From Syntrophomonadaceae bacterium (lineage in GTDB: Bacteria; Bacillota; Dethiobacteria; DTU022): DNA of 61,440 nucleotides. A program made the translations under genes and the position numbers. Location: NCBI GenBank assembly GCA_007119965.1, contig SKOR01000020.1, positions 1 to 61,440 of the forward strand, read 5' to 3'. The notes under the pieces are model-generated. The model saw nothing but the letters and a program-made list of their open reading frames with translations. It ran no database searches and had not been told where the DNA came from. Below are positions 1 to 61,440 of this stretch, one piece after another (the stretch's first letter is position 1; each line of letters starts with the position of its first letter).

Positions 1-314
1 CGGCAAGTCCAGGACCATGCCCTGGATAAAACATGGAACGGCTATAAACGCCAAACCTAATTACGCACTCGCTGCTTAAATAAAAGCAGCGCATCCCTCC
101 TTTCCCCGGCCGGGGGAAAGAACAGGGGTGTCAATAATCCGGCCTACTGTTACTGCGGTTGTCCCACCGCTGTAACGGGAAACCTAACGGGACTGGCGCC
201 AGGGGATCCTGTTTCGGGGAGCCGGTGGCGCAAGAAACAAAGCCGGAACTAAGCTTGTAGAAACTCCTGTAGCTGAGCCTTCGGACGCGGGTTCGATTCC
301 CGCCGCCTCCACCA
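1..314 (+). ncRNA. ssrA: tmRNA (SsrA), 5' end cut off by the window edge
   Basis: Rescues stalled ribosomes by acting as a tRNA and then as a short mRNA. The tag reading frame lies at 50-79 and ends in codons for NYALAA followed by TAA; read from GCC at 50 the tag is AKPNYALAA. The stop codon sits in a hairpin (71-77 with 84-90), as in other tmRNAs. The 3' end has a T-arm (GGTTCGATTCC) and an encoded CCA at 312-314. The 5' acceptor strand, which must pair with CGCCTCC at 304-310, is outside the window. The exact resume codon (GCC or the AAC before it) cannot be decided from sequence alone. Confidence 0.93.
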
Positions 315-340
315 AATTGGAAACTAAATATCAATACAGT

Positions 341-368
341 GAAAACTCCCTGAGGGCAGGGGGTTTTC
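341..368 (+). terminator. Hairpin terminator of tmRNA
   Basis: A 12-bp inverted repeat (341-352 with 357-368, one G.T pair) with a 4-base loop follows the tmRNA CCA end by 26 bases and leads into a T-containing stretch. It is a plausible intrinsic terminator. Confidence 0.7.
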
Positions 369-693
369 GAGTTTTCTGGATGAATAATCGTTTAAAGCAC
401 TGGTATATGTGCATTTTTGTGCCAAAATGCATGCACCCCCTGGTGCGGGAGCTTTTACGACAACAGGGTGTGGCATGCTGCCAGCAAATACCGCATTGAT
501 GGATGCATTGCGCAAGCTTGATTTAATTGTGCACTGCTGGTAAAATTTATTTAAAGGCAATTATTGAAATATTGAATACTGGCATACATTTTTCGATTGA
601 AGAATACTTTTATTGCAGAAATAAGCGTTTCACTAATAATTCACAGTAACTACCTGTAAGTGATGATTGTTTAGAGAAGGGAGGATATATCTT
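369..693. other. Intergenic, no gene recognised
   Basis: An AT-rich stretch of about 325 bases. Short reading frames exist on both strands but none has a ribosome binding site together with a recognisable protein. A small hairpin with TGCATTTT arms lies near 410-430. The last part should carry the promoter of the small membrane protein at 694. Confidence 0.5.
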
Positions 694-837
694 ATGGTGG
701 AGATAAGCGGCTTAATGATGGGAATCATTACTGTTGTCTTTGGCGTAATCATCATGATTTTCCCAAAGATTATCAACTATCTCATTGGTATTTACCTTAT
801 AATTGTCGGAGCTCTTGCTATTTACCAGGGCATGTGA
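694..837 (+). CDS. Small two-helix membrane protein (DUF3096-like)
   Basis: A 47-residue protein preceded by a good ribosome binding site (GGGAGG, 679-684). Almost the whole chain is hydrophobic and forms two predicted helices, about residues 6-22 and 27-43, separated by a FPKIIN turn. The pattern (GIITVVFGVIIMIFP, then a second helix rich in I, L and G) resembles DUF3096-type small membrane proteins. Function unknown. It is followed by an even smaller membrane peptide at 926. Confidence 0.75.
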   Translation: MVEISGLMMGIITVVFGVIIMIFPKIINYLIGIYLIIVGALAIYQGM

Positions 838-925
838 TCATAAATTGGTTTTAGCTGTGATTAGACGTTCTGGAAATAGAAGGTGCACGCAACGATTAAA
901 TGAATAAACGGAGGTTAAAATTATA

Positions 926-1000
926 ATGCGCTCAATTATATACTTGATTGGATTAATTGTGGTCGTGTATTTAATTCTCAGATTTCTTGGGATACTTTAA
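926..1000 (+). CDS. 24-residue single-helix membrane peptide
   Basis: A very short frame (starts MRSIIYLIGLIVVV) with a clear ribosome binding site GGAGG (911-915) 10 bases upstream of ATG. The peptide is one hydrophobic helix with an Arg near each end. Similar tiny IIYLIGLIVVV-type peptides are widely predicted in bacteria. Function unknown. Its position 90 bases after the other small membrane protein suggests a shared stress or envelope role, which is inference. Confidence 0.6.
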   Translation: MRSIIYLIGLIVVVYLILRFLGIL

Positions 1001-1060
1001 TGACGCGTTAATTGGGTGGACAGGACAAGAGCCTGAATTAATCTGCCAAACCGTAAGTAA

Positions 1061-1104
1061 CATACTAACAGCCAGGTGCCACAGGCAACCTGGCTGTTAG
1101 TATG
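1061..1104. repeat. Long near-perfect inverted repeat upstream of hypA
   Basis: Bases 1061-1076 pair perfectly with 1089-1104 (16 bp); four more pairs (1077-1080 with 1084-1087) extend the stem, leaving one unpaired A and a 3-base loop. There is no T-run after it, so it is not a classical intrinsic terminator. It lies about 90 bases before hypA. It could be an operator, an mRNA leader structure or a small mobile palindrome. Confidence 0.7.
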
Positions 1105-1193
1105 CCATAAACCGTTGAACGATCTGAAAAAGGATTTCCCCGGGTTTTTGCCGAAAACACTCCAATCATGAAATTGAAAAGAGGGTGCAGATC

Positions 1194-1541
1194 ATTCATG
1201 AACTGGCGGTAACCGAGGGAGTATTGAAGGTGGTTTTGAAATATGCTGATGAGAATCAGGCCCGAAGGGTTGTGAACATTCATCTGCTGGTGGGGGAACT
1301 GCGTGATTTAACGGAAGAGTGGATGCAGCGCTATTTTGATTACCTCAGCCGCGGAACAATCGCCGAAGGGGGAAAGATTATCATCAAAAGGATCCCCGCA
1401 ACCCTGGAGTGTGCTGATTGTGCGGATTCATTCAAAGCCGATATCAGGCAGAATAATATTTTTTGCCCCGGGTGCGGCAGTGCAAAAAATGAGCTGGTGG
1501 CGGGTATGGAATTTTTAATCGAAAGTATCGAGGTGATTTGA
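1194..1541 (+). CDS. hypA: HypA nickel chaperone, probable AUU start
   Basis: HypA delivers nickel to metalloenzyme active sites (classically NiFe hydrogenase) together with HypB. The product is 115 residues if started at ATT 1194, the usual HypA length. The C-terminal zinc site has two CxxC pairs (CADC and CPGC). Family members begin Met-His-Glu-Leu, because the N-terminal amine and His2 bind nickel. Here HEL is preceded by ATT, and the ribosome-binding GAGG (1181-1184) is 9 bases upstream of that ATT. The only conventional in-frame start, GTG 1185, overlaps the binding site and would add three residues before the His. The stop overlaps the hypB start (TGATG). Confidence 0.9.
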   Translation: MHELAVTEGVLKVVLKYADENQARRVVNIHLLVGELRDLTEEWMQRYFDYLSRGTIAEGGKIIIKRIPATLECADCADSFKADIRQNNIFCPGCGSAKNELVAGMEFLIESIEVI

Positions 1542-2212
1542 TGGATAAAATTCGGATGATTAATATTAAGGAGAGCATTCTATCCGACAACCGGGACCTG
1601 GCCGATCAAATCAGGGCGCAGCTTCTCAGCAGCGGGGTTTTCATGCTTAACCTGATGGCTTCACCCGGGGCCGGGAAAACAAGCCTGATTGTTGAAACCC
1701 TGCGCCGCCTGAAGAACGATTACAACATTACCGTGATCGAGGGTGACATTGAGTCCCGGGTTGATTCCGAAAAAGTGGCGGCCGAGGGGGTAACTGCCGT
1801 TCAGATTCGCACCGGCGGGGCCTGCCACCTGGATGCGCCGATGGCCAGGGCAGCCCTGGATGTTGTGGATTTGGAAAAAACAGATGCTGTATTCATCGAA
1901 AACATTGGCAACCTGGTCTGCCCGGCAGAGTTCGATATGGGTGAAAACCGTAAAGTGATGATTCTAAGTGTTCCTGAAGGCGACGATAAGATCTTGAAAT
2001 ACCCGCTTATGTTTTCGGTCTGCCATGTCCTGGTGGTAAACAAGTTAGATTATCTGGAAAGCTCTGATTTTGATATGGAAGCCCTGGAAGAGAGGGTGCG
2101 CAGGTTAAATCCCGCCATTAAGATCTTTAGAACTTCCTGTAAGACAGGAGAAGGATTGGATGACTGGTGTAACTGGCTCAAAGGTGAGCTGCAAAACACT
2201 GTTAAAAAATGA
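1541..2212 (+). CDS. hypB: HypB, GTPase for nickel insertion
   Basis: A SIMIBI-class GTPase working with HypA to load nickel into hydrogenase or another nickel enzyme. Visible motifs: P-loop GAGKTS at about residues 43-48, the metal-binding Cys-His pair in GGACHLD (C95, H96), Cys127 in GNLVCP, and the guanine-specificity NKLD at about 167-170. The N-terminal His-rich storage tail seen in some HypB proteins is absent. ATG 1541 shares its A with the hypA stop, so translation is coupled. A TTG at 1538 is also in frame but less likely. No hydrogenase or hypCDEF genes are in the window; the client could be elsewhere. Confidence 0.95.
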   Translation: MDKIRMINIKESILSDNRDLADQIRAQLLSSGVFMLNLMASPGAGKTSLIVETLRRLKNDYNITVIEGDIESRVDSEKVAAEGVTAVQIRTGGACHLDAPMARAALDVVDLEKTDAVFIENIGNLVCPAEFDMGENRKVMILSVPEGDDKILKYPLMFSVCHVLVVNKLDYLESSDFDMEALEERVRRLNPAIKIFRTSCKTGEGLDDWCNWLKGELQNTVKK

Positions 2213-2216
2213 TTCA

Positions 2217-2261
2217 GTGGGCTGCTTTCTTGATACCCTTAAAAAAATTTTCGCAGCCCAC
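2217..2261. terminator. Hairpin between convergent hypB and the FeS gene
   Basis: A 9-bp perfect stem (2217-2225 with 2253-2261) with a 27-base loop containing A- and T-runs lies just after hypB. It may end transcription from hypB. The large loop makes this moderately certain. Confidence 0.45.
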
Positions 2262-2316
2262 CTGTAAATCTGCAGGAAAGCTCAGTGGAAAAAGGCTGCT
2301 GCTGAGGGAGCAAACC

Positions 2317-3384
2317 TTACATTTTTCCCCGGACTTCCATCATCCGCATCATTTGCTCAAGGCTGTTTTTCGGAAGCTCCCGGCGTTTTTCGGCCGGTTT
2401 TTCCTTTAACCTGATAGCGTCTGAAGGGCACCGTGTTATACATACGCCACACCCAATGCATCTTTTCTCCAGGATCATTGCGGGGCCCTCCCCCGGCATT
2501 TGAATTGCTTCCATGTGGCAGGCCGGCAGGCATTCCCCGCATTCAATGCAGGATCCGGCTTCTACTTCAGCATAGTTGTTGGAATAAACAAGATCGGCGG
2601 GGCTGGAATCCCTTTTAATCGAAGCCAGCACCCCGCAGCAGTCTCCACAGCAGTTGCACATGCCGCTCGGGTTCGCCGAGGTGGCCGGTTGTGTCACCAG
2701 GCCTGCTTCCTGGGCACGGGCGACAACTGCGATGGCCTGTTCAGCGCTGATCTCCCTTCCCATGCTGTTATCCAGGTAATACTGTCCCATGGAGCCGAAC
2801 AGCAGGCAGACTTCAAGGGGAGCGCCGCAGGAGTTTCGGGTTATTTCCTTGCTCTTTCTGCAGATACAGTCGGCAAGGACAATTTTGCCGGCGTTCTTTA
2901 GAATTTCGGCAGCGTCGTCAAGAGAAGCGATATGATGTTCCGGAGGGATCGATTTGGCAATCGGTATGGTCCTTAAAAATGTCCCTTTTGCGCTGATCAG
3001 TGACTGGTCCAGGCCTTCGTTGAAATAGCGGTCGATCAGTTCTGCCAGTTCTGAATCCATGCGCATTACCTGAAATTCAAATATACCGTGGATAAAGGCG
3101 GTGGCCCCATACTTCGTTTCATTGTTTTTTTTCAGCCGGAAAATTAGCCCCCGCAGGGCCATCTCTTCCAGCTTTTCGGCAAGCTGTCCTGCCGGCAGGC
3201 CAAGACGTCCGGCAATGTCTTCCGGTTTCTCCAGCTTCGGGCTCATAGACAAAAAGATCCCGGCATCTTCCTCACTAAACAGTTTTTTCAGGATCTCTAT
3301 TTCAACACCTGATTTGGTAGCAGGAAACCCAACGGAATAGCTGTCCAGTTTCTCCTGAAGCCGGCGGTAAATGTTTTCGTTCAT
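2317..3384 (-). CDS. Multi-cluster FeS protein with N-terminal winged-helix-like region
   Basis: 355 residues. The first part (about 30-120) looks like a winged-helix fold (LAEKLEEMALRGLIFRL), followed by cysteine-rich segments: DCICRKS with later cysteines, a dense CNCCGDCCG motif, and two C-terminal 4Fe-4S ferredoxin motifs (CIECGECLPAC and CIGCGVCITRC). Such proteins are common in sulfate reducers and syntrophs and are thought to be electron carriers or redox sensors; no specific reaction is known to me. The ATG at 3384 follows a strong GGGGGAG site; a longer in-frame ATG six codons upstream would overlap that site. Convergent with hypB. Confidence 0.85.
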   Translation of the reverse strand: MNENIYRRLQEKLDSYSVGFPATKSGVEIEILKKLFSEEDAGIFLSMSPKLEKPEDIAGRLGLPAGQLAEKLEEMALRGLIFRLKKNNETKYGATAFIHGIFEFQVMRMDSELAELIDRYFNEGLDQSLISAKGTFLRTIPIAKSIPPEHHIASLDDAAEILKNAGKIVLADCICRKSKEITRNSCGAPLEVCLLFGSMGQYYLDNSMGREISAEQAIAVVARAQEAGLVTQPATSANPSGMCNCCGDCCGVLASIKRDSSPADLVYSNNYAEVEAGSCIECGECLPACHMEAIQMPGEGPAMILEKRCIGCGVCITRCPSDAIRLKEKPAEKRRELPKNSLEQMMRMMEVRGKM

Positions 3385-3490
3385 TTTCTCCCCCTGTTCC
3401 AACTATGTTATTGCGAAAATCTTACCAAATATCTGCATGGCCTGTCAATTAATCCTGCCGCCGGCAGTTTCGCTCTCAGCCCCCCTTCTC

Positions 3491-3519
3491 TTGCCTAATA
3501 GATTGCTATTTGCTATAAT
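3491..3519 (+). promoter_or_regulatory. Sigma-A type promoter of tRNA-Ala
   Basis: TTGCCT (3491-3496), a 17-base spacer and a perfect TATAAT (3514-3519) end 10 bases before the tRNA. Confidence 0.8.
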
Positions 3520-3529
3520 ACCGTTGCAT

Positions 3530-3605
3530 GGGCGTGTAGCTCAGCTGGGAGAGCACTTGGCTCGCATTCAAGAGGCCAGGGGTTCGAGTCCCCTCACGTC
3601 CACCA
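3530..3605 (+). tRNA. tRNA-Ala (anticodon CGC)
   Basis: A 76-base cloverleaf with encoded CCA. The acceptor stem GGGCGTG pairs with CACGTCC and carries the G3.U70 pair that marks alanine tRNAs. The anticodon loop CTCGCAT has anticodon CGC, reading GCG. The T-loop is GGGGTTCGAGTCCCC. Confidence 0.95.
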
Positions 3606-3610
3606 TGTAA

Positions 3611-3646
3611 GGGTTTTCAGGTATTGTGAGCGCCTGAAAACCTTTA
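3611..3646 (+). terminator. Intrinsic terminator of tRNA-Ala
   Basis: A 10-bp stem (GGTTTTCAGG with CCTGAAAACC, 3612-3621 and 3633-3642) is followed by TTTAT. Confidence 0.8.
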
Positions 3647-3684
3647 TCATAAGAGGTATATAATGCTTGAATGGAGGTCAATTA

Positions 3685-5094
3685 ATGACGAAATGTAAGC
3701 GCAAGCATCCACTATATTCAATTTTATTAGCAGTTCTGCTTGTTGCTCTTGCAGTTATGGTGACTGCATGTGATGAAGGTGAAGTCGAAGTCGAAGGAGC
3801 CTTGATGGTTCCTGATGATTTTTCCACTATCCAGGAAGCAATCGATGCAGCAGTTGACGGGGATGAAATCGTAGTCAGGCCCGGCAGATATAGCGAGAGG
3901 ATTAATTTTGACGGTAAAAATATTACCGTACGCAGTGAAGATCCTGATGACCCTGAAGTGGTTAGCGAAACTATTATCGATGCGGGCGGTGTAGACTCGG
4001 CAGTTGCTTTTAAGAATGGTGAAAGTGAAGCAGCGGTATTGAGCGGCTTTACCATTACCGGGGGCAGCGGCAGCATGGAGATTCTCGAATTTGAAATAGA
4101 AGGCGAAATTCAGGAAGTGCCCTCGCTTTACGGGGGCGGCATTATCGTTTTAAACGACAGTTCACCAACGATTACTAAAAATGTTCTGGCAGACAATGTT
4201 GCTGAGAGAGGCGGGGGAATACTATCATACGGCTCGTCTCCCGTTATTGAAGGCAATAAGATTAGAAATAACCTGTCTACCGGCGGCGGCGGCGGAGTTT
4301 TTCTCGCTAATTCCCAGGCAGCTCTTACCGGAAACGATATTACCAACAACTCGGCCGGACGCAGCGGCGGCGCTATAGCGATCAGCGGTGAAGGCAATGA
4401 ACCTTCGGTTATTGACGGCAATACAATTTCTGACAACAAGGCTGAAAATGGCGGAGCCTTTTCAATTTTCGAAGCTAACCCTGCCATTACCAATAACATA
4501 GTAATTAATAACACCGCTAATAACATTGGTGGAGGTTTTTACCTGATCAGTTCTTCTTCCCTGATTACCGGAAATGATATTTCAGATAACCGGGCCGGCC
4601 CCGCCGGTGGCGGATTAGCAATATCTTTTGGATCTTCACCTGAACTGGAAGACAACCTGATTATCGGTAATGAAGCCGAGTCCGGTGGAGGCTTTATTAT
4701 TAACGTAAATTCCTCCCCGCGGATCGAAGATAACACCATCTCAGATAACCGGGCCAGGATTGGCGGCGGTTTCCTGATTAACGACGGTTCCGAGCCTGCA
4801 ATAACCGGAAACATGATTACAGAAAACCAGGCAGAGCGCAATGGCGCCGCTATGTTTGTCCAGGATTCTGCTCCGACCATAGACGGCAATACTTTCAGAA
4901 ACAATGAAGCAAGGCGCGACGGCGGGGGCATCTATGCCCTGATGGACGCTGTTCTTACCTTGAACAACAATATCTTTGAAAACAACAGGGCAAGCACCGG
5001 CGGCGCAGTTCACACTTCAGAAGGCGCATCGCTGGAAGTTGCCGAAGAGAATACCTTTGAAGGCAATGTTCCCGATGATATCTATGAAGAATAG
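3685..5094 (+). CDS. Surface lipoprotein with right-handed beta-helix repeats
   Basis: 469 residues. The N-terminus is a lipoprotein signal peptide: basic start, hydrophobic stretch, then Cys in VMVTAC at about residue 29. A DUF1565-like segment follows (STIQEAIDAAVDGDEIVVRPG), the usual entry to parallel beta-helices. The rest is a run of about 12 turns of roughly 23-30 residues built on GGG, ITGN and ISDN motifs, as in NosD or polymorphic surface proteins. Likely anchored outside the membrane; binding or carbohydrate-processing roles are both possible and no catalytic residues can be assigned. ATG 3685 follows GGAGGT; an upstream TTG at 3667 would place that site inside the gene. Confidence 0.85.
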   Translation: MTKCKRKHPLYSILLAVLLVALAVMVTACDEGEVEVEGALMVPDDFSTIQEAIDAAVDGDEIVVRPGRYSERINFDGKNITVRSEDPDDPEVVSETIIDAGGVDSAVAFKNGESEAAVLSGFTITGGSGSMEILEFEIEGEIQEVPSLYGGGIIVLNDSSPTITKNVLADNVAERGGGILSYGSSPVIEGNKIRNNLSTGGGGGVFLANSQAALTGNDITNNSAGRSGGAIAISGEGNEPSVIDGNTISDNKAENGGAFSIFEANPAITNNIVINNTANNIGGGFYLISSSSLITGNDISDNRAGPAGGGLAISFGSSPELEDNLIIGNEAESGGGFIINVNSSPRIEDNTISDNRARIGGGFLINDGSEPAITGNMITENQAERNGAAMFVQDSAPTIDGNTFRNNEARRDGGGIYALMDAVLTLNNNIFENNRASTGGAVHTSEGASLEVAEENTFEGNVPDDIYEE

Positions 5095-5145
5095 CATCGG
5101 TTTGAAAATAATTGCCCTCTTTAGCAGGTAAAAAGTTATGATCAG

Positions 5146-5175
5146 GCTGCCCGGTACAATCCGGGCAGCTTTTTT
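5146..5175 (+). terminator. Intrinsic terminator after the beta-helix lipoprotein
   Basis: A perfect 9-bp stem GCTGCCCGG/CCGGGCAGC (5146-5154 and 5161-5169) followed directly by six T. Confidence 0.92.
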
Positions 5176-5330
5176 ACCTTTGCAGCATGCTTACTCCGGC
5201 CTCAGAAGAGGAGGCTGTTTTCCTTTTTGGTTTTAACAGGCTATAATATAAATGTAAACTAACAGTGCAAAAGGCGTTAATATGCTATTATAGAAAATGT
5301 CAAAGTCAATAGCTGTTGGAGGGAAAAGGC

Positions 5331-8081
5331 TTGCCACGTAAATCATCATCTAAACAAAAGAAACTTATGGAAGCGGATTCGTCTTCCAAAAAGAAAACGG
5401 CTAAGAGTCGGAAAAAAATGCAGTCTGACAATAATAAGCCTTTTAACGAGCGTGCCGAACTGATCGTCATGATGGTGATGCTGGTTGCCGCAGCGCTTAT
5501 AATATTGATCGGGCCTTTCTATCGCGGTCTCTTTTTTCCCAGGGAACTGTTGCAGGCCCAGGTATTTGCATTTGGGCTGCTGATTTTATGGGGCTTTTTC
5601 CGCATTCTCAAAAAAGACAGCCGCCTGGTTGAAACTCCCCTTGATATCTGCCTTGTGGTTTTGCTGGCGGCCTATTTTGTGTCTTTTTTTGTTGCAGTTC
5701 ATAAGCGCGATGCTCTCGAAGAACTGCTTAAAATTGGTTCTTACCTCGTCTTTTACCTGGTTGCCCTTGATATTTGCCGCCACTGGCGGTTTCCCGTGCA
5801 GCACCCCATTTTCCGGCAGGACAGTGCAGAGGACCGTAAAAATATTCCGCCGGGCTTAAACCTTGTACTGCACCTGCTTTTTGCAGTGGCTGCAGTAATT
5901 ACTGTCGCCAGCCTCGGCGTGGCCGCAGGACACTGGGACTTTGTCGGGGCCTATGCATCGAACCGGATAGCATCCCCGATGGGCTACGCTAATACCGCAG
6001 CAGCTTACCTGATGGCAGCATATTTTCTGGGTTTGGGCCTTGCACCCCTCGCTGCCGTACGGCACAGGATGTTCTATCTTGCTCCGGCTGCCTTAATGTT
6101 GATGACAGTAATCCTCACCTTTTCCCGCGGTGCCTGGCTGCTGCTGCTGCCGCTGGCGGCGCTGCTGGTTATTGCTGCAGCTCCCGGTCAAAGGTTGCGT
6201 TCAATGTTGTACCTGGCAGTAACCGGCCTGAGTGCGGTGCCGGCAGCCCTGTTATCCGATCCTGTTTTTCGATCGGATACACCTGCCCAGGCCTGGTTAA
6301 TTATAATCCCATCAGTTTTATTTGCCTTATTTTTGGGCTATCTAGTTGAACTGTATTTTGTTCAGAGCCGTAAACTGCGCATTGCCATTGCCGCCTCAAG
6401 TCTTGCCGTGGTGGCTGTTGTAATTATAGGTACCGTGATAGTTCCGGCCGTGGGCCCCATGCAGCTTGAGCAGCCGGTTGATGAGCCGGCCCAAACCCGT
6501 TCTTTTAAACAGGTTGTTGAGAATATAGAACCCGGTGAGACATACCAGCTGTCATTGGAGGTCGATGCCCGGAAAGATCTTTTTGCCGGAGCTGAGCAGC
6601 CAGAGTATGCCTGGAGAATCAGGGTCCTCGGCGGCCTGCCCGGGTACAGGGATGAAGAACTGTTAAACTATCGCGGAACAGCTACGGATGGCTGGCAGGA
6701 TCAGGTATTTACCTTTCAGACAGGAGTAGAGACAACCCGCCTTGATATAAGGATAGAGAATCGCTACCCCGGCACATCGGTCGCTGCGCGTTCGGTTACC
6801 CTCAGCGGCCCCGATCAGGATCACCGGCTGCGCTTTACTCTCAGCCGCATTTTGCCGGATCGTTACTATGACAGGATTTATTCTTATTCCAGGGATCGCA
6901 ACCTTGACCGCCGCCTGGAACTGTTTGAAGATGCCGTTAAAGTAATCAGGGATTACCCGGTGCTCGGGGCAGGGGGAGGTGCCTGGGCTGCCATATACAG
7001 GGCTTACCAGGATCAACCATACGATTCACGTGAAGTGCATAACCATTACCTGCAGGTCTGGATAGAAGCAGGTTTGTTCGGTTTCCTGGCCTTTATTGGG
7101 ATTTGGGTTAGTTTTGCGGCTGCTTTTTTCCGCAACTGCCTTAAAGAAAGAGCTTCCCCGGTAAAATGGCAGTACTGGACAGCGACATTCCTGCCGGTTG
7201 CGGCACTGGGCGCGCACAGTGCAATAGACTGGAACTTTTCTATGGCTGCGGTAGGGATGTTTCTATTCGTATTACTCGGGGCCGGACGCAGCCTGGACGA
7301 AGTGTCGTGGTTTAAAAGGTTGAAAATCCAAAAGAATAAACCCACAGCGGGAACCATTATAGGCGTCGTTGCTTTAATAGCGGGGTTATCCCTGTCAATT
7401 TATTCATTTATGCTTTTAAGAGGCCTTGATGCGACCTGGGATTCACAAAGGCTTATGGAGCGGGGCAACCTGAAGCAGGCTGTCACAGAAATGGATAGGG
7501 CAATCAGGCTTGACCCCCTGCGTGCAGAGAATTACCACAATCTATCAGTCTTGACGGAAGAGCAGGGGTTAAGAATACAGTCCCAGTCAGACGCAGGATA
7601 TGTGTTTGCCATGGCAGAGCGGGCTTATGAAATGGAACCATATAACCCCACCTACTTTTTGCGTTACGGCGATCTGCTGATGAGCTATGTTGATATAGAT
7701 CAGGGGTTGGCGCAGATCGACAGGCTGATTGAAATGCGCCCGCATTTTGAAAGCAGCTATCTTCGCCCTGCTTTTTCAAGGTTAAATGTTGTTGAATACC
7801 TAGTTGATACCGGCAATCAGGCTGCAGCAGAACATTATGCCGGGGAAATATTTGAGCTTGAGGAGAAAATGCAAAATGAGCAGGGTGACAGCACGCCCAT
7901 GGCATATATCGTTGGCAGGGCCCATTACTTACTGGGCCGCCATTCTGAAGCTAAGAGATATTATGAAAAAGTAGAAGAAGACGATCAATTCTATGATAAT
8001 GCCCGGCAAAACCTTGCAGAACTGCGTGGAGAGGAAGATCGTGATGAAGAGACCGAGGGGCCTGATCAGGAAGACCAGTAA
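5331..8081 (+). CDS. O-antigen ligase/polymerase-like membrane protein with TPR tail
   Basis: 916 residues. A basic Lys/Ser-rich cytoplasmic start (about 1-45) is followed by a dozen predicted transmembrane helices. The Wzy_C-type motif HNHYLQVWIEAGLFGF lies in a late loop, the site expected to handle lipid-linked glycans in the O-antigen ligase family. A soluble insertion of about 130 residues near residues 385-515 (starting around the QLSLEVDARKD segment) looks like a beta-sandwich carbohydrate-binding region. The last 200 residues are TPR-like. Start TTG 5331 lies 7 bases after GGAGGG. Probably attaches or polymerises surface polysaccharide. It overlaps the next gene by 38 bases. Confidence 0.85.
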   Translation: MPRKSSSKQKKLMEADSSSKKKTAKSRKKMQSDNNKPFNERAELIVMMVMLVAAALIILIGPFYRGLFFPRELLQAQVFAFGLLILWGFFRILKKDSRLVETPLDICLVVLLAAYFVSFFVAVHKRDALEELLKIGSYLVFYLVALDICRHWRFPVQHPIFRQDSAEDRKNIPPGLNLVLHLLFAVAAVITVASLGVAAGHWDFVGAYASNRIASPMGYANTAAAYLMAAYFLGLGLAPLAAVRHRMFYLAPAALMLMTVILTFSRGAWLLLLPLAALLVIAAAPGQRLRSMLYLAVTGLSAVPAALLSDPVFRSDTPAQAWLIIIPSVLFALFLGYLVELYFVQSRKLRIAIAASSLAVVAVVIIGTVIVPAVGPMQLEQPVDEPAQTRSFKQVVENIEPGETYQLSLEVDARKDLFAGAEQPEYAWRIRVLGGLPGYRDEELLNYRGTATDGWQDQVFTFQTGVETTRLDIRIENRYPGTSVAARSVTLSGPDQDHRLRFTLSRILPDRYYDRIYSYSRDRNLDRRLELFEDAVKVIRDYPVLGAGGGAWAAIYRAYQDQPYDSREVHNHYLQVWIEAGLFGFLAFIGIWVSFAAAFFRNCLKERASPVKWQYWTATFLPVAALGAHSAIDWNFSMAAVGMFLFVLLGAGRSLDEVSWFKRLKIQKNKPTAGTIIGVVALIAGLSLSIYSFMLLRGLDATWDSQRLMERGNLKQAVTEMDRAIRLDPLRAENYHNLSVLTEEQGLRIQSQSDAGYVFAMAERAYEMEPYNPTYFLRYGDLLMSYVDIDQGLAQIDRLIEMRPHFESSYLRPAFSRLNVVEYLVDTGNQAAAEHYAGEIFELEEKMQNEQGDSTPMAYIVGRAHYLLGRHSEAKRYYEKVEEDDQFYDNARQNLAELRGEEDRDEETEGPDQEDQ

Positions 8082-8949
8082 GGCCGGTTACAGCAATCGG
8101 AGAATAATTACCCACCCGGCCTTTAAACCGATCGGCGGCCTGGCCGGACAAGCAGTGCTGGGTGGGTTTCTTTTGCTGGCCATGTTTACCGCTTTAACCG
8201 GCTGTGCAGAAGAGACGTTAAAAAGCGCTGAGCCTGAAGCACAGGAAGCGTCTACTAAAAACGGAGAGGAGGAATCCTTTATGGAAAATGAAAAAGATAT
8301 TGCCGACCTTGCCATGCCCCCTCTAGATCAGGATGTTCCCGGGTATCTTGAAACGGCAACCCTGGCCATGGGCTGATTTTGGGGCCCAGATGCCCGGTTC
8401 GGGCAAATGAAAGGGGTTTACCGGACCCGTGTCGGTTACACGGGAGGCAGTCTTGAAAATCCGACCTACCGTAATTTAGGGGACCACACCGAGGCGTTTC
8501 AAGTTGATTTTGATCCTGCGGTGCTCTCCTATAAAGAGATCCTCGAGATATTCTGGAACAACCACAATCCCACAGGAAAAGCCTGGTCCAGGCAGTATAT
8601 GGCGGCAGTCTATTTCCATAACAATGAGCAGGAAAGCGCTGCCCTGGAGAGCAAAGCCGCCCTTGAAGAAAAATTGGGAGCAGCGGTTACTACCGAAATT
8701 GTCTCCCTGGAAATATTTTATCCTGCCGAAGATTATCACCAGAAATATTACCTGCAGGCCCGGCCGGAATTAGCGGGTGAACTGCTGGATTATTACCCGG
8801 ATTTTAGCGACTTTGTCGACTCAACAACAGCCGCCAGGCTTAACGGTTATATCGGCGGTTACGGCGACCCGGAATCGCTTAACGAAGAAGTGGACAGCTT
8901 CGGTCTTTCGCCAACCGGCCGGGAAATATTGAAGGGGTTCGTTTATTAA
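8044..8949 (+). CDS. msrA: Selenocysteine-containing MsrA lipoprotein (UGA at Sec111)
   Basis: Peptide methionine-S-sulfoxide reductase. Normally the nucleophile is Cys in GCFWG. Here codons 110-114 read Gly, TGA, Phe, Trp, Gly, so the UGA at 8374-8376 occupies exactly the catalytic position and the frame continues through a complete MsrA domain (GVYRTRVGYTGG, then WSRQYMAAVYFHN, EDYHQKYY) to TAA 8949. A hairpin fitting the bacterial SECIS model follows the UGA. No Cys occurs after the Sec, so there is no resolving cysteine. The N-terminus has a signal peptide ending in lipobox LTGC (about residue 60), implying an extracytoplasmic lipoprotein. Start ATG 8044 (or GTG 8041) follows GGAGAGG and overlaps the upstream gene. 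If Sec insertion failed, the product would be an inactive 110-residue stub. Confidence 0.9.
8374..8405 (+). promoter_or_regulatory. UGA-Sec codon with bacterial SECIS-like hairpin
   Basis: After UGA 8374-8376 a stem TGCCCG/CGGGCA (8391-8396 with 8400-8405) closes a GTT loop. The spacing from UGA to the loop is 20 bases and the first loop base is G. Both fit the published bacterial SECIS consensus (loop 16-37 bases from UGA, G among the first two loop bases, stem of at least 4 bp). This element would recruit SelB. Confidence 0.8.
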
Positions 8950-9231
8950 CTAACAGTTTATAGCACCAATCGCCGGCATCTTATCATGTGCGAGCTGCTG
9001 AATTTTTAAATGAATATACCAGGGGGCGCGATGTAGAGTACTGCGATAACTGGCAGCCTTCACCTGCCTCCTTCTCTTTCCAATTGACAGGAGAGGAACT
9101 ATTCATGTAATTCAGGGCTGTAGGCGGAAAAAGCTTTTGATAATTACTGTTTTTCATGTCCCCTGGGATACCGGAGGATTAAGCTTACCCGGGAAAATTC
9201 GCGCCGTATGTTTTTAGGTGTGGCATTCAGG
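8950..9231. other. Intergenic, nothing recognised
   Basis: About 280 bases between the convergent msrA and acidic-lipoprotein genes. No reading frame with a plausible start and no RNA motif that I recognise. Confidence 0.5.
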
Positions 9232-9279
9232 AATAAAAGAAGAACAGGATGGCTCTATAACCCCTATTCTTCTTTTATT
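9232..9279. terminator. Bidirectional terminator between convergent genes
   Basis: A 13-bp perfect stem AATAAAAGAAGAA/TTCTTCTTTTATT (9232-9244 with 9267-9279). T-rich on both strands, it can serve msrA (plus) and the lipoprotein gene (minus). Confidence 0.8.
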
Positions 9280-9281
9280 TA

Positions 9282-9815
9282 TTAATTGATTGATTCTTTC
9301 TTATCGTGTGTAAAGGAGCTATCAGAATCTGTTCCCAGCTCCCACCACTGTTTTTCTTCATCTTCATCGTCGTCTTCAGCCGCTTTTTCCCTGGCTTCGC
9401 GCGCTTCTATTTCTTTTCTTCGCTGTTCGATAAGCCATTCCATTGTGCCCGGCCTGACTTCATTATTGTCTGCGGCAGGCTCTTCCGGTTCCGTCGTGAC
9501 CGTTTCACCTGAAGGTTGTGACGCTGCAGCTTCGCCGGATGGTTCGGCAGTATCCGACGGGTCCTGTGCAGTAATCTGATCTTCTGAATCGCCCCCGTCA
9601 TTTACATCCTGCTGGGGGAGATCCCGGTCTTCCTCTCGATCGGGGTCTTCCAGGCTGCGGTGAGATAAAGCCAGCCACGCCGGCATTTCTTCTTCAGGAC
9701 CGGCGCTATCCTGTTCCAGCTCGTTCCCGCGGGAAATAAGCAGCCCACAGCCGGTCACTTGTAAAGCAAACAGAGTTATCAGGGCAGATATAAATAATGT
9801 TCTGAGCAAACCCAT
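9282..9815 (-). CDS. Acidic lipoprotein of unknown function
   Basis: 177 residues. Signal peptide with lipobox VTGC (Cys about residue 23). The mature part is low-complexity and highly acidic (Glu, Asp, Ser, Pro, Gln), with a short more structured helix near MEWLIEQRRKEIEAREAREK and a tail of alternating Asp and Glu. No enzyme motif. ATG 9815 follows a good AGGGGG site. The acidic composition matches the linkers of other exported proteins here, suggesting adaptation of the secreted proteome to high salt or pH (inference). Confidence 0.75.
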   Translation of the reverse strand: MGLLRTLFISALITLFALQVTGCGLLISRGNELEQDSAGPEEEMPAWLALSHRSLEDPDREEDRDLPQQDVNDGGDSEDQITAQDPSDTAEPSGEAAASQPSGETVTTEPEEPAADNNEVRPGTMEWLIEQRRKEIEAREAREKAAEDDDEDEEKQWWELGTDSDSSFTHDKKESIN

Positions 9816-9964
9816 TGCTGTTTCACCCCCTGAGCCTGATTATAGAGAAGATGACCATGATGTGTTTGTGTGTTTTTGTAAAATTCATACATTAATTATA
9901 TTATGCCACTCTTGAGCATAAAAAGCAAACCGCCGGCTTTATTACTTAAAATCAACCGGGTTAT

Positions 9965-12370
9965 TTACTGTCCCGGAAGAGAATCGATTAACCCCAGGGT
10001 ATATCGCATCAACAGGGAGATGTCACGCACATCGACTACCCCGTCGCCATTTACATCGGCATTGTGTACCTGTTCGGCTGTCATTACAGAAAGCCCCAGC
10101 GTGTGGCGTACTACAATAACTATATCGGCAACGGTCACTTCCGCGTCTCCTGTCACATCCCCGGGTATAATCCTTTCAAAGTGTGCTGTTGCTGTTCTAT
10201 TACCGGTCATTTTAATGGTTGTGCCCGGCTCATAAAATTCCAGGTCATTAACGACCCATTTGCTAAAACGCCAGCCGTCAGCCGGTTTTGCCAGGATAGA
10301 AATTTTCTGGTCTTCTTCATATTGATGGGAACCTGGCTCCGGCTCCGTAGTGCCTGCCCCCCGGACACTGATAATTATGCTGTGCTCAACCTTAAGAGGT
10401 GTGCCGGGTGAAGCGGGCGCAGCCGGCTCAGGGGCCCGGGGAGGCGAAGGCGCCGGCCCGGGATTCGGCTCAGAATTATCATTAGAACCGGGCTCTTTTT
10501 CGTCCCGGTCTTCGCTTTCCTGACCTTCGTCACCTTTATCCTGATCATCTGATTCTTCTGCGGCATCCTCTTCAGGCTCCTGCCCCGGGTCCGGAGTATT
10601 TATTTCCCCGAAAACTGCAGTTGCTGTGATGTCCTGGTCTACGATTATTATCTCGGCTGCTGCTTCGGAAACATTTTCATTTATAATCCACCCGTCAAAC
10701 TGCCAACCCTCAGCAGGTCTTGCTTCAAGCAGTACTTCAGTTCCCTTTTCGTAACTGTGATAACCTGCACCCGGGTCGGTGATGCCTTCCCCTTCAACCA
10801 GAATCGTTAATGAATACAGTTCCGGCTCTGGTACAGCCGGCGTATGCGGGTCAAGCAGCCAGTTCAAAGCAATACTGCCCGAAGAAGATCCCCATCCATC
10901 GACAGCGATGTTGTAAGCGGTCCCTTCCTGTGCTTCAAAATATACCCTGCTCTGGCTTGTTCCACCGTAATCATCATTGGAGGCGACCGAGGTCAGGTCA
11001 TTAACTGCCGAACCGGTATAAACAGCCAGGATAGTGTCAAAATTACTCTCAAAGGTATCGATTTCAACACTGCCGGATGCAGGCGCCACCCATTCCCACC
11101 AGACGGATCGGCCGCCATTCTTCCCGTCATGCTTTGGTTCACCGGTTTCTTTCGATGCGTTTACATTGGTGCCCGTTGTATATCCCTGGCTGCCGGTGAT
11201 TGTAATGCGGTCGGCAAAGTGGTTGTTTTCCGGGACAGGTCCTTCAGGCTCATCCGGTTCCCCGGGATCGGCAGGTTCAGTAGTGCCGCTATTGCCGTAA
11301 ATATATTTGATCCCGGCGACGTCAACAGGGTGTAAATCTCTTTGTGTCCCTTTAATCTGGTAATACATAATTGAACCATATTCCGGCGAATGGTCGAGGC
11401 CAAGCCAGTGGCCGAATTCATGGAGGGCAACGGTTTGGACATCGTGCCCGTCCCAGCCGGAAGTAGACCAACCAAAGCGGGTATTAAAAACCATATCGGC
11501 CTCCAGGATTCTATCTCCCGAAAACCACAGGGTAGCAACGGCCAGGACATAGTTAGTTTCCAGGTCATGCCACATTATTTCATTTATTCCGTTAAATGAT
11601 GCTTTACCGCTGCGGGTGTGTGTGCCGCTGTAGTTGAAGGCAAAGCCTGCTCCGGCATCGCTCCAGGTATTTGCAGCTGCCTGGATATGGTTTGATCTGT
11701 CTGCAGAGGTATTTACATAATAAGGCACGTTTGGCGGTGATCCGCTCCAGCGGATGCCAAGATATACGAACCCTGTATCGTCCCCGGAGTCAGGTTGATC
11801 CCACCAGTTGGAATCAATGGGTAACTCTATGCTGTCTTCTCCATATGTGCCGGGGTCTTCCCCGTAAGTATTTATCGCTTTTTCCAGTTCACTGAGTGCA
11901 ATTCCGTTGACCCTGTCATTTGATATTTCCAGTTTGCCCTGGAATTGCCCGGTTAGCCTGTAAAAAATCGGCTGAATCTGCCTGCGAGGCAGGTTTTGAC
12001 GGGTCTGCTCGTCCAGGAAAAAGATTGCTTTTTCGCCCGGCTTAAATGCAGGAGTATCAGAGACAAGTTGGGTTATGCCGTCTGCTTCACCGCCGGGAAC
12101 AACGATAGTAACAGTGCTCTGCTGCTTTTCGTTTTTAAGTTCACCTTCAACCGAAACGATAATTTTTGTATAAATATTTTCCCGGGTCTCATCCCAGCTG
12201 CTGGAAGTGCTTTCAACTGTGCCGATAACTATGGAGTCAGCTTTAGATGACAGTTCTTCCAGGCTCAATTCTATCATTAAGGCTTCGGCTTTATCAGCTG
12301 AACCAAACATGATGAAGAGTGATAACAGGGCGATAGCAAATAGTTTAAGCAGGTTAGATGATTTTCTCAT
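9965..12370 (-). CDS. Secreted matrixin-type metalloprotease with bacterial repeats and dockerin
   Basis: 801 residues. Signal peptide at 1-30 (ends ADKAEA). Catalytic zinc motif HEFGHWLGLDHS with His317, His321, His327 and a following Met-turn (SIMYY), typical of M10 metzincins. A beta-sandwich (about 395-510) resembles pre-peptidase C-terminal domains. Two bacterial-repeat modules of the 'GWQFDGWIIN / GWRFSKWVVN' type flank a long acidic Pro/Glu linker. The last 60 residues are a type I dockerin-like pair of calcium loops (GDVTGDAEVTVAD, NADVNGDGVVDVRD). ATG 12370 follows AAGGAGGGG; an ORF extension upstream is not supported. Expression is predicted to be controlled by the c-di-GMP riboswitch upstream. 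Confidence 0.88.
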   Translation of the reverse strand: MRKSSNLLKLFAIALLSLFIMFGSADKAEALMIELSLEELSSKADSIVIGTVESTSSSWDETRENIYTKIIVSVEGELKNEKQQSTVTIVVPGGEADGITQLVSDTPAFKPGEKAIFFLDEQTRQNLPRRQIQPIFYRLTGQFQGKLEISNDRVNGIALSELEKAINTYGEDPGTYGEDSIELPIDSNWWDQPDSGDDTGFVYLGIRWSGSPPNVPYYVNTSADRSNHIQAAANTWSDAGAGFAFNYSGTHTRSGKASFNGINEIMWHDLETNYVLAVATLWFSGDRILEADMVFNTRFGWSTSGWDGHDVQTVALHEFGHWLGLDHSPEYGSIMYYQIKGTQRDLHPVDVAGIKYIYGNSGTTEPADPGEPDEPEGPVPENNHFADRITITGSQGYTTGTNVNASKETGEPKHDGKNGGRSVWWEWVAPASGSVEIDTFESNFDTILAVYTGSAVNDLTSVASNDDYGGTSQSRVYFEAQEGTAYNIAVDGWGSSSGSIALNWLLDPHTPAVPEPELYSLTILVEGEGITDPGAGYHSYEKGTEVLLEARPAEGWQFDGWIINENVSEAAAEIIIVDQDITATAVFGEINTPDPGQEPEEDAAEESDDQDKGDEGQESEDRDEKEPGSNDNSEPNPGPAPSPPRAPEPAAPASPGTPLKVEHSIIISVRGAGTTEPEPGSHQYEEDQKISILAKPADGWRFSKWVVNDLEFYEPGTTIKMTGNRTATAHFERIIPGDVTGDAEVTVADIVIVVRHTLGLSVMTAEQVHNADVNGDGVVDVRDISLLMRYTLGLIDSLPGQ

Positions 12371-12447
12371 TATGCCCCTCCTTGTTTGCCAGGCAGCCTG
12401 CAATACAAAAAAGCCTGAGCGCGGTTGTTATAACTAAAAGTAAAGAG

Positions 12448-12475
12448 AAAAAACCGCCTGCTAATTCCAGGCGGA
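12448..12475 (-). terminator. Riboswitch expression-platform terminator
   Basis: On the minus strand CCGCCTG, a 7-base loop and CAGGCGG are followed by six T. It lies between the c-di-GMP aptamer and the protease start, so premature termination is the likely control mechanism. Confidence 0.85.
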
Positions 12476-12492
12476 TCCGGTTTTGTAATGGT

Positions 12493-12581
12493 ATGCACCG
12501 GCAACTGGCTGGCAATAGCGCTGTCCATGCGTTAGCCCCTTTAGCTTTGCGTCACCGCTTTTCAGCGGTTTTGCCTGATCG
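12493..12581 (-). promoter_or_regulatory. Cyclic-di-GMP-I (GEMM) riboswitch
   Basis: Read on the minus strand the region has the hallmark core of the GEMM-I aptamer: GGCAAAACC, a GAAA-capped stem (CCGCTGAAAAGCGG), the invariant GACGCAAAGC, a second stem with GGGGCTAA, then ATGG and CAGCCAGTTGCCGG closing. These match the conserved bases around the c-di-GMP pocket. It precedes the protease gene and its terminator. In Clostridioides difficile, c-di-GMP riboswitches also control a secreted metalloprotease, a known parallel. Whether ligand turns this one on or off cannot be read with certainty. Confidence 0.92.
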
Positions 12582-12785
12582 GAAAAATATTTTGATTAAT
12601 TATGTCATTATTCAGTAAAAAAAGCAAACCGTCTTAATAATCCGTCAGGTTTGCCGGCAGTGAACAGCTGCCCCTTTGTGCTATAATGGGCAGGTGGGAT
12701 GTGTCTGGATGACAGCTGAAAATCGGGATGTAGAATAAGAACTTCCCGTTAGCAGCATGGGAGCATTGAAAGGGGATCAAGTCAA

Positions 12786-12989
12786 TTGCCGAGTTATATA
12801 TTGTTAGTCGCAGTGTCCGTATTTGTGCTTAACCTGGGTTTAATTGCCTGGGCAATAACAGATTTACTGCCCAGGGAAAATGTAAAATATTTGCCGAAAG
12901 CGGCGTGGCTTGCCATCATAGCCGTAATACTTTTCGGTTCAGTTATCTATTTGCTGGCCGGGAGGGGTGAAGATCAACGCCCGGCTTAA
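12786..12989 (+). CDS. Small membrane protein, PLDc_N-like
   Basis: 67 residues, two predicted helices (about 4-25 and 40-60) with a short charged loop between them. The pattern WAITDLL..ENVKYLPKAAWLAIIAVILFGSVIYLL matches the N-terminal domain of cardiolipin synthase/phospholipase D proteins, often found as a stand-alone small protein. It starts with TTG 12786 about 10 bases after AAGGGG. Function unknown; membrane location expected. Confidence 0.75.
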   Translation: MPSYILLVAVSVFVLNLGLIAWAITDLLPRENVKYLPKAAWLAIIAVILFGSVIYLLAGRGEDQRPA

Positions 12990-13067
12990 CACTCCTGTTC
13001 CGAAACATTTCTATACAATAGATTCGCGAATGATTTTCTGAATCAGACAAGGTTTTGGTAACCGGTA

Positions 13068-14294
13068 ATGATGCAAACAATTAAAATAAAAACGTCCCGG
13101 GATTACCACCTGTGGGCGCCTCATGCCTTGATCGGCACCCGGTTGAAGTCTGTGGAAAATGTGTTGGTCAAAATAAAAAAGGGCCGTATAATTTCACACA
13201 GCGTGCTTCCGAAAAGCCTGCTGCCGAAACCTGTTCTAAGGCATCCCGGCTTTTATTCCCTGGAAGAGGGGGTAACGCTTATGCCGGCCCTGATCGATGC
13301 TCACGTTCACCTCGCTTTGGATGGAAAAGATTATAACCGGGTCCGTGCTTCGTGGGATGACCGGAACGCTTTACAGGCCAGGATCAGGGCAGATCTGGAG
13401 AAGTTTATCAGTTCGGGCATCGGTGCCGTCCGGGATGGCGGTGACTGCCGGGGTATTAACCTGCAGGTTAAGTCCGCTGTGGAAAGCGGGCAATATCCCG
13501 GTCCGCTTATTAAGTCTACCGGCCGCGCAATAAGAGTTAAAGGCGGTTACGGCTCCTTTCTCGGTTTCGATTACGATTCCGGGGCGGTCCTCCCCCGCCT
13601 GGTCGATCAGATTGGGGCAACCGGCGCCGACCAACTAAAAGTAGTTGTTTCAGGTGTGGTTAGCTTCATTGAGTACGGCACAGTAAAAGGGCCTTTGATG
13701 CCTGCAGGTGACCTGGGTTCGATTGTTTTAAGGGCCCGCGATCTGGGTTTAAAAGTGATGGCCCATGCCAGTTCGGCTGCTGCGGTTGATCTGGCAGTGC
13801 AGGCGGGTGTCGATTCAATCGAACACGGTTACTTTGTCACCCCCGGGGCGCTGCAGGCAATGGCTGAAAAGCAAATTGCCTGGATTCCGACAGTTATTCC
13901 GGTGGCCGCCCAGGCCGGGGAAACACTGCACGGCCTGCGTACTCCCCTGGAAATCAATGTGATCACCAGGACCTGCGAAGAGCAAATCAGAAAACTTAAG
14001 TATGCCCATCAGCTTGGGGTCCCTCTCGGCGTTGGAACAGACTCCGGGGCCGGGGGCGTCAGTCATGCCTGCAACCTGGTCGAAGAAATGCTCCTTTACA
14101 AAACAGGTTCCCTGGACAACAGGGCTGTTTTACAGGCAGCTGTGTCGACAAATGCTGATATTATAGGCCTGGGACAGGAATATGGTGCGCTTGAAGCGGG
14201 TTACAGGGCTGCCCTGATCGCCGTGCGGGGCAATCCCCTGCGGGATATTGCCGCCCTTAAAGAAGTAGCCGTCCATTTAGTTCCGCAGGGCTGA
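13068..14294 (+). CDS. Amidohydrolase family metal-dependent hydrolase
   Basis: 408 residues, close to the imidazolonepropionase/prolidase-like branch of the amidohydrolase superfamily. Metal ligands are visible: HVH in LIDAHVHLALDG (about 85), a Lys in DQLKVVVSG, His in VMAHASS, His in SIEHGYF, and Asp in GVGTDSGAG. The substrate cannot be predicted; cyclic imides, dipeptides or hydroxy-aromatics are all known for relatives. Two in-frame ATG codons (13068 and 13071) are equally possible. It stands alone with no operon partner. Confidence 0.82.
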   Translation: MMQTIKIKTSRDYHLWAPHALIGTRLKSVENVLVKIKKGRIISHSVLPKSLLPKPVLRHPGFYSLEEGVTLMPALIDAHVHLALDGKDYNRVRASWDDRNALQARIRADLEKFISSGIGAVRDGGDCRGINLQVKSAVESGQYPGPLIKSTGRAIRVKGGYGSFLGFDYDSGAVLPRLVDQIGATGADQLKVVVSGVVSFIEYGTVKGPLMPAGDLGSIVLRARDLGLKVMAHASSAAAVDLAVQAGVDSIEHGYFVTPGALQAMAEKQIAWIPTVIPVAAQAGETLHGLRTPLEINVITRTCEEQIRKLKYAHQLGVPLGVGTDSGAGGVSHACNLVEEMLLYKTGSLDNRAVLQAAVSTNADIIGLGQEYGALEAGYRAALIAVRGNPLRDIAALKEVAVHLVPQG

Positions 14295-14401
14295 CATCCT
14301 GCCGGCATTTTATGCAGGGCGGTAAACAGCCTCTTAAAAAAGTTGAGGCCGCATCGTCCTGAATAAGTAAAAGCGCAAAAAGTCTTCCAGCCGGGATTCA
14401 A

Positions 14402-14423
14402 ATATTTACAGCGCTGTAAATAT
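14402..14423. promoter_or_regulatory. Perfect 22-bp palindrome, possible operator
   Basis: ATATTTACAGC followed immediately by its reverse complement GCTGTAAATAT. It is in the spacer 103 bases before the CrtI-like gene start, where a repressor site would be expected. The TTTACA-N4-TGTAAA core is typical of homodimer binding but does not identify the regulator. Confidence 0.6.
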
Positions 14424-14525
14424 GGCTGCAGCTACAACTATGTCATGCAGCCCCACCGCTCTATGGGAGCAGACAGTGAAAGCAGAATCTAATATAATCA
14501 ATAGTACCGGAAGGGGGATAATATT

Positions 14526-16007
14526 GTGACAAAAAAATTACTGATAATCGGAGCGGGGATGGCCGGGCTTTCGGCAGGGATCCATGCCTGCCGGAATGAC
14601 TATGACGCCGAAATATACGAGCAGCATAATTTGCCGGGCGGTCTTTGTACTGCCTGGGACAGAAAAGGCTACACTATTGACGGTTGTATCCACTGGCTGG
14701 TAGGGACCGGGCCGGGCAGCCAGTTTAACCGTCTCTGGCGTGAAGTATGCGCCATAGACAATATGGAAATAATTAACCGTGATATATTTATGAGTGTTGA
14801 AGGCAGCGATGGGAAAATCCTGCATCTTTACAGCGACCTTGATCGCCTGGAAGAGCATTTGCTGGAAACTTCTCCTGCAGATGAAGTGGTAATAAAGAAC
14901 CTGATAAAAGCGGCAAGGGTCCTGTCAACAGCCGATTTCCCCCTGGAAAAGCCTAACGAGCTGTATAGGTTTTGGGACATGCCGCTGATGTTCTTCAACA
15001 TGATGCCGATTTTAAAAGTGATGGGTCAGTTATCGCGGATATCGATAAAAGATTACCTGGCCGAGTTCGAAGATCCTTTTCTCAGGGAAGCGCTTTCCCT
15101 GGTTATGCCTGCCGGTTATTCGATGATCAGCCTGGTCAGCACCCTGGCTTCGCTGCACAGCAGGGATGCAGGATTCCCTGCGGGCGGATCGCTGGCTTTT
15201 GCCCGTTCACTGGAAAACCGCTTTTTAGAATTGGGGGGTCGGCTGAACTATGGGTCCCGGGTGAAGGAGATCCTGGTCGAGAATAATTGTGCAACCGGGC
15301 TGCTCCTTCAAGACGGCAGCAAAGTTTATGGAGATATTGTTATCTCAGCTGCTGACCTGCACAGCACCGTTTACGGGATGTTAAACAGCCGTTACCGCTC
15401 GGCAAAGATCGATGAAAGTTTTGATCATCTTCCCGTTTATTCTTCTGTGCAGGTATCGCTGGGCGTCGATAGCGACCTCACGGGGGAAACGGAAAGCGCA
15501 GCTGTTAAAATGGACAGCCCAATTACCCTGGGCTATGAACATAACCGCTATATCTACCTGACCAACTGCTCGTTTGATCCCAGCCTGGCTCCCGCTGGGA
15601 AAACTGTTATAAAGGCCACCCTGTACTCTGCTTACGAGCACTGGGAGGCTTCGGCTGATAACCCGGAGCGTTACCGTGAAAAGAAAAATAAGCTGGCAGA
15701 ACAAGTTATCAGCGAAGTTGAAAAAAGATTCCCTGTCGTAAAAGGCCGGATCGAAATGATTGATGTGGCAACTCCGGTAACTTTTTCCCGCTACACCGGA
15801 GTCTGGAAAGGGGCTTATATGGCCTGGATTGTACCGCCCGAGGCAGGAAGGTTCAAGATACCCAAAGAGCTGCCGGGTTTAAGTAACTTTTACCAGGCCG
15901 GCCAATGGGTCGAACCGCCGGCAGGCCTGCCCGGGTCAATGCTGACAGGAAGGCATGTAATCCAGATCATCTGCAGCAGGGATGCAAAAACTTTTGTTGT
16001 CGAGTAA
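14526..16007 (+). CDS. CrtI/phytoene-desaturase-like FAD oxidoreductase
   Basis: 493 residues. An N-terminal dinucleotide-binding motif GAGMAGLSAGIHACRN binds FAD, followed by the family signature GGLCTAWDRKGYTIDGCIHW. The C-terminal FAD motif lies around NFYQAGQWVEPPAGLPGSMLTGR. The fold is shared by carotenoid desaturases and retinol saturase-like or prokaryotic all-trans-retinol dehydrogenase-type proteins. No carotenoid genes are nearby, so the substrate is open. It starts with GTG 14526 after GGAAGGGGG. Confidence 0.85.
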   Translation: MTKKLLIIGAGMAGLSAGIHACRNDYDAEIYEQHNLPGGLCTAWDRKGYTIDGCIHWLVGTGPGSQFNRLWREVCAIDNMEIINRDIFMSVEGSDGKILHLYSDLDRLEEHLLETSPADEVVIKNLIKAARVLSTADFPLEKPNELYRFWDMPLMFFNMMPILKVMGQLSRISIKDYLAEFEDPFLREALSLVMPAGYSMISLVSTLASLHSRDAGFPAGGSLAFARSLENRFLELGGRLNYGSRVKEILVENNCATGLLLQDGSKVYGDIVISAADLHSTVYGMLNSRYRSAKIDESFDHLPVYSSVQVSLGVDSDLTGETESAAVKMDSPITLGYEHNRYIYLTNCSFDPSLAPAGKTVIKATLYSAYEHWEASADNPERYREKKNKLAEQVISEVEKRFPVVKGRIEMIDVATPVTFSRYTGVWKGAYMAWIVPPEAGRFKIPKELPGLSNFYQAGQWVEPPAGLPGSMLTGRHVIQIICSRDAKTFVVE

Positions 16008-16015
16008 CTGTTATT

Positions 16016-16243
16016 ATGCCGGGTCCGGTAGAAAGCGCCTATTGGAAAAGTGGATTGGCTGGACAAGGGGATTGTGCGATCATCGCCGCCCTGGTTGAGA
16101 AATTGAAAAGTCTGGTTGGAGTCGGCAGTGTTATTTATGACGGTACGGAAAAAACGGAGCCCTCTTTCCACGATGAAGTGGCCGGTTATAACTATGCAAA
16201 AATGCAGGAAGTTGTTGTAACCCTGACTCAACGGGTGAAATAG
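16016..16243 (+). pseudogene. Possible decayed gene fragment
   Basis: An open frame of 75 codons beginning MPGPVESAYWKSGL without a ribosome binding site, in frame 2 after the oxidoreductase. Just past its TAG stop another frame continues as GEIAAILGLANRELVPVTR before a stop at 16292. The protein-like composition in two consecutive frames suggests a frameshifted remnant, but I do not recognise the family. Confidence 0.3.
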
Positions 16244-16412
16244 CGGCTATTCTCGGGCTGGCAAACCGGGAACTGGTTCCGGTTACGCGATGAGCCTTGA
16301 AACCTGTTATCAGGTTAAGCAGGTGCTTGACCCAATAATAATCTTAATACCGGCAAGGCATATGATATTGACTGCCCGCTCGCCCCGCGGGAGCCTGAGG
16401 AGGTATAATATT

Positions 16413-17702
16413 ATGAAAATAAACCTGCTTTACGGAAACCAGGCCCTTCCCTTGGAACTGCCTGATGATCGGGTTAAAGCAGTATTGGAGGCGAGGCCGC
16501 TGCCGTTTGCCGATTCAGAGGAAGAGCTGGTCAGGGCAGCGATGGCTGAGCCTACTGATTCGGCTCCTCTATCAGAATTGGTTAACAGCGGAGAGAGCGC
16601 CTGCATAATTGTGGGCGACATGACCCGTTCATGGGTGCGCCACGATATTTTGCTGCCTGTCATCCTCGGGGAACTTAACCGGGGCGGAATAGCTGATCGG
16701 GATATAGTTATTATATCGGCAACGGGAGATCACAGGGAGCAAAGTGCTGATGAACATAAACTTCTGGTTGGAGAAGAGGTTTACAGCAGGATCAAAGTAA
16801 TTGACCATCGGGCCCGTAACAGGGATGAGCTTGTTTTCCTTGGCAAAACAGCCTACGGGACTCCGGTCAGTATAAACAAAACTGTGTGCGGGGCTGATCG
16901 CGTAATTCTTACCGGCGGGATTGTCTATCATTTTTTGGCCGGGTGGGGTGGAGGCAGGAAAGCTATCCTGCCCGGGGTTGCAGGGTACGATACTATAATG
17001 AAAAACCACTCTCTTGCTTTTTACCCCGAAGAAGGCAGGGGTCTCAACCCGCATGTATGTGCCGGTAAAATTGAGGGTAACCCCTGTTCTGATGATATGG
17101 CCCGGGGGGCGGCCCTGGTTTCCCCCGATTATTTAGTCAACACCATTATTGATGAAGAAAATCACAGGATAGCATACGTTGTGGCCGGTAATTATATTTC
17201 CGCTTTCCGGAAAGGGTGCGAGCTAGTTTCAGATCATTTCGGGGTAAAAATATCCGAAAAATCTGACCTGGTTATCGCTTCATGCGGCGGTTACCCGAAA
17301 GATATAAACTTTTATCAGGCCTATAAAACCATTTATAATGCCAGTTTAGCTCTTGAGAAAGGGGGCACCCTGCTCCTTGTATCTGAAAGCCGTGAAGGTA
17401 TCGGCAGTGATCATTTTTTTTCTGTTTTTACTGCTTACCCGGACAATCCGCAGCGGGAAGCGGCTCTGCGCAGTGAATATACTATCGGCGGACAGATGGG
17501 TTATCATAGTGCCCTGGTGGCTGAAAAAAACGATATCCTTGTTCTGTCGGACCTGCCGCAGGAGCAAGTTAGAAAGATGGGCATGATCCCGGTCCGGAGC
17601 ATGGCAGATGCGCTTTCTTTTGCCGAAAATAAGCACGGTGGACTGCCGCAGGCCTGTGTGATGCCGCACGGAAGCAGCACGGTGCCTGTTTTGAAGGCTT
17701 AA
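16413..17702 (+). CDS. larA: LarA-family nickel-pincer racemase/epimerase
   Basis: 429 residues. LarA interconverts D- and L-lactate (or other 2-hydroxy acids in homologues) using the nickel-pincer nucleotide made by LarB, LarC and LarE. Visible family motifs: DMTRSW (usual position of TRP), ATGDHREQ, IDHRARN, and the segment GGIVYHFLAGWGGGRKAILPG with the active-site His and the Lys around the cofactor. The TRS in place of TRP and YHF in place of PHF suggest a divergent LarA homologue, so the substrate may not be lactate. ATG 16413 follows GAGGAGGT; longer frames upstream are not supported. larB and larC lie 22 kb downstream in this window. Confidence 0.88.
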   Translation: MKINLLYGNQALPLELPDDRVKAVLEARPLPFADSEEELVRAAMAEPTDSAPLSELVNSGESACIIVGDMTRSWVRHDILLPVILGELNRGGIADRDIVIISATGDHREQSADEHKLLVGEEVYSRIKVIDHRARNRDELVFLGKTAYGTPVSINKTVCGADRVILTGGIVYHFLAGWGGGRKAILPGVAGYDTIMKNHSLAFYPEEGRGLNPHVCAGKIEGNPCSDDMARGAALVSPDYLVNTIIDEENHRIAYVVAGNYISAFRKGCELVSDHFGVKISEKSDLVIASCGGYPKDINFYQAYKTIYNASLALEKGGTLLLVSESREGIGSDHFFSVFTAYPDNPQREAALRSEYTIGGQMGYHSALVAEKNDILVLSDLPQEQVRKMGMIPVRSMADALSFAENKHGGLPQACVMPHGSSTVPVLKA

Positions 17703-17763
17703 AGAGGGGTCATCCGAAAGCAGGGCTCTTATAAATCATACCATTAGCTCCTTTTTCTCCGCC

Positions 17764-18147
17764 ATGGTAGTAAATATTCTATTCCCGATCATGGCTTTTT
17801 TCATTGGGCTGGCAGCACTGATCGGCGTCGGCGGGAATGCCCGCGTAGCGGTCCTGCAGGGTGCCGGCAAGCCCGGCGAAGCCCGCCGTGTCCTCGGGCT
17901 GGTTATAGCCCTTGGTGTGGGCCTGGGCCTTATCGGCACCCTGATTACCGTTCTTGTTTTCCAGTCGATCCTGGCAGTCCTGGGCACTTCCTCTTCAGAA
18001 TCGCTTAGTGCATTGGACGGAAAATACCTGGTCACCATTTACCCCTTTTATACCACGATGATCATGATCTTTATCCTTGAGCAAACCGTGCGTAATGACG
18101 GCCGAACCACTGCCCAACATGGAGTCCTGGTTCTGCTGCCATGTTGA
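17764..18147 (+). pseudogene. Internal fragment of a MATE-family efflux pump
   Basis: 127 codons matching only the second to fifth helices of MATE transporters, including the signature GGNARVAVLQGAGKPGEARR and the later TVRNDGR. A full MATE protein is about 450 residues. The N-terminal helices are missing, there is no start site with a ribosome binding site, and the frame stops at 18147, right at the end of the convergent EamA gene. It is a remnant left by deletion. Confidence 0.75.
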
Positions 18148-19104
18148 TCAAGTGCTGCTGTTGTACGCTTCGCTGCTCTCTGCAGCATTTTCCGGATTCC
18201 TGTACTCTTGCGGCGGGGCAGGGGCGAAACGGTTTGTGCCCCAGACACCGGTCAGGATTGCAGCTGTACCGACCAACTGATACCAGAAAACCGTCTCACC
18301 GCGAAAAATAACCCCCGCAGCAATGGCTACAACGGTGACCATGTTGGCGAAAACAGAACCCTGGGCAGCGGTAACTTTACTGAGGACATAGTTATACATG
18401 AAAAAGGCGGCAACTGAAGAAACCACCCCGAGGTATAAAACCGTGGACCATAGCTCGGGAAGGGGAGCCAGGTAGAGGCCTACACGGCCTGCGCTTAGAT
18501 GTTGGCCCAGGGAAATAGCATTAAAAACAACTGCCCCGACAACCATCATCACCCAGGTTGTGTGGATCGGTTTATAGTTGACCGATGCCCGGCGCGAAGC
18601 AATATTATAGCAGGCCGCAGCGGCTACAGCCCCCAGCAGGAATGCCGTTCCGATGGGGTTTACCCCGGCAATAGAGCGGGTATCCATAAAAATGATGAAA
18701 ATTACCCCGGCCACAGAGGCCAGGATAAACAACACCTGCAGGCGGGTCGGGTATTCGCGCAGGACAAAAATTGCCAGGATCGCAACGAAGATGGGGATTA
18801 TCGCAATCATCATTCCGGCATATGAAGCGGAAGTCAGCAGTATTCCTGTTGTCTCTGTCGCAAAATAAAGGATCGGTTGAAAGAAGGCCAGGGGCAACAG
18901 GCTTAAATAGTCCCGCGGTTCAACCTTAATATTTATTATTCCCAGCACCCGCAGCAGGGCCATTGCGGCAACTGCTGCAGCAAATCTCAGTCCCAGCAGG
19001 TGGAATGGGTCCAGGTGATCGAGGGCCCCTCGGGTGAACATAAATGACATGCCCCAGGTCAGGGCAACTCCTATTCCGGCCAGGTAAGGCAGATAACGAT
19101 ACAT
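18148..19104 (-). CDS. EamA-family (DMT) drug/metabolite transporter
   Basis: 318 residues, ten predicted helices in two EamA repeats. The first repeat starts GIGVALTWGMSFMFTRGAL; the second contains TTWVMMVVGAVVF and the YNYVLSKVTAAQGSVFANMVTVVAIAAG signature. Likely exports amino acids or other metabolites; the substrate is not determinable. ATG 19104 is used; a TTG at 19113 in the same frame is an alternative. Neither has a strong ribosome binding site. The gene abuts the MATE fragment end to end. Confidence 0.87.
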   Translation of the reverse strand: MYRYLPYLAGIGVALTWGMSFMFTRGALDHLDPFHLLGLRFAAAVAAMALLRVLGIINIKVEPRDYLSLLPLAFFQPILYFATETTGILLTSASYAGMMIAIIPIFVAILAIFVLREYPTRLQVLFILASVAGVIFIIFMDTRSIAGVNPIGTAFLLGAVAAAACYNIASRRASVNYKPIHTTWVMMVVGAVVFNAISLGQHLSAGRVGLYLAPLPELWSTVLYLGVVSSVAAFFMYNYVLSKVTAAQGSVFANMVTVVAIAAGVIFRGETVFWYQLVGTAAILTGVWGTNRFAPAPPQEYRNPENAAESSEAYNSST

Positions 19105-19316
19105 AATAACCAACTTTCAATTAGAGGCTATGCATTACTATACATCAAACTGTTTGGTCGGGGAAGGGCGCATTAAAAAATATTTTTTAAGAGAGCTTTT
19201 TTCTATTGATTGTTGCCGGCAGTTCAGGATATTATATTGCCAATATCGATGGTTATAAGGTTTTGCCTGAAGATCCGGCCGAGGGATAAATCTTAAATTA
19301 AGGGGAGTCAAACCTG

Positions 19317-21092
19317 GTGATGGAACAGTACATCGTTTTTCTCACCCTGTCTGCCGTGCTGGCCCTTTTCATCTGGGGGCGGTGGCGCTATGATCTCGTT
19401 GCTTTAAAAGCCCTGCTTTTCCTGGCCCTGGTGGGTATAATTCCCGGGGAAGAGGTTTTCCGTGGTTTTAGTCATCCTGCGGTTATTACCGTTGCCGCCG
19501 TGCTGATTTTAAGCCGGGCCCTGATGAATGCCGGAATAGTTGACTCTGTTGTGAAGATGATGTCCAGGATCAATCAGCATCTGCACATTCAACTGGCAGC
19601 GCTAGTTGCCGCCGTGACAGTTTGTTCCGCTTTTATGAATAATATCGGGGCCCTGGCCCTGTTTATGCCTGTAGCTATCCGGATGGCCCGTAAAAGCAGC
19701 CGTTCATCGTCTATTTTCCTGATGCCCCTGGCCTTCGGTTCCCTGCTCGGCGGCCTGATGACCCAGATCGGGACCCCGCCGAACATCATCATATCTCTCT
19801 ACAGGGCCGAAACAGAGGCCCGGGTTCCTTTCGGGATGTTTGATTTTGCTCCCGTGGGGGCAGGTGTTGCCCTTGTTGGCACTATATTTATAGTTGTTAT
19901 TGGCTGGCGGCTTATTCCCTGCCGGACAGGCCGCCTTTCACCAGAAGATCTCTTTAAGGTTGACAACTACCTGACAGAAGTTTACGTTCCCGCGGGATCG
20001 AAATATGCGAACAAAAGGCTTCTTGATCTCGGCCATGCCACTGAAGGTGATATTACCGTGGTCGGCCACATCCGCAATAAAAGGAAACTGCCTTTTTTCT
20101 CTCCGTACAGGGTATTCAACGAAGGCGATCATATACTTATCAAGGCCGATCCTGAAGACCTGAAGGAATTCCTTGAAGTGACCGAACTTGAACTTGCCGG
20201 ATCAAAGAAACTGGGCGCGGAAGATCTTCGTTCCGACGAGGTAAGTGTTGTTGAGGCTGTCGTTACCGCCAACTCGGTTTTGGAGAGGCAGACAGCGCGC
20301 TCGTTAAATTTACGCTCTGTTTACGGGATCAACCTGCTCGGTATATCGAGAGAAGGTTCCCAACTTAAAGCCCGTCCTGATCAAATCCGTTTTCGCTCCG
20401 GCGATGTGCTGCTCCTGCAGGGCAGACTGGAAGTCCTGCAGGGGGTGATGTCTTCACTGGGCTGCCTGCCCCTGGTGGAAAGGGGTTTAAGGTTGGGCCA
20501 GCCCCGGGGAATTATACTCAGCATGGCAATCTTTGCCGCAGCGCTGATCAGTACCTCCCTCGGTGTTGTACCGATCGAGGTCGCGTTTATGACTGCGGCC
20601 GTTTTGATGCTCCTGGCCGGCTTTGTAAACCTGCGAGAAGTATATGACAGCATTGACTGGCCGATTATCGTTTTGCTCGGTGCAATGATCCCGGTCAGCA
20701 AGGCCCTCGAAACAACCGGGGGAGCCGAAACAATCGCCAGCGTGCTGTACGGGTTTGCCGGTAGTTTTACGCCATATATTTCCCTGACGTTGCTCCTGGT
20801 AATTACCATGCTGCTCTCCAACGTGATCAATAATGCTGCTGCTGCACTGTTGATGGCTCCTATTGCGATCAGCATCGCCGCGGGGCTCGATTTTTCTGCC
20901 GATCCCCTGCTGATGATTGTAGCGGTCGGCGCCTCCTGCGCATTTCTCACTCCAATCGGCCACCAGTCGAATACCCTGGTTATGGGGCCGGGAGGCTACC
21001 ATTTTGGCGATTACTGGAAAATGGGTCTTCCGCTGACCTTAATCATAATCTTCGCTGCTGTGCCGCTGATTCTGACAGTTTGGCCCCTTTAG
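19317..21092 (+). CDS. SLC13-family permease with two TrkA_C domains (copy 1)
   Basis: 591 residues. An N-terminal half of about five helices contains the family motif NNIGALALFMPVAIRMAR and the turn GSLLGGLMTQIGTPPNII. Two cytosolic TrkA_C/RCK_C domains (about 215-295 and 305-385) probably sense a ligand. The second membrane half ends with ASCAFLTPIGHQSNTLVMGPGGY, the DASS/SLC13 signature. Likely a sodium-coupled anion (dicarboxylate or sulfate) transporter; sulfate and phosphate transporters of this layout are known. GTG 19317 and ATG 19320 are both possible. First of three tandem paralogues. Confidence 0.9.
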   Translation: MMEQYIVFLTLSAVLALFIWGRWRYDLVALKALLFLALVGIIPGEEVFRGFSHPAVITVAAVLILSRALMNAGIVDSVVKMMSRINQHLHIQLAALVAAVTVCSAFMNNIGALALFMPVAIRMARKSSRSSSIFLMPLAFGSLLGGLMTQIGTPPNIIISLYRAETEARVPFGMFDFAPVGAGVALVGTIFIVVIGWRLIPCRTGRLSPEDLFKVDNYLTEVYVPAGSKYANKRLLDLGHATEGDITVVGHIRNKRKLPFFSPYRVFNEGDHILIKADPEDLKEFLEVTELELAGSKKLGAEDLRSDEVSVVEAVVTANSVLERQTARSLNLRSVYGINLLGISREGSQLKARPDQIRFRSGDVLLLQGRLEVLQGVMSSLGCLPLVERGLRLGQPRGIILSMAIFAAALISTSLGVVPIEVAFMTAAVLMLLAGFVNLREVYDSIDWPIIVLLGAMIPVSKALETTGGAETIASVLYGFAGSFTPYISLTLLLVITMLLSNVINNAAAALLMAPIAISIAAGLDFSADPLLMIVAVGASCAFLTPIGHQSNTLVMGPGGYHFGDYWKMGLPLTLIIIFAAVPLILTVWPL

Positions 21093-21206
21093 TTTTAATT
21101 AGCATTTTAACCAGCGGGGATTAAATAAAGGAATCGAAGTTTACATTGCTGAATTACATGATATAGATTTAATTTGCCTGCAGAGTTTGTCTTCAGGAGG
21201 ACTGTT

Positions 21207-22985
21207 ATGCTGATCGAACAGACTATAGTATTTGCGACCCTGGCCATGGTTTTGGTCCTTTTTATCTGGGGTCGCTGGCGCTATGACCTGGTAGCCCTTT
21301 TTGCCCTGCTGGTGGTCACCATTGGCGGCCTGGTTCCTGCTGCGGAGGCTTTTTCAGGATTCGGGCATCCTGCGGTTATTACTGTTGCCGCGGTGCTGAT
21401 TTTAAGCAGGGCCCTTTTCAACTCGGGTATGGTCGATTACATAGTCCGGCTGATGTCGCAGGCCGGGGAAAACCCGATCACCCAGCTTGCCATGCTTGTA
21501 ACCGCAGTTACGGTCTGTTCCGGATTTATGAATAATATCGGGGCGCTGGCCCTGTTTATGCCAGTGGCGATTCGAATGGCAAGGAAAAACAGCGTATCAC
21601 CGTCACTATTTTTAATGCCTCTCGCTTTCGGGTCCCTCCTTGGCGGGCTCGTAACCCAGGTTGGTACGCCACCCAACATTATTATCTCCATTTTCAGGGA
21701 AGATACGGCGGCGGGCATGCCTTTCAGGATGTTTGATTTTGCCCCTGTCGGTGCCGGTATCGCGCTGGCCGGTGTCTTATTTATTCTCCTGGTTGGTTGG
21801 CGGCTGCTGCCAAAGCGCAGGGGCCAGGTGTCGCGTGAAGAGCTGTTTGAAATTGATGATTATATCACCGCAGTTCACGTCCCCAAAAAGTCAACCCTGA
21901 CCGGTAAAAGGATGCGTGACCTGGAAGATGCTACCGATGGAGATATTACGGTTGTCGGCCACGAGCGTGACGGGCAGAAGTATCCCGCTCCTTCCAGGCA
22001 GAGGACATTTATGGAAGGAGACACCCTGATAATCAGGGCCAATGCTGAAGACCTGCAGGAACTGCTGGATGCAACCGGCTTAAAACTTGCGGAATCCGAT
22101 AAGACAGGCGAAGAAGAGCTCAGTTCGGATGAAATTACTGTTTTGGAAGCAACGATTACCAGGAATTCGGTGATGGAGGGGCGGACGGCTAAAACCCTGA
22201 ACCTGCGCTCCCGTTACGGGGTAAACCTGATCGGCCTGGCCAGGCAGGGCGGCCGCCTCCGTTCGAACCCGGATAATGTTCAGTTTCAGGTTGGCGATGT
22301 TTTGCTCCTGCAGGGATCCGCAGAAATACTGCAGGAGGTTCTGCCTTCCCTTGGTCTGCTCCCCCTCGTTGAAAGAGGTTTAAGAGTCGGGCAGCCGCCG
22401 CGGGTTATCCTCGGTGTAGCCATATTTGCCGCAGCCCTGGTTTTGGCCGCTACAGGGACCCTGCAGATTCAGGTTGCGTTTACCGCTGCAGCCCTGGTAA
22501 TGGTTCTGGCCGGATTTCTGTCTTTAAGGGAAATATACGCTAGCGTTGATTGGCCGGTGATCGTCCTGCTCGGTGCGATGATTCCGGTCAGTCAGGCACT
22601 GGAGACGACCGGGGGCGCCCGGTTGATCGCTGAAAGCATTTTAAATATTTCGGGAAACGCCGCCCCCTGGGTTACGCTTACCGTGATCCTGGTTGGGACT
22701 ATGTTTCTGTCCGACCTGGTTAATAATGCTGCAGCAGCAGTTCTGATGGCCCCCATAGCGATTAGTGTATCCGCCGGCCTGGGTGCTTCAGCTGATCCTT
22801 TCCTGATGAGCGTGGCGGTCGGCGCCTCCTGTGCTTTCCTGACCCCGATTGGCCATCAGTCGAATACCCTTGTGATGGGACCCGGGGGTTATAAGTTCAG
22901 TGATTACTGGCGGATGGGATTGCCCCTGGAAATTATTATAGTCCTTGCCGGGGTGCCGTTGATCATGTATGTCTGGCCGCTTTAA
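21207..22985 (+). CDS. SLC13-family permease with two TrkA_C domains (copy 2)
   Basis: 592 residues and clearly a paralogue of the preceding gene: the same opening (FVFATLA/VFLTLS type, then IWGRWRYDLVAL), the same NNIGALALFMPVAIRMAR, TQVGTPPNII and ASCAFLTPIGHQSNTLVMGPGGY. Two TrkA_C domains lie between the membrane halves. ATG 21207 follows AGGAGGA; the longer frame from 21174 runs through that site. 114 bases separate it from copy 1, so co-transcription is likely. Divergence between the copies is strongest in the TrkA_C domains. Confidence 0.9.
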   Translation: MLIEQTIVFATLAMVLVLFIWGRWRYDLVALFALLVVTIGGLVPAAEAFSGFGHPAVITVAAVLILSRALFNSGMVDYIVRLMSQAGENPITQLAMLVTAVTVCSGFMNNIGALALFMPVAIRMARKNSVSPSLFLMPLAFGSLLGGLVTQVGTPPNIIISIFREDTAAGMPFRMFDFAPVGAGIALAGVLFILLVGWRLLPKRRGQVSREELFEIDDYITAVHVPKKSTLTGKRMRDLEDATDGDITVVGHERDGQKYPAPSRQRTFMEGDTLIIRANAEDLQELLDATGLKLAESDKTGEEELSSDEITVLEATITRNSVMEGRTAKTLNLRSRYGVNLIGLARQGGRLRSNPDNVQFQVGDVLLLQGSAEILQEVLPSLGLLPLVERGLRVGQPPRVILGVAIFAAALVLAATGTLQIQVAFTAAALVMVLAGFLSLREIYASVDWPVIVLLGAMIPVSQALETTGGARLIAESILNISGNAAPWVTLTVILVGTMFLSDLVNNAAAAVLMAPIAISVSAGLGASADPFLMSVAVGASCAFLTPIGHQSNTLVMGPGGYKFSDYWRMGLPLEIIIVLAGVPLIMYVWPL

Positions 22986-23032
22986 CCTTACTTAACCGAG
23001 CGAACCGGTTTTGCAGATAGGGAGTTAAGATA

Positions 23033-25375
23033 ATGACTTTGGATATCGCTCTAACGCTGGGGATATTATTATTGGCCATCATCCTTTTTGTCACTGAATT
23101 ACTCAGGGCAGACCTGGTTGCCCTGCTGGTTCTGGTGCTGCTTGTTGTGGTTGGTCTCGTCCCACCGGAAGAGAGCATTTCAGGATTCTCAAGCCCGGCG
23201 GTGATTACAACCTGGGCAGTCTTTATTTTGTCAGCAGGCCTGGCCCGGACCGGAGTGGCCGCCAGGCTGGCCGAGCAGGTGCTGCGTCTGGCCGGAAAAG
23301 GAGAGAGCCGTCTGTTGACTGTTCTGATGGGCAGTACAGCCGCTATCTCTGCCTTTGTGATCAATGTCGGGGTGGTGGCAATGTTTTTACCGGTTACCCT
23401 TGATATCGCCCGGCGCACCGGGCGGCCTGCATCGAAGCTGCTGATGCCCATGGTCTTTGCTACCACTATTGGCGGGATGACAGTTTTGATTGGAACCGCT
23501 TCAAACCTGGTAGTCGTTGACTTTTTACGTGAAGCCGGGATGAGACCTCCGGGGTTATTTGACTTTACCATCGTTGGGGTATCGATCCTGCTTGTTGCGG
23601 TTATCTACATGCTGCTTTTGGGGCGCCGCCTGCTTCCGGAAAGGAAAAGTCCATCGGTGGATAATATTAAGCCCAGTAAAGACTTCAGACAGCATTACGA
23701 GCTTAAGGAACGCATCGCTAAGATTACCATTCCCGGGGGCAGTCCGCTGGCCGGCAAAACCCTTGATGAGAGTCGTTTCGGAAGGGCGCTCGGCCTGAAT
23801 GTGCTGAGCGTGATGCGTGAGGAAGGAGTGCGTCACATCCCCGGGCCTGATTTGGAGCTTCAGGCAGGGGATATCCTCCTGGTCCTGGGAAAACTCGATT
23901 CCATTGATGAGATTTCAGGAAAGCCTGTGGTTATGCTCCTTGATGATTCTCCTGAAACAACCTGCCTGATTTCTGACAATATTAACCTGGTTGAACTTAG
24001 TGTAACCGAAGAATCTATTTTCAACGGGAAGTCCCTGGTTGAACTGGATACAAGACAAAAGCTGGGAGTAAGTTTACTGGCTCTTCGGCGTGGCGATCAG
24101 ATCAGGCGGACTAATTTAAGTGAAGTGGTTTTTGAACCCGGCGATAATCTGCTGCTCAGGGGTCCTGTTGAAAAGCTGGAATCGCTGCGTGAGCAAGAAG
24201 AGCTTGTTATTTTACAAAACTGTGACCTGGACTATTACAACCTGGATGAACGGCTTCTTTATGTGCGCATTCCGGAAGGTTCTTCTCTTGCGGGAACTTC
24301 AATCCGGGATATGGGGCTGGCTAAGAATTACGGGATATCTGTTCTGAATATTGTCAGGAACGGCAGGGAACTGCATATGCCGGAGCCGTCTACCATCCTG
24401 AAAGAAAAAGATCTGCTTGTGGTAGAAGGCCGCTCTGTCGATATTGAGGTTCTCAGGGGACATCAATCACTGCTTGTTGACCGTAATCCGGATATAGATT
24501 TGAGCGAACTTGAAACAGATACCCTGTCGGTAGTTGAAGTAATGCTTTCTCCCCATACAACGCTTACCGGTAAAACCCTGCGCCAGTTGAACTTTCGTGA
24601 AAAATTCGGTGTTTCGGTTTTAGCAATCTGGCGCGGAGAGCGCGCTTACCGGACCAGTCTGAATGATATGCCCCTGGAGTTTGGCGATGCGCTGCTGTGT
24701 TACGGTGCAGGCGATAAATTTGCGGTTTTGGCCCGGGATACAGACTTTGTGGTTTTAAATCTTGATTACCAGGAAAAATACTTATACAAAAAAGCCCCGC
24801 TTTCGGGGCTGATTATGCTGGCGGTTTTGGCCACAGTCCTTCTTAACCTGTTGCCTATTTATATTGCAGCCATAGCAGGCGCACTTATAATGATTGTAAC
24901 CCGCTGCCTGACAGTTGAAGAGGCTTACCGGGCCATAGAGTGGAAGGCGATATTCCTGATCGCGGCAATGCTGCCCATGGGTTTTGCCATGCATAAAACG
25001 GGTGCGGCAGCTATGATCGCAGAAATTGTTATAGATGCGGTTGGCTCGCTAGGTCCAACTGCAATTCTGGCCGGCCTGATGACTATGGCTCTTATTCTCA
25101 ACCAGTTTATTCCCAGTGCCGTTAACGCGGTGGTCATGACACCCATAGCGCTTGCTTCGGCAGCAGGGCTGGGCATTTCCCCATACCCGCTTGTAATGGG
25201 CATAGCTTATTCTGTGGCAGCCAGTTTCATGACCCCCGTTTCTCATCCGGCGAATGTTCTGATCATGAGTCCCGGTGGGTATCGTTTCAGCGACTATATA
25301 AAAAACGGGTTACCCCTTTCTTTGATAGTCCTGGCAGTCAGTGTTCTTCTGCTTCCTGTTGTTTTCCCCTTTTAA
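23033..25375 (+). CDS. SLC13-type permease with four TrkA_C domains (copy 3)
   Basis: 780 residues. Same two-half membrane layout, with motifs INVGVVAMFLPV, IGGMTVLIGTASNLVVV and AASFMTPVSHPANVLIMSPGGY, but more distant from copies 1 and 2. Between the halves are four TrkA_C-type domains in a row (about 215-290, 315-390, 400-470 and 490-560), twice the number in its neighbours. The doubling looks like internal duplication of a regulatory unit. ATG 23033 is 47 bases after copy 2. Substrate unknown; anions are the usual cargo. Confidence 0.88.
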   Translation: MTLDIALTLGILLLAIILFVTELLRADLVALLVLVLLVVVGLVPPEESISGFSSPAVITTWAVFILSAGLARTGVAARLAEQVLRLAGKGESRLLTVLMGSTAAISAFVINVGVVAMFLPVTLDIARRTGRPASKLLMPMVFATTIGGMTVLIGTASNLVVVDFLREAGMRPPGLFDFTIVGVSILLVAVIYMLLLGRRLLPERKSPSVDNIKPSKDFRQHYELKERIAKITIPGGSPLAGKTLDESRFGRALGLNVLSVMREEGVRHIPGPDLELQAGDILLVLGKLDSIDEISGKPVVMLLDDSPETTCLISDNINLVELSVTEESIFNGKSLVELDTRQKLGVSLLALRRGDQIRRTNLSEVVFEPGDNLLLRGPVEKLESLREQEELVILQNCDLDYYNLDERLLYVRIPEGSSLAGTSIRDMGLAKNYGISVLNIVRNGRELHMPEPSTILKEKDLLVVEGRSVDIEVLRGHQSLLVDRNPDIDLSELETDTLSVVEVMLSPHTTLTGKTLRQLNFREKFGVSVLAIWRGERAYRTSLNDMPLEFGDALLCYGAGDKFAVLARDTDFVVLNLDYQEKYLYKKAPLSGLIMLAVLATVLLNLLPIYIAAIAGALIMIVTRCLTVEEAYRAIEWKAIFLIAAMLPMGFAMHKTGAAAMIAEIVIDAVGSLGPTAILAGLMTMALILNQFIPSAVNAVVMTPIALASAAGLGISPYPLVMGIAYSVAASFMTPVSHPANVLIMSPGGYRFSDYIKNGLPLSLIVLAVSVLLLPVVFPF

Positions 25376-25505
25376 CAGCCTGGGAGTTGACTTTCAGCCA
25401 AGTTTTTCTTTGCATAATCGGGGTAAAAATTATAAAATGAGGTTAATCGGCTGCGGTAAAATTTTGCATCGGCAACATGGATCTTTTCAGGGAGATGAAG
25501 ATGTA

Positions 25506-26174
25506 ATGAAGAATATCAAATTAAGATTGTTGGTCCTGGTGTTTTTATCGGTTTCGCTGATAGCATTCGCCGGGGCAGGGTGTGATTCCGAGCCGGATGT
25601 AATTGAGGATGCTGTAGAAGATCAACTAAACGAGTTCTTTGAAGATGACAATGATTTGCCGGATCCCGGTGAACCGGAACCCATTGAACCCTCGGAACCG
25701 GCGGAAGAACCTGCCGTAACCCCTTCCACATACTATTGGCCATGGTTAAGCCACGGGCACCTTGATTTATCGAGCGGCGAAATAATCGCGGGGCCGGATC
25801 TTTTTGAGTCAGATCTGGGCTTTATTGCCGAGTTTACAGAGGAACACAGTTATGACGGTCTCGTGGTCTGGCTCGTTGAGGATTCAGATGTATTTGCCCT
25901 GGAATGGGTAACCCTGAGCTTCGATGTCGAATATTTTAAAGACAGCGATTGGGCTTACGATATCAACTTTGAATTTAGGATTGAAGGCCTGCAGCCCGAA
26001 CCCGGTGAAGAAGGTGTCCGGGAGTTCACGGTCAGTCTGGCCGAAGAGCAGCAGGGTTTTGAGGTAGCGATCAACAGGGTTCTCCTGGGCAAGGAACAGG
26101 AGGGCAGTCTGAGTGCCACACCAATTGACTTTGTAGCCCTTGAAATAGAAATGAATGTGGTTGGTAACCCTTAA
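25506..26174 (+). CDS. Lipoprotein of unknown function
   Basis: 222 residues. Signal peptide with the lipobox at GAGC (Cys about residue 25), then an acidic Pro/Glu linker (about 30-70), then a beta-rich domain of about 150 residues starting near [16 protein letters not shown] 25506 follows GGGAGATG. I do not recognise the domain. It sits between the third permease and transketolase. Confidence 0.7.
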
Positions 26175-26191
26175 AAAGGAGTTGTCTGAGG

Positions 26192-28186
26192 TTGAATGCA
26201 ATTGAAGAAAAAGCAATAAATACTATCCGGTTTCTTGCAGTTGATGCTGTAGAAAAAGCAAATTCAGGGCACCCTGGTCTGCCGATGGGCGGAGCAGCCA
26301 TGGCTTACACGCTCTGGTCCGCTTTTCTCAAGCACTGCCCCGAAGCTCCAGACTGGCCTGATCGGGACAGATTTGTCCTGTCCGCAGGGCACGGATCCAT
26401 GCTTCTTTATGCTCTGCTGCACTTATTTGGTTACGGTCTCCCCATGGAGGAGATCAAGAATTTCCGTCAGTGGGGCAGTAAGACTCCCGGGCATCCCGAA
26501 TATGGGCACACTCCCGGTGTGGAAACGACCACGGGCCCGCTGGGCCAGGGTTTTGCCAATGCTGTGGGGATGGCCATAGCCGAACGCCGCCTGGCTGCTG
26601 AATTTAACCGCGAGGGATACCCGCTGATTAATCACCATACTTACGTCTATACCGGTGATGGCTGCATGATGGAAGGGGTTACCTCTGAAGCAGCCTCCCT
26701 GGCCGGGCACCTGAAGCTCGGCAAGTTGATCTGCCTCTACGATGACAACCAGATTACAATTGATGGCAGCACAGACCTGGCTTTTACCGAGGATACCGGT
26801 AAACGCTTTGAAGCTTACGGCTGGCAGGTTCTGAACGTAGAGGAAGGCAACAGGGTTGAGCTGTTGTCTGAAGCAATTTCTGAAGCAAAACAGGAAGAAT
26901 CCCGCCCCAGCCTGATTATGGTGCGGACTAAAATCGGCTATGGCTCGCCCAACAAGCAGGGAACCTCCGATGTTCACGGTGCACCCCTGGGCGGGGAAGA
27001 AGTTGCTTTAACCAGGAAAAATCTTGGATGGCCGGCCGAACCGGCCTTTCATGTGCCGCCTGAAGTAAGCGGCCATTTTGCGAAGTTAAGGGAATCTTTG
27101 ACCGCAAGAAAAGTCGAATGGGATGCCTTTTTTGACGATTACCGAACTGAATACCCTGAAATGGCCGAACAGTGGGATAGCTGGTTTTCGGGAAAAGTGC
27201 CTGAAAACCTTGCTGAAGATCCGCGTCTGTGGCAGTTTGATGACAAGGCACTGGCGACCAGGGAGCTCTCGGGGCAGATCATGCAGGTGCTAGCTGAATA
27301 CCTGCCGAATATGATCGGCGGTTCAGCCGATCTCAATTCTTCAACTAAAACTTATTTGAAAGGTTTCGATGATTTTCAGGCGGATAACCCGTCAGGCAGC
27401 AATATTAACTTCGGGGTTCGTGAACATGCTATGGGAGCCATCATGTCCGGCCTTTCCCTGCACGGCGGGTTGCGGCCTTTTGGTTCAACTTTTCTGGTCT
27501 TTTTCGATTACATGAAGCCGTCTGTCAGGCTTGGTTCAATGATGCAGCTCCCCGTTACTTATATTTATACCCACGACAGCGTAGCCGTCGGTGAAGACGG
27601 CCCAACCCACCAGCCGATAGAACACCTGGCCAACCTGCGCTCCATACCCCACCTGCATGTGCTCAGGCCGGCGGACGGGGTTGAAACATCGGCTGCCTGG
27701 CTGCACATCCTGCAGCGCCGCTGCGGTCCCTGTGCGCTGATCCTCACTCGCCAGAAATTGCCCCAATTACCGGGTAGCGGCAGGGGTGCTCTTAAAGGCG
27801 GTTATGTGATCAGCGCTGAAAAGGGCGGCAAGCCCGATCTGATCCTGATTGCCAGCGGTTCTGAAGTTAACCCGGCCCTGCAGGCCCAGCAGGAACTGCA
27901 GGACCAGGGTCGCTCCGTACGCGTGGTCAGCATGGTCTGCCGCGAGCTGTTCCTGGCCCAGGATGAGGCTTATCGTGAAGAAGTGCTTCCCTCTGAAACA
28001 GACTGCAGACTGGTGGTCGAGGCGGCCCTGCCCATGGGATGGGAGGGCATTGCCGGGCCGAAAGGCGCGATCGTCGGGATCGACGATTTCGGGGCCTCAG
28101 CGCCTGGCGATGTGGTTCTGGAAAAGCGGGGGATCTGTGCAGCAAATATAATCAACAGGGCAGAGGAGATTCTGAATGCCTCTTAA
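26192..28186 (+). CDS. tkt: Transketolase
   Basis: 664 residues, full length. Moves two-carbon units between sugar phosphates in the non-oxidative pentose-phosphate pathway using thiamine diphosphate. Motifs: the N-terminal His in [24 protein letters not shown], the TPP motif GDGCMMEG...DDNQITIDG, the catalytic Glu in [10 protein letters not shown], and [18 protein letters not shown]. It starts with TTG 26192 after AAAGGAG. Its end overlaps the VanY gene by 11 bases, so the two are co-translated. Confidence 0.96.
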
Positions 28187-29072
28187 GAAAGTCTTCGGCT
28201 CACCGCTATTAAAAAATATCAGGGCCGGTCTGGTCCTTACGACGATCATCCTGGCAGGCATGGCTATGGCCACGGGCTGCGAAATCCGGGAGGCAGATTC
28301 GCCTGCAGAGCCGGCGGCAGAGGAAGAAACTGTTCCGGAGGTTGAGGAAGAAGAGCCGGATCTCCAGCCCTGCCCGTCTGATCAGGAAGAACCGGAGGAA
28401 GAAGCAGAAGATGCCGATCCCGATCCGATCGGGGAAGACAGCGCTGAATTTGCTCCCCCGAAAGATGAAGACGCTGCGGATGAAGATTTGAAAGTAATTG
28501 CCGATGGAGATTACCTGTTGGCCCTGGTTACAAAAGAAACCACCTTGAAAAGCAGTTACAGGCCTTCAGACCTTCAAACTGTTCCTGGGTATATGAACCC
28601 TTCTTACAGCATGCAGTTACGGCAGGAAGCGCTTAACAGGTTAGAGGAACTCTGGCGTGCTGCAGAATCAGACGGGGTAATCTTAAGCATCCGTTCAGCT
28701 TACCGCAGTTACAGCACCCAGGATGGCCTTTTTCGGGATTACGCCAGCAGGCACGGTGAAAAAGAAGCTAATCGTTTCAGTGCCCGCCCGGGTCAATCAG
28801 AACACCAGCTCGGCACTGCAGTGGACTTTGGAGGCACAGGGGCCGATTTTACGGCCGCCTTTGCCGACACCTCCCAGGGAAAGTGGCTGGCTGAAAATGC
28901 CTATAAATATGGCTTTGCCCTGAGTTATCCTGAGGGCAGGGAACATATAACCGGTTATATCTTTGAACCCTGGCATTATCGCTACATCGGGGTGGAGGAG
29001 GCCATAGCCTGGAAGGAGTCGGGAAAAACCCTGCGTGAATACCTTGAAACCAGGCCGCAGGAGTTTGAATAG
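28176..29072 (+). CDS. VanY-type D-alanyl-D-alanine carboxypeptidase lipoprotein (M15)
   Basis: 298 residues. Lipoprotein signal with Cys in ATGC (about residue 35), a long acidic Glu/Asp/Pro linker (about 40-110), then an M15 LD/DD-carboxypeptidase domain. Zinc and catalytic residues are visible in [18 protein letters not shown] (His and Asp) and EPWHYRY (Glu and His). It trims peptidoglycan stem peptides outside the membrane. The overlap with transketolase by 11 bases is unusual functionally and probably a chance operon arrangement. Confidence 0.9.
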
Positions 29073-29240
29073 GATCTATTATTATTCTGCCTGCGCTCGG
29101 CTAAAGAAAGTTTGTTCTATAACGCAGGTAAAAGGAGGTCTTGAAATATAAACAAAAATAGCTTATGATTAAAAAAATGATTAATTCTGTGCCGGTTGGG
29201 GAAGTGTTGTTAACTTTACTATATGAAAGGAGCTATTAAA

Positions 29241-29573
29241 ATGGTAGACAGTGGAGTTTATACAAAGGAAGATATTGAGGAGAATAAACTAATCGCAGCA
29301 CTATCTTATTTCGGTTTGCTGGTCCTAATCCCCTTATTAGCAAAAAAGGAAAGCCCTTATTGCCAGTTTCACGCTAAGCAAGGCCTGGTTCTTTTAATTG
29401 CCTGGGTTTTACTCGGTGTCATTTCGGTTATCCCGGTTCTTGGTTGGATTGTAGGTGTTCTCGGTTCTCTTTTCCTGCTTGTTCTATTTATTCTGGGGCT
29501 TGTCAATTCTCTCGGCGGCCAGGCAAAACAGCTGCCATTGATAGGCCAGTTTGGCGATAAGTTTAATTTGTAA
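29241..29573 (+). CDS. Small membrane protein, DUF4870-like
   Basis: 110 residues. N-terminal charged segment (YTKEDIEENKLIAALSYFGLL), then YCQFHAKQGLVLLIAWV, then two further hydrophobic helices. The Q/H-x-KQGL pattern is the mark of DUF4870-type (Tic20-like) membrane proteins. ATG 29241 follows AAAGGAG. Function unknown. A second member of the same type follows directly. Confidence 0.8.
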   Translation: MVDSGVYTKEDIEENKLIAALSYFGLLVLIPLLAKKESPYCQFHAKQGLVLLIAWVLLGVISVIPVLGWIVGVLGSLFLLVLFILGLVNSLGGQAKQLPLIGQFGDKFNL

Positions 29574-29638
29574 GCGTAAATAGGATTCATGATTAGATTT
29601 ATACCGCAGGATGGCAGGTTGTTGAAGGAGTCTGTTCT

Positions 29639-30031
29639 ATGAGTAATGGTAAAATACTGACCCAGGATGAAAAGACATTTGGCATGCTTGCGCACCTTGC
29701 AGCCTTAGCCTTGTTTGTGCTGCCTTCTTTCGGGAATGTGGTGGGCCCTTTAGTGATCTGGCTGATCAAGAAAGATCAATCTGACTGGATTGATAAACAG
29801 GGGAAAGAAGCCCTTAACTTTCAGATTAGCATTTCCATCTACGCCGCGGCTGCCCTGGTAGTTATGGTTATGCTGCTGTTTACACTGGTAGGCATACCGT
29901 TTGCCCTGCTGGTTGCCGTTCTGCTGATCCCCTTATCTGTGTTTTGGTTAATTGTGGTTATCATTGCTGCGGTCAAAGCAAATGAAGGGGAGGACTACCA
30001 GTATCCGCTCAGCATCCGTTTTATAAAATAA
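29639..30031 (+). CDS. DUF4870 membrane protein
   Basis: 130 residues. Typical DUF4870: KTFGMLAHLAALALFVLPSFGNVVGPLVIWLIKKDQSDWIDKQGKEALNFQ split over several motifs (LAHLAAL, GPLVIWL, DKQGKEALNFQ), then two helices and a short cytosolic tail ending SIRFIK. ATG 29639. Likely a paired membrane unit with the preceding gene. Confidence 0.88.
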   Translation: MSNGKILTQDEKTFGMLAHLAALALFVLPSFGNVVGPLVIWLIKKDQSDWIDKQGKEALNFQISISIYAAAALVVMVMLLFTLVGIPFALLVAVLLIPLSVFWLIVVIIAAVKANEGEDYQYPLSIRFIK

Positions 30032-30063
30032 TATATCCAAGCAACTGCAGTACTTCAATTAAA

Positions 30064-30096
30064 CAAGGGATAGGGTTATTCGCACCTATCCCTTTG
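30064..30096 (+). terminator. Hairpin after DUF4870 gene
   Basis: Stem CAAGGGATAGG with CCTATCCCTTTG (30064-30074 and 30085-30096) lies 33 bases after the stop. The T tail is short, so efficiency is uncertain. Confidence 0.6.
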
Positions 30097-30193
30097 CCAA
30101 CCTTAACTGCATTTTATTGTGCCCGCGAATTCAGGATGATCAACAGCTCCCAAGACGGATCTTAAATATGTTTTATCTGCTCACGCTCCCATT

Positions 30194-30231
30194 GCCTGCG
30201 GCGGAAAGGCAGGGAACTGGCGAGCTTATAG
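30194..30231. repeat. Leader hairpin motif, copy A
   Basis: GCCTGCGGCGGAAAGGCAGG followed by GAACTGG and GCTTATAG. A very similar stretch occurs at 50536. CCTGC/GCAGG arms enclose a GGCGGA loop. It lies about 90 bases before the radical SAM gene. It may be a repeat or a structured leader; I cannot match it to a named riboswitch. Confidence 0.45.
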
Positions 30232-30309
30232 CTTTCGTGGCCTTATAAGTAAGCTGTACAGAGATTATATAATATGATCCGGTCAGCCTGGAAAAAGGAG
30301 CGAAGTAAA

Positions 30310-32091
30310 ATGAAAAAGATTGCCTTGATCGAACCGCAGTCTAAAGAAGATCATGTTTACAAGCACGTTCGGATGCCCCGCCTGGGGCTTCCTACCCTGG
30401 GCACACAACTTAAGGAGGAGGGATACCTGGTAAAATTCTACCTGGGAACCGGGGACTCCCTGCCCTGGCTGCAAATATTCGAAGCCGACCTGGTCGGCAT
30501 TTCCACTACCACTGCTACCTGCCGTGAAGCTTACCGGATTGCCGGTTTGTTAAGGTCAAACAGTATACCAGTAGTTATCGGCGGAATCCATGCTACCTTT
30601 ATGCCCGACGAAGCCCTGCAGTTTGCCGATTATGTTGTCCTGGGGGAAGCTGAATCCAGCTTTTTGCCCCTGATTCGTGCGGTAGAAGCAGGGCGGGAAC
30701 CTCATGGCATCCCCGGTGTAGCTTACTGGAGCAATGGCAAACCGGTATACAATAAAGAGCCTGAGGAAAAAATCGATATGGATACCCTCCCGATTCCGGA
30801 TATCACTTTACTTGAGCGCTCAGAAAAACTGCACAGTGTTCCGGTGATGACTTCCCGGGGGTGCCCCTTTAACTGCACTTTTTGCTGCGTTACCCAGATG
30901 TTTGGCCGGCGTTACCGTTTCCGCTGTAACGAAAGCGTCTTGGAAGAGTTGTCACGCTACCCGGACAGGCACATCTTTTTCTGTGACGATAATTTTCTGG
31001 CGAATACTGTTCACAGCAAGGAACTGATGCGTGAAATGATTGAACGCGAAGAAGTAAAAATAAGGAGTTGGGGAGCCCAGGTTCGGGCTGAAGCTGCTTT
31101 TGACAAAGAACTGCTCGATTTAATGCAGCGTTCCGGCTGCACAATTGTCTATATCGGGTTTGAATCGATTAATCCTGAAACACTGGAAGATTATAATAAG
31201 CAGCAAACTGTGGAAGAGATCAGGGAAGCGATTGAAAGTTTCCAGGCCTACGGCATCAGGATTCACGGAATGTTTGTATTAGGCGGCGAAGCTGATACGG
31301 CAGAGACGGTCAAAGAAACTGCAGCGTTTGCCCTTGAAGCCCGGATCGATACGGTACAATTTATGATTCTCACCCCCATGCCCGGCACACGTTTTTATGA
31401 AAAGCTGGAAGCAGAGGGCAGAATATTATCTTATGACTGGTCGCTTTATGATGGCCACCATACGGTTCTTAAACCTGCTTTAATGTCACCTGAAGAGCTG
31501 CAGTCTGAAACAGTGAAAGCGCTGAAAAAATTCTATTCGCTAAAAAACATTTTTAAAAATGTCGGGCACACCGGGTGGTCCTCTGCCCTTTACAGGGCAT
31601 TAGCCTGGGGCTTGATCAGGCATTTTGAATGGAAAAACAGGGGCTATGTTCAGCTTCTGAAGCGGCAGCAGCAACAAGCCCTGCAGCCGGTAACCTTGTT
31701 AGAACGTTACCTGAGTGTCCCTAAATTTAACAAGGAGCAGCTTGAATCTGCGTCATTGCAGCTAAAGGTTTCACTTACAGAGCAGAAGGGGGTTATCTAC
31801 TTAAAATTACGTGGTATGGTCAGCAGCTTTCATTTAAAAGAGCTGCGTAAAACTTTACGCGGCAAACTGCCGTCTCACTATGCCCAGATTGTTGTCAATG
31901 CCGAAGGCGTCCGCTTTGCTTCAGAAAAAGCGGCTGTCGGATTCGGCGCTTACCTGCAAAAACTCGGCTCAAAAGCCCGCCGCCTGCAGGTAATAGCTAC
32001 AGCTGAAAAGCAGGGGCTCAGCCTGCTAAGAGCTAACAAGAAAAACAGGGTCAAGATGCCCTGTTTTGAGCTGTTAATGCCGAAACATTAA
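30310..32091 (+). CDS. B12-binding radical SAM protein with C-terminal STAS-like domain
   Basis: 593 residues. N-terminal cobalamin-binding Rossmann domain (about 1-135; LVGISTTTATCREAYRIAG, then VIGGIHATFMP). Radical SAM core with the CxxxCxxC motif in SRGCPFNCTFCC near residue 195, then HIFFCDDNF and a TIM barrel. The last 110 residues (EQKGVIYLKLRGMVSS onward) look like a STAS/anti-sigma-antagonist-like alpha/beta domain. Relatives methylate or rearrange lipids and cofactors; the reaction here is unknown. ATG 30310 follows AAAGGAG. Confidence 0.85.
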   Translation: MKKIALIEPQSKEDHVYKHVRMPRLGLPTLGTQLKEEGYLVKFYLGTGDSLPWLQIFEADLVGISTTTATCREAYRIAGLLRSNSIPVVIGGIHATFMPDEALQFADYVVLGEAESSFLPLIRAVEAGREPHGIPGVAYWSNGKPVYNKEPEEKIDMDTLPIPDITLLERSEKLHSVPVMTSRGCPFNCTFCCVTQMFGRRYRFRCNESVLEELSRYPDRHIFFCDDNFLANTVHSKELMREMIEREEVKIRSWGAQVRAEAAFDKELLDLMQRSGCTIVYIGFESINPETLEDYNKQQTVEEIREAIESFQAYGIRIHGMFVLGGEADTAETVKETAAFALEARIDTVQFMILTPMPGTRFYEKLEAEGRILSYDWSLYDGHHTVLKPALMSPEELQSETVKALKKFYSLKNIFKNVGHTGWSSALYRALAWGLIRHFEWKNRGYVQLLKRQQQQALQPVTLLERYLSVPKFNKEQLESASLQLKVSLTEQKGVIYLKLRGMVSSFHLKELRKTLRGKLPSHYAQIVVNAEGVRFASEKAAVGFGAYLQKLGSKARRLQVIATAEKQGLSLLRANKKNRVKMPCFELLMPKH

Positions 32092-32210
32092 AAATTTAGC
32101 ATCCCGGCTGAACGTAAATAGCCCAGGGTAAAAGCGATCAGGCTGAATATCAGCAGTGTTACCCAGGCCTTGCTGCGCCTCTTTTTGTTTTTTTTAATAT
32201 GGCGGGCCAA
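32088..32210 (-). CDS. Small membrane protein, 40 residues
   Basis: Not obvious from long reading frames. On the minus strand a strong AAGGAGG (32218-32224) is followed 7 bases later by TTG 32210. The peptide has a very basic start (ARHIKKNKKRRSKAW) and one hydrophobic helix (VTLLIFSLIAFTLGYL), then ends at TAA 32088, overlapping the radical SAM stop on the other strand. Conserved function unknown. The strong binding site and amphipathic layout support it being real. Confidence 0.6.
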   Translation of the reverse strand: MARHIKKNKKRRSKAWVTLLIFSLIAFTLGYLRSAGMLNF

Positions 32211-32474
32211 AAAAATGCCTCCTTAACCTTTTCCGGTTAGATCCTGGACTATATTATAACACGGATGCTCATTTAAGCCATGAAAGAAAGTAAGATTCTG
32301 GCGAAGTAAAGGTGAGCAGATCCTTCCCGTAAAATATATGGCAAATGCACAATATTTGTGGCACAATAGTGATTGCAGGGAAGGCATGCCTGTGCCCGGA
32401 ACGGGAATCACACAGACTTGATAAAAAAGCAATTATATTACCTGTTCCAATGCAGATGAAGGGAAGTCAGTCAG
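32211..32474. other. Divergent intergenic region
   Basis: About 260 bases between the reverse-strand small protein and the TtcA-like gene. Promoters for both must lie here. No RNA motif recognised. Confidence 0.4.
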
Positions 32475-33200
32475 TTGCGCCGCAGCGATGGAAAATGGTT
32501 TTTTACCAGGGTTAAGCGAACTATATATCAGCATAACATGATCACCGCAGGAGATAATATTGCCGTTGGCATATCCGGCGGCAAAGACAGCGCTTCCCTG
32601 CTTTATATAATGAAACAGTTTAAGCGCCATGCTCCCTTTGATTTTAACCTGCAGGCGGTTTATGTTGACCTGGGCTGGCCCTCTGATCTTAAAGCGATGC
32701 GCGACCTGACCGAGAAGCTGGACATTGCCTTCCATGTTGAAAAAACCGTAATCGCGAAAGTAGTGTTTGAACGCAGAAAAGAGAAAAACCCCTGTGCTCT
32801 TTGTGCTAATATGCGCCGCGGCGCCCTGCACCAGGCTGCAAACAAACTGGGCTGCAACAAGGTGGCCCTTGGCCATCATCTTGACGATGCGATCCAAACC
32901 TATTTTATGAACTTGATTTATACCGGCCAGATGGATACTTTTAAACCGGTCACCTATCTGGACCGGGCAGATCTGTACATGATCCGCCCCCTGATTCAAC
33001 TTCCCGAAAAAACCCTTGCTTCACTTGCCGGGAGGGAAAGGTTGCCGCTGTTCAAAAATCCCTGCCCCGTCAGCGGCAAAACCAAGCGTAAAGAAATGGC
33101 AGATCTTGTTGACGAGCTTTCTGACCGCTACCCTGACCTGCGCGAAAAGTGCCGTACTGCGCTGCTCTCCAGCACCTCCTGGGCCGATTCTAAAATTTAA
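32475..33200 (+). CDS. TtcA/TtuA-family PP-loop ATPase, predicted tRNA thiolation enzyme
   Basis: 241 residues. PP-loop SGGKDSASLL (about residue 37) activates a tRNA base with ATP. The CALCANMRRG pair and a later Cys in NPCPVSG match the [4Fe-4S] ligands of TtcA/TtuA, which replace oxygen by sulfur in tRNA (2-thiocytidine or 2-thiouridine). GHHLDDAIQT is another family motif. TTG 32475 is the start, with a weak GAAGGGA upstream. LarE, which also has a PP-loop, has a different motif (SGGVDS), so this is not the missing lar gene. Confidence 0.83.
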   Translation: MRRSDGKWFFTRVKRTIYQHNMITAGDNIAVGISGGKDSASLLYIMKQFKRHAPFDFNLQAVYVDLGWPSDLKAMRDLTEKLDIAFHVEKTVIAKVVFERRKEKNPCALCANMRRGALHQAANKLGCNKVALGHHLDDAIQTYFMNLIYTGQMDTFKPVTYLDRADLYMIRPLIQLPEKTLASLAGRERLPLFKNPCPVSGKTKRKEMADLVDELSDRYPDLREKCRTALLSSTSWADSKI

Positions 33201-33220
33201 AACAATTATTTTAAAAATTA

Positions 33221-33256
33221 AAAAGGTGTTTTCCGACAGCTTGTCGAACACTTTTA
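33221..33256 (+). terminator. Hairpin terminator before the hdr operon
   Basis: Stem GTGTT...CGACA / TGTCG...AACAC (33226-33230, 33234-33238 with 33242-33251) with a T-run after it. Separates the TtcA-like gene from hdrB. Confidence 0.7.
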
Positions 33257-33309
33257 AGTATGTCTAAGTATGTCAAATAAACCTGCCCAACTAGGAGGTG
33301 CGCTTAAAA

Positions 33310-34137
33310 GTGCGCTATCGTTATTTTCCCGGATGTACCCTCAAGGGACAGGCCAAGAGCATGGAAGATACCACTTTGGCTGCAGCCAAAGCAATGGGAA
33401 TAGAACTGGAGGAACTGTCTGAATGGCAGTGCTGCGGAGCAGTTTACCCTCTTTACGAGGACGAACTGATCTCGCTGCTCTCCCCGGTCCGCACCCTTGC
33501 CGCGGCTGAAGGTGAACCACTGGTGTCGCTCTGTGCCGCCTGTCATCACGTGCTCAAGCGGGCGCAGGAACTGATGCAGAGGAATGAAGATGCCCGCAAA
33601 AAAGTTACCGATCACCTGGAAGTTGAATATGCCGGCGAAGGCCGTGTCCTTCACTTCCTCGAAGTGCTCCGTGACGACCTGGGGTTTGATAAACTGAAAG
33701 AAATGGTCAAAAAACCGCTGGAAGGAAAAAAAGTGGCTGCCTATTACGGCTGCCTGCTGCTGCGTCCTTCCAAGGTAATGCAGTTTGACGATCCAGAGAA
33801 CCCTACAATTATGGAAGACATGATCAGGGCTTTAGGTGCCGAGGTGGTTAAGAGCCCTTACCGCACCGAATGCTGCGGTGCTTATCTTTCCGTAACCGAA
33901 GAAGGCGTGGCCGCAGATACCGTGCAGCGCATTCTTGATTCGGCCCGCAGGGCAGGGGCAGAAATTTTGGTCACTGCCTGTCCGCTCTGCCGTTACAACC
34001 TTGAAAATTGTGCCGATAATGAAGGAAAAACACCGATCAAAGTCTACTATTTCAGTGAAATATTAGCTGAAGCGATGGGCCTGCCCAGTGAATCGGCTCA
34101 GGATCGGGGAACAAAAGAGGAGGTGCCGCAGGGATGA
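33310..34137 (+). CDS. hdrB: HdrB, heterodisulfide reductase-like subunit B
   Basis: 275 residues. HdrB carries the active-site non-cubane [4Fe-4S] clusters in two CCG domains. Seen here: YFPGCTLKG, ECCG-type motifs EWQCCGAVY and CAACHH, then YYGCLLLR, RTECCGAYL and CPLC. In bacteria the physiological substrate is a low-molecular-weight disulfide or an unknown partner. GTG 33310 is 10 bases after AGGAGGT. Followed by hdrC with an ATGA overlap. Confidence 0.94.
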   Translation: MRYRYFPGCTLKGQAKSMEDTTLAAAKAMGIELEELSEWQCCGAVYPLYEDELISLLSPVRTLAAAEGEPLVSLCAACHHVLKRAQELMQRNEDARKKVTDHLEVEYAGEGRVLHFLEVLRDDLGFDKLKEMVKKPLEGKKVAAYYGCLLLRPSKVMQFDDPENPTIMEDMIRALGAEVVKSPYRTECCGAYLSVTEEGVAADTVQRILDSARRAGAEILVTACPLCRYNLENCADNEGKTPIKVYYFSEILAEAMGLPSESAQDRGTKEEVPQG

Positions 34138-34532
34138 CTACCGAAACCGGTAAAAGCCGTCTGATTGAAGACATGAAGATGCACAGCGGCCAGGACCCTA
34201 ACGGCTGCTACCAGTGCGGCAAATGCAGCGCTGCATGTCCCGTTTCTGCAGCCCTGGATCTTAAGCCTCACCAGGTACTCCGCTACTTGCAGATGGGCCT
34301 GGAGAATGAATTGGCTGAGAGCAAAACGCCCTGGGTCTGCGCGTCCTGCTTTACCTGCGCTGCCCGCTGCCCCCGCGACATAGACCTGGCCCGGGTTATG
34401 GAAGGGCTGCGCCTTTCCATCCTTCGGAACCGTGGTGGAAACAAATTCGGACCCGCTGAACTGACCCCCGAGCAGTTGGAGAAACTGCCCCAGCAGGCGC
34501 TGGTCAGCGGCTTCCGCAAATATAACAAGTAA
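34134..34532 (+). CDS. hdrC: HdrC, FeS electron-transfer subunit
   Basis: 132 residues with two 4Fe-4S ferredoxin motifs (CYQCGKCSAACPV and CASCFTCAARCPR). Passes electrons between HdrA and HdrB. The ATG overlaps the hdrB stop by 4 bases. Typical HdrC length (about 130-190) with a shorter C-terminus. Confidence 0.93.
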   Translation: MTTETGKSRLIEDMKMHSGQDPNGCYQCGKCSAACPVSAALDLKPHQVLRYLQMGLENELAESKTPWVCASCFTCAARCPRDIDLARVMEGLRLSILRNRGGNKFGPAELTPEQLEKLPQQALVSGFRKYNK

Positions 34533-34546
34533 AGGAGGTTAGGAAC

Positions 34547-36532
34547 TTGCCAAGAACAGGAGTATTTATCTGCCACTGCGGAACAAATATTGCAGGCACT
34601 GTGGATATTGACAAAACCGTTGAAGCATCCCGTAATTTTCCCGGAGTGGTTCACGCTGACGAATACCGTTATCTTTGCTCCGAAATGGGGCAGGATATTA
34701 TTACCAAGGCAATAAAAGAAAATGATCTGGACCGGGTAGTGGTCGGCACCTGCTCGCCACGTATGCACGAAAACACTTTTCGTAAGGCTGCTGCGGAAGC
34801 AGGGTTAAACCCCTATCTCCTGGAAGTTGCCAATATCAGGGAGCACTGCTCCTGGGTTCATAAAGATATGGAGGAAGCGACCCCTAAAGCTATAGCCCTG
34901 CTCAGGGCGGCTGCTGCCAAGGCTGCGCTAAACGAAGCTCTTGAAGCCCCCCGCCTTGATGTCGAGAAACGGGCCCTGGTGATCGGCGGAGGAATTGCCG
35001 GAATCCAGGCTGCCCTGGATATTGCTGAAGCCGGCTATGAAGTTGACATTGTAGAAAAGGATCCGAGCATCGGCGGCAGGATGGCCCAGCTGGAGAAAAC
35101 CTTTCCCACCCTTGACTGCTCCGCCTGTATACTGACTCCTAAAATGGTTGAGGCGGCCCAGCACCCGAACATTAACCTGCTGACCTACTCTGAAGTGGAC
35201 GAGGTTAAAGGTTTTGTCGGCCAGTTTGACGTAAAAATCAGGCAGAAGGCCCGCTACGTAGACCCGGTTAAGTGTACAGGATGCGGGATCTGTTGGGAAA
35301 AGTGTCCCTCCAAGGCTCCGTCCGAATTTGAGATGGGGCTGTCCAAACGCAAGTCAATTTATGTTCCGTTTGCCCAGGCTGTGCCCATGGTGCCGGTAAT
35401 TGACCGTGACAGCTGTCTCTATTTCAGGAAAGGACGCTGCCAGATTTGTGAGAAAGAGTGCCCGCCGCAGGCGATCGATTATGAGCAGCAGGATGAAATA
35501 ATCGAACGCCGCTACGGAGCAATTGTTGTCGCCACCGGGTTTGACCAGTTGGATCCGACCATATACGGCGAATACGGCTACGGTCAGCACCCTGATATCC
35601 TTACCGGGTTGGAGTTTGAGCGCATTTTTAATGCCTCGGGCCCGACCGGTGGAAAAGTTGTCAAGCTCTCCGACGGCAAACCGCCCAAAAAAGTGGTTTT
35701 TATCCAGTGCATCGGTTCCCGCGATAAAGCCCGCGGCATGAATTACTGCTCAAAGATATGCTGTATGTACACGGCCAAACAGGCCATTTTATTAAAAGAA
35801 AAAGTGCCTGACGCCAAAAGCTATGTTTTTTACATCGATGTCCGCACCGGCGGCAAGGGCTATGAAGAATTTCAGCGCCGTGCCGCTGAAGAACACGATG
35901 TCGCTTACATGCGCGGGCAGGTTGGTAAAATATTCCCTGAAGATGACCATCTGGTTGTGCGCGGTATTGATTCGCTGACCAACCGGAATATAGAAATAAA
36001 AGCCGACATGGTTGTCCTGGCTGCTGCTACAGTCGCCAGGGGCGACGCTCCCGAATTAGGGCGTCTGGTTGGTATCAACAGCGACAGCTACCATTTTTTC
36101 AATGAAGCTCACCCGAAGCTGAAGCCTGTCGAAACCCACACTGCGGGGATCTTTATTGCCGGAGCCTGCCAGGCGCCGAAAGATATCCCCGAGACGGTGT
36201 CCCAGGCCAGTGCAGCTGCAGTTAAAGCAATCGGACTGCTCTCCAAGGAGAAACTGCAGGGTGAAGCGTGTACCGCGGAAGTAATCCAGAGCGATTGTTC
36301 AGGCTGCCTCAACTGCGAGGCAATTTGCCCGTACACTGCAATTACCCCGGTGGAAATCGAGGAGCGTTATAAGGACGGTGTTCTTAAACGCACCGTGGCT
36401 GAAGTTAACCCCGCTCTCTGCCAGGGCTGCGGTTCATGTGCCGTAACCTGCCGTTCGGGATCGATCAACCTGAAAGGCTTTAGCAACGACCAAATCATGG
36501 CGGAGGTGGATGCGATATGTCTGCAGCGCTAA
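34547..36532 (+). CDS. hdrA: HdrA, FAD-dependent bifurcating subunit
   Basis: 661 residues. Order: N-terminal CHCGTNIAG segment, a thioredoxin-reductase-like FAD fold (GGGIAGIQAALDIAEAGYEVDIVEKD), the DCSACILTPKM cysteines, and two C-terminal ferredoxin motifs (CSGCLNCEAICP and CQGCGSCAVTC), plus an additional inserted cluster (CTGCGICWEKCP and later CQICEKECP). HdrA is the flavin-bifurcation site in Hdr complexes. TTG 34547 follows AGGAGGT. The flavin-proximal Cys that is Sec in some methanogens is Cys here. Confidence 0.95.
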   Translation: MPRTGVFICHCGTNIAGTVDIDKTVEASRNFPGVVHADEYRYLCSEMGQDIITKAIKENDLDRVVVGTCSPRMHENTFRKAAAEAGLNPYLLEVANIREHCSWVHKDMEEATPKAIALLRAAAAKAALNEALEAPRLDVEKRALVIGGGIAGIQAALDIAEAGYEVDIVEKDPSIGGRMAQLEKTFPTLDCSACILTPKMVEAAQHPNINLLTYSEVDEVKGFVGQFDVKIRQKARYVDPVKCTGCGICWEKCPSKAPSEFEMGLSKRKSIYVPFAQAVPMVPVIDRDSCLYFRKGRCQICEKECPPQAIDYEQQDEIIERRYGAIVVATGFDQLDPTIYGEYGYGQHPDILTGLEFERIFNASGPTGGKVVKLSDGKPPKKVVFIQCIGSRDKARGMNYCSKICCMYTAKQAILLKEKVPDAKSYVFYIDVRTGGKGYEEFQRRAAEEHDVAYMRGQVGKIFPEDDHLVVRGIDSLTNRNIEIKADMVVLAAATVARGDAPELGRLVGINSDSYHFFNEAHPKLKPVETHTAGIFIAGACQAPKDIPETVSQASAAAVKAIGLLSKEKLQGEACTAEVIQSDCSGCLNCEAICPYTAITPVEIEERYKDGVLKRTVAEVNPALCQGCGSCAVTCRSGSINLKGFSNDQIMAEVDAICLQR

Positions 36533-36984
36533 ACGAAACAGCTGGCGGTTGGGAGCCCCTGATTGTCTCATTCTGCTGTAACTGGTGCAGCTATGCCGGA
36601 GGCGATTTAGCCGGGACCAGCCGGATGAGTTACCCGGTAAATGTGAAAGTAATCCGTGTGCCCTGTTCGGGCAGAATGAACCCGATGTTCGTGCTGCGCG
36701 CTTTCCAGCGCGGAGCCGACGGTGTGCTTGTGGCTGGCTGCCACCCCGGTGACTGTCACTACACCAGCGGAAATTACCAGTCCCGGCGCCGTCTTTCCGC
36801 CTTTAAAAGACTGGTTGAATTTGCCGGTTTTGAGCCGGAACGCTTCGAAGTACGCTGGATTTCGAGTTCGGAAGGCGACAAATTTGCCGAAGAAATGACC
36901 TCAATTACAGAAAAAATCAAGGCCCTCGGGCCGAACAGAAAGATGAGGGATGCCCGATGGCAGAGCGTAACGTCGAAAGTGTAA
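36517..36984 (+). CDS. flxD: FlxD/MvhD-type [2Fe-2S] linker subunit
   Basis: 155 residues. Conserved cysteines in CCNWCSYAGGD, PCSGR and GCHPGDCHY. In methanogens MvhD links the hydrogenase to HdrA; in bacteria FlxD links the NADH-oxidising Flx subunits. The start overlaps hdrA by 16 bases and is preceded by GGAGGTGG. The variable Sec position seen in some methanogens is Cys here. Confidence 0.93.
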   Translation: MSAALNETAGGWEPLIVSFCCNWCSYAGGDLAGTSRMSYPVNVKVIRVPCSGRMNPMFVLRAFQRGADGVLVAGCHPGDCHYTSGNYQSRRRLSAFKRLVEFAGFEPERFEVRWISSSEGDKFAEEMTSITEKIKALGPNRKMRDARWQSVTSKV

Positions 36985-37931
36985 ATAAAGTACGCGAAGC
37001 AGTGAGCCAGGATTTACTCGGGGGCCGCATCGATCTGCTGCTTGGTTGGGAAAAGGGCCATTACTGGTGGCAGTCGAGGCCTCTTTTTGCCCGCAGCGAA
37101 GCAGACCTCGAAAAGCTGGCCTGGGATTCTTTCTGTGCGGTAAACTTAAGCCGGTACCTTTTGGAAGAGCTAAAGGACCACGATAAGGTCGGGGTGTTGG
37201 TTAAAGGCTGCGATGCCCGCGCTTTCAACCGCCTTTTACAGGATAATATGGTCAGGCGCGAACAGGTTATCCTCTACGGACTGCCCTGCCCCGGTATGCT
37301 TGACTATAACCGCCTGGTTGAGAAGGCAGGCGGTGCTCCCCTGGAGATAACAGAAGAAAACGGGCGGGTGATCATCAAAGTAGGGAGCGGCGAGCAGGAA
37401 GCGCAACGCGACGATCTTCTGCTCGACAAATGCAAAGATTGCCGCTACCCCGATCCCGCTGTTTACGATCAACTCCTGTTTTCGCCGCAGGGTGAAAAAG
37501 AGGTCACCGAGCGTTTTAAAACAGTTGAAGAGCTGGAGGAAATGTCCGCAGAAGAGCGGTTCGGCTACTGGGAAAAAGAGCTTTCCCGCTGCCTGCGCTG
37601 CTATGCCTGCCGACAGGCCTGCCCGTTCTGCAGCTGCCGCGAGTGTTTTGTGGAGCAGGAGAATCCCCGCTGGCAGGGCCGCGCTTACCAGCCCAGTGAA
37701 AACTTCATGTTTCACCTGGTCCGGGCCTATCATGGAACAGGGCGCTGTATAGATTGCGGTGAATGCGAGCGTTCCTGCCCCGTGGATATACCCCTGCAGG
37801 AATTGAATCGAAAACTGATTAAAGATATCAACGAGCTGTATGGCGATTACGAAGCCGGCCTTGATCCAGAGCAGGAACCTCCGCTGCTCACCTACCGGCC
37901 AGATGATCCCGCGGCATTTTCTGAAAAGTGA
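36957..37931 (+). CDS. flxC: FlxC-like FeS protein
   Basis: 324 residues. Central FrhB/FdhB-like region with GCDARAFNRLL and cysteine pairs, then two ferredoxin motifs (CLRCYACRQACP and CIDCGECERSCP). This is the expected FlxC position between FlxD and FlxB. It overlaps flxD by 28 bases. Probably carries electrons between the NADH site and HdrA. Confidence 0.85.
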   Translation: MAERNVESVNKVREAVSQDLLGGRIDLLLGWEKGHYWWQSRPLFARSEADLEKLAWDSFCAVNLSRYLLEELKDHDKVGVLVKGCDARAFNRLLQDNMVRREQVILYGLPCPGMLDYNRLVEKAGGAPLEITEENGRVIIKVGSGEQEAQRDDLLLDKCKDCRYPDPAVYDQLLFSPQGEKEVTERFKTVEELEEMSAEERFGYWEKELSRCLRCYACRQACPFCSCRECFVEQENPRWQGRAYQPSENFMFHLVRAYHGTGRCIDCGECERSCPVDIPLQELNRKLIKDINELYGDYEAGLDPEQEPPLLTYRPDDPAAFSEK

Positions 37932-37941
37932 GGTGGTCATA

Positions 37942-38958
37942 GTGAAGAAAGTAATAGCCAGGGAGAAATTACCCGAGCTCTGGAAATCTTTAGCGGCAAA
38001 AGGCCCTCTATTTCTGCCGATCCAGGAAGGGCCGGTGGTATTATTTCAACCGTGGAGTGAAGGCGCTGAAGCCAACCTGGATGCAGTTAACACAGCCGTA
38101 TCGGCAAAAGACGTGTTTCTGCCGCGTGAGGAAACCTACCTGCAGTACCGGTGCAGCGGCAATCAGCTCGAGTTGATCCCGGTCGAAAACGCAGAGCCGG
38201 TCATAGCTTTCGGAGTGCACCCCTGTGATCTAAAGGCAGTTGAGATGCTCGATAAGGTATACCTTGATCAGGAACCATCCGATGAATTATACCGGCAGAG
38301 ACGTGAGAAGACGACCGTAGTGGGACTTTCCTGCAGAGAGCCCGATCCATTTTGTTTCTGCAATGAATTTGGGATCAATCCTGCTGATGCACCTGGTGCA
38401 GACGTAATGGCTCACCTGAAAAACGGGTTAGTGCTTCTGGAGGCCAGGACCGACAAGGGCAAAGCTCTCCTGGATCAGGCAGGCGACCTGCTTCAGGATG
38501 GTTCTGATGAAAAGTTTGAAGCGGCAGAAGTAAAAACTGCTGATTTCGGCCTGAACCTCGAAGGGCTCCCTGAAAATTTAAAAGAGCGCTTTGAAGACCC
38601 GGTATGGGATGAGCTCTACAAAAGCTGCCTGGGCTGTGGAGTCTGCACCTATGTCTGCCCTACCTGTTACTGCTTCGATGTAGAAGATTTCGGACACGAG
38701 GGGGAAGGGCAGCGGTTCCGCTGTTGGGACAGCTGCATGTACGGCCACTTCACCGATATGGCCGGCGGTCACAACCCAAGGGCCGGGCGCAAAGAAAGGG
38801 TGCGGCAGCGCTTTATGCACAAACTGCAGTACTACCCGGAAACTTTTAATGAAATAGCCTGTGTTGGCTGCGGGCGCTGCCTGCGCAGCTGCCCGGTGAA
38901 CCTCGATATAGTTCAGGCAATCAAGGCTCTTGGAGGTGAGACTGTTGAGCAGCGCTAA
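37942..38958 (+). CDS. flxB: FlxB-like 4Fe-4S dicluster protein (AsrA-like)
   Basis: 338 residues. N-terminal domain with GVHPCDLKAVEMLD and CREPDPFCFC, then C-terminal ferredoxin motifs (CLGCGVCTYVCPTCYC and CVGCGRCLRSCP), as in anaerobic sulfite reductase subunit A and FlxB. GTG 37942 follows GAGGTGG and corrects a longer frame starting at 37840. Co-transcribed with its neighbours. Confidence 0.87.
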   Translation: MKKVIAREKLPELWKSLAAKGPLFLPIQEGPVVLFQPWSEGAEANLDAVNTAVSAKDVFLPREETYLQYRCSGNQLELIPVENAEPVIAFGVHPCDLKAVEMLDKVYLDQEPSDELYRQRREKTTVVGLSCREPDPFCFCNEFGINPADAPGADVMAHLKNGLVLLEARTDKGKALLDQAGDLLQDGSDEKFEAAEVKTADFGLNLEGLPENLKERFEDPVWDELYKSCLGCGVCTYVCPTCYCFDVEDFGHEGEGQRFRCWDSCMYGHFTDMAGGHNPRAGRKERVRQRFMHKLQYYPETFNEIACVGCGRCLRSCPVNLDIVQAIKALGGETVEQR

Positions 38959-39772
38959 TGTACTGATGCCCCAACAGGCAACCATACTCGATATTACCGA
39001 GGAAACTCCCGATATCAAGACCCTGCGGGTTGTTGGTAAGGAAGGGATGCCCTTTGATTTTATGCCCGGGCAGTGTGCCATGCTGTCGGTGCCTCCTGTC
39101 GGTGAGGCAATATTTTCGATCACCTCTTCTCCGACCTGCCGGGAATGCCTCGAGTTTAGTATAAAGGATGTCGGCAATGTATCCGGCGCCCTGCACGGCC
39201 TGCAACCCGGTCAGCAGATTGGCATCAGGGGCCCCTACGGCAATGGTTTTCCGATTGAAAAGATGAAAGGCAAGGATATCCTCTTCATCGGCGGTGGAAT
39301 CGGCCTGGCACCCCTCCGCTCGCTGATCGGTTATTGTTTTGCCCATCGCGAAGAATTCGGGCATATCGATATCGTATACGGGGCACGCTCTCCCGCAGAC
39401 CTGATTCGTAAAAGTGAGGTCAGGGAAAGCTGGGCTGCGGAACCCGATACCAGTGTTTACCTGACGGTAGATGCCGAGTTTCCTGATTGGAACGGACATG
39501 TCGGTTTTGTGCCAAACTATGTTTCCGAACTGGCCTTTAAGCCTGAAGGCCGGATCGCATTGACCTGCGGACCGCCAATTATGATCAAGTTTGTTTTGCA
39601 GGCCCTGGATAAGCTGCAGTTCTCACCCGAACAGGTTATAACCACTTTAGAGATGCGCATGAAATGCGGGGTAGGCAAATGCGGGCGCTGCAACCTTGGC
39701 TCTGTATATGTTTGCAAAGACGGGCCGGTATTCAGCCTCGATGAGCTCAACGCTTTGCCTTCTGAGTATTAA
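38945..39772 (+). CDS. flxA: FlxA-like FAD/NAD(H)-binding reductase
   Basis: 275 residues of the ferredoxin-NADP reductase/PyrK family. Motifs: FSITSS (flavin), GGGIGLAPLRSLI (NAD(P) binding), LTCGPPIM, and a C-terminal CGVGKCGRC [2Fe-2S] motif. Proposed to oxidise or reduce NAD(H) and feed the Hdr complex. TTG 38945 is 7 bases after GGAGGT; the longer frame from 38930 would place that site inside the gene. The start overlaps flxB by 14 bases. Confidence 0.9.
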   Translation: MSSANVLMPQQATILDITEETPDIKTLRVVGKEGMPFDFMPGQCAMLSVPPVGEAIFSITSSPTCRECLEFSIKDVGNVSGALHGLQPGQQIGIRGPYGNGFPIEKMKGKDILFIGGGIGLAPLRSLIGYCFAHREEFGHIDIVYGARSPADLIRKSEVRESWAAEPDTSVYLTVDAEFPDWNGHVGFVPNYVSELAFKPEGRIALTCGPPIMIKFVLQALDKLQFSPEQVITTLEMRMKCGVGKCGRCNLGSVYVCKDGPVFSLDELNALPSEY

Positions 39773-39798
39773 ACTGAAACAAATAGCTGTAAATTAGA

Positions 39799-39832
39799 GG
39801 AAACACGGGAAAACCATCCCGTGTTTCCTTTT
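39799..39832 (+). terminator. Terminator of the hdr-flx operon
   Basis: Perfect 12-bp stem GGAAACACGGGA/TCCCGTGTTTCC (39799-39810 and 39817-39828) followed by TTTT. Confidence 0.92.
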
Positions 39833-39917
39833 ATTCTACCTGCCCCTGTATGGTATAATTCTAAATAATCGACAATAGAGAAAGGTCTTTAAGTTTGCTA
39901 AAGGAGGTCTCCGGGCT

Positions 39918-40679
39918 ATTAACGCGAAAAAGCTGCAAAAATTGCTCGAAGCGGTACAAAGTGGAAAGGTCAGTGTAGACGAAGCTGCCGAAAGCCTGCG
40001 TATACTGCCCTATGAAAATATTGGGTTTGCCCGGGTTGACCACCAGCGCTTCCTGCGGCGTGGCTTCCCGGAGGTTATTTACTGCCCCGGTAAAACTGAA
40101 GAACAAATAGTGGCGATCGTCGGCCGACTGGCTGCCTCGGGAGGGACTGTCCTGGCTACCAGAGCGGAAACTTCGGTTTTTGAGGCAGTCAGGGCTGTCC
40201 ACCCCAACGTTGAATACCACAGTACGCCAAAGGCGCTGGTTCTCCGTGGAGAGAGTGAACCCGAGCCGGTTGGTTATGTGGCTGTTGTTACAGCAGGGAC
40301 AGCTGATTTGCCTGTTGCCGAGGAAGCGGCGCTGACCGCAGAGTTGATCGGAAGTAATGTTGAGCGGCTGTTTGATGTTGGTGTGGCAGGAATACATCGC
40401 CTTTTTGACAACTGGCATCTCCTCAGTAAAGCCAGGGTGATCGTGGTCGTGGCCGGTATGGAAGGGGCCCTGGCCAGTGTCGTCGGCGGATTAGCCACCT
40501 GTCCCGTGATCGCTGTACCTACCAGCGTAGGTTACGGGGCCCATTTTGGGGGCCTGGCCCCGCTGCTAACAATGCTAAACAGCTGCGCTTCCGGGGTAGC
40601 AGTTGTCAATATTGACAATGGTTACGGCGCCGGACACATGGCTGCCCTGATCAACCGAGTTGGGGAAGGAGCTGGATAA
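39918..40679 (+). CDS. larB: LarB, nickel-pincer cofactor biosynthesis carboxylase, probable AUU start
   Basis: 253 residues. LarB carboxylates nicotinic acid adenine dinucleotide, the first step in the nickel-pincer cofactor. It resembles PurE: VAVVTAGTADLPVAEEAA, RLFDVGVAG, VVAGMEGALASVVGGL, PTSVGYG. Family members begin about 5-7 residues before LLEAV-SG. No ATG, GTG or TTG lies in the right place: going back from the first TTG (39942) the frame has ATT at 39918, 9 bases after a strong AAGGAGGT (39901-39908). Starting at TTG 39942 would leave that site 33 bases away and shorten the protein. The stop overlaps the larC start. Confidence 0.92.
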   Translation: MNAKKLQKLLEAVQSGKVSVDEAAESLRILPYENIGFARVDHQRFLRRGFPEVIYCPGKTEEQIVAIVGRLAASGGTVLATRAETSVFEAVRAVHPNVEYHSTPKALVLRGESEPEPVGYVAVVTAGTADLPVAEEAALTAELIGSNVERLFDVGVAGIHRLFDNWHLLSKARVIVVVAGMEGALASVVGGLATCPVIAVPTSVGYGAHFGGLAPLLTMLNSCASGVAVVNIDNGYGAGHMAALINRVGEGAG

Positions 40680-41896
40680 TGTTCGTTTCGCGAAACAATA
40701 AAGCGGTGCAAAAAACGCTCTATTTTGATTGCTACAGCGGCATCAGCGGTGATATGACCCTTGGCGCCCTGATCGATGCCGGTACGAGTCTTGAAGATCT
40801 TAACGATCTGCTTGGCAGCCTTAAACTTGAGGGTTATAAACTGGAAGCAGAGCCGGTCAGGCGCGGTGGTCTGGCCGGAACCAGGGCCCTGGTCAAACTT
40901 GATGACAGTGCACCTGCTGCAAGGCACCTTTCAGATATCCTCGAACTGATCGATAAATCAGACCTGCCCCGCCCCGTCCAGAAAAACAGCTCGGCCATTT
41001 TTAACCGCCTGGCGGAAGCGGAAGCGGCAGTGCACGGTATTTCTGTCAATAAGGTGCATTTTCATGAGGTCGGGGCGGTCGACGCTATTGTCGATATCGT
41101 CGGTACTGCCGCCGCTCTCTACCTGCTTGAAATTAATATCATCCACTGTTCACCGCTCCCTGCCGGGAGGGGTGAAGTCCAGTCCGCACACGGCAGGCTG
41201 CCCCTGCCGGCCCCGGCCACCCTGGAACTTATCGCCATGCGCCGGGCACCGGTAAAAGGCACCCCTGTTGATTTTGAACTCGTTACCCCAACCGGGGCGG
41301 CGATTGTAACCACCCTGGCCGATTATTTCGGCCCCTTGCCCTCATTTAACCTCGAGAAGGTTGGCTACGGGGCAGGCAGTTTAGACCCCGGCTACCCCAA
41401 CTTTTTACGCCTCCTGCTGGGGACTTCAGATCGGCCGGAACCTGCCTATGATCAGGAAGCAGTTATTATCGATACTAACATAGATGATCAAAACCCGGAG
41501 CACTTTGGTTACCTGATGGAGAGGCTCTTTGCAGCAGGTGCGCTGGATGCGTGGTATACCCCGATCCAGATGAAAAAAAACCGCCCTGCTGTTCAGCTGA
41601 CTGTCCTTTCCCCTCCGGAAATAGCCAGGCAGCTGCAGGACCTCATATTTTATGAAACTTCGACCCTGGGCCTGCGTCTCACAACCGTATGCAAGGCGAC
41701 GCGCCCGCGGGAAACTTTTACAGTGCAGTCTGAATGGGGACCAATCAGGATTAAGACCGTCCCGGCTCCGAAACAGGGTCCTGACCTGCACTTTGCCCCG
41801 GAGTATGAAGATTGCAGAAAGGTCGCCCGCAGTTCCGGCCTGCCCTTAAAAGAAGTCTACAGGCTGGCCGGGCAGTTATTTCAAAACCGCCGTTAA
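40679..41896 (+). CDS. larC: LarC, nickel insertase for the pincer cofactor
   Basis: 405 residues, the full-length single-frame form. In Lactobacillus plantarum it is made from two frames by programmed frameshifting; here one frame covers both parts. Motifs: CYSGISGDMTLGALIDAG, HFHEVGAVDAIVDIVG, TPTGAAI, ETNIDDQNPEHFGYL-type segment (seen as DTNIDDQNPEHFGYL). Catalyses CTP-dependent nickel insertion. ATG 40679 overlaps the larB stop. Confidence 0.93.
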   Translation: MFVSRNNKAVQKTLYFDCYSGISGDMTLGALIDAGTSLEDLNDLLGSLKLEGYKLEAEPVRRGGLAGTRALVKLDDSAPAARHLSDILELIDKSDLPRPVQKNSSAIFNRLAEAEAAVHGISVNKVHFHEVGAVDAIVDIVGTAAALYLLEINIIHCSPLPAGRGEVQSAHGRLPLPAPATLELIAMRRAPVKGTPVDFELVTPTGAAIVTTLADYFGPLPSFNLEKVGYGAGSLDPGYPNFLRLLLGTSDRPEPAYDQEAVIIDTNIDDQNPEHFGYLMERLFAAGALDAWYTPIQMKKNRPAVQLTVLSPPEIARQLQDLIFYETSTLGLRLTTVCKATRPRETFTVQSEWGPIRIKTVPAPKQGPDLHFAPEYEDCRKVARSSGLPLKEVYRLAGQLFQNRR

Positions 41897-42038
41897 AGCG
41901 GTGCCGGTTAGGCCCAGCTTGATCGCGGCTTAATAATATCAGGTGTCCGCCCGCGTCCCCGAAAGGATCCGGATCTTCGGGCAGCTGGAGGCGAAGCAGA
42001 TAGAATATTAGTTCTCACTCGTAAATGTTGGAATATTA

Positions 42039-42067
42039 TTGACATAGACACTATTATGTATTATAAA
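42039..42067 (+). promoter_or_regulatory. Strong sigma-A promoter of codY
   Basis: Perfect TTGACA (42039-42044), a 17-base spacer and TATAAA (42062-42067), 22 bases before the codY start. Confidence 0.85.
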
Positions 42068-42089
42068 CAAGTGAAAGGAGGAGTATAAT

Positions 42090-42869
42090 ATGAAGGATAA
42101 CCAGGTTTTAGAACAGATCAGAAAACTGAATCGCGTGTTCCTCAAGCCGGATAGCGGCGAAGCCGGTTTGCGCGACGCAGTAAAAGCTATAGCTGACGTT
42201 ATCAGTGCAGCGGTTATAATTTTAGATAAGGACGGTCTCATCCTGGGCAGTTCCCCGGGCGATGTCGATAGCGGTGGCCGCCTGGAAAGCAGGGTTAAGG
42301 AGGGTTCCCTGGCAGGAGATCCTGTTCTGTCAGCAAAAGTTAAAGCTGCTGAACCCCACTTTAATGAACCTTATAGTGAACAATCTGACGGTAAAAAGTT
42401 AATATATTCGATGATTCCCATTCGTAGTGGAAGCAAACGCCTGGCTTCAATTCTGCTTCTTTACCCTGACCGTAACCTGGAGCGGGATCAAATGATCCTG
42501 GCCGAAGTCAGCGCAGCACTGGTTGGTATGCACATTAAGCATGAAACAACTGACCAGGAAGAAGAAAATGTCAGGAACAAAGACCTGGCTGAGGGCGCTT
42601 TTGAAAGCCTTTCTTATTCAGAAGTCGAAGCGATACGTGAAATACTGAAGAACATCAGTAATAATGAAAGTGTAGTAGTCGCCAGTAAAATTGCCGACAG
42701 CCTCGGAATAACGAGGTCGGTCATTGTAAATGCTTTACGCAAGTTCGAGAGCGCAGGGATCATTGAATCAAGGTCCCTTGGTATGAAAGGAACCTTAATT
42801 AAAGTAAAAAACGAACATGCCCTGGAAATTGTTGCTTCGCGGTCGGCTAAAATGGGCACAATGCGCTGA
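42090..42869 (+). CDS. codY: CodY, GTP- and branched-chain amino acid-sensing repressor
   Basis: 259 residues. N-terminal GAF-like ligand domain, then a winged helix-turn-helix with ASKIADSLGITRSVIVNALRKF and SRSLGMKGTLIKV, which are near-invariant in CodY. Represses amino-acid uptake, branched-chain synthesis and often virulence or motility genes when nutrients are plentiful. ATG follows AAAGGAGG. It stands alone rather than in the codV-clpQY-codY operon of Bacillus. The glutamate dehydrogenase and aminotransferase in the window are plausible targets but no operator was identified. Confidence 0.96.
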   Translation: MKDNQVLEQIRKLNRVFLKPDSGEAGLRDAVKAIADVISAAVIILDKDGLILGSSPGDVDSGGRLESRVKEGSLAGDPVLSAKVKAAEPHFNEPYSEQSDGKKLIYSMIPIRSGSKRLASILLLYPDRNLERDQMILAEVSAALVGMHIKHETTDQEEENVRNKDLAEGAFESLSYSEVEAIREILKNISNNESVVVASKIADSLGITRSVIVNALRKFESAGIIESRSLGMKGTLIKVKNEHALEIVASRSAKMGTMR

Positions 42870-42920
42870 TCCGACTTTCAAAACAATTACCGGGCTGTGC
42901 CTTCAGATATTATAAAATTC

Positions 42921-42950
42921 AGGGCGGCGGTTATTTCTCGCCGCCCTCTT
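42921..42950 (+). terminator. Terminator of codY
   Basis: 9-bp stem AGGGCGGCG/CGCCGCCCT (42921-42929 and 42939-42947) followed by CTT. Confidence 0.8.
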
Positions 42951-42972
42951 ACATGGGTTTATGTGAATATAT

Positions 42973-43001
42973 TTGACAGTGAGAAGCCGGGTTGTTACAA
43001 T
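42973..43001 (+). promoter_or_regulatory. Sigma-A promoter of the UPF0316-type gene
   Basis: TTGACA (42973-42978), 17-base spacer, TACAAT (42996-43001). Confidence 0.8.
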
Positions 43002-43056
43002 ACGAAATGATCAACACATGGCATGGTGCCCGCACGTTGCCACTGGAGGGTTTTAG

Positions 43057-43584
43057 GTGATTGGAGTAATATTAACTTTACTGGCCATATTCGTTGCTAA
43101 AATTGCTCATGTCAGCCTGGGGACGGTACGTATAATATATTTAACCCGGGGCGAGAGTAAGATTGCCGCTGCTATCGGTTTTTTTGAAGTGATCATTTAC
43201 CTGGCTGCCCTGAGTATGGTTTTAGCTAATATTGATCAGTGGTCCAATATTATCGCATACGGGCTCGGTTTTGCTTCCGGTAACCTGGTTGGCAGCTGGA
43301 TTGAGGAAAAAATTGCCGTCGGCTATGTTCTGGCCCAAATCGTTACTGTAAAAAACGGCGGTACCCTTGATCAGTCGCTGCGAGATCTCGGCTATGGGGT
43401 AACCTCGATGCCCAGCTACGGCATGGAAGGCGCTCCCCGCACCAATTTACAGGTATTGTTAAAAAGAAAAGAGCTGCCTGAATTATTGAGCAAGATGAAA
43501 GAGATTGACCCCGAAGCTTTTATCTCTATTTTTGACACGCGTAAGATAATGGGCGGTTATTTTAGCAGAATGAAGGCGAAATAA
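43057..43584 (+). CDS. UPF0316/DUF2179-type membrane protein
   Basis: 175 residues. Three predicted helices in the first 85 residues, with GTVRIIYLTRGESKIAAAIGFFEV and GFASGNLVGSWIEEKIAVGYV, then a DUF2179-like cytosolic domain (KRKELPELLSKMKEIDPEAFISIFDTRKIMGGYF split over motifs). GTG 43057 follows GGAGGG. Function unknown; DUF2179 may bind a small ligand. Three bases separate its end from murI. Confidence 0.85.
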   Translation: MIGVILTLLAIFVAKIAHVSLGTVRIIYLTRGESKIAAAIGFFEVIIYLAALSMVLANIDQWSNIIAYGLGFASGNLVGSWIEEKIAVGYVLAQIVTVKNGGTLDQSLRDLGYGVTSMPSYGMEGAPRTNLQVLLKRKELPELLSKMKEIDPEAFISIFDTRKIMGGYFSRMKAK

Positions 43585-43586
43585 AG

Positions 43587-44414
43587 GTGGCCTTAACCAG
43601 CGAACAAATAATCAATGCACACCGGGCGATCGGGGTTATCGATTCAGGAGTCGGCGGGTTGACCGTGGTTCAGGAAATAAGCCGCCGACTGCCCCGTGAA
43701 AGGATCATCTATTTTGGCGATACGGCCAGGATGCCTTACGGTCCTCGTACTTATGATGAGGTCCGCCGCTTTACTTTCCAGATGATTGATTTTCTCAGGC
43801 ACCAGGAAATTAAGATGCTTGTTATCGCCTGTAACTCTGCTACGGCGGCTGGCCTGTCTTATTACCAGGAGGCCTGTGAACAGCCTGTCCTCGGGGTAAT
43901 TGAACCCGGGGTGCGGGCGGCCCTCGCAAAAAGCAAAAACGGAAGAGTCGGGGTAATTGGAACTGTCGGGACAATTAAAAGTTCGGAGTATGAGAAGGCC
44001 CTGCGCAGGAAAAATGGCGGGCTGCATATTGTCAGTAAACCCTGCCCCCTGTTTGTGCTCCTGGTAGAAAATAACCTGGTTGATACCCCCGAAGCTAAAA
44101 TAGTGGTTCATGAGTACCTCGATCCTTTGATTGGGGAAGACATTGATTCCCTGATCATGGGTTGTACCCACTATCCCCTCATGGAAAGCTTGATTCAGGA
44201 AGTGGTCGGTCCGTCGATCAACCTGATCAATTCAGCGGAGGAAATTGCATCCGAAGTGGAAGCGATCCTCGATCATAACGGGATGGCCAACCCCCTTAGC
44301 TGCGAAATGCCCCGCAACCGCTTTTTTGTCAGCGGAAACCCCGAATCATTTGAAGAAGTCGGGGCTAAGCTGCTTCAGCGTAAGATTAAAGCCTACAGGG
44401 TCCACCTGACCTGA
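43587..44414 (+). CDS. murI: Glutamate racemase
   Basis: 275 residues. Makes D-glutamate for peptidoglycan. Catalytic cysteines lie in VIACNSATAA and MGCTHYPL; substrate motifs are GVIDSGVGGLTVV and IYFGDTARMPYG. GTG 43587 follows the previous stop directly. A typical family length (about 260-280). Confidence 0.95.
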   Translation: MALTSEQIINAHRAIGVIDSGVGGLTVVQEISRRLPRERIIYFGDTARMPYGPRTYDEVRRFTFQMIDFLRHQEIKMLVIACNSATAAGLSYYQEACEQPVLGVIEPGVRAALAKSKNGRVGVIGTVGTIKSSEYEKALRRKNGGLHIVSKPCPLFVLLVENNLVDTPEAKIVVHEYLDPLIGEDIDSLIMGCTHYPLMESLIQEVVGPSINLINSAEEIASEVEAILDHNGMANPLSCEMPRNRFFVSGNPESFEEVGAKLLQRKIKAYRVHLT

Positions 44415-44420
44415 AAAAGA

Positions 44421-44449
44421 AAAACCGGGACCGTTATGGTTCCGGTTTT
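44421..44449. terminator. Bidirectional terminator between murI and htpX
   Basis: 12-bp stem AAAACCGGGACC/GGTTCCGGTTTT (44421-44432 and 44438-44449, one G.T pair) with A- and T-runs on both sides. Serves two convergent genes. Confidence 0.85.
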
Positions 44450-44483
44450 TACATAGCATGCTGTATTTAATGCTGCCCCGCCG

Positions 44484-45389
44484 TTACATAGCCCGTAAGC
44501 GCTTAATTCTTTCAGCTGCGGGGGGGTGTGTTGAAAAAAGAACGTTGGCCCTGTTTCCCTGCCTGGCGCCCAGCGATGGGTTGACTATATAAAGGCCGTT
44601 CAGGGCGTTGTTATCGATAGGGCTGTTCTTGACCTGCTGGTTTGTTATTTTTTCCAGTGCGCTGGCCAGGCCTTCAGGGTAACCTGTAAAATCGGCAGCG
44701 GTGGCATCAGCGAGGTATTCACGCTGCCTGGAAATGGCAAATTTGAGCAGCTGGGCGAAAATTGGCGCTAGAACAGCCAGGATGATTAATACCGCCAGGT
44801 AAATTAACTGGCCCTGTCCGCCTCTACGGCCGCCTCGCCCCATTCCCCCGAAAAAAACCATATTCCTGGCAATTACACTTACAAAAACGATTGTTCCCGC
44901 CAGCACAATTGCTACTGTTGCCAGCAAAACATCATAGTTATTGATATGGGCCATTTCGTGGGCGATAACCCCCTCAAGTTCCTGGCGGTTCAAACGCTTC
45001 ATCAACCCCCTGGTAACCGCAATGATTGCATTTTGGGGGTTACGCCCGGCAGCAAAAGCGTTAGGCACATCGGTCTCAATAATATAAACTTTGGGCATCG
45101 GTTTTCCTGCCGCGATGCTCAGGGCTTCAACCGTGTTGTGGAGAAAAGGTTCCTGTTGCTTGGAAACTTCTTTTGCCCCTGCCATCGAGGTGACAACACC
45201 CTGGCCCTGGAAAAAGCTGATCAGGAAAAGGACAACAAAAACGATAGCAGCGAGGACAATCCCGACGACAGGGTCGCCCAGGTAAATTCCTGCAAAATAA
45301 CCAATCCCCACGAATAAAACGGCATAAAGGAAAAAAAGGAAAAAGGTTCGTCTTTTATTGGCCGCTATGCGGCTGAAAATGGGGTCCAT
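44484..45389 (-). CDS. htpX: HtpX-like M48 membrane metalloprotease
   Basis: 301 residues. Two N-terminal helices, the zinc motif HEMAH in GVIAHEMAHINNYD, two further helices, then a Glu in REYLADATAADF that is the third zinc ligand. Degrades misfolded membrane proteins. The ATG shares its A with the lemA stop (TAATG), so the two are translationally coupled. LemA-HtpX pairing is common. Confidence 0.95.
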   Translation of the reverse strand: MDPIFSRIAANKRRTFFLFFLYAVLFVGIGYFAGIYLGDPVVGIVLAAIVFVVLFLISFFQGQGVVTSMAGAKEVSKQQEPFLHNTVEALSIAAGKPMPKVYIIETDVPNAFAAGRNPQNAIIAVTRGLMKRLNRQELEGVIAHEMAHINNYDVLLATVAIVLAGTIVFVSVIARNMVFFGGMGRGGRRGGQGQLIYLAVLIILAVLAPIFAQLLKFAISRQREYLADATAADFTGYPEGLASALEKITNQQVKNSPIDNNALNGLYIVNPSLGARQGNRANVLFSTHPPAAERIKRLRAM

Positions 45390-45961
45390 TACTTTTTATC
45401 ACCGCCTTGCATTTCTACTTCCGGAACATTACGGACCTGGTCAGATTCGACAGAATAATATTCACGGGTTTCAAAATTAAAAAGACGGGCTACTAAATTG
45501 CTCGGGAACTTTTGGATCACCATGTTGAATATCATAATAGTTTTGTTGTAACGGCGCCTGGAGTAAGCCAGTTTATTTTCAATGCCGACCAGTTCTTCCT
45601 GCAGCATCATAAAATTTTCGTTAGCCTTTAAATCGGGATAGCTTTCCGCTACCGCAAAAAGTGTTTTAAGCGCCCTTGAAGCCTTTTCATCGGCTCCTGC
45701 ATTTTCCTGTAATGTTCGCGCATTTTGGTATTCAGTCCTGGCCCGGGTGATCGTCTCCAACACTTCCTGCTCATGCTTCATGTAAGCTTTAACTGTGTTC
45801 ACGAGGTTGGGCACCAGGTCAAAGCGCTTTTGCAGCAGGGTGTCGATGTTAGATAAAGTAGTATCAGCCATGTTTCTTAAACCGATCAGTCGGTTGTAGG
45901 TATAAACGATAAACGCGGCTGACAGAATTAGTAATGCAGGGATAATGTGTGAAATTTCCAT
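45389..45961 (-). CDS. lemA: LemA family protein
   Basis: 190 residues. One N-terminal helix, then a coiled-coil four-helix domain with RFDLVPNLVNTVKAYMKHE and ENKLAYSRRRYNKTIMIFN, both LemA signatures. Membrane-anchored with an unknown role, usually linked to HtpX. ATG 45961 follows AGGAGG. Confidence 0.95.
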   Translation of the reverse strand: MEISHIIPALLILSAAFIVYTYNRLIGLRNMADTTLSNIDTLLQKRFDLVPNLVNTVKAYMKHEQEVLETITRARTEYQNARTLQENAGADEKASRALKTLFAVAESYPDLKANENFMMLQEELVGIENKLAYSRRRYNKTIMIFNMVIQKFPSNLVARLFNFETREYYSVESDQVRNVPEVEMQGGDKK

Positions 45962-46290
45962 AACGTAGCCTCCTCTAAAAATGCCTTAGTATTACTTCTT
46001 TTCACGTCCCCCTTTTCCTCTAGCTTTGTCCGGGCCCGGTAAAAATTTAAACTATTTATCCGTTCGCTGGCCGGGGCAGGGGCGTTAAGGTGAAGTCCTT
46101 CAGCTGCTGCGCCCGCTTTCGGAGCCTGCCGGTGAGTCTGAAAGCGAACAGCAGCGGAATATGGAATTGTCCTGATTCCCGGTGAAAGCAGGCGGCTGCC
46201 GGCTGCAGGAGTAGATCGGAAAAGGATTTACGGTTTAAAACGGTGAATTAATGAAAGTAAGTCTGGTAGTTAAAAAGGAGCCGGAGAAAA
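45962..46290. other. Structured intergenic region upstream of rph, unassigned
   Basis: About 330 bases without a gene. The middle (46080-46230) is GC-rich and full of short complementary pieces (CTGCTGCGCCCGC, CAGCAGCGG, GCAGGCGGCTGCC), which suggests a folded leader RNA. A segment AAGGTGAAGTCCTTC recalls part of a cobalamin riboswitch but the conserved CCCGCnACTGT box is absent. Confidence 0.4.
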
Positions 46291-47055
46291 ATGCGTATAG
46301 ACGGTAGAAAAAATAATGAAATGAGACCGATAAGGATAACCCGGGATTACCTCAAGTACCCGGAAGGGTCTGCCCTGATTGAACTTGGCGATACCAACGT
46401 TATCTGTACCGCGACCGTGGAAGAAAAGGTGCCGCCATTCCTCAAGGGTATGGGACAGGGGTGGATAACGGCTGAGTATGCAATGATGCCCCGATCAACG
46501 GGGGTTCGCATCAACAGGGAGCGGGGAAAAGTTAACGCGCGCAGTTCAGAAATACAAAGGTTAATCGGTCGTTCGCTTCGATCGGTGGTTGACCTCATTG
46601 GGCTTGGTGAAAGGACGATCTGGATCGACTGCGATGTAATCCAGGCAGACGGGGGAACGCGCACGGCTGCGATTAGCGGGGCATATGTTGCCCTGGCCGA
46701 AGCCCTCCTCCACCTGAAATATAATGCGCTGATCAAGCAGCTCCCACTTTACGACTATTTGTCTGCGATCAGCGTCGGTATTTTTAGTGGTATCCCTATT
46801 CTCGACCTGGCATTTGAAGAAGACTCAAAAGCAGGGGTCGATATGAATGTCGTGATGACAGCAGCAGGACAGCTGGTTGAAGTGCAGGGATCTGCCGAAG
46901 ATAAACCCTTCAGCCGTGAACAACTGAACTACTTGCTCGATCTTGCCGCAGCAGGAGTGCTGGAGATTACTGCTTGCCAAAAAGAGGCTCTCGGTCCTGA
47001 AATAAATGAGCTGATCGAAACTTCTGCAAAGTATTACAGCAGCCAGGAGGGGTAA
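46291..47055 (+). CDS. rph: RNase PH
   Basis: 254 residues. 3'-to-5' phosphorolytic exoribonuclease that trims tRNA ends. Motifs: [30 protein letters not shown] and [24 protein letters not shown] 46291 follows AAAAGGAG. Full length. Confidence 0.95.
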
Positions 47056-47173
47056 GTAAAAGCCTGGCCCACGACAGGTCTGCCTGTAAAGCTGCCCTCG
47101 TCAATGCCTGCAGTTCAATTTAAAAGGCCTGCCCGGTGTGGGGCCGGTTAATGGGAGAGAGACCTTTCAGTTA

Positions 47174-48190
47174 TTACTTCTGCCGCTCTGCTATAACTGC
47201 CGGAGGCATGTTTTTCATGCGATTGTAGTAGCGCTGTATTTCATGAAACAGGTGGAACAGTGAAGCCCGGCTGATAAATTCTTCCCGCGATTTAGGGAGA
47301 TCCATTTCTGCAAAACTTTGCTCCAGCTTTTCCATCAGCTGGTCTACTTTTTGTTCGTGGATGATTTTACCGCAACATTTTTTATACTGCATCTTTTGCA
47401 CAATCCGGAATAGCTGGACCAGTGGGGCGGCCTGCGGGACGCGAATCGGCATCCGTTTAGCAAGGCGGTGCATTTCTTCAAGGCGTTTCAGCTGAGACCT
47501 GTAAATATGAAAAGTTTTACGGTAGCGATCTGAATCAGTTTCCCTGTTAATTATGAAGCGCTGCTCTTCACGCAAAAGTTTCGCTTCCTCCATGCCGCTT
47601 CCTATTATTTCATCCAGCCTGTCAATTTCTTCTTTAAAATTAGTATCATCACAGCCCGGTTCAAGCATCTCCAGCATGATAAAGTCGATTGCCCCCCGCA
47701 GCCCTTCTTCCGCGCGAACCAATTTTTCCTGGACATCTTTTCTGTGGTTAGGCGTAAAGAGGTAATTAATGGCAAGTGCGCAGACAGCTCCCAGCATTGC
47801 TGTAAAGATTTGTTCCAGCGAAAAAGTCCAGGGCAGGTCGCTTCCGCTGAAAATGACGGTAATAGCCGTTACCGCGGTTAAAACTATATGATCCTGCCAG
47901 CGCAGCTGCAGGCAGATATAAATTGCCGCTAAAGTAACCAGGCCGTACCCCAGTGGAGAAACGCCGAATGCAAAACTGAAGGTGGTGCCCAGCACTCCGC
48001 CCAGCAGAACAGAGCCCAGCTTGGCCATGCTTTGCTGCAGGGAATGAAAAAAAGTCCTCTGGACAGTAAGTAAAGCGACAATTGCAGCCAGGGTTACCCG
48101 TTCCAGCCCCAGCTGCTGGGCGATAAGTATAGATAAAGTTACGGCCAGTGCTGTTTTAAGCACCCTGCCGCCAACAAGAAAGCGGGTCAC
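47174..48190 (-). CDS. FUSC-family aromatic-acid-exporter-like membrane protein
   Basis: 338 residues. Four to six helices in the first 160 residues (VLKTALAVTLSILIAQQLGL, TLAAIVALLTVQRTFFHS), then a long helical cytosolic domain. Matches the ArAE_1/DUF939 type. GTG 48190 follows GAGAGGTAGA. Substrate unknown. Confidence 0.85.
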   Translation of the reverse strand: MTRFLVGGRVLKTALAVTLSILIAQQLGLERVTLAAIVALLTVQRTFFHSLQQSMAKLGSVLLGGVLGTTFSFAFGVSPLGYGLVTLAAIYICLQLRWQDHIVLTAVTAITVIFSGSDLPWTFSLEQIFTAMLGAVCALAINYLFTPNHRKDVQEKLVRAEEGLRGAIDFIMLEMLEPGCDDTNFKEEIDRLDEIIGSGMEEAKLLREEQRFIINRETDSDRYRKTFHIYRSQLKRLEEMHRLAKRMPIRVPQAAPLVQLFRIVQKMQYKKCCGKIIHEQKVDQLMEKLEQSFAEMDLPKSREEFISRASLFHLFHEIQRYYNRMKNMPPAVIAERQK

Positions 48191-48320
48191 AGTAATCTAC
48201 CTCTCATTTCTATTCACCCCGTGAAAAGCACGGTTCAGATATTTTTAAAACACTTTATACATTATACATGAATGGCCGAATCAATAAAATGTCGGCCAGC
48301 AGTTTTGTTGCCCGGTTTTC

Positions 48321-48349
48321 TTGCTAATTAATTATCGCTGTGCTACAAT
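48321..48349 (+). promoter_or_regulatory. Promoter of tRNA-Pro
   Basis: TTGCTA (48321-48326), 17-base spacer, TACAAT (48344-48349), 38 bases before the tRNA. Confidence 0.7.
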
Positions 48350-48387
48350 GTTTTTGCTGCTGTCAGGCAGCGGGGTTCATATAATAT

Positions 48388-48464
<77 letters not shown>

Positions 48465-48473
48465 GCATTTAAG

Positions 48474-48501
48474 AGGCACGGGCAATGTTCCCGTGCCTTT
48501 A
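48474..48501 (+). terminator. Terminator of tRNA-Pro
   Basis: 9-bp stem AGGCACGGG/CCCGTGCCT (48474-48482 and 48490-48498) followed by TTAC. Confidence 0.75.
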
Positions 48502-48514
48502 CTCGTGCAATACG

Positions 48515-48569
48515 TTGCCCCCAATAAGTTAAAAAGGAGTCAGACACCTTTTTAATTTATTGGGGGCAA
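48515..48569. repeat. Long palindrome with GTCAGACACC core, RAYT/REP-like
   Basis: TTGCCCCCAATAAGTTAAAAAGG (48515-48537) is, with one G.T pair, the reverse complement of 48547-48569. The short loop holds AGTCAGACA. Elements with an AGGAGTCAGACACCTTTTT core are known as palindromes mobilised by REP-associated Y1 transposases in diverse bacteria. No transposase is in the window. Confidence 0.75.
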
Positions 48570-48740
48570 AAGCCTGGCGGGGCTTGTTCCGGCAGGACCG
48601 ATTAAGTCTTCTTCGACCATAACTATCAGGCTTGCAGAAGTTTTGGAGCTTATTGCTGAGATATTTTTTTGGGTTATAATAAAATTAAAAGGAATCTTCT
48701 AATTAACCCAGAATTGTTAATTTAGGGAAAGTGAGTCCAT
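48570..48740. other. Intergenic, nothing recognised
   Basis: About 170 bases between the palindrome and the AbiTii-like gene leader. AT-rich towards its end; a promoter is expected here but no clear -35/-10 pair was found. Confidence 0.4.
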
Positions 48741-48815
48741 ATGCTGCTCAATCCGAATCTTAATATGTTTTTGGCCGGATGCCCTGTATGTGGAACTAAA
48801 GGGGAAGGTTTATGA
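48741..48815 (+). CDS. Possible 24-residue leader peptide
   Basis: ATG 48741 begins MLLNPNLNMFLAGCPVCGTKGEGL and stops at TGA 48815, overlapping the ATG of the next gene by 4 bases. The overlap suggests translational coupling. Whether it is expressed is uncertain; the CPVCG motif could be chance. Confidence 0.3.
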   Translation: MLLNPNLNMFLAGCPVCGTKGEGL

Positions 48816-49822
48816 ACAGGCTGGAAGAATGCAGGGATGAAGCAAAAAAAGTATTAACAGGTTTAGAAGACGGCACATTAACAATTGGGCAGTCTGCTTT
48901 GAAGTGCCTGAAGGTTGCCAGGTTGATGGGCGACGAACAAGCATTGTTGTGGCTGAGATATGAAACTGGTGGATACCCCAGGAATATGCCCCCCGAGACA
49001 TTTAAACTGGCCTGGGATAAGGGCCGGGGCTATTATAGCGATACGAAGAAAAGAGTTTTCATTCAAACTGCTGATGAAATCGAATCATTAATTATTGCCT
49101 GCCAGGAAGCATTAAAAGGCTATTCTACTTCCGGTGTTTCAATAAGCGGAGAGCGGGCCGCTGCAGCAATGGATAACCTGACCAGGACTGTCGGGCATTC
49201 AACACGGAATTTATTGAAAAACATCATGGTCATCCAAAAAAGACTGGCCAGGTTAAGAGGAAACTATTACGATTATGCCCTGGCGGTATACAACGGCCTT
49301 AATTATTCCGGTCGGGTGGAGGATATATTCCACGAGTACAGAGAGCAGGTAGATGCCAGCCTGGCGGCAGCAATACCTGAAACACTGCGCAGGCTTCAAA
49401 CTGCCTATGAATGCCTGGATTCAGAAGACCATGAAAGCTGGGCCCAGGTGGTGTTTACATGCCGGAGGTTGATGAGAGGCCTGGCTGATAAACTTTATAA
49501 GCACCCTGTTGATCAACCCTATATCACCAAGTCCGGTAGAGAGTTGGATGTCACGGGCAGCAATTATAAAAACAAGCTGTTTGCAGTAATTGATGAATTT
49601 GGGGATTCTTCGGCCAGGGTACGATTAACTGTCTCGAACATCATTTATATAATAAACTACGTTGAAGACCTGTACCAGCTGATTAATCGAGGAGACCAAG
49701 TAGGCAGCGCCATAAATTATCAGGAAGCAAGAATGGCCGTGATACACACCTATGTGCTGTTAGGCGATATCCTGCTCTGCTGCAACTTCCAGGTAATGGT
49801 AATGAATGTAAGGAAAAACTGA
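48812..49822 (+). CDS. AbiTii-like protein with helical C-terminal domain
   Basis: 336 residues. The N-terminal 90 residues (CLKVARLMGDEQALLWLRYETGGYP) match the pattern of the AbiTii domain, a predicted abortive-infection module often found at the N-terminus of defence proteins: small helices, then a W-x-x-x-E-x-x-G-Y turn. The remainder is mostly helical with no recognised catalytic motif; the segment from about 195 to the end may be a HEPN-like or effector domain. It lies in a gene-poor stretch beside a palindromic repeat, typical of accessory islands. ATG 48812 follows GGGGAAGG. Role in defence is inference. Confidence 0.55.
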   Translation: MNRLEECRDEAKKVLTGLEDGTLTIGQSALKCLKVARLMGDEQALLWLRYETGGYPRNMPPETFKLAWDKGRGYYSDTKKRVFIQTADEIESLIIACQEALKGYSTSGVSISGERAAAAMDNLTRTVGHSTRNLLKNIMVIQKRLARLRGNYYDYALAVYNGLNYSGRVEDIFHEYREQVDASLAAAIPETLRRLQTAYECLDSEDHESWAQVVFTCRRLMRGLADKLYKHPVDQPYITKSGRELDVTGSNYKNKLFAVIDEFGDSSARVRLTVSNIIYIINYVEDLYQLINRGDQVGSAINYQEARMAVIHTYVLLGDILLCCNFQVMVMNVRKN

Positions 49823-49962
49823 CCCTGCTGCAAAAAAAGATCTGCTTCCGGCTTGTTCCGGAAGCAATCCGGGTTAATAACTTATTACGGGCCTTAAGCA
49901 CTAATTGTTGCTACTGCCGGCAGGCAGCCCATACGGGGCGGTCACGCTTGCTGCCCGGACTG

Positions 49963-50014
49963 CCGGGGGGCAGTACTGCTGGTGGCATATAAGCTGTGCC
50001 CCCCCCGGTTTTTT
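49963..50014 (+). terminator. Terminator after the AbiTii-like gene
   Basis: CCGGGGGGCA (49963-49972) pairs with TGCCCCCCCCGG (49997-50008) across a 24-base loop; six T follow. Confidence 0.7.
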
Positions 50015-50073
50015 GTTGCATTTAACCTGCCCACAGTAAACAGGCAGCCGGGCAGTTTGTTCCCAGGCTGTTA

Positions 50074-50244
50074 TCAATGCAGGTGCGTGGTGGGAATGAC
50101 GATCATGTTGCCGTAATATTGGGTCATGTTCTTGCTGCCGCAAGAAGGGCAGCTTTCCTTTAAGCCTTTTTCTTTTTCGGCCAGAGTTGCCCTTACCTCG
50201 GTCACCTTTCTGCAATCACGACAAATATAGTCATAAACAGGCAT
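50074..50244 (-). CDS. FmdB-like small zinc-ribbon protein
   Basis: 56 residues, missed by a longer shadow frame. Begins MPVYDYICRDCRKV and has a second CPSCG, giving the CxxC-x-CxxC zinc ribbon typical of FmdB-type regulators. ATG 50244 follows GGGAGG. Role unknown, possibly regulatory. Confidence 0.8.
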   Translation of the reverse strand: MPVYDYICRDCRKVTEVRATLAEKEKGLKESCPSCGSKNMTQYYGNMIVIPTTHLH

Positions 50245-50702
50245 ACCAATAACCTCCCTGATTTTATTTTAAGAAGCATTCCTGCTGGGAACCCTGATGT
50301 GAAAAACCAAAAGACTATCCTGCAAATCCTGGCAAAAAAGATTTGATTATCTATTTCAACAATTCAGTTTAAAGTCCTGCCTGCCGGATAGATTTCTTGA
50401 TAGGGGTAATCAACATGCATCATTCGGAAAGTGTAATTTAATATAGTGAGTTTGCAGGAAGCCGGCACTTTACCTGCTCAAGTCTCCAAAAGGATCGGGA
50501 AGGCGGGAAAAAGCCGTGGCGCAGCCGCTGCCACAGCCTGCGGCGGAGAAGGCAGGAACTGCTTCGCTTACAGACCGGGAACTGCAGGTTGGCTGATCAG
50601 ATACTAAAGATTTATTGGAAAATGTGCCTAAATTTATTTCCATTGCTATATTTTTCTCGTTGTTATATAGTTAATCTGTCTGTAACGGAGGAGGGGCCAG
50701 AT
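50245..50702. other. Leader region of the glycine-betaine-type gene
   Basis: About 460 bases to the GTG start. The part 50490-50585 is strongly folded: GTGGC...GCCAC, CCTGC...GCAGG (50537-50555) and TCTCC...GGAGA. It shares the hairpin motif with 30194. It was compared with cobalamin riboswitches but the conserved boxes do not match fully. Confidence 0.45.
50536..50573. repeat. Leader hairpin motif, copy B
   Basis: GCCTGCGGCGGAGAAGGCAGG followed by AACTGC and GCTTACAG; the same core as at 30194-30231. Between the copies the order of conserved pieces and the CCTGC/GCAGG stem are kept, with one or two base insertions. Confidence 0.45.
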
Positions 50703-51611
50703 GTGCCCTGTTTTTTGATCAATAAATTAAAATATTTGTACAGCCTGCTCACAATTTTCCTGACCTGTATTGTGCTTTTAGTGACGGCATGCACAGAAAA
50801 GGAAACTCCGCTTGTTAAAACGCAGGAAGAAGTTGAAACAGTAAAAATAGTCTATGTTGATTGGGTATCGGAGATAGCGAGCGCCCATGTAGCCCGGGTG
50901 GTAATTGAAGAGAGGCTGGGTTACAAATGTGAACTCCTCTCGGTAACTGCCGTTTCGATGTGGGAATCGGTTGCGGCAGGCGATCAGGATGCAATGTTGG
51001 GGGCATGGCTCCCTTCACTTCAGGAAAGCTATTACAATTCGGTTTTTGATCAGGTAGACAACCTGGGGCCTAACCTGGAAGGCGTCGAAATGGGCTTGGT
51101 TGTCCCGGCTTATGTCCCGATTGATTCTATCGCTGAACTGGAAGATTATGCCGGGGAATTCGATTACAGGATTATTGGCATCGATCCCGAAGCTGGCCTG
51201 ATGGGCAGTACTGAGAGGGCTATGTCCGCTTACGCGCTTGATGATTTTGAGCTGGTTTCAGGCAGCGACCTGACGATGACTTCTGCTCTAGAAATCGCTT
51301 TTGAGGAAGAGCGATGGGTGCTGGCCACGGGTTGGACGCCTCACTGGAAGTTTGCCCGCTGGGATCTTAAGTATCTTGATGATCCTGAAAATATTTACGG
51401 AGCTTCGGAACATATTGCAACAATCGTTCGCAAGGGTTTAGATGAAGATATGCCGGAAGTATATTCCTTTCTCGATAAATTTTATTGGACAGCTGAAGAT
51501 ATGGGCCAGGTTATGTTGTGGTTCAGGGAAGAGGGAATGAGCGCGGAAGAGGCTGCCGGACGCTGGGTTGCCGAAAACAGCGAACTGGTAGATCAGTGGG
51601 TTGCCGAATAA
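50703..51611 (+). CDS. Glycine betaine/proline-type substrate-binding lipoprotein
   Basis: 302 residues. Lipoprotein signal: MPCFLINKLK start, hydrophobic stretch, lipobox LVTAC (Cys about residue 30). The body matches OpuAC-type binding proteins: KIVYVDWVSEIASAHVARVVIEE, GAWLPSLQESYY, GIDPEAGLM, VLATGWTPHWKFA (aromatic cage). Binds a quaternary ammonium compound or related solute outside the cell. GTG 50703 follows GGAGGAGG. No permease or ATPase is next to it; instead a GGDEF/HD-GYP gene follows, suggesting a sensing rather than transport role (inference). Confidence 0.85.
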   Translation: MPCFLINKLKYLYSLLTIFLTCIVLLVTACTEKETPLVKTQEEVETVKIVYVDWVSEIASAHVARVVIEERLGYKCELLSVTAVSMWESVAAGDQDAMLGAWLPSLQESYYNSVFDQVDNLGPNLEGVEMGLVVPAYVPIDSIAELEDYAGEFDYRIIGIDPEAGLMGSTERAMSAYALDDFELVSGSDLTMTSALEIAFEEERWVLATGWTPHWKFARWDLKYLDDPENIYGASEHIATIVRKGLDEDMPEVYSFLDKFYWTAEDMGQVMLWFREEGMSAEEAAGRWVAENSELVDQWVAE

Positions 51612-51634
51612 CAAGGTAAAAAGCGGGGACAGGG

Positions 51635-53365
51635 ATGGTTATGAAAAACTGGTTCAAGTCAGCTAAAGCATCAGAAAGTGTTTTTATTAACTCCTGGTTT
51701 ATTCTTTCCGTGGTGATTTCTGTCTTTTTGATAGTTTTGCTGGCCTGGCATTTAATCTACTCAAACAATATGGTGGAGTCCTTTGAAAGCCAGGAATTGG
51801 CCATCCAAAAGGTTTCAGGCGATCTCCTGCGTTATACAAAAAGCCTGGAAATGGCTGCTAATATGGCTGCAGCTACCGGTGACCTTAAGTGGGAGATTGA
51901 ATACAGGGATTACAGGGCCAGGCTAAGTGATCTGTTTGAAACTATTCCAGAGCTTGTTGCCACCAGCGAGGTTCAGGAGGAAATTGACAGTATAAAAATT
52001 TATCGTGGAGAACTTGATGAAATTGAAAGCAGGGTGATTGAACTTGTTGCCCGCGGTGAAAAAAGGGAAGCCGCAGACCTCCTGGCCGGCTGGATCTATA
52101 CCAGGAATCAGCTTAACATTATCATATCGACGGAACGCCTTGCCGAGGGCATGAATGAGCATATCAACCAGAGGATTGCTACAGAAAAAAGGATGACCAC
52201 CGTTTTGCTCTGGGTCCTGGCTTCCTGCATGCTTGTATTGATTGTATCCTGGCTGGTTACAATAAACATATGGCGCGCTAATGTGAAGAAGAAGCAGGAG
52301 ATTGATGCCGAAGTTAAATACCTGAGCTTCCACGATTCCCTGACCGGTTTATATAATCGGGCCTACCTGAAAGAAAAAATGAAGAGTGTAGACAATGCCG
52401 AAAACCTGCCGATCAGCATTATCATGCTTGACTTTAACGACCTTAAAATGGTTAATGATACTTATGGTCACGGTGTCGGGGACGATATGCTCGTAAAAGG
52501 GGCTGCGCTTGTAAAAAAGACGTGCCGGGAAGATGATATTCTGGCCCGCTGGGGTGGCGACGAATTTGTGATTCTGCTGCCGAAAACTGCCGAACCTGCG
52601 GTCCATGCGATCAGCAGAAGAATAGTCGAGCAGTGCCGCAATACCTACGATGAGCCTATTCCTGTTTCCATGGCCCTGGGAGCGGTAACCAAGGATAAAC
52701 CGGGAGAAGACCTGTTCAGGTATTTCAAGGAAGCGGAAGACCTGATGTACAGCCACAAGTTAAGCGAAAGCCGCTGCGACAGGAATGCAACAATCAATGC
52801 TCTGCTAAAAACCCTCGCCGACAGCAGCTATGAAACAGAAAACCATATCCGGCGGATAAAAGACCTGGCGATTCTGTTAGGCGAAAAGATAGGGCTGCCC
52901 GAGTCGGAACTTGACAGGTTGATTCTTCTGGCCACACTGCACGATATCGGGATGATTAACGTCCCGGAAGATATATTCGTAAAGGCACACTTCCTGACGG
53001 AAGAAGAGTGGGTTGCAGTTAAAAAGCACCCTGAAGCGGGCTACCGCATTGCCCGTTCAAACAAAGGTTTTTCCCACATTGCCAAAGAAATCATGTGCCA
53101 CCATGAGAGCTGGGACGGAAGCGGTTACCCCGCAGGACTTGGGAGCTCCGAAATACCGCTGCTTTCAAGAATTATAAATATAGCCGATGCGTTTGAGGTA
53201 ATGAGCAGCGGGCGACCGTATAAGAAGCCGATGTCAATGGAAGAGATTGTCCTTGAATTTAAGGCCTGTTCGGGAAAGCAGTTTGACCCTGCCCTGGTAA
53301 AAGAAATGCTTGAAATTCTGGAAAATAAATTGAACATAAATAAAGTGATAGGCAATTATAATTAA
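51635..53365 (+). CDS. Membrane GGDEF plus HD-GYP protein (c-di-GMP turnover)
   Basis: 576 residues. Transmembrane helix at about 18-42, a helical extracytoplasmic region, second helix at about 190-213, then a GGDEF domain with intact RWGGDEF (307-311) and an RxxD inhibitory site (298-301), then an HD-GYP domain with HD at 436-437 and ESWDGSGYP (GYP 497-499). It could both make and break c-di-GMP. The periplasmic part may receive the preceding binding protein. ATG 51635 starts 24 bases after that gene, so both are probably one transcript. Confidence 0.93.
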   Translation: MVMKNWFKSAKASESVFINSWFILSVVISVFLIVLLAWHLIYSNNMVESFESQELAIQKVSGDLLRYTKSLEMAANMAAATGDLKWEIEYRDYRARLSDLFETIPELVATSEVQEEIDSIKIYRGELDEIESRVIELVARGEKREAADLLAGWIYTRNQLNIIISTERLAEGMNEHINQRIATEKRMTTVLLWVLASCMLVLIVSWLVTINIWRANVKKKQEIDAEVKYLSFHDSLTGLYNRAYLKEKMKSVDNAENLPISIIMLDFNDLKMVNDTYGHGVGDDMLVKGAALVKKTCREDDILARWGGDEFVILLPKTAEPAVHAISRRIVEQCRNTYDEPIPVSMALGAVTKDKPGEDLFRYFKEAEDLMYSHKLSESRCDRNATINALLKTLADSSYETENHIRRIKDLAILLGEKIGLPESELDRLILLATLHDIGMINVPEDIFVKAHFLTEEEWVAVKKHPEAGYRIARSNKGFSHIAKEIMCHHESWDGSGYPAGLGSSEIPLLSRIINIADAFEVMSSGRPYKKPMSMEEIVLEFKACSGKQFDPALVKEMLEILENKLNINKVIGNYN

Positions 53366-53394
53366 AGGATTTGCAGTGTAAAAAACCGAATGAG

Positions 53395-53421
53395 TAACCG
53401 GGGAGATTCCCCGGTTATTTT
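53395..53421 (+). terminator. Terminator after the GGDEF/HD-GYP gene
   Basis: 8-bp stem AACCGGGG/CCCCGGTT (53396-53403 with 53409-53416), then ATTTT. Confidence 0.85.
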
Positions 53422-53446
53422 GATCTGATAGAGAGGAGGCAGCCTG

Positions 53447-54910
53447 TTGACTGAGCCGATCAGGACAATTTTACAAGAAAGCCGTCCGGACCAGGCTGTA
53501 ATTGACCGGTATGCCAGAGCAGCTGCCGGGCTTATCGGAGCTGAGAACGTATCGGCAAATCATGTCGACCTTTTGTCCACCTGTCGTGACTACTGGCCGG
53601 TAAATAGCATCTGGATGCTGGAGGGTGCAGTCCCCGCACTGCCGCAGCTGGTTGTTTGGCCGCAATCCACCGAAGAAGTTTCACAACTGCTAGCCCTGGC
53701 CAATGAACAGAGGATTCCCGTCGTCCCCTATGGTGAAGGGTCAGGTGCATTGGGCGGCGTGATTCCGCTCAGGGGAGGGGTCATGATTGATCTGAAGCGG
53801 ATGAATAAGCTGCGCAGTTTGGACCAAAAGAACCTCCTGGTTACAGTGGAGGCCGGTGTAAACGGTGAACTTTATGAAGAGCACCTTAACCGGGCAGGGT
53901 ATACCGGCGGTCACTTCCCACAGTCCCTGCGTTGTTCCACTGTCGGCGGCTGGTTGGCCTGCCGGGCTGCCGGGCAGTTTTCCACACGTTACGGTAAAAT
54001 TGAAGATATCGCGGTATCTACAGAAGCAGTATTGGCTGACGGCACCATTTTCAGGGGGCGCCGTGTGCCCCGTTCATCAACCGGCCCCCGTGTTGACCGG
54101 TTGATGATCGGTTCGGAAGGAATCTTCGGGGTGATCACCGCTGCAACACTACGGGTCTGGCCCCTGCCTGAAAAGCGCCACCTGGCTTCCTATACTTTTG
54201 AAAACCTGGATGACGGGTTGGAAGCAATTCGCCTCGTTATGCGTTCCGGGGCCCGTCCGGCAGTGGTGCGCCTTTACGATGCAGTGGAAACAGGCAATCA
54301 TTTCCCTGAATTGAGCGATCAGCGGTGTGCTCTGATTCTGCTGATTGAAGGAGCCCGGACAATTGTTGATGCCGAGCAGGAAGTGATCGCAGAGCATGTC
54401 CTGGCCAATGGTGCAGAAGAAAGCGGCTCAAAATATGTTGAGCACTGGCTTGAAACACGCTTTAACATCAGTGCAGCTTCGCGTCTGCTGCAGAAGGGGG
54501 CCGTTCTTGACACGATCGAAGTAACCACTAACTGGCATAATGCCCTCTCAACTTACCTGGCCATGCAGGAAGCTCTAAAAGGTGTGGAAGGGACTATCAT
54601 GGCCTCGGGGCATTGGTCTCATGTCTACCCTGAAGGCGCGGCACTCTATATGACCGTAGTTGGGTTTCCTGCTGAAGATAAAATAACATACTACAAGAAG
54701 CTCTGGCAGGGGGCCATGGATGCCAGCCTTGCTGAAGGGGCAGCAATATCGCATCACCATGGGATCGGTCTGCACCGCGGCCTCTGGATGGCTGAAGAGC
54801 ACGGTAAGGGCCTGGAGGTTTTAAGGCGGATCAAGGGAGCCCTTGACCCGCACGGGATCATGAACCCCGGGAAACTAGGGCTGGAGGAGGTGGCTAAATG
54901 GCAGAAGTAA
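53447..54910 (+). CDS. FAD-binding oxidase, GlcD/alkylglycerone-phosphate-synthase type
   Basis: 487 residues. PCMH-type FAD domain (VPYGEGSGALGGVIPLRGGVMIDLKRM, then STVGGWLACRAAGQFS) and a C-terminal cap with SHHHGIGLHRG. The STVGGW and SHHHG motifs are closer to alkylglycerone-phosphate synthase than to classic GlcD, whose equivalent is GEHGIG. The adjacent FeS protein is typical of lactate/glycolate oxidases. Two roles are therefore open: 2-hydroxyacid oxidation or an ether-lipid-type condensation. TTG 53447 follows GAGAGGAGG. Confidence 0.8.
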   Translation: MTEPIRTILQESRPDQAVIDRYARAAAGLIGAENVSANHVDLLSTCRDYWPVNSIWMLEGAVPALPQLVVWPQSTEEVSQLLALANEQRIPVVPYGEGSGALGGVIPLRGGVMIDLKRMNKLRSLDQKNLLVTVEAGVNGELYEEHLNRAGYTGGHFPQSLRCSTVGGWLACRAAGQFSTRYGKIEDIAVSTEAVLADGTIFRGRRVPRSSTGPRVDRLMIGSEGIFGVITAATLRVWPLPEKRHLASYTFENLDDGLEAIRLVMRSGARPAVVRLYDAVETGNHFPELSDQRCALILLIEGARTIVDAEQEVIAEHVLANGAEESGSKYVEHWLETRFNISAASRLLQKGAVLDTIEVTTNWHNALSTYLAMQEALKGVEGTIMASGHWSHVYPEGAALYMTVVGFPAEDKITYYKKLWQGAMDASLAEGAAISHHHGIGLHRGLWMAEEHGKGLEVLRRIKGALDPHGIMNPGKLGLEEVAKWQK

Positions 54911-55983
54911 ATATGGAAGAATTGCTGAACTGTGCGCTCTGCCCGAACATTTGCCGCTGTGAATGCCCGGTTCTGCAGGTCTTGGGCCGGGAAGCGGTAG
55001 CCCCTTCCGGAAAAGCCAGGTTAGCGGCTATGCTGCAGCAAAAACAACTTAACTGGGACGAACAGGTCCTCGAGGCAGTTTCCAACTGCCTCGGATGCCG
55101 GGGTTGCACCATTTACTGTCCCTTTGCTGAGCTGTCGCTGTGTGACGAGCTGCTTAACACCCGCCTGGATGCAAAAGACGGCGGAATTAAGCTTTCTGTT
55201 GTTGACCCCTGCCTGGTTAACCTCAGCAAACACGGCAGTCCCTACGGGCAGAAAAAGGGGTCTTCTGCTGCCGGTGATAGCGGTGCGGAAATCCTTTATT
55301 TTGCCGGCTGTACTTCGCAGGCCAATCACCCGGAATCTATTGAAGCGGCGCGCGCCCTGTTCAGGGAGGCAGGTGTGCCATTCCAGATGATCGAAGAAGA
55401 TTGTTGCGGTTACCCGGCCGAAGTGTGGGGCGATGAAGAACTGGCCCGGCAGCTGGCGGCTGAAAACCGGCGTAAAATAGCAGAAAGCGGGGCTTCGACC
55501 CTGGTAACTAACTGTCCTGAATGCTGGCTTACCTTTACCGACCGTTACCCGGCATGGGGAGAAGAATTGCCCCAGGAAGTAGTCGACGGACCAACTTATT
55601 TTCTCGGTTTAATTAAAGCGGGAAAACTAAAACCCAGGCAAAGCAGTCTGGGGAAGGTCAGCTATCACGACCCCTGCATTTGGGCCAGAACGGCTGAAAA
55701 AACAGCCGAGCCGCGGGAGATTTTAGAGAGGATCCCCGGCCTTAGCCTTGAAGAACCGCTGTCCTGCGGTAAGTTTACACGCTGCTGTGGCGGCGGAAGT
55801 ATGTTTCAGCTTTCATTTCCCGAAGCGTCGGCAGCGATTGCCGACCGCAGGTTGGCGGAATTCCCGGAAGGAGCCGCGATTATAACAGCCTGCCCGTTTT
55901 GCAGGGAAGGTTTGCTGCAGGATGGGGAAGGGCGGCGTGTCCTGGAATTGATCGAGCTTCTGGCAAAAACCTGCTGCAGGTAA
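54898..55983 (+). CDS. GlcF-like (Fe-S)-binding CCG-domain protein
   Basis: 361 residues. Two ferredoxin-type motifs near the start (CALCPNICRCECP and CLGCRGCTIYCP), then two CCG domains (YFAGCTSQ, EEDCCGYPAEVW, NCPECW; then HDPCIW, RCCGGGSM, CPFC). It is the electron-accepting partner of the FAD oxidase, whose gene it overlaps by 13 bases. Could pass electrons to quinone or directly to another carrier. Confidence 0.88.
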   Translation: MAEVNMEELLNCALCPNICRCECPVLQVLGREAVAPSGKARLAAMLQQKQLNWDEQVLEAVSNCLGCRGCTIYCPFAELSLCDELLNTRLDAKDGGIKLSVVDPCLVNLSKHGSPYGQKKGSSAAGDSGAEILYFAGCTSQANHPESIEAARALFREAGVPFQMIEEDCCGYPAEVWGDEELARQLAAENRRKIAESGASTLVTNCPECWLTFTDRYPAWGEELPQEVVDGPTYFLGLIKAGKLKPRQSSLGKVSYHDPCIWARTAEKTAEPREILERIPGLSLEEPLSCGKFTRCCGGGSMFQLSFPEASAAIADRRLAEFPEGAAIITACPFCREGLLQDGEGRRVLELIELLAKTCCR

Positions 55984-56070
55984 AAGATAAAGTTGTTAAC
56001 AACTTACAGCTCCGGCCGCAAAAATAGGCAGGGATGGCAGGGGTGATCTTTAAAATATTTCCCTGGCCCG

Positions 56071-57198
56071 TTAATTGGCAGAAGAAACGAATACCCCCAG
56101 GGCCTGCAGTTCCCGGTCCGGTCTGTTCACTGTTTTCGGCTTAAGAGCCTCTTCGAAAGTAACCTCTTCTATTTCCAGTCCGTTGATGCCGACCATCATC
56201 CCTGAACGATTTTCACCTAAGAGAATGTCGGCGGCTTTAATGCCGAACCTGGTTCCGAGAATTATATCTTCTGCAGAGGGAGGCAAGCCGCGCAGGGTAA
56301 ACCCTAAATCCGTAGTACGCACTTCTTCAATTTTTTTCAAGCCCAGTTCAATGCGCAGGACCCTGCGCAGGATCTGGGAGATGCCGCCCAGCTTGGGGTT
56401 GCCGAAGGTGTCCAGTTCGGGAGTTTCTTCCATCAGGGCACGCACTACTGCACTTTTTTCCCTGGTGGTGTTGATAACGGGATCATCATAAGGGATGCTG
56501 GTTCCTTCGGCAATAACAATATTTACATAATGGCGCTCCCTGTAGAGTCGCTCTACCCTGGCGCAGAATTCGGTTAAATTAACCGGCCTTTCGGGAATGG
56601 TGATCAGGTCTGCACCTGAAGCGACGCCTATTTCCAGGGCCAGCCACCCGGCATGCCGGCCCATTACTTCGACCAGCGATATGCGGCGGTGGGCGCGGGC
56701 TGAATCGGCAGTACTCCTGGCGGCCTGGGCCCCGAAAATAATTGCAGTGCGAAAGCCGAGCATGACATCGGTTCCCGACACGTCATTGTCGATACTCTTT
56801 GGGGCCATTACAGTGGGTAAACCTCTTTCTTCGAAGCGCCGGGCAGAAAGAATAGTATCGTTACCGCCTGTGCCCAGGATGCCATCTACACCTAACTTTT
56901 TAAGGTTGCCGAGGATTTTTTCGGGGTAACCCCCGGCCTTGTTTTCTTCGGTAAAGGGGTTGAAGCGGGAGGACTCAAGGATTGTGCTCGAACGATTTTC
57001 TAGCCCGATAACACTATCAGCGGTTAATGGCACCAGGTATTCTTCAAGGTTCTCAGAAGCAAGGCCGGCATAAGCATTCCTGACCCCAATGAATTCAGCG
57101 CCGTACTCGCCGCCGCCTCTTCTGACTGCAGCGGCAAGAAAGGCATTTATACCGGGACAATCTCCCCCGCCGGTAATTAAAGCTATTTTACGGGACAT
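56071..57198 (-). CDS. Phosphofructokinase, PPi-type signature
   Basis: 375 residues. PFK fold with GGGDCPGIN at the N-terminus, GTGGNDT and APKSIDND. Lys in PKSIDND is characteristic of pyrophosphate-dependent enzymes (ATP-type has Gly here), while the preceding GGND has Asn where PPi-type usually has Asp and ATP-type Gly. Phosphoryl donor is likely PPi but not certain. ATG 57198 follows GGAGGT. Convergent with the FeS oxidase gene. Confidence 0.9.
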   Translation of the reverse strand: MSRKIALITGGGDCPGINAFLAAAVRRGGGEYGAEFIGVRNAYAGLASENLEEYLVPLTADSVIGLENRSSTILESSRFNPFTEENKAGGYPEKILGNLKKLGVDGILGTGGNDTILSARRFEERGLPTVMAPKSIDNDVSGTDVMLGFRTAIIFGAQAARSTADSARAHRRISLVEVMGRHAGWLALEIGVASGADLITIPERPVNLTEFCARVERLYRERHYVNIVIAEGTSIPYDDPVINTTREKSAVVRALMEETPELDTFGNPKLGGISQILRRVLRIELGLKKIEEVRTTDLGFTLRGLPPSAEDIILGTRFGIKAADILLGENRSGMMVGINGLEIEEVTFEEALKPKTVNRPDRELQALGVFVSSAN

Positions 57199-57488
57199 AA
57201 CATAACCTCCATTATTAATGAAAATAATTAACGTATATTCATTTTATCACAAAGAAAAAAGATATTAAAAAACGCTGCCGGCAAAAGCTTCATTGGTATA
57301 TTTGCCAGATTAGTAAAAGAAAAGGCTGCTTAATGCAGCTCAGTAAGATTATTATAAGGAAGGCAATTAAGCCTGCAAGCTGCCTGTCTTTCAGTGAATC
57401 AAAAATTCAAGGGTCCGGCAGGCTATTCTGTGTTAGAATATATTTTGAGACAGGTATAAACTAACCGGGTCAGGCGGTTTAACTTTTG

Positions 57489-58292
57489 ATGAATTATAAT
57501 TTTGATAAACAGGTCGGGGTAGCGCAGGATGCAGCCCGCCGCGCCGGAAAGGTTATTATGGAGCGGCAGGGACGGGCTTCTATTTCTGAAAAAGCAATAA
57601 ATAACCTGGTTACGGAAGCAGATCTCTCGGCCCAGGAAACTATTATCAAGACGATTCGGGGCCATTTCCCCGGGCACAGTATCATAGCAGAGGAGAAAGA
57701 TTTCTCGGCAAAAAACGATGCCGCTGAACTGTGGATTATCGATCCCCTGGACGGAACCAACAACTTTGCCCATACAATTCCCCACTTCAGCATATCCATA
57801 GCCTATTCCCAATCGGGGCGGGTTTCGGCCGGAGTCATTTATGATCCGGTGCGCAACGAGATGTTTAGCGCAACACGGGATAAAGGAGCATTTATGAACG
57901 GGGAAGCGATTCGCGTTTCTGATGCGCCTTCTCTGCGGGAAGCAATTGTAGCTACCGGGTTTTATTATGACCGGGGTATAATAATGCGCAAAACCCTGAA
58001 AAGCATTGAAAAGCTTTTTGAAGCCAACATTCACGGGATCCGCCGTTTCGGCAGCGCGGCCCTTGACCTGTGCTGGGTTGCCTGCGGCCGCTTTGATGCC
58101 TATTACGAATACAAGCTTTCAACCTGGGATTTTGCCGCAGGTATGCTGATCCTTGAGGAAGCAGGAGGGCGCTGTACCGACCAGGAAGGCGGCCGTCTTG
58201 ATTTAAACAGTACCGGGATTGCCGTTTCAAACGGCAAATTTCACAGCGAATTCCTAAATGTAGTCGGTTGGAGCGTTAATAACGACAGCTAA
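57489..58292 (+). CDS. Inositol monophosphatase-family phosphatase
   Basis: 267 residues. Metal site motifs: EADLSAQETIIKTI, EEKDF, IDPLDGTNNFAHTIPHF and the C-terminal WDFAAGMLILEEAGG. Could hydrolyse inositol-1-phosphate, fructose-1,6-bisphosphate or 3'-phosphoadenosine phosphate; the family is not separable by sequence alone. ATG 57489 is preferred over TTG 57486. The ribosome site is weak. Confidence 0.88.
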   Translation: MNYNFDKQVGVAQDAARRAGKVIMERQGRASISEKAINNLVTEADLSAQETIIKTIRGHFPGHSIIAEEKDFSAKNDAAELWIIDPLDGTNNFAHTIPHFSISIAYSQSGRVSAGVIYDPVRNEMFSATRDKGAFMNGEAIRVSDAPSLREAIVATGFYYDRGIIMRKTLKSIEKLFEANIHGIRRFGSAALDLCWVACGRFDAYYEYKLSTWDFAAGMLILEEAGGRCTDQEGGRLDLNSTGIAVSNGKFHSEFLNVVGWSVNNDS

Positions 58293-58554
58293 ATACGGCA
58301 AATACCTCATGGATGAAGCAGGCGGCAGCTGCTGCCTGCGTCGGTTAAACTGGTGCTTAATAGTTACATGTTATGATCAGTAAAGGGTTTCGCAGGTGAT
58401 ATGAGCCAATACTTGGTTAAGCAAAGTAAAATTATCGGGATGTTGGCGATCAATGATTAAGCCTGAACAGAGCATAATTTGCACCTGCATTCATTTGCGG
58501 TAGATTACCTGTAATCTCTCTGGCGGCAGGGCGGGTTTTAGCCCGGGAAAAAAC
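58293..58554. other. Intergenic, partly structured
   Basis: Contains a GC-rich inverted repeat GCAGGCGGCAG/CTGCTGCCTGC near 58317-58340 that could end transcription of the phosphatase gene. No coding frame recognised. Confidence 0.4.
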
Positions 58555-58583
58555 TTGCATTATAAAGGCAGAACGTTTATATT
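58555..58583 (+). promoter_or_regulatory. Promoter of tRNA-Gly
   Basis: TTGCAT (58555-58560), 17-base spacer, TATATT (58578-58583), 42 bases before the tRNA. Confidence 0.6.
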
Positions 58584-58625
58584 AGTATGTAGTAAATAGG
58601 CAGGCAACCACCGCTGCCAGACTTT

Positions 58626-58699
58626 GCGGGTGTAGCTCAATGGTAGAGCCCCAGCCTTCCAAGCTGGATACGTGGGTTCGATTCCCATCACCCGCTCCA
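58626..58699 (+). tRNA. tRNA-Gly (anticodon TCC)
   Basis: 74-base cloverleaf with encoded CCA. Acceptor GCGGGTG/CACCCGC, anticodon stem CCAGC/GCTGG and loop CTTCCAA with anticodon TCC, reading GGA. Confidence 0.95.
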
Positions 58700-58701
58700 A
58701 T

Positions 58702-58735
58702 AAAAACCGCGCCCCTTAAGGATCGCGGTTTTTGC
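58702..58735. terminator. Terminator between tRNA-Gly and convergent gdh
   Basis: 10-bp stem AAAAACCGCG/CGCGGTTTTT (58702-58711 with 58724-58733); A- and T-runs allow function in both directions. Confidence 0.85.
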
Positions 58736-58823
58736 AATTTCCAGTTGTTCATGTTTCCGGTTTTCTGCGGTGCACATGCTAAACATTTTAATAGTCAGTG
58801 GCTCTTATTTTAAAAAAACCGGC

Positions 58824-60095
58824 TCAGTATGCACCCCTGGTCTGTGCTGCAGAGGACACCTTTTCGATAGCCAGCATATAGGCGGCTATGCGCAGCGAAA
58901 CATTTTCCGTTTTTGCTTTGTCAATAACACGATGATAGGCGCCCTGCATCCTTTTACGCAATTCTGAATCGACCTGTTCCTCGCTCCAGCTGAATTGCTG
59001 CAGGTTCTGGACCCACTCAAAGTAAGAGACAACTACTCCGCCGCTGTTGACCAGGATATCAGGGACTATAGCAACCCCTTTTTCGGCCAGGCTCGGTTCA
59101 GTAAGCGGGCAGGTGGGTCCGTTGGCTGCTTCGAAAATTACCCTGGCCTTGATTTTAACTGCATTGTCCTTCATTATGGCATTTTCTAGGGCTGCGGGAA
59201 TCAGAAAGTCGCACTCCAGGGCAAAAATATCATCGCTTTCGATAGTTTTAGCACCGGAAAAACCGGAAACCGATCCCGTTTCCTGTTTGTGTTCAAACAG
59301 GGCTTCTACGTCAAGCCCTTTTTCATTTAAAACCCCGGCTTCTGTGTCGGAAACAGCAATTACCCGGCAGCCCATTTTGCTTAGATGGTAAGCCGTATAA
59401 TAGCCAACATTGCCCAGGCCCTGGATAACGGCAGTAGTTTCAGTCATTTCGAGCCCGTTATCTGCCGCCCACTGCTCCACGATGTAAGTGATTCCCCGGC
59501 CGGTGGCATCTTTACGTCCCGGTGAGCCGCCCAATTCAATCGGCTTTCCCGTAACTACAGCCGGCTCATAGCCGCGCAGTTTGCTGTACTCGTCCATTAT
59601 CCAGGCCATCACATTTTCATCAGTGTTTACGTCAGGAGCGGGGATGTCCTGGTTAGGGCCGATATCAACGCTGATCGCCTGGGTGTATTTGCGGGTCAGC
59701 CGTTCGAGTTCTCCGCGGGACATATTTTTTGCATCACAGGCAATCCCACCCTTAGCACCGCCCAGCGGCAGGTTCAACAGGGCAGTCTTCCAGGTCATCC
59801 ACGACGCCAGGCCGCGGACATCATCCATTGAAACTTCAGGGTGATAGCGGAGGCCTCCCTTGTGTGGGCCCCTGGCATTGTTGTGCTGGATGCGGTATCC
59901 TTCAAAGATATGCAGGCTGCCATCATCCATTACCACCGGAAGATGGACAGCTATTTCCCTGAATGGAATCCTCAGCCAGTCTCGCAGCTGCCTGTTTAAC
60001 TTCAGTTTATTGGCCGCCCTTTCAAAGTGGTGCTTAGAAGCTTCATAGCAGTCCAGAAGGCGGTAGTGCCTGTCGTTATTAATCTTTTCGGCCAT
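58824..60095 (-). CDS. Glutamate dehydrogenase (Glu/Leu/Phe/Val family)
   Basis: 423 residues. Interconverts glutamate and 2-oxoglutarate plus ammonia. Catalytic Lys in LNLPLGGAKGGI, substrate motif GPNQDIPAPDVNT, Rossmann motif GLGNVG. The coenzyme preference cannot be read reliably. ATG 60095 follows AAAGGAG. It follows an aminotransferase gene on the same strand with 24 bases between them, so the two form an amino-acid catabolic pair. Confidence 0.95.
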   Translation of the reverse strand: MAEKINNDRHYRLLDCYEASKHHFERAANKLKLNRQLRDWLRIPFREIAVHLPVVMDDGSLHIFEGYRIQHNNARGPHKGGLRYHPEVSMDDVRGLASWMTWKTALLNLPLGGAKGGIACDAKNMSRGELERLTRKYTQAISVDIGPNQDIPAPDVNTDENVMAWIMDEYSKLRGYEPAVVTGKPIELGGSPGRKDATGRGITYIVEQWAADNGLEMTETTAVIQGLGNVGYYTAYHLSKMGCRVIAVSDTEAGVLNEKGLDVEALFEHKQETGSVSGFSGAKTIESDDIFALECDFLIPAALENAIMKDNAVKIKARVIFEAANGPTCPLTEPSLAEKGVAIVPDILVNSGGVVVSYFEWVQNLQQFSWSEEQVDSELRKRMQGAYHRVIDKAKTENVSLRIAAYMLAIEKVSSAAQTRGAY

Positions 60096-60119
60096 TCGTG
60101 ATCTCCTTTCAAATCTCTT

Positions 60120-61440
60120 TTATTCCAATTCCAGGTCCAGTGTGCCCGCCTTAAGGGAAGTGATAAAGTCAGAAACAGCTTCCGCTCCTGCAACCATCAT
60201 AGGAGCATGTTTTTTAACAAAAGCGGCCTCTTCTTTACTGCTGCCCGGTTGTTCAGCCAGGTAGGCATCGAAAACCTTCCGGCCGTTATAATCGACGTAA
60301 GCGAACCTTGCTCCGAAATTGTTATCCGGCAAAAGCAGTGCATCACCGGTAACCGTCGCTATATGATGAGGGTGGGACAGCAGAGCTTTACTCAACGAGT
60401 TAGAATTCCTAACCCCCGAGCGGTACAGTGCATCTTTTAGCAGGTTAAAGTCGGCATAGAAGTAAAAACCGCCATCAGGCCTGGTTACCCGCAGTCCGTC
60501 TATCGAAGCGAAAAGACCCTGCAGAGTCCGGCCTATGATGCGGTGTATATCCCTGGTTACTTTAAAGTACCGCTCTATCTCATCATTTTCCCGGTATGCT
60601 GCGATGGCAGCCAGCTGAACCGGCGTTGTAATGTTTGTGTACATTGTGGCGGCCAGCTTTTTTAACCCGTCCCTGATTTTTGTGCAGTCCGCATCGGGAA
60701 GGTGGCAGGTGCCCAGCCTGTAGCCTCCGGCTGACCGGTCCTTGGAGAGGCCGTTAAAAACAAAGGTCCCTTCCGGGTAAACAGTTCCCATGCTGGTATA
60801 ACTGGAAATGTCAAATGAAGACAGGGCATAGATTTCATCGGAGAAAACAATGGTCCCGTGTTTTCTGCACACGGCGGCAATTTCGGCCAGTTCCTGCCTG
60901 TTGTAAACCTGGCCTGTCGGGTTGTGTGGGCTGTTTATAACGAGCAGGTGCTGTCCCCCGTCAAGGCTGCCCAGAAAATTCTCAAGTTCATCAGCGGTCA
61001 GCTTGTAATCGTTTTCCGGGCGGGTTACCAGGGGATAATATTTTTTGCCCAGGAAGCGGGCCTGGGGAGCGTAGCCGATCCAGGAAGGGACGGGGATAAT
61101 GACATCCCCGCTGATAATGCTGAAAAGCAAAAAGAAGATTCCCTTCGTACCCGGGCCGATCATGATCCTGTCGGGGTCGGCTTGCAGCCCAAAATGCCTG
61201 GCATTAAAACCGGCCACTGCTTCGCGCAGCTCAAAGATCCCTTCGGAATCGGCGTAACCGCTTTTGCCGGCTGATTCCTCCAGGGCTTTAACCAGGGGTT
61301 CGGGGGCATGAAAAGGAGATTGTCCGAAAGCAAAGCCGAAGTAATCGAAGTCACAGCCGACTGTACTGCATTTCTCGTGCTGTTTGGCCACCATTAATCC
61401 TACTGCCAGGTTTTCAGGCATTTCAATGCGTTCGATATTC
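60120..61440 (-). CDS. Class I/II PLP aminotransferase, start beyond window edge
   Basis: At least 433 residues from the first in-window Met (61421), but the frame stays open to the edge (NIERIE before that Met) and no ribosome site precedes 61421, so the real start is probably just outside. PLP Lys in FNGLSKDRSAGGYRLG; substrate motif NSPHNPTGQVY; Arg site near ARFAYVDY. Transfers amino groups between an amino acid and 2-oxoglutarate, feeding the neighbouring glutamate dehydrogenase. Amino-acid specificity unknown. Confidence 0.88.
   Translation of the reverse strand, partial: NIERIEMPENLAVGLMVAKQHEKCSTVGCDFDYFGFAFGQSPFHAPEPLVKALEESAGKSGYADSEGIFELREAVAGFNARHFGLQADPDRIMIGPGTKGIFFLLFSIISGDVIIPVPSWIGYAPQARFLGKKYYPLVTRPENDYKLTADELENFLGSLDGGQHLLVINSPHNPTGQVYNRQELAEIAAVCRKHGTIVFSDEIYALSSFDISSYTSMGTVYPEGTFVFNGLSKDRSAGGYRLGTCHLPDADCTKIRDGLKKLAATMYTNITTPVQLAAIAAYRENDEIERYFKVTRDIHRIIGRTLQGLFASIDGLRVTRPDGGFYFYADFNLLKDALYRSGVRNSNSLSKALLSHPHHIATVTGDALLLPDNNFGARFAYVDYNGRKVFDAYLAEQPGSSKEEAAFVKKHAPMMVAGAEAVSDFITSLKAGTLDLELE

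Follow-up and report, generated by a model that had tools for sequence, protein, structure and literature searches.

Selenoprotein MsrA, exported methionine sulfoxide reductases (Msr) and internal initiation in an msr gene (PilB) are already known. SpMsrAB2 of Streptococcus pneumoniae is a Cys-based MsrAB fusion without Sec. Exported bacterial selenoenzymes include formate dehydrogenases N and O and the periplasmic [NiFeSe] hydrogenase, which are large respiratory metalloenzymes and not thiol-repair enzymes. The MsrA of Clostridium (Alkaliphilus) oremlandii OhILAs is a native selenoprotein without any other Cys, and it is reduced by glutaredoxin, not by thioredoxin (PMC4479559); its partner glutaredoxin is reported in the literature cited there to be a selenoprotein too. 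A 2026 review of the prokaryotic selenoproteome lists selenoprotein MsrA with the motif GUFWG and makes no mention of signal peptides, the periplasm or lipoproteins (PMC13188914). Neisseria PilB (MsrAB) occurs as a periplasmic three-domain form and as a cytosolic form, PilBAB, made by internal initiation at Met195; the two forms were demonstrated by expression in E. coli (PMC6210582), and a later study from another group did not observe the short form in gonococcus (PMC6372556). SpMsrAB2 works with the surface lipoproteins Etrx1 and Etrx2, membrane-anchored members of the thioredoxin family (PMC3914529).

The gene analysed here lies at 8044..8949 of the window, by which we mean the whole 61,440-nucleotide stretch of DNA, and is located, together with its features described below, on the + strand. 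Between ATG 8044 and TAA 8947-8949 the sole in-frame stop is TGA 8374-8376, and with this codon read as Sec the product is 301 aa long. The read-through protein has a Pfam PMSR match that spans the UGA (PF01625, residues 104-239, 8353..8760; 1.2e-42), followed by a C-terminal MsrA_helical domain (PF20939, residues 260-297, 8821..8934; 33.2 bits versus a cut-off of 23.7). Pfam's title for the latter is 'Selenoprotein methionine sulfoxide reductase A, helical domain'. TIGR00401 scored 131 bits against a cut-off of 108. The best solved relatives (PDB 4lwj, 4lwk, 4lwl, 4lwm, 4u66 and 7c13; E ~1e-57) are all named MsrA, and the catalytic Cys16 of the best of them aligns without a gap at UGA 8374-8376. 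The earlier note had read the frames on both sides of the UGA as one complete MsrA with UGA in place of the Cys of the GCFWG motif, and the single frame, the match across the UGA and this alignment agree with it. Its count of no second Cys after the Sec was also correct (0 Cys), a property already known from C. oremlandii MsrA (PMC4479559). The two proteins further share Sec in GUFWG, the lack of a resolving Cys and a conserved Glu, with Glu150 of the window protein aligned with Glu55, and by sequence the window gene is a member of the known selenoprotein MsrA family. A PilB-type fusion of thioredoxin-like, MsrA and MsrB domains was not found, the Pfam domains being PMSR and MsrA_helical only; in agreement, NF010625, used as a test for PilB-type MsrAB, scored 65 bits versus a cut-off of 522. 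A plasmid search returned only distant MsrA of <60% identity.

In order to examine the UGA column, 80 relatives were fetched from genomes; the motif could be located in 76 of them, giving 77 sequences with the window included. The codon at the catalytic position is TGA in 66/77 and TGC or TGT in 11/77, and the enzyme domain is intact downstream of the UGA. The genome from which the window comes (2.34 Mb, 96.6% complete) contains adjacent selA (596 bits) and selB (394 bits) genes on contig 91, an adjoining selD (356 bits) that carries an in-frame TGA of its own, and a tRNA-Sec gene (72.3 bits). One could suppose that the locus is a pseudogene in which UGA is a true stop, or that a TGC or TGT was misread. 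The stop itself speaks for this and nothing beyond it does, while the same UGA in 65 relatives, the intact domain after it, a covarying SECIS element and the complete Sec machinery all speak against it. Since TGA stands in the same column in 66/77 sequences, chance or sequencing error at 8374 is excluded, and we assign this explanation a negligible probability. Insertion of Sec at UGA 8374 is predicted with near certainty.

The SECIS apical hairpin, UGCCCG(GUU)CGGGCA, is located at 8391..8405. Its stem of 6 bp is formed by 8391-8396 and 8400-8405 around the loop GTT (8397-8399), which begins 20 nt past the UGA, the same distance as in most relatives. Folded as a single sequence, the SECIS region alone is no more stable than its shuffles (z -0.06 and -0.66); single-sequence folding being uninformative, covariation was used instead. 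In an alignment of 63 distinct relatives the stem is paired in 93.9% of cells. Double changes occur in 63 cells compared with 21.6 by shuffle, and none of 500 shuffles reached this number. The covariation score was 0.361 versus 0.148 for shuffled alignments, with far lower values for stems slid along the alignment. Pair 1 swaps between G-C and A-U and pair 5 between G-C and U-A, while three C-G pairs are invariant in all 66 UGA sequences. The pairing ties together amino acids as well, a group with Ala-Arg-Phe-Gly-Gln (G-C) being set against a group with Ser-Arg-Phe-Gly-Ser (U-A). In the Cys homologues the equivalent positions are mostly unpaired. The SECIS-like hairpin that had been proposed is thus conserved with compensatory changes and loses its pairing where Cys replaces Sec, and together with the UGA column and the Sec machinery it bears out the selenoprotein reading.

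Upstream of the enzyme domain the window protein differs from that of C. oremlandii, which is 209 aa long and signal-less, with Sec at residue 16 and hence too few residues before it to accommodate a signal peptide. The outer start at ATG 8044 is preceded by a Shine-Dalgarno (SD) sequence, GGAGAGGA, at 8028..8035 (-7.0 kcal/mol). The predicted lipoprotein signal peptide (8044..8202, 53 aa), whose n-region is long, ends in LTG before Cys, giving the lipobox LTGC (8194..8205) with predicted lipidation at the Cys codon 8203-8205. The basic n-region, hydrophobic core and lipobox Cys expected of a lipoprotein are all present in LLLAMFTALTGC; the long basic region leads into the hydrophobic stretch AVLGGFLLLAMFTALTGC and, after the lipobox, into an acidic linker (8206..8280) that reaches to an internal start. 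N-termini of the export type, with a hydrophobic segment followed by a linker, are found in 52/66 UGA sequences, 38 of which have a recognisable lipobox. The motif RRSFMK, which is twin-arginine-like, was seen in three Deltaproteobacterial relatives. The earlier note had described the product as a lipoprotein and a probable exported selenoprotein and had called an exported Sec enzyme unusual. The prediction of export holds, and 'unusual' does not fit the sampled family: by sequence, export appears to be the common state among UGA MsrA, although it may be over-represented in our sample since the relatives were gathered by similarity to an export-type query. Placement at the surface side would be shared with SpMsrAB2.

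The reading as a lipoprotein selenoprotein, although supported, turned out to be incomplete. An in-frame ATG at 8281..8283, 31 codons upstream of the Sec, lies between the signal and the enzyme and is preceded by its own SD sequence, GGAGAGGAGG (8263..8272), whose core AGGAGG (8267-8272) ends 8 nt before the ATG. Calculated against the 16S tail, with the anti-SD sequence CACCUCCUUA assumed for every lineage, the internal SD has a strength of -12.0 kcal/mol versus -7.0 for that of the 8044 start. A weak hairpin (-6.4 kcal/mol) overlaps part of the internal SD. Initiation at 8281 would yield a cytosolic form of 222 aa. That this is the only start, with the stretch upstream an untranslated leader that is open by chance, would be in keeping with the stronger internal SD and with the unusual length of the n-region before the hydrophobic core. 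We regard this as very improbable, since core and lipobox are in frame in 38/52 export-type sequences from many phyla and the frame is free of stops up to the enzyme.

The internal start is conserved among relatives. An in-frame ATG, GTG or TTG with an SD of <= -8 kcal/mol was found in 33/52 export-type linkers, compared with expectations of 14.5/52 when codons are recoded synonymously from those of the gene itself and 6.1/52 from shuffling of codon order; the idea was formed on the same loci on which it was tested, and the thresholds were chosen once the data had been inspected a first time. When similar linkers were removed, 26/45 were observed versus a synonymous expectation of 9.6 (z 6.9; codon-order test, z 12). 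As controls, 46 further lipoproteins were taken from 2 Mb of sequence. An ATG with an SD of <= -7 kcal/mol occurs in 33/52 export-type sequences and in 1/46 controls (p 1.4e-11), and Met is present in 42/49 linkers versus 9/46 controls. The single control with such a site is another lipoprotein of the window. The 33 sites use 27 ATG, 5 GTG (four from one close group) and 1 TTG, lie mostly 24-36 codons upstream of the Sec, and have a spacing between SD and start that peaks at 8 nt (14/33). The use of GTG or TTG in some lineages argues that the function as a start, not the Met, is conserved. The linkers around these sites are strongly divergent. In Anoxynatronum buryatiense (L102), a cultured relative, the linker ATG has an SD of -10.1. 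Several signal-less relatives, with L037, L043, L038 and those of Desulforamulus as examples, begin near the position of the internal start with a strong SD (-12).

We weighed these observations against export from ATG 8044 alone, with the AGGAGG-ATG arising as a by-product of the acidic linker or serving as an SD-like pause that slows the ribosome during docking of the signal peptide at the membrane. Acidic linkers encode GGA, GAG and GAA codons and thus favour SD-like sequence, so that composition should account for some of the signal, 14.5/52 by synonymous recoding alone. About a quarter of the export-type sequences lack a strong site: in 13/52, including L024, L026 and L029 of the window's own clade, the SD is weaker than -7 kcal/mol and no convincing internal start is present. 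Against a single start stand the presence of a start codon in frame at the optimal distance from the SD, the far higher frequency of start codons than in the linkers of other lipoproteins and the replacement of ATG by GTG or TTG in some lineages; a pause, moreover, does not need a start codon. We therefore consider export from a single start unlikely, although parts of the pattern could stem from an internal promoter or from pausing of the ribosome.

The explanation that we favour, with a probability of about 75%, is that one gene gives a one-Sec MsrA in two forms, a surface lipoprotein and a cytosolic enzyme. Translation from ATG 8044 would produce a preprolipoprotein that is exported and lipidated at the Cys encoded by 8203-8205, and surface or envelope proteins that contain methionine-S-sulfoxide may then be repaired by the lipidated MsrA. 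Ribosomes that start at ATG 8281, which has a strong SD of its own, would make the 222-aa signal-less enzyme, which has the same catalytic domain and would stay in the cytosol. In both forms SelB and tRNA-Sec would decode UGA 8374 as Sec, aided by the hairpin at 8391-8405. Neither form has a resolving Cys, so each would have to be reset by a glutaredoxin-like partner located on the same side of the membrane. As in PilB, a single gene is predicted to supply an exported and a cytosolic Msr by means of an internal AUG, in the window gene on the strength of sequence. PilB differs from the window MsrA in being a Cys enzyme and an MsrA-MsrB fusion whose own thioredoxin-like domain is removed by the internal start. 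It may be regarded as a precedent by mechanism, in a different protein and one that is disputed in gonococcus.

We also looked at MsrB and at candidate reductants in the window's genome. Its MsrB (L154, G000:C80:38236-38580) has a predicted lipoprotein signal, LLLLISGC, and an internal ATG with an SD of -12.1 between signal and domain. In L154 and its relatives an internal start with an SD of <= -7 was found in 11/14 export-type MsrB, a raw count made by eye; these relatives were taken from genomes that carry Sec-MsrA and form a semi-independent replicate. Among candidate reductants, L152 is a multi-pass membrane protein in which a glutaredoxin-like domain with CPTC follows an N-terminus resembling a signal, and L153 is a CcdA/DsbD-type protein. 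From family and topology our guess is that L152 or L153 provides an outside route to the exported MsrA, and that the small glutaredoxins L150 and L151 could serve the cytosolic form. A selenoprotein glutaredoxin like that of C. oremlandii was considered and rejected, as the two small glutaredoxins found in the genome are Cys forms, with CPWC and CPYC. Among 95 neighbour proteins of relatives analysed with Pfam, no conserved redox partner was found beside the gene; each family was seen three times at most, SelR twice.

The dual layout is found in Bacillota, Chloroflexota, Planctomycetota, Synergistota and in records named Deltaproteobacteria, some of which are placed in Myxococcota. A tree of the sequences requires many changes between states, so that gain and loss are both likely; its bootstrap is still unsettled, and L031, tallied as signal-less, is uninformative since its contig begins inside the gene. 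An open-access literature search for bacterial proteins with a signal peptide and dual starts found none, a weak sign of novelty. Likewise, we found no description in the open-access literature of an internal start that is conserved across phyla in the genes of Sec-MsrA lipoproteins, or of the MsrB parallel, and this too is weak evidence that they are new.

The characterized selenoprotein MsrA is signal-less and 209 aa long, while most of the UGA sequences sampled here are of the export type, which raises the question of how, on the outside of the cell, an enzyme with one Sec and no resolving Cys is returned to its reduced state. We think it likely that in several phyla single genes supply methionine sulfoxide repair to both sides of the membrane, through Sec-MsrA and, in the window's lineage, MsrB as well. 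The ribosome-binding site and start codon that are conserved in Sec-MsrA and MsrB genes, downstream of the lipoprotein signal and upstream of the enzyme, are probably part of this same supply to two sides. If the internal start is used, selection keeps the site while the surrounding linker diverges, and the gene becomes a simple example, open to testing, of how one gene of a bacterium can supply two compartments. If this is true, it would represent a widespread and conserved two-start device for dual localization, with a selenoprotein among its users.

Elsewhere in the genome of the window (G000), a gene on the minus strand (L152:583-1821) encodes a protein with a signal-like N-terminus, a glutaredoxin-like domain containing CPTC (G000:C42:9007-9210, minus strand) and a multi-pass membrane part in which Cys residues lie within NPC and LPC motifs. 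We consider this protein a candidate reductant of the exported selenoprotein MsrA (Sec-MsrA). Several Sec-MsrA proteins from Chloroflexota (L036, L044, L080, L089 and L092) carry a short C-terminal tail containing Cys (CPVP, CLVP or CPAL). This Cys may serve as a resolving residue, one that is absent from the window protein.

The MsrB of the same genome (L154, G000:C80:38236-38580, minus strand) is a lipoprotein with an internal ATG behind a strong Shine-Dalgarno sequence (-12.1 kcal/mol) ahead of its domain, and both properties are shared with Sec-MsrA. The same arrangement of internal ATG and strong Shine-Dalgarno sequence was found in 11 of the 14 export-type MsrB copies inspected. Because selD (L018, G000:C91:64720-65649) contains a single in-frame TGA, SelD is probably itself a selenoprotein.

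The start of the Sec-MsrA gene is overlapped by 38 bases, in another frame, by the 3′ end of a gene for an O-antigen-ligase-like (Wzy_C) TPR protein (window 5316-8081). On its other side the Sec-MsrA gene adjoins a minus-strand gene (9282-9815) for a small acidic lipoprotein with a VTGC lipobox and no Pfam match. A large secreted-type protein, also encoded on the minus strand (9965-12403), combines a matrixin metalloprotease with a dockerin domain and repeats of the InlB type. In two relatives, heliorhodopsin genes adjoin the Sec-MsrA gene.

Thermoplasmata archaea (L079, L082, L086 and L097) have a Cys form of MsrA; in Cys forms as a group, the corresponding positions no longer form the SECIS stem. 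In the Deltaproteobacteria L047, L048 and L049, RRSFMK is found upstream of Sec-MsrA. Since this motif resembles a twin-arginine signal, it suggests that the export route of Sec-MsrA differs in these bacteria.
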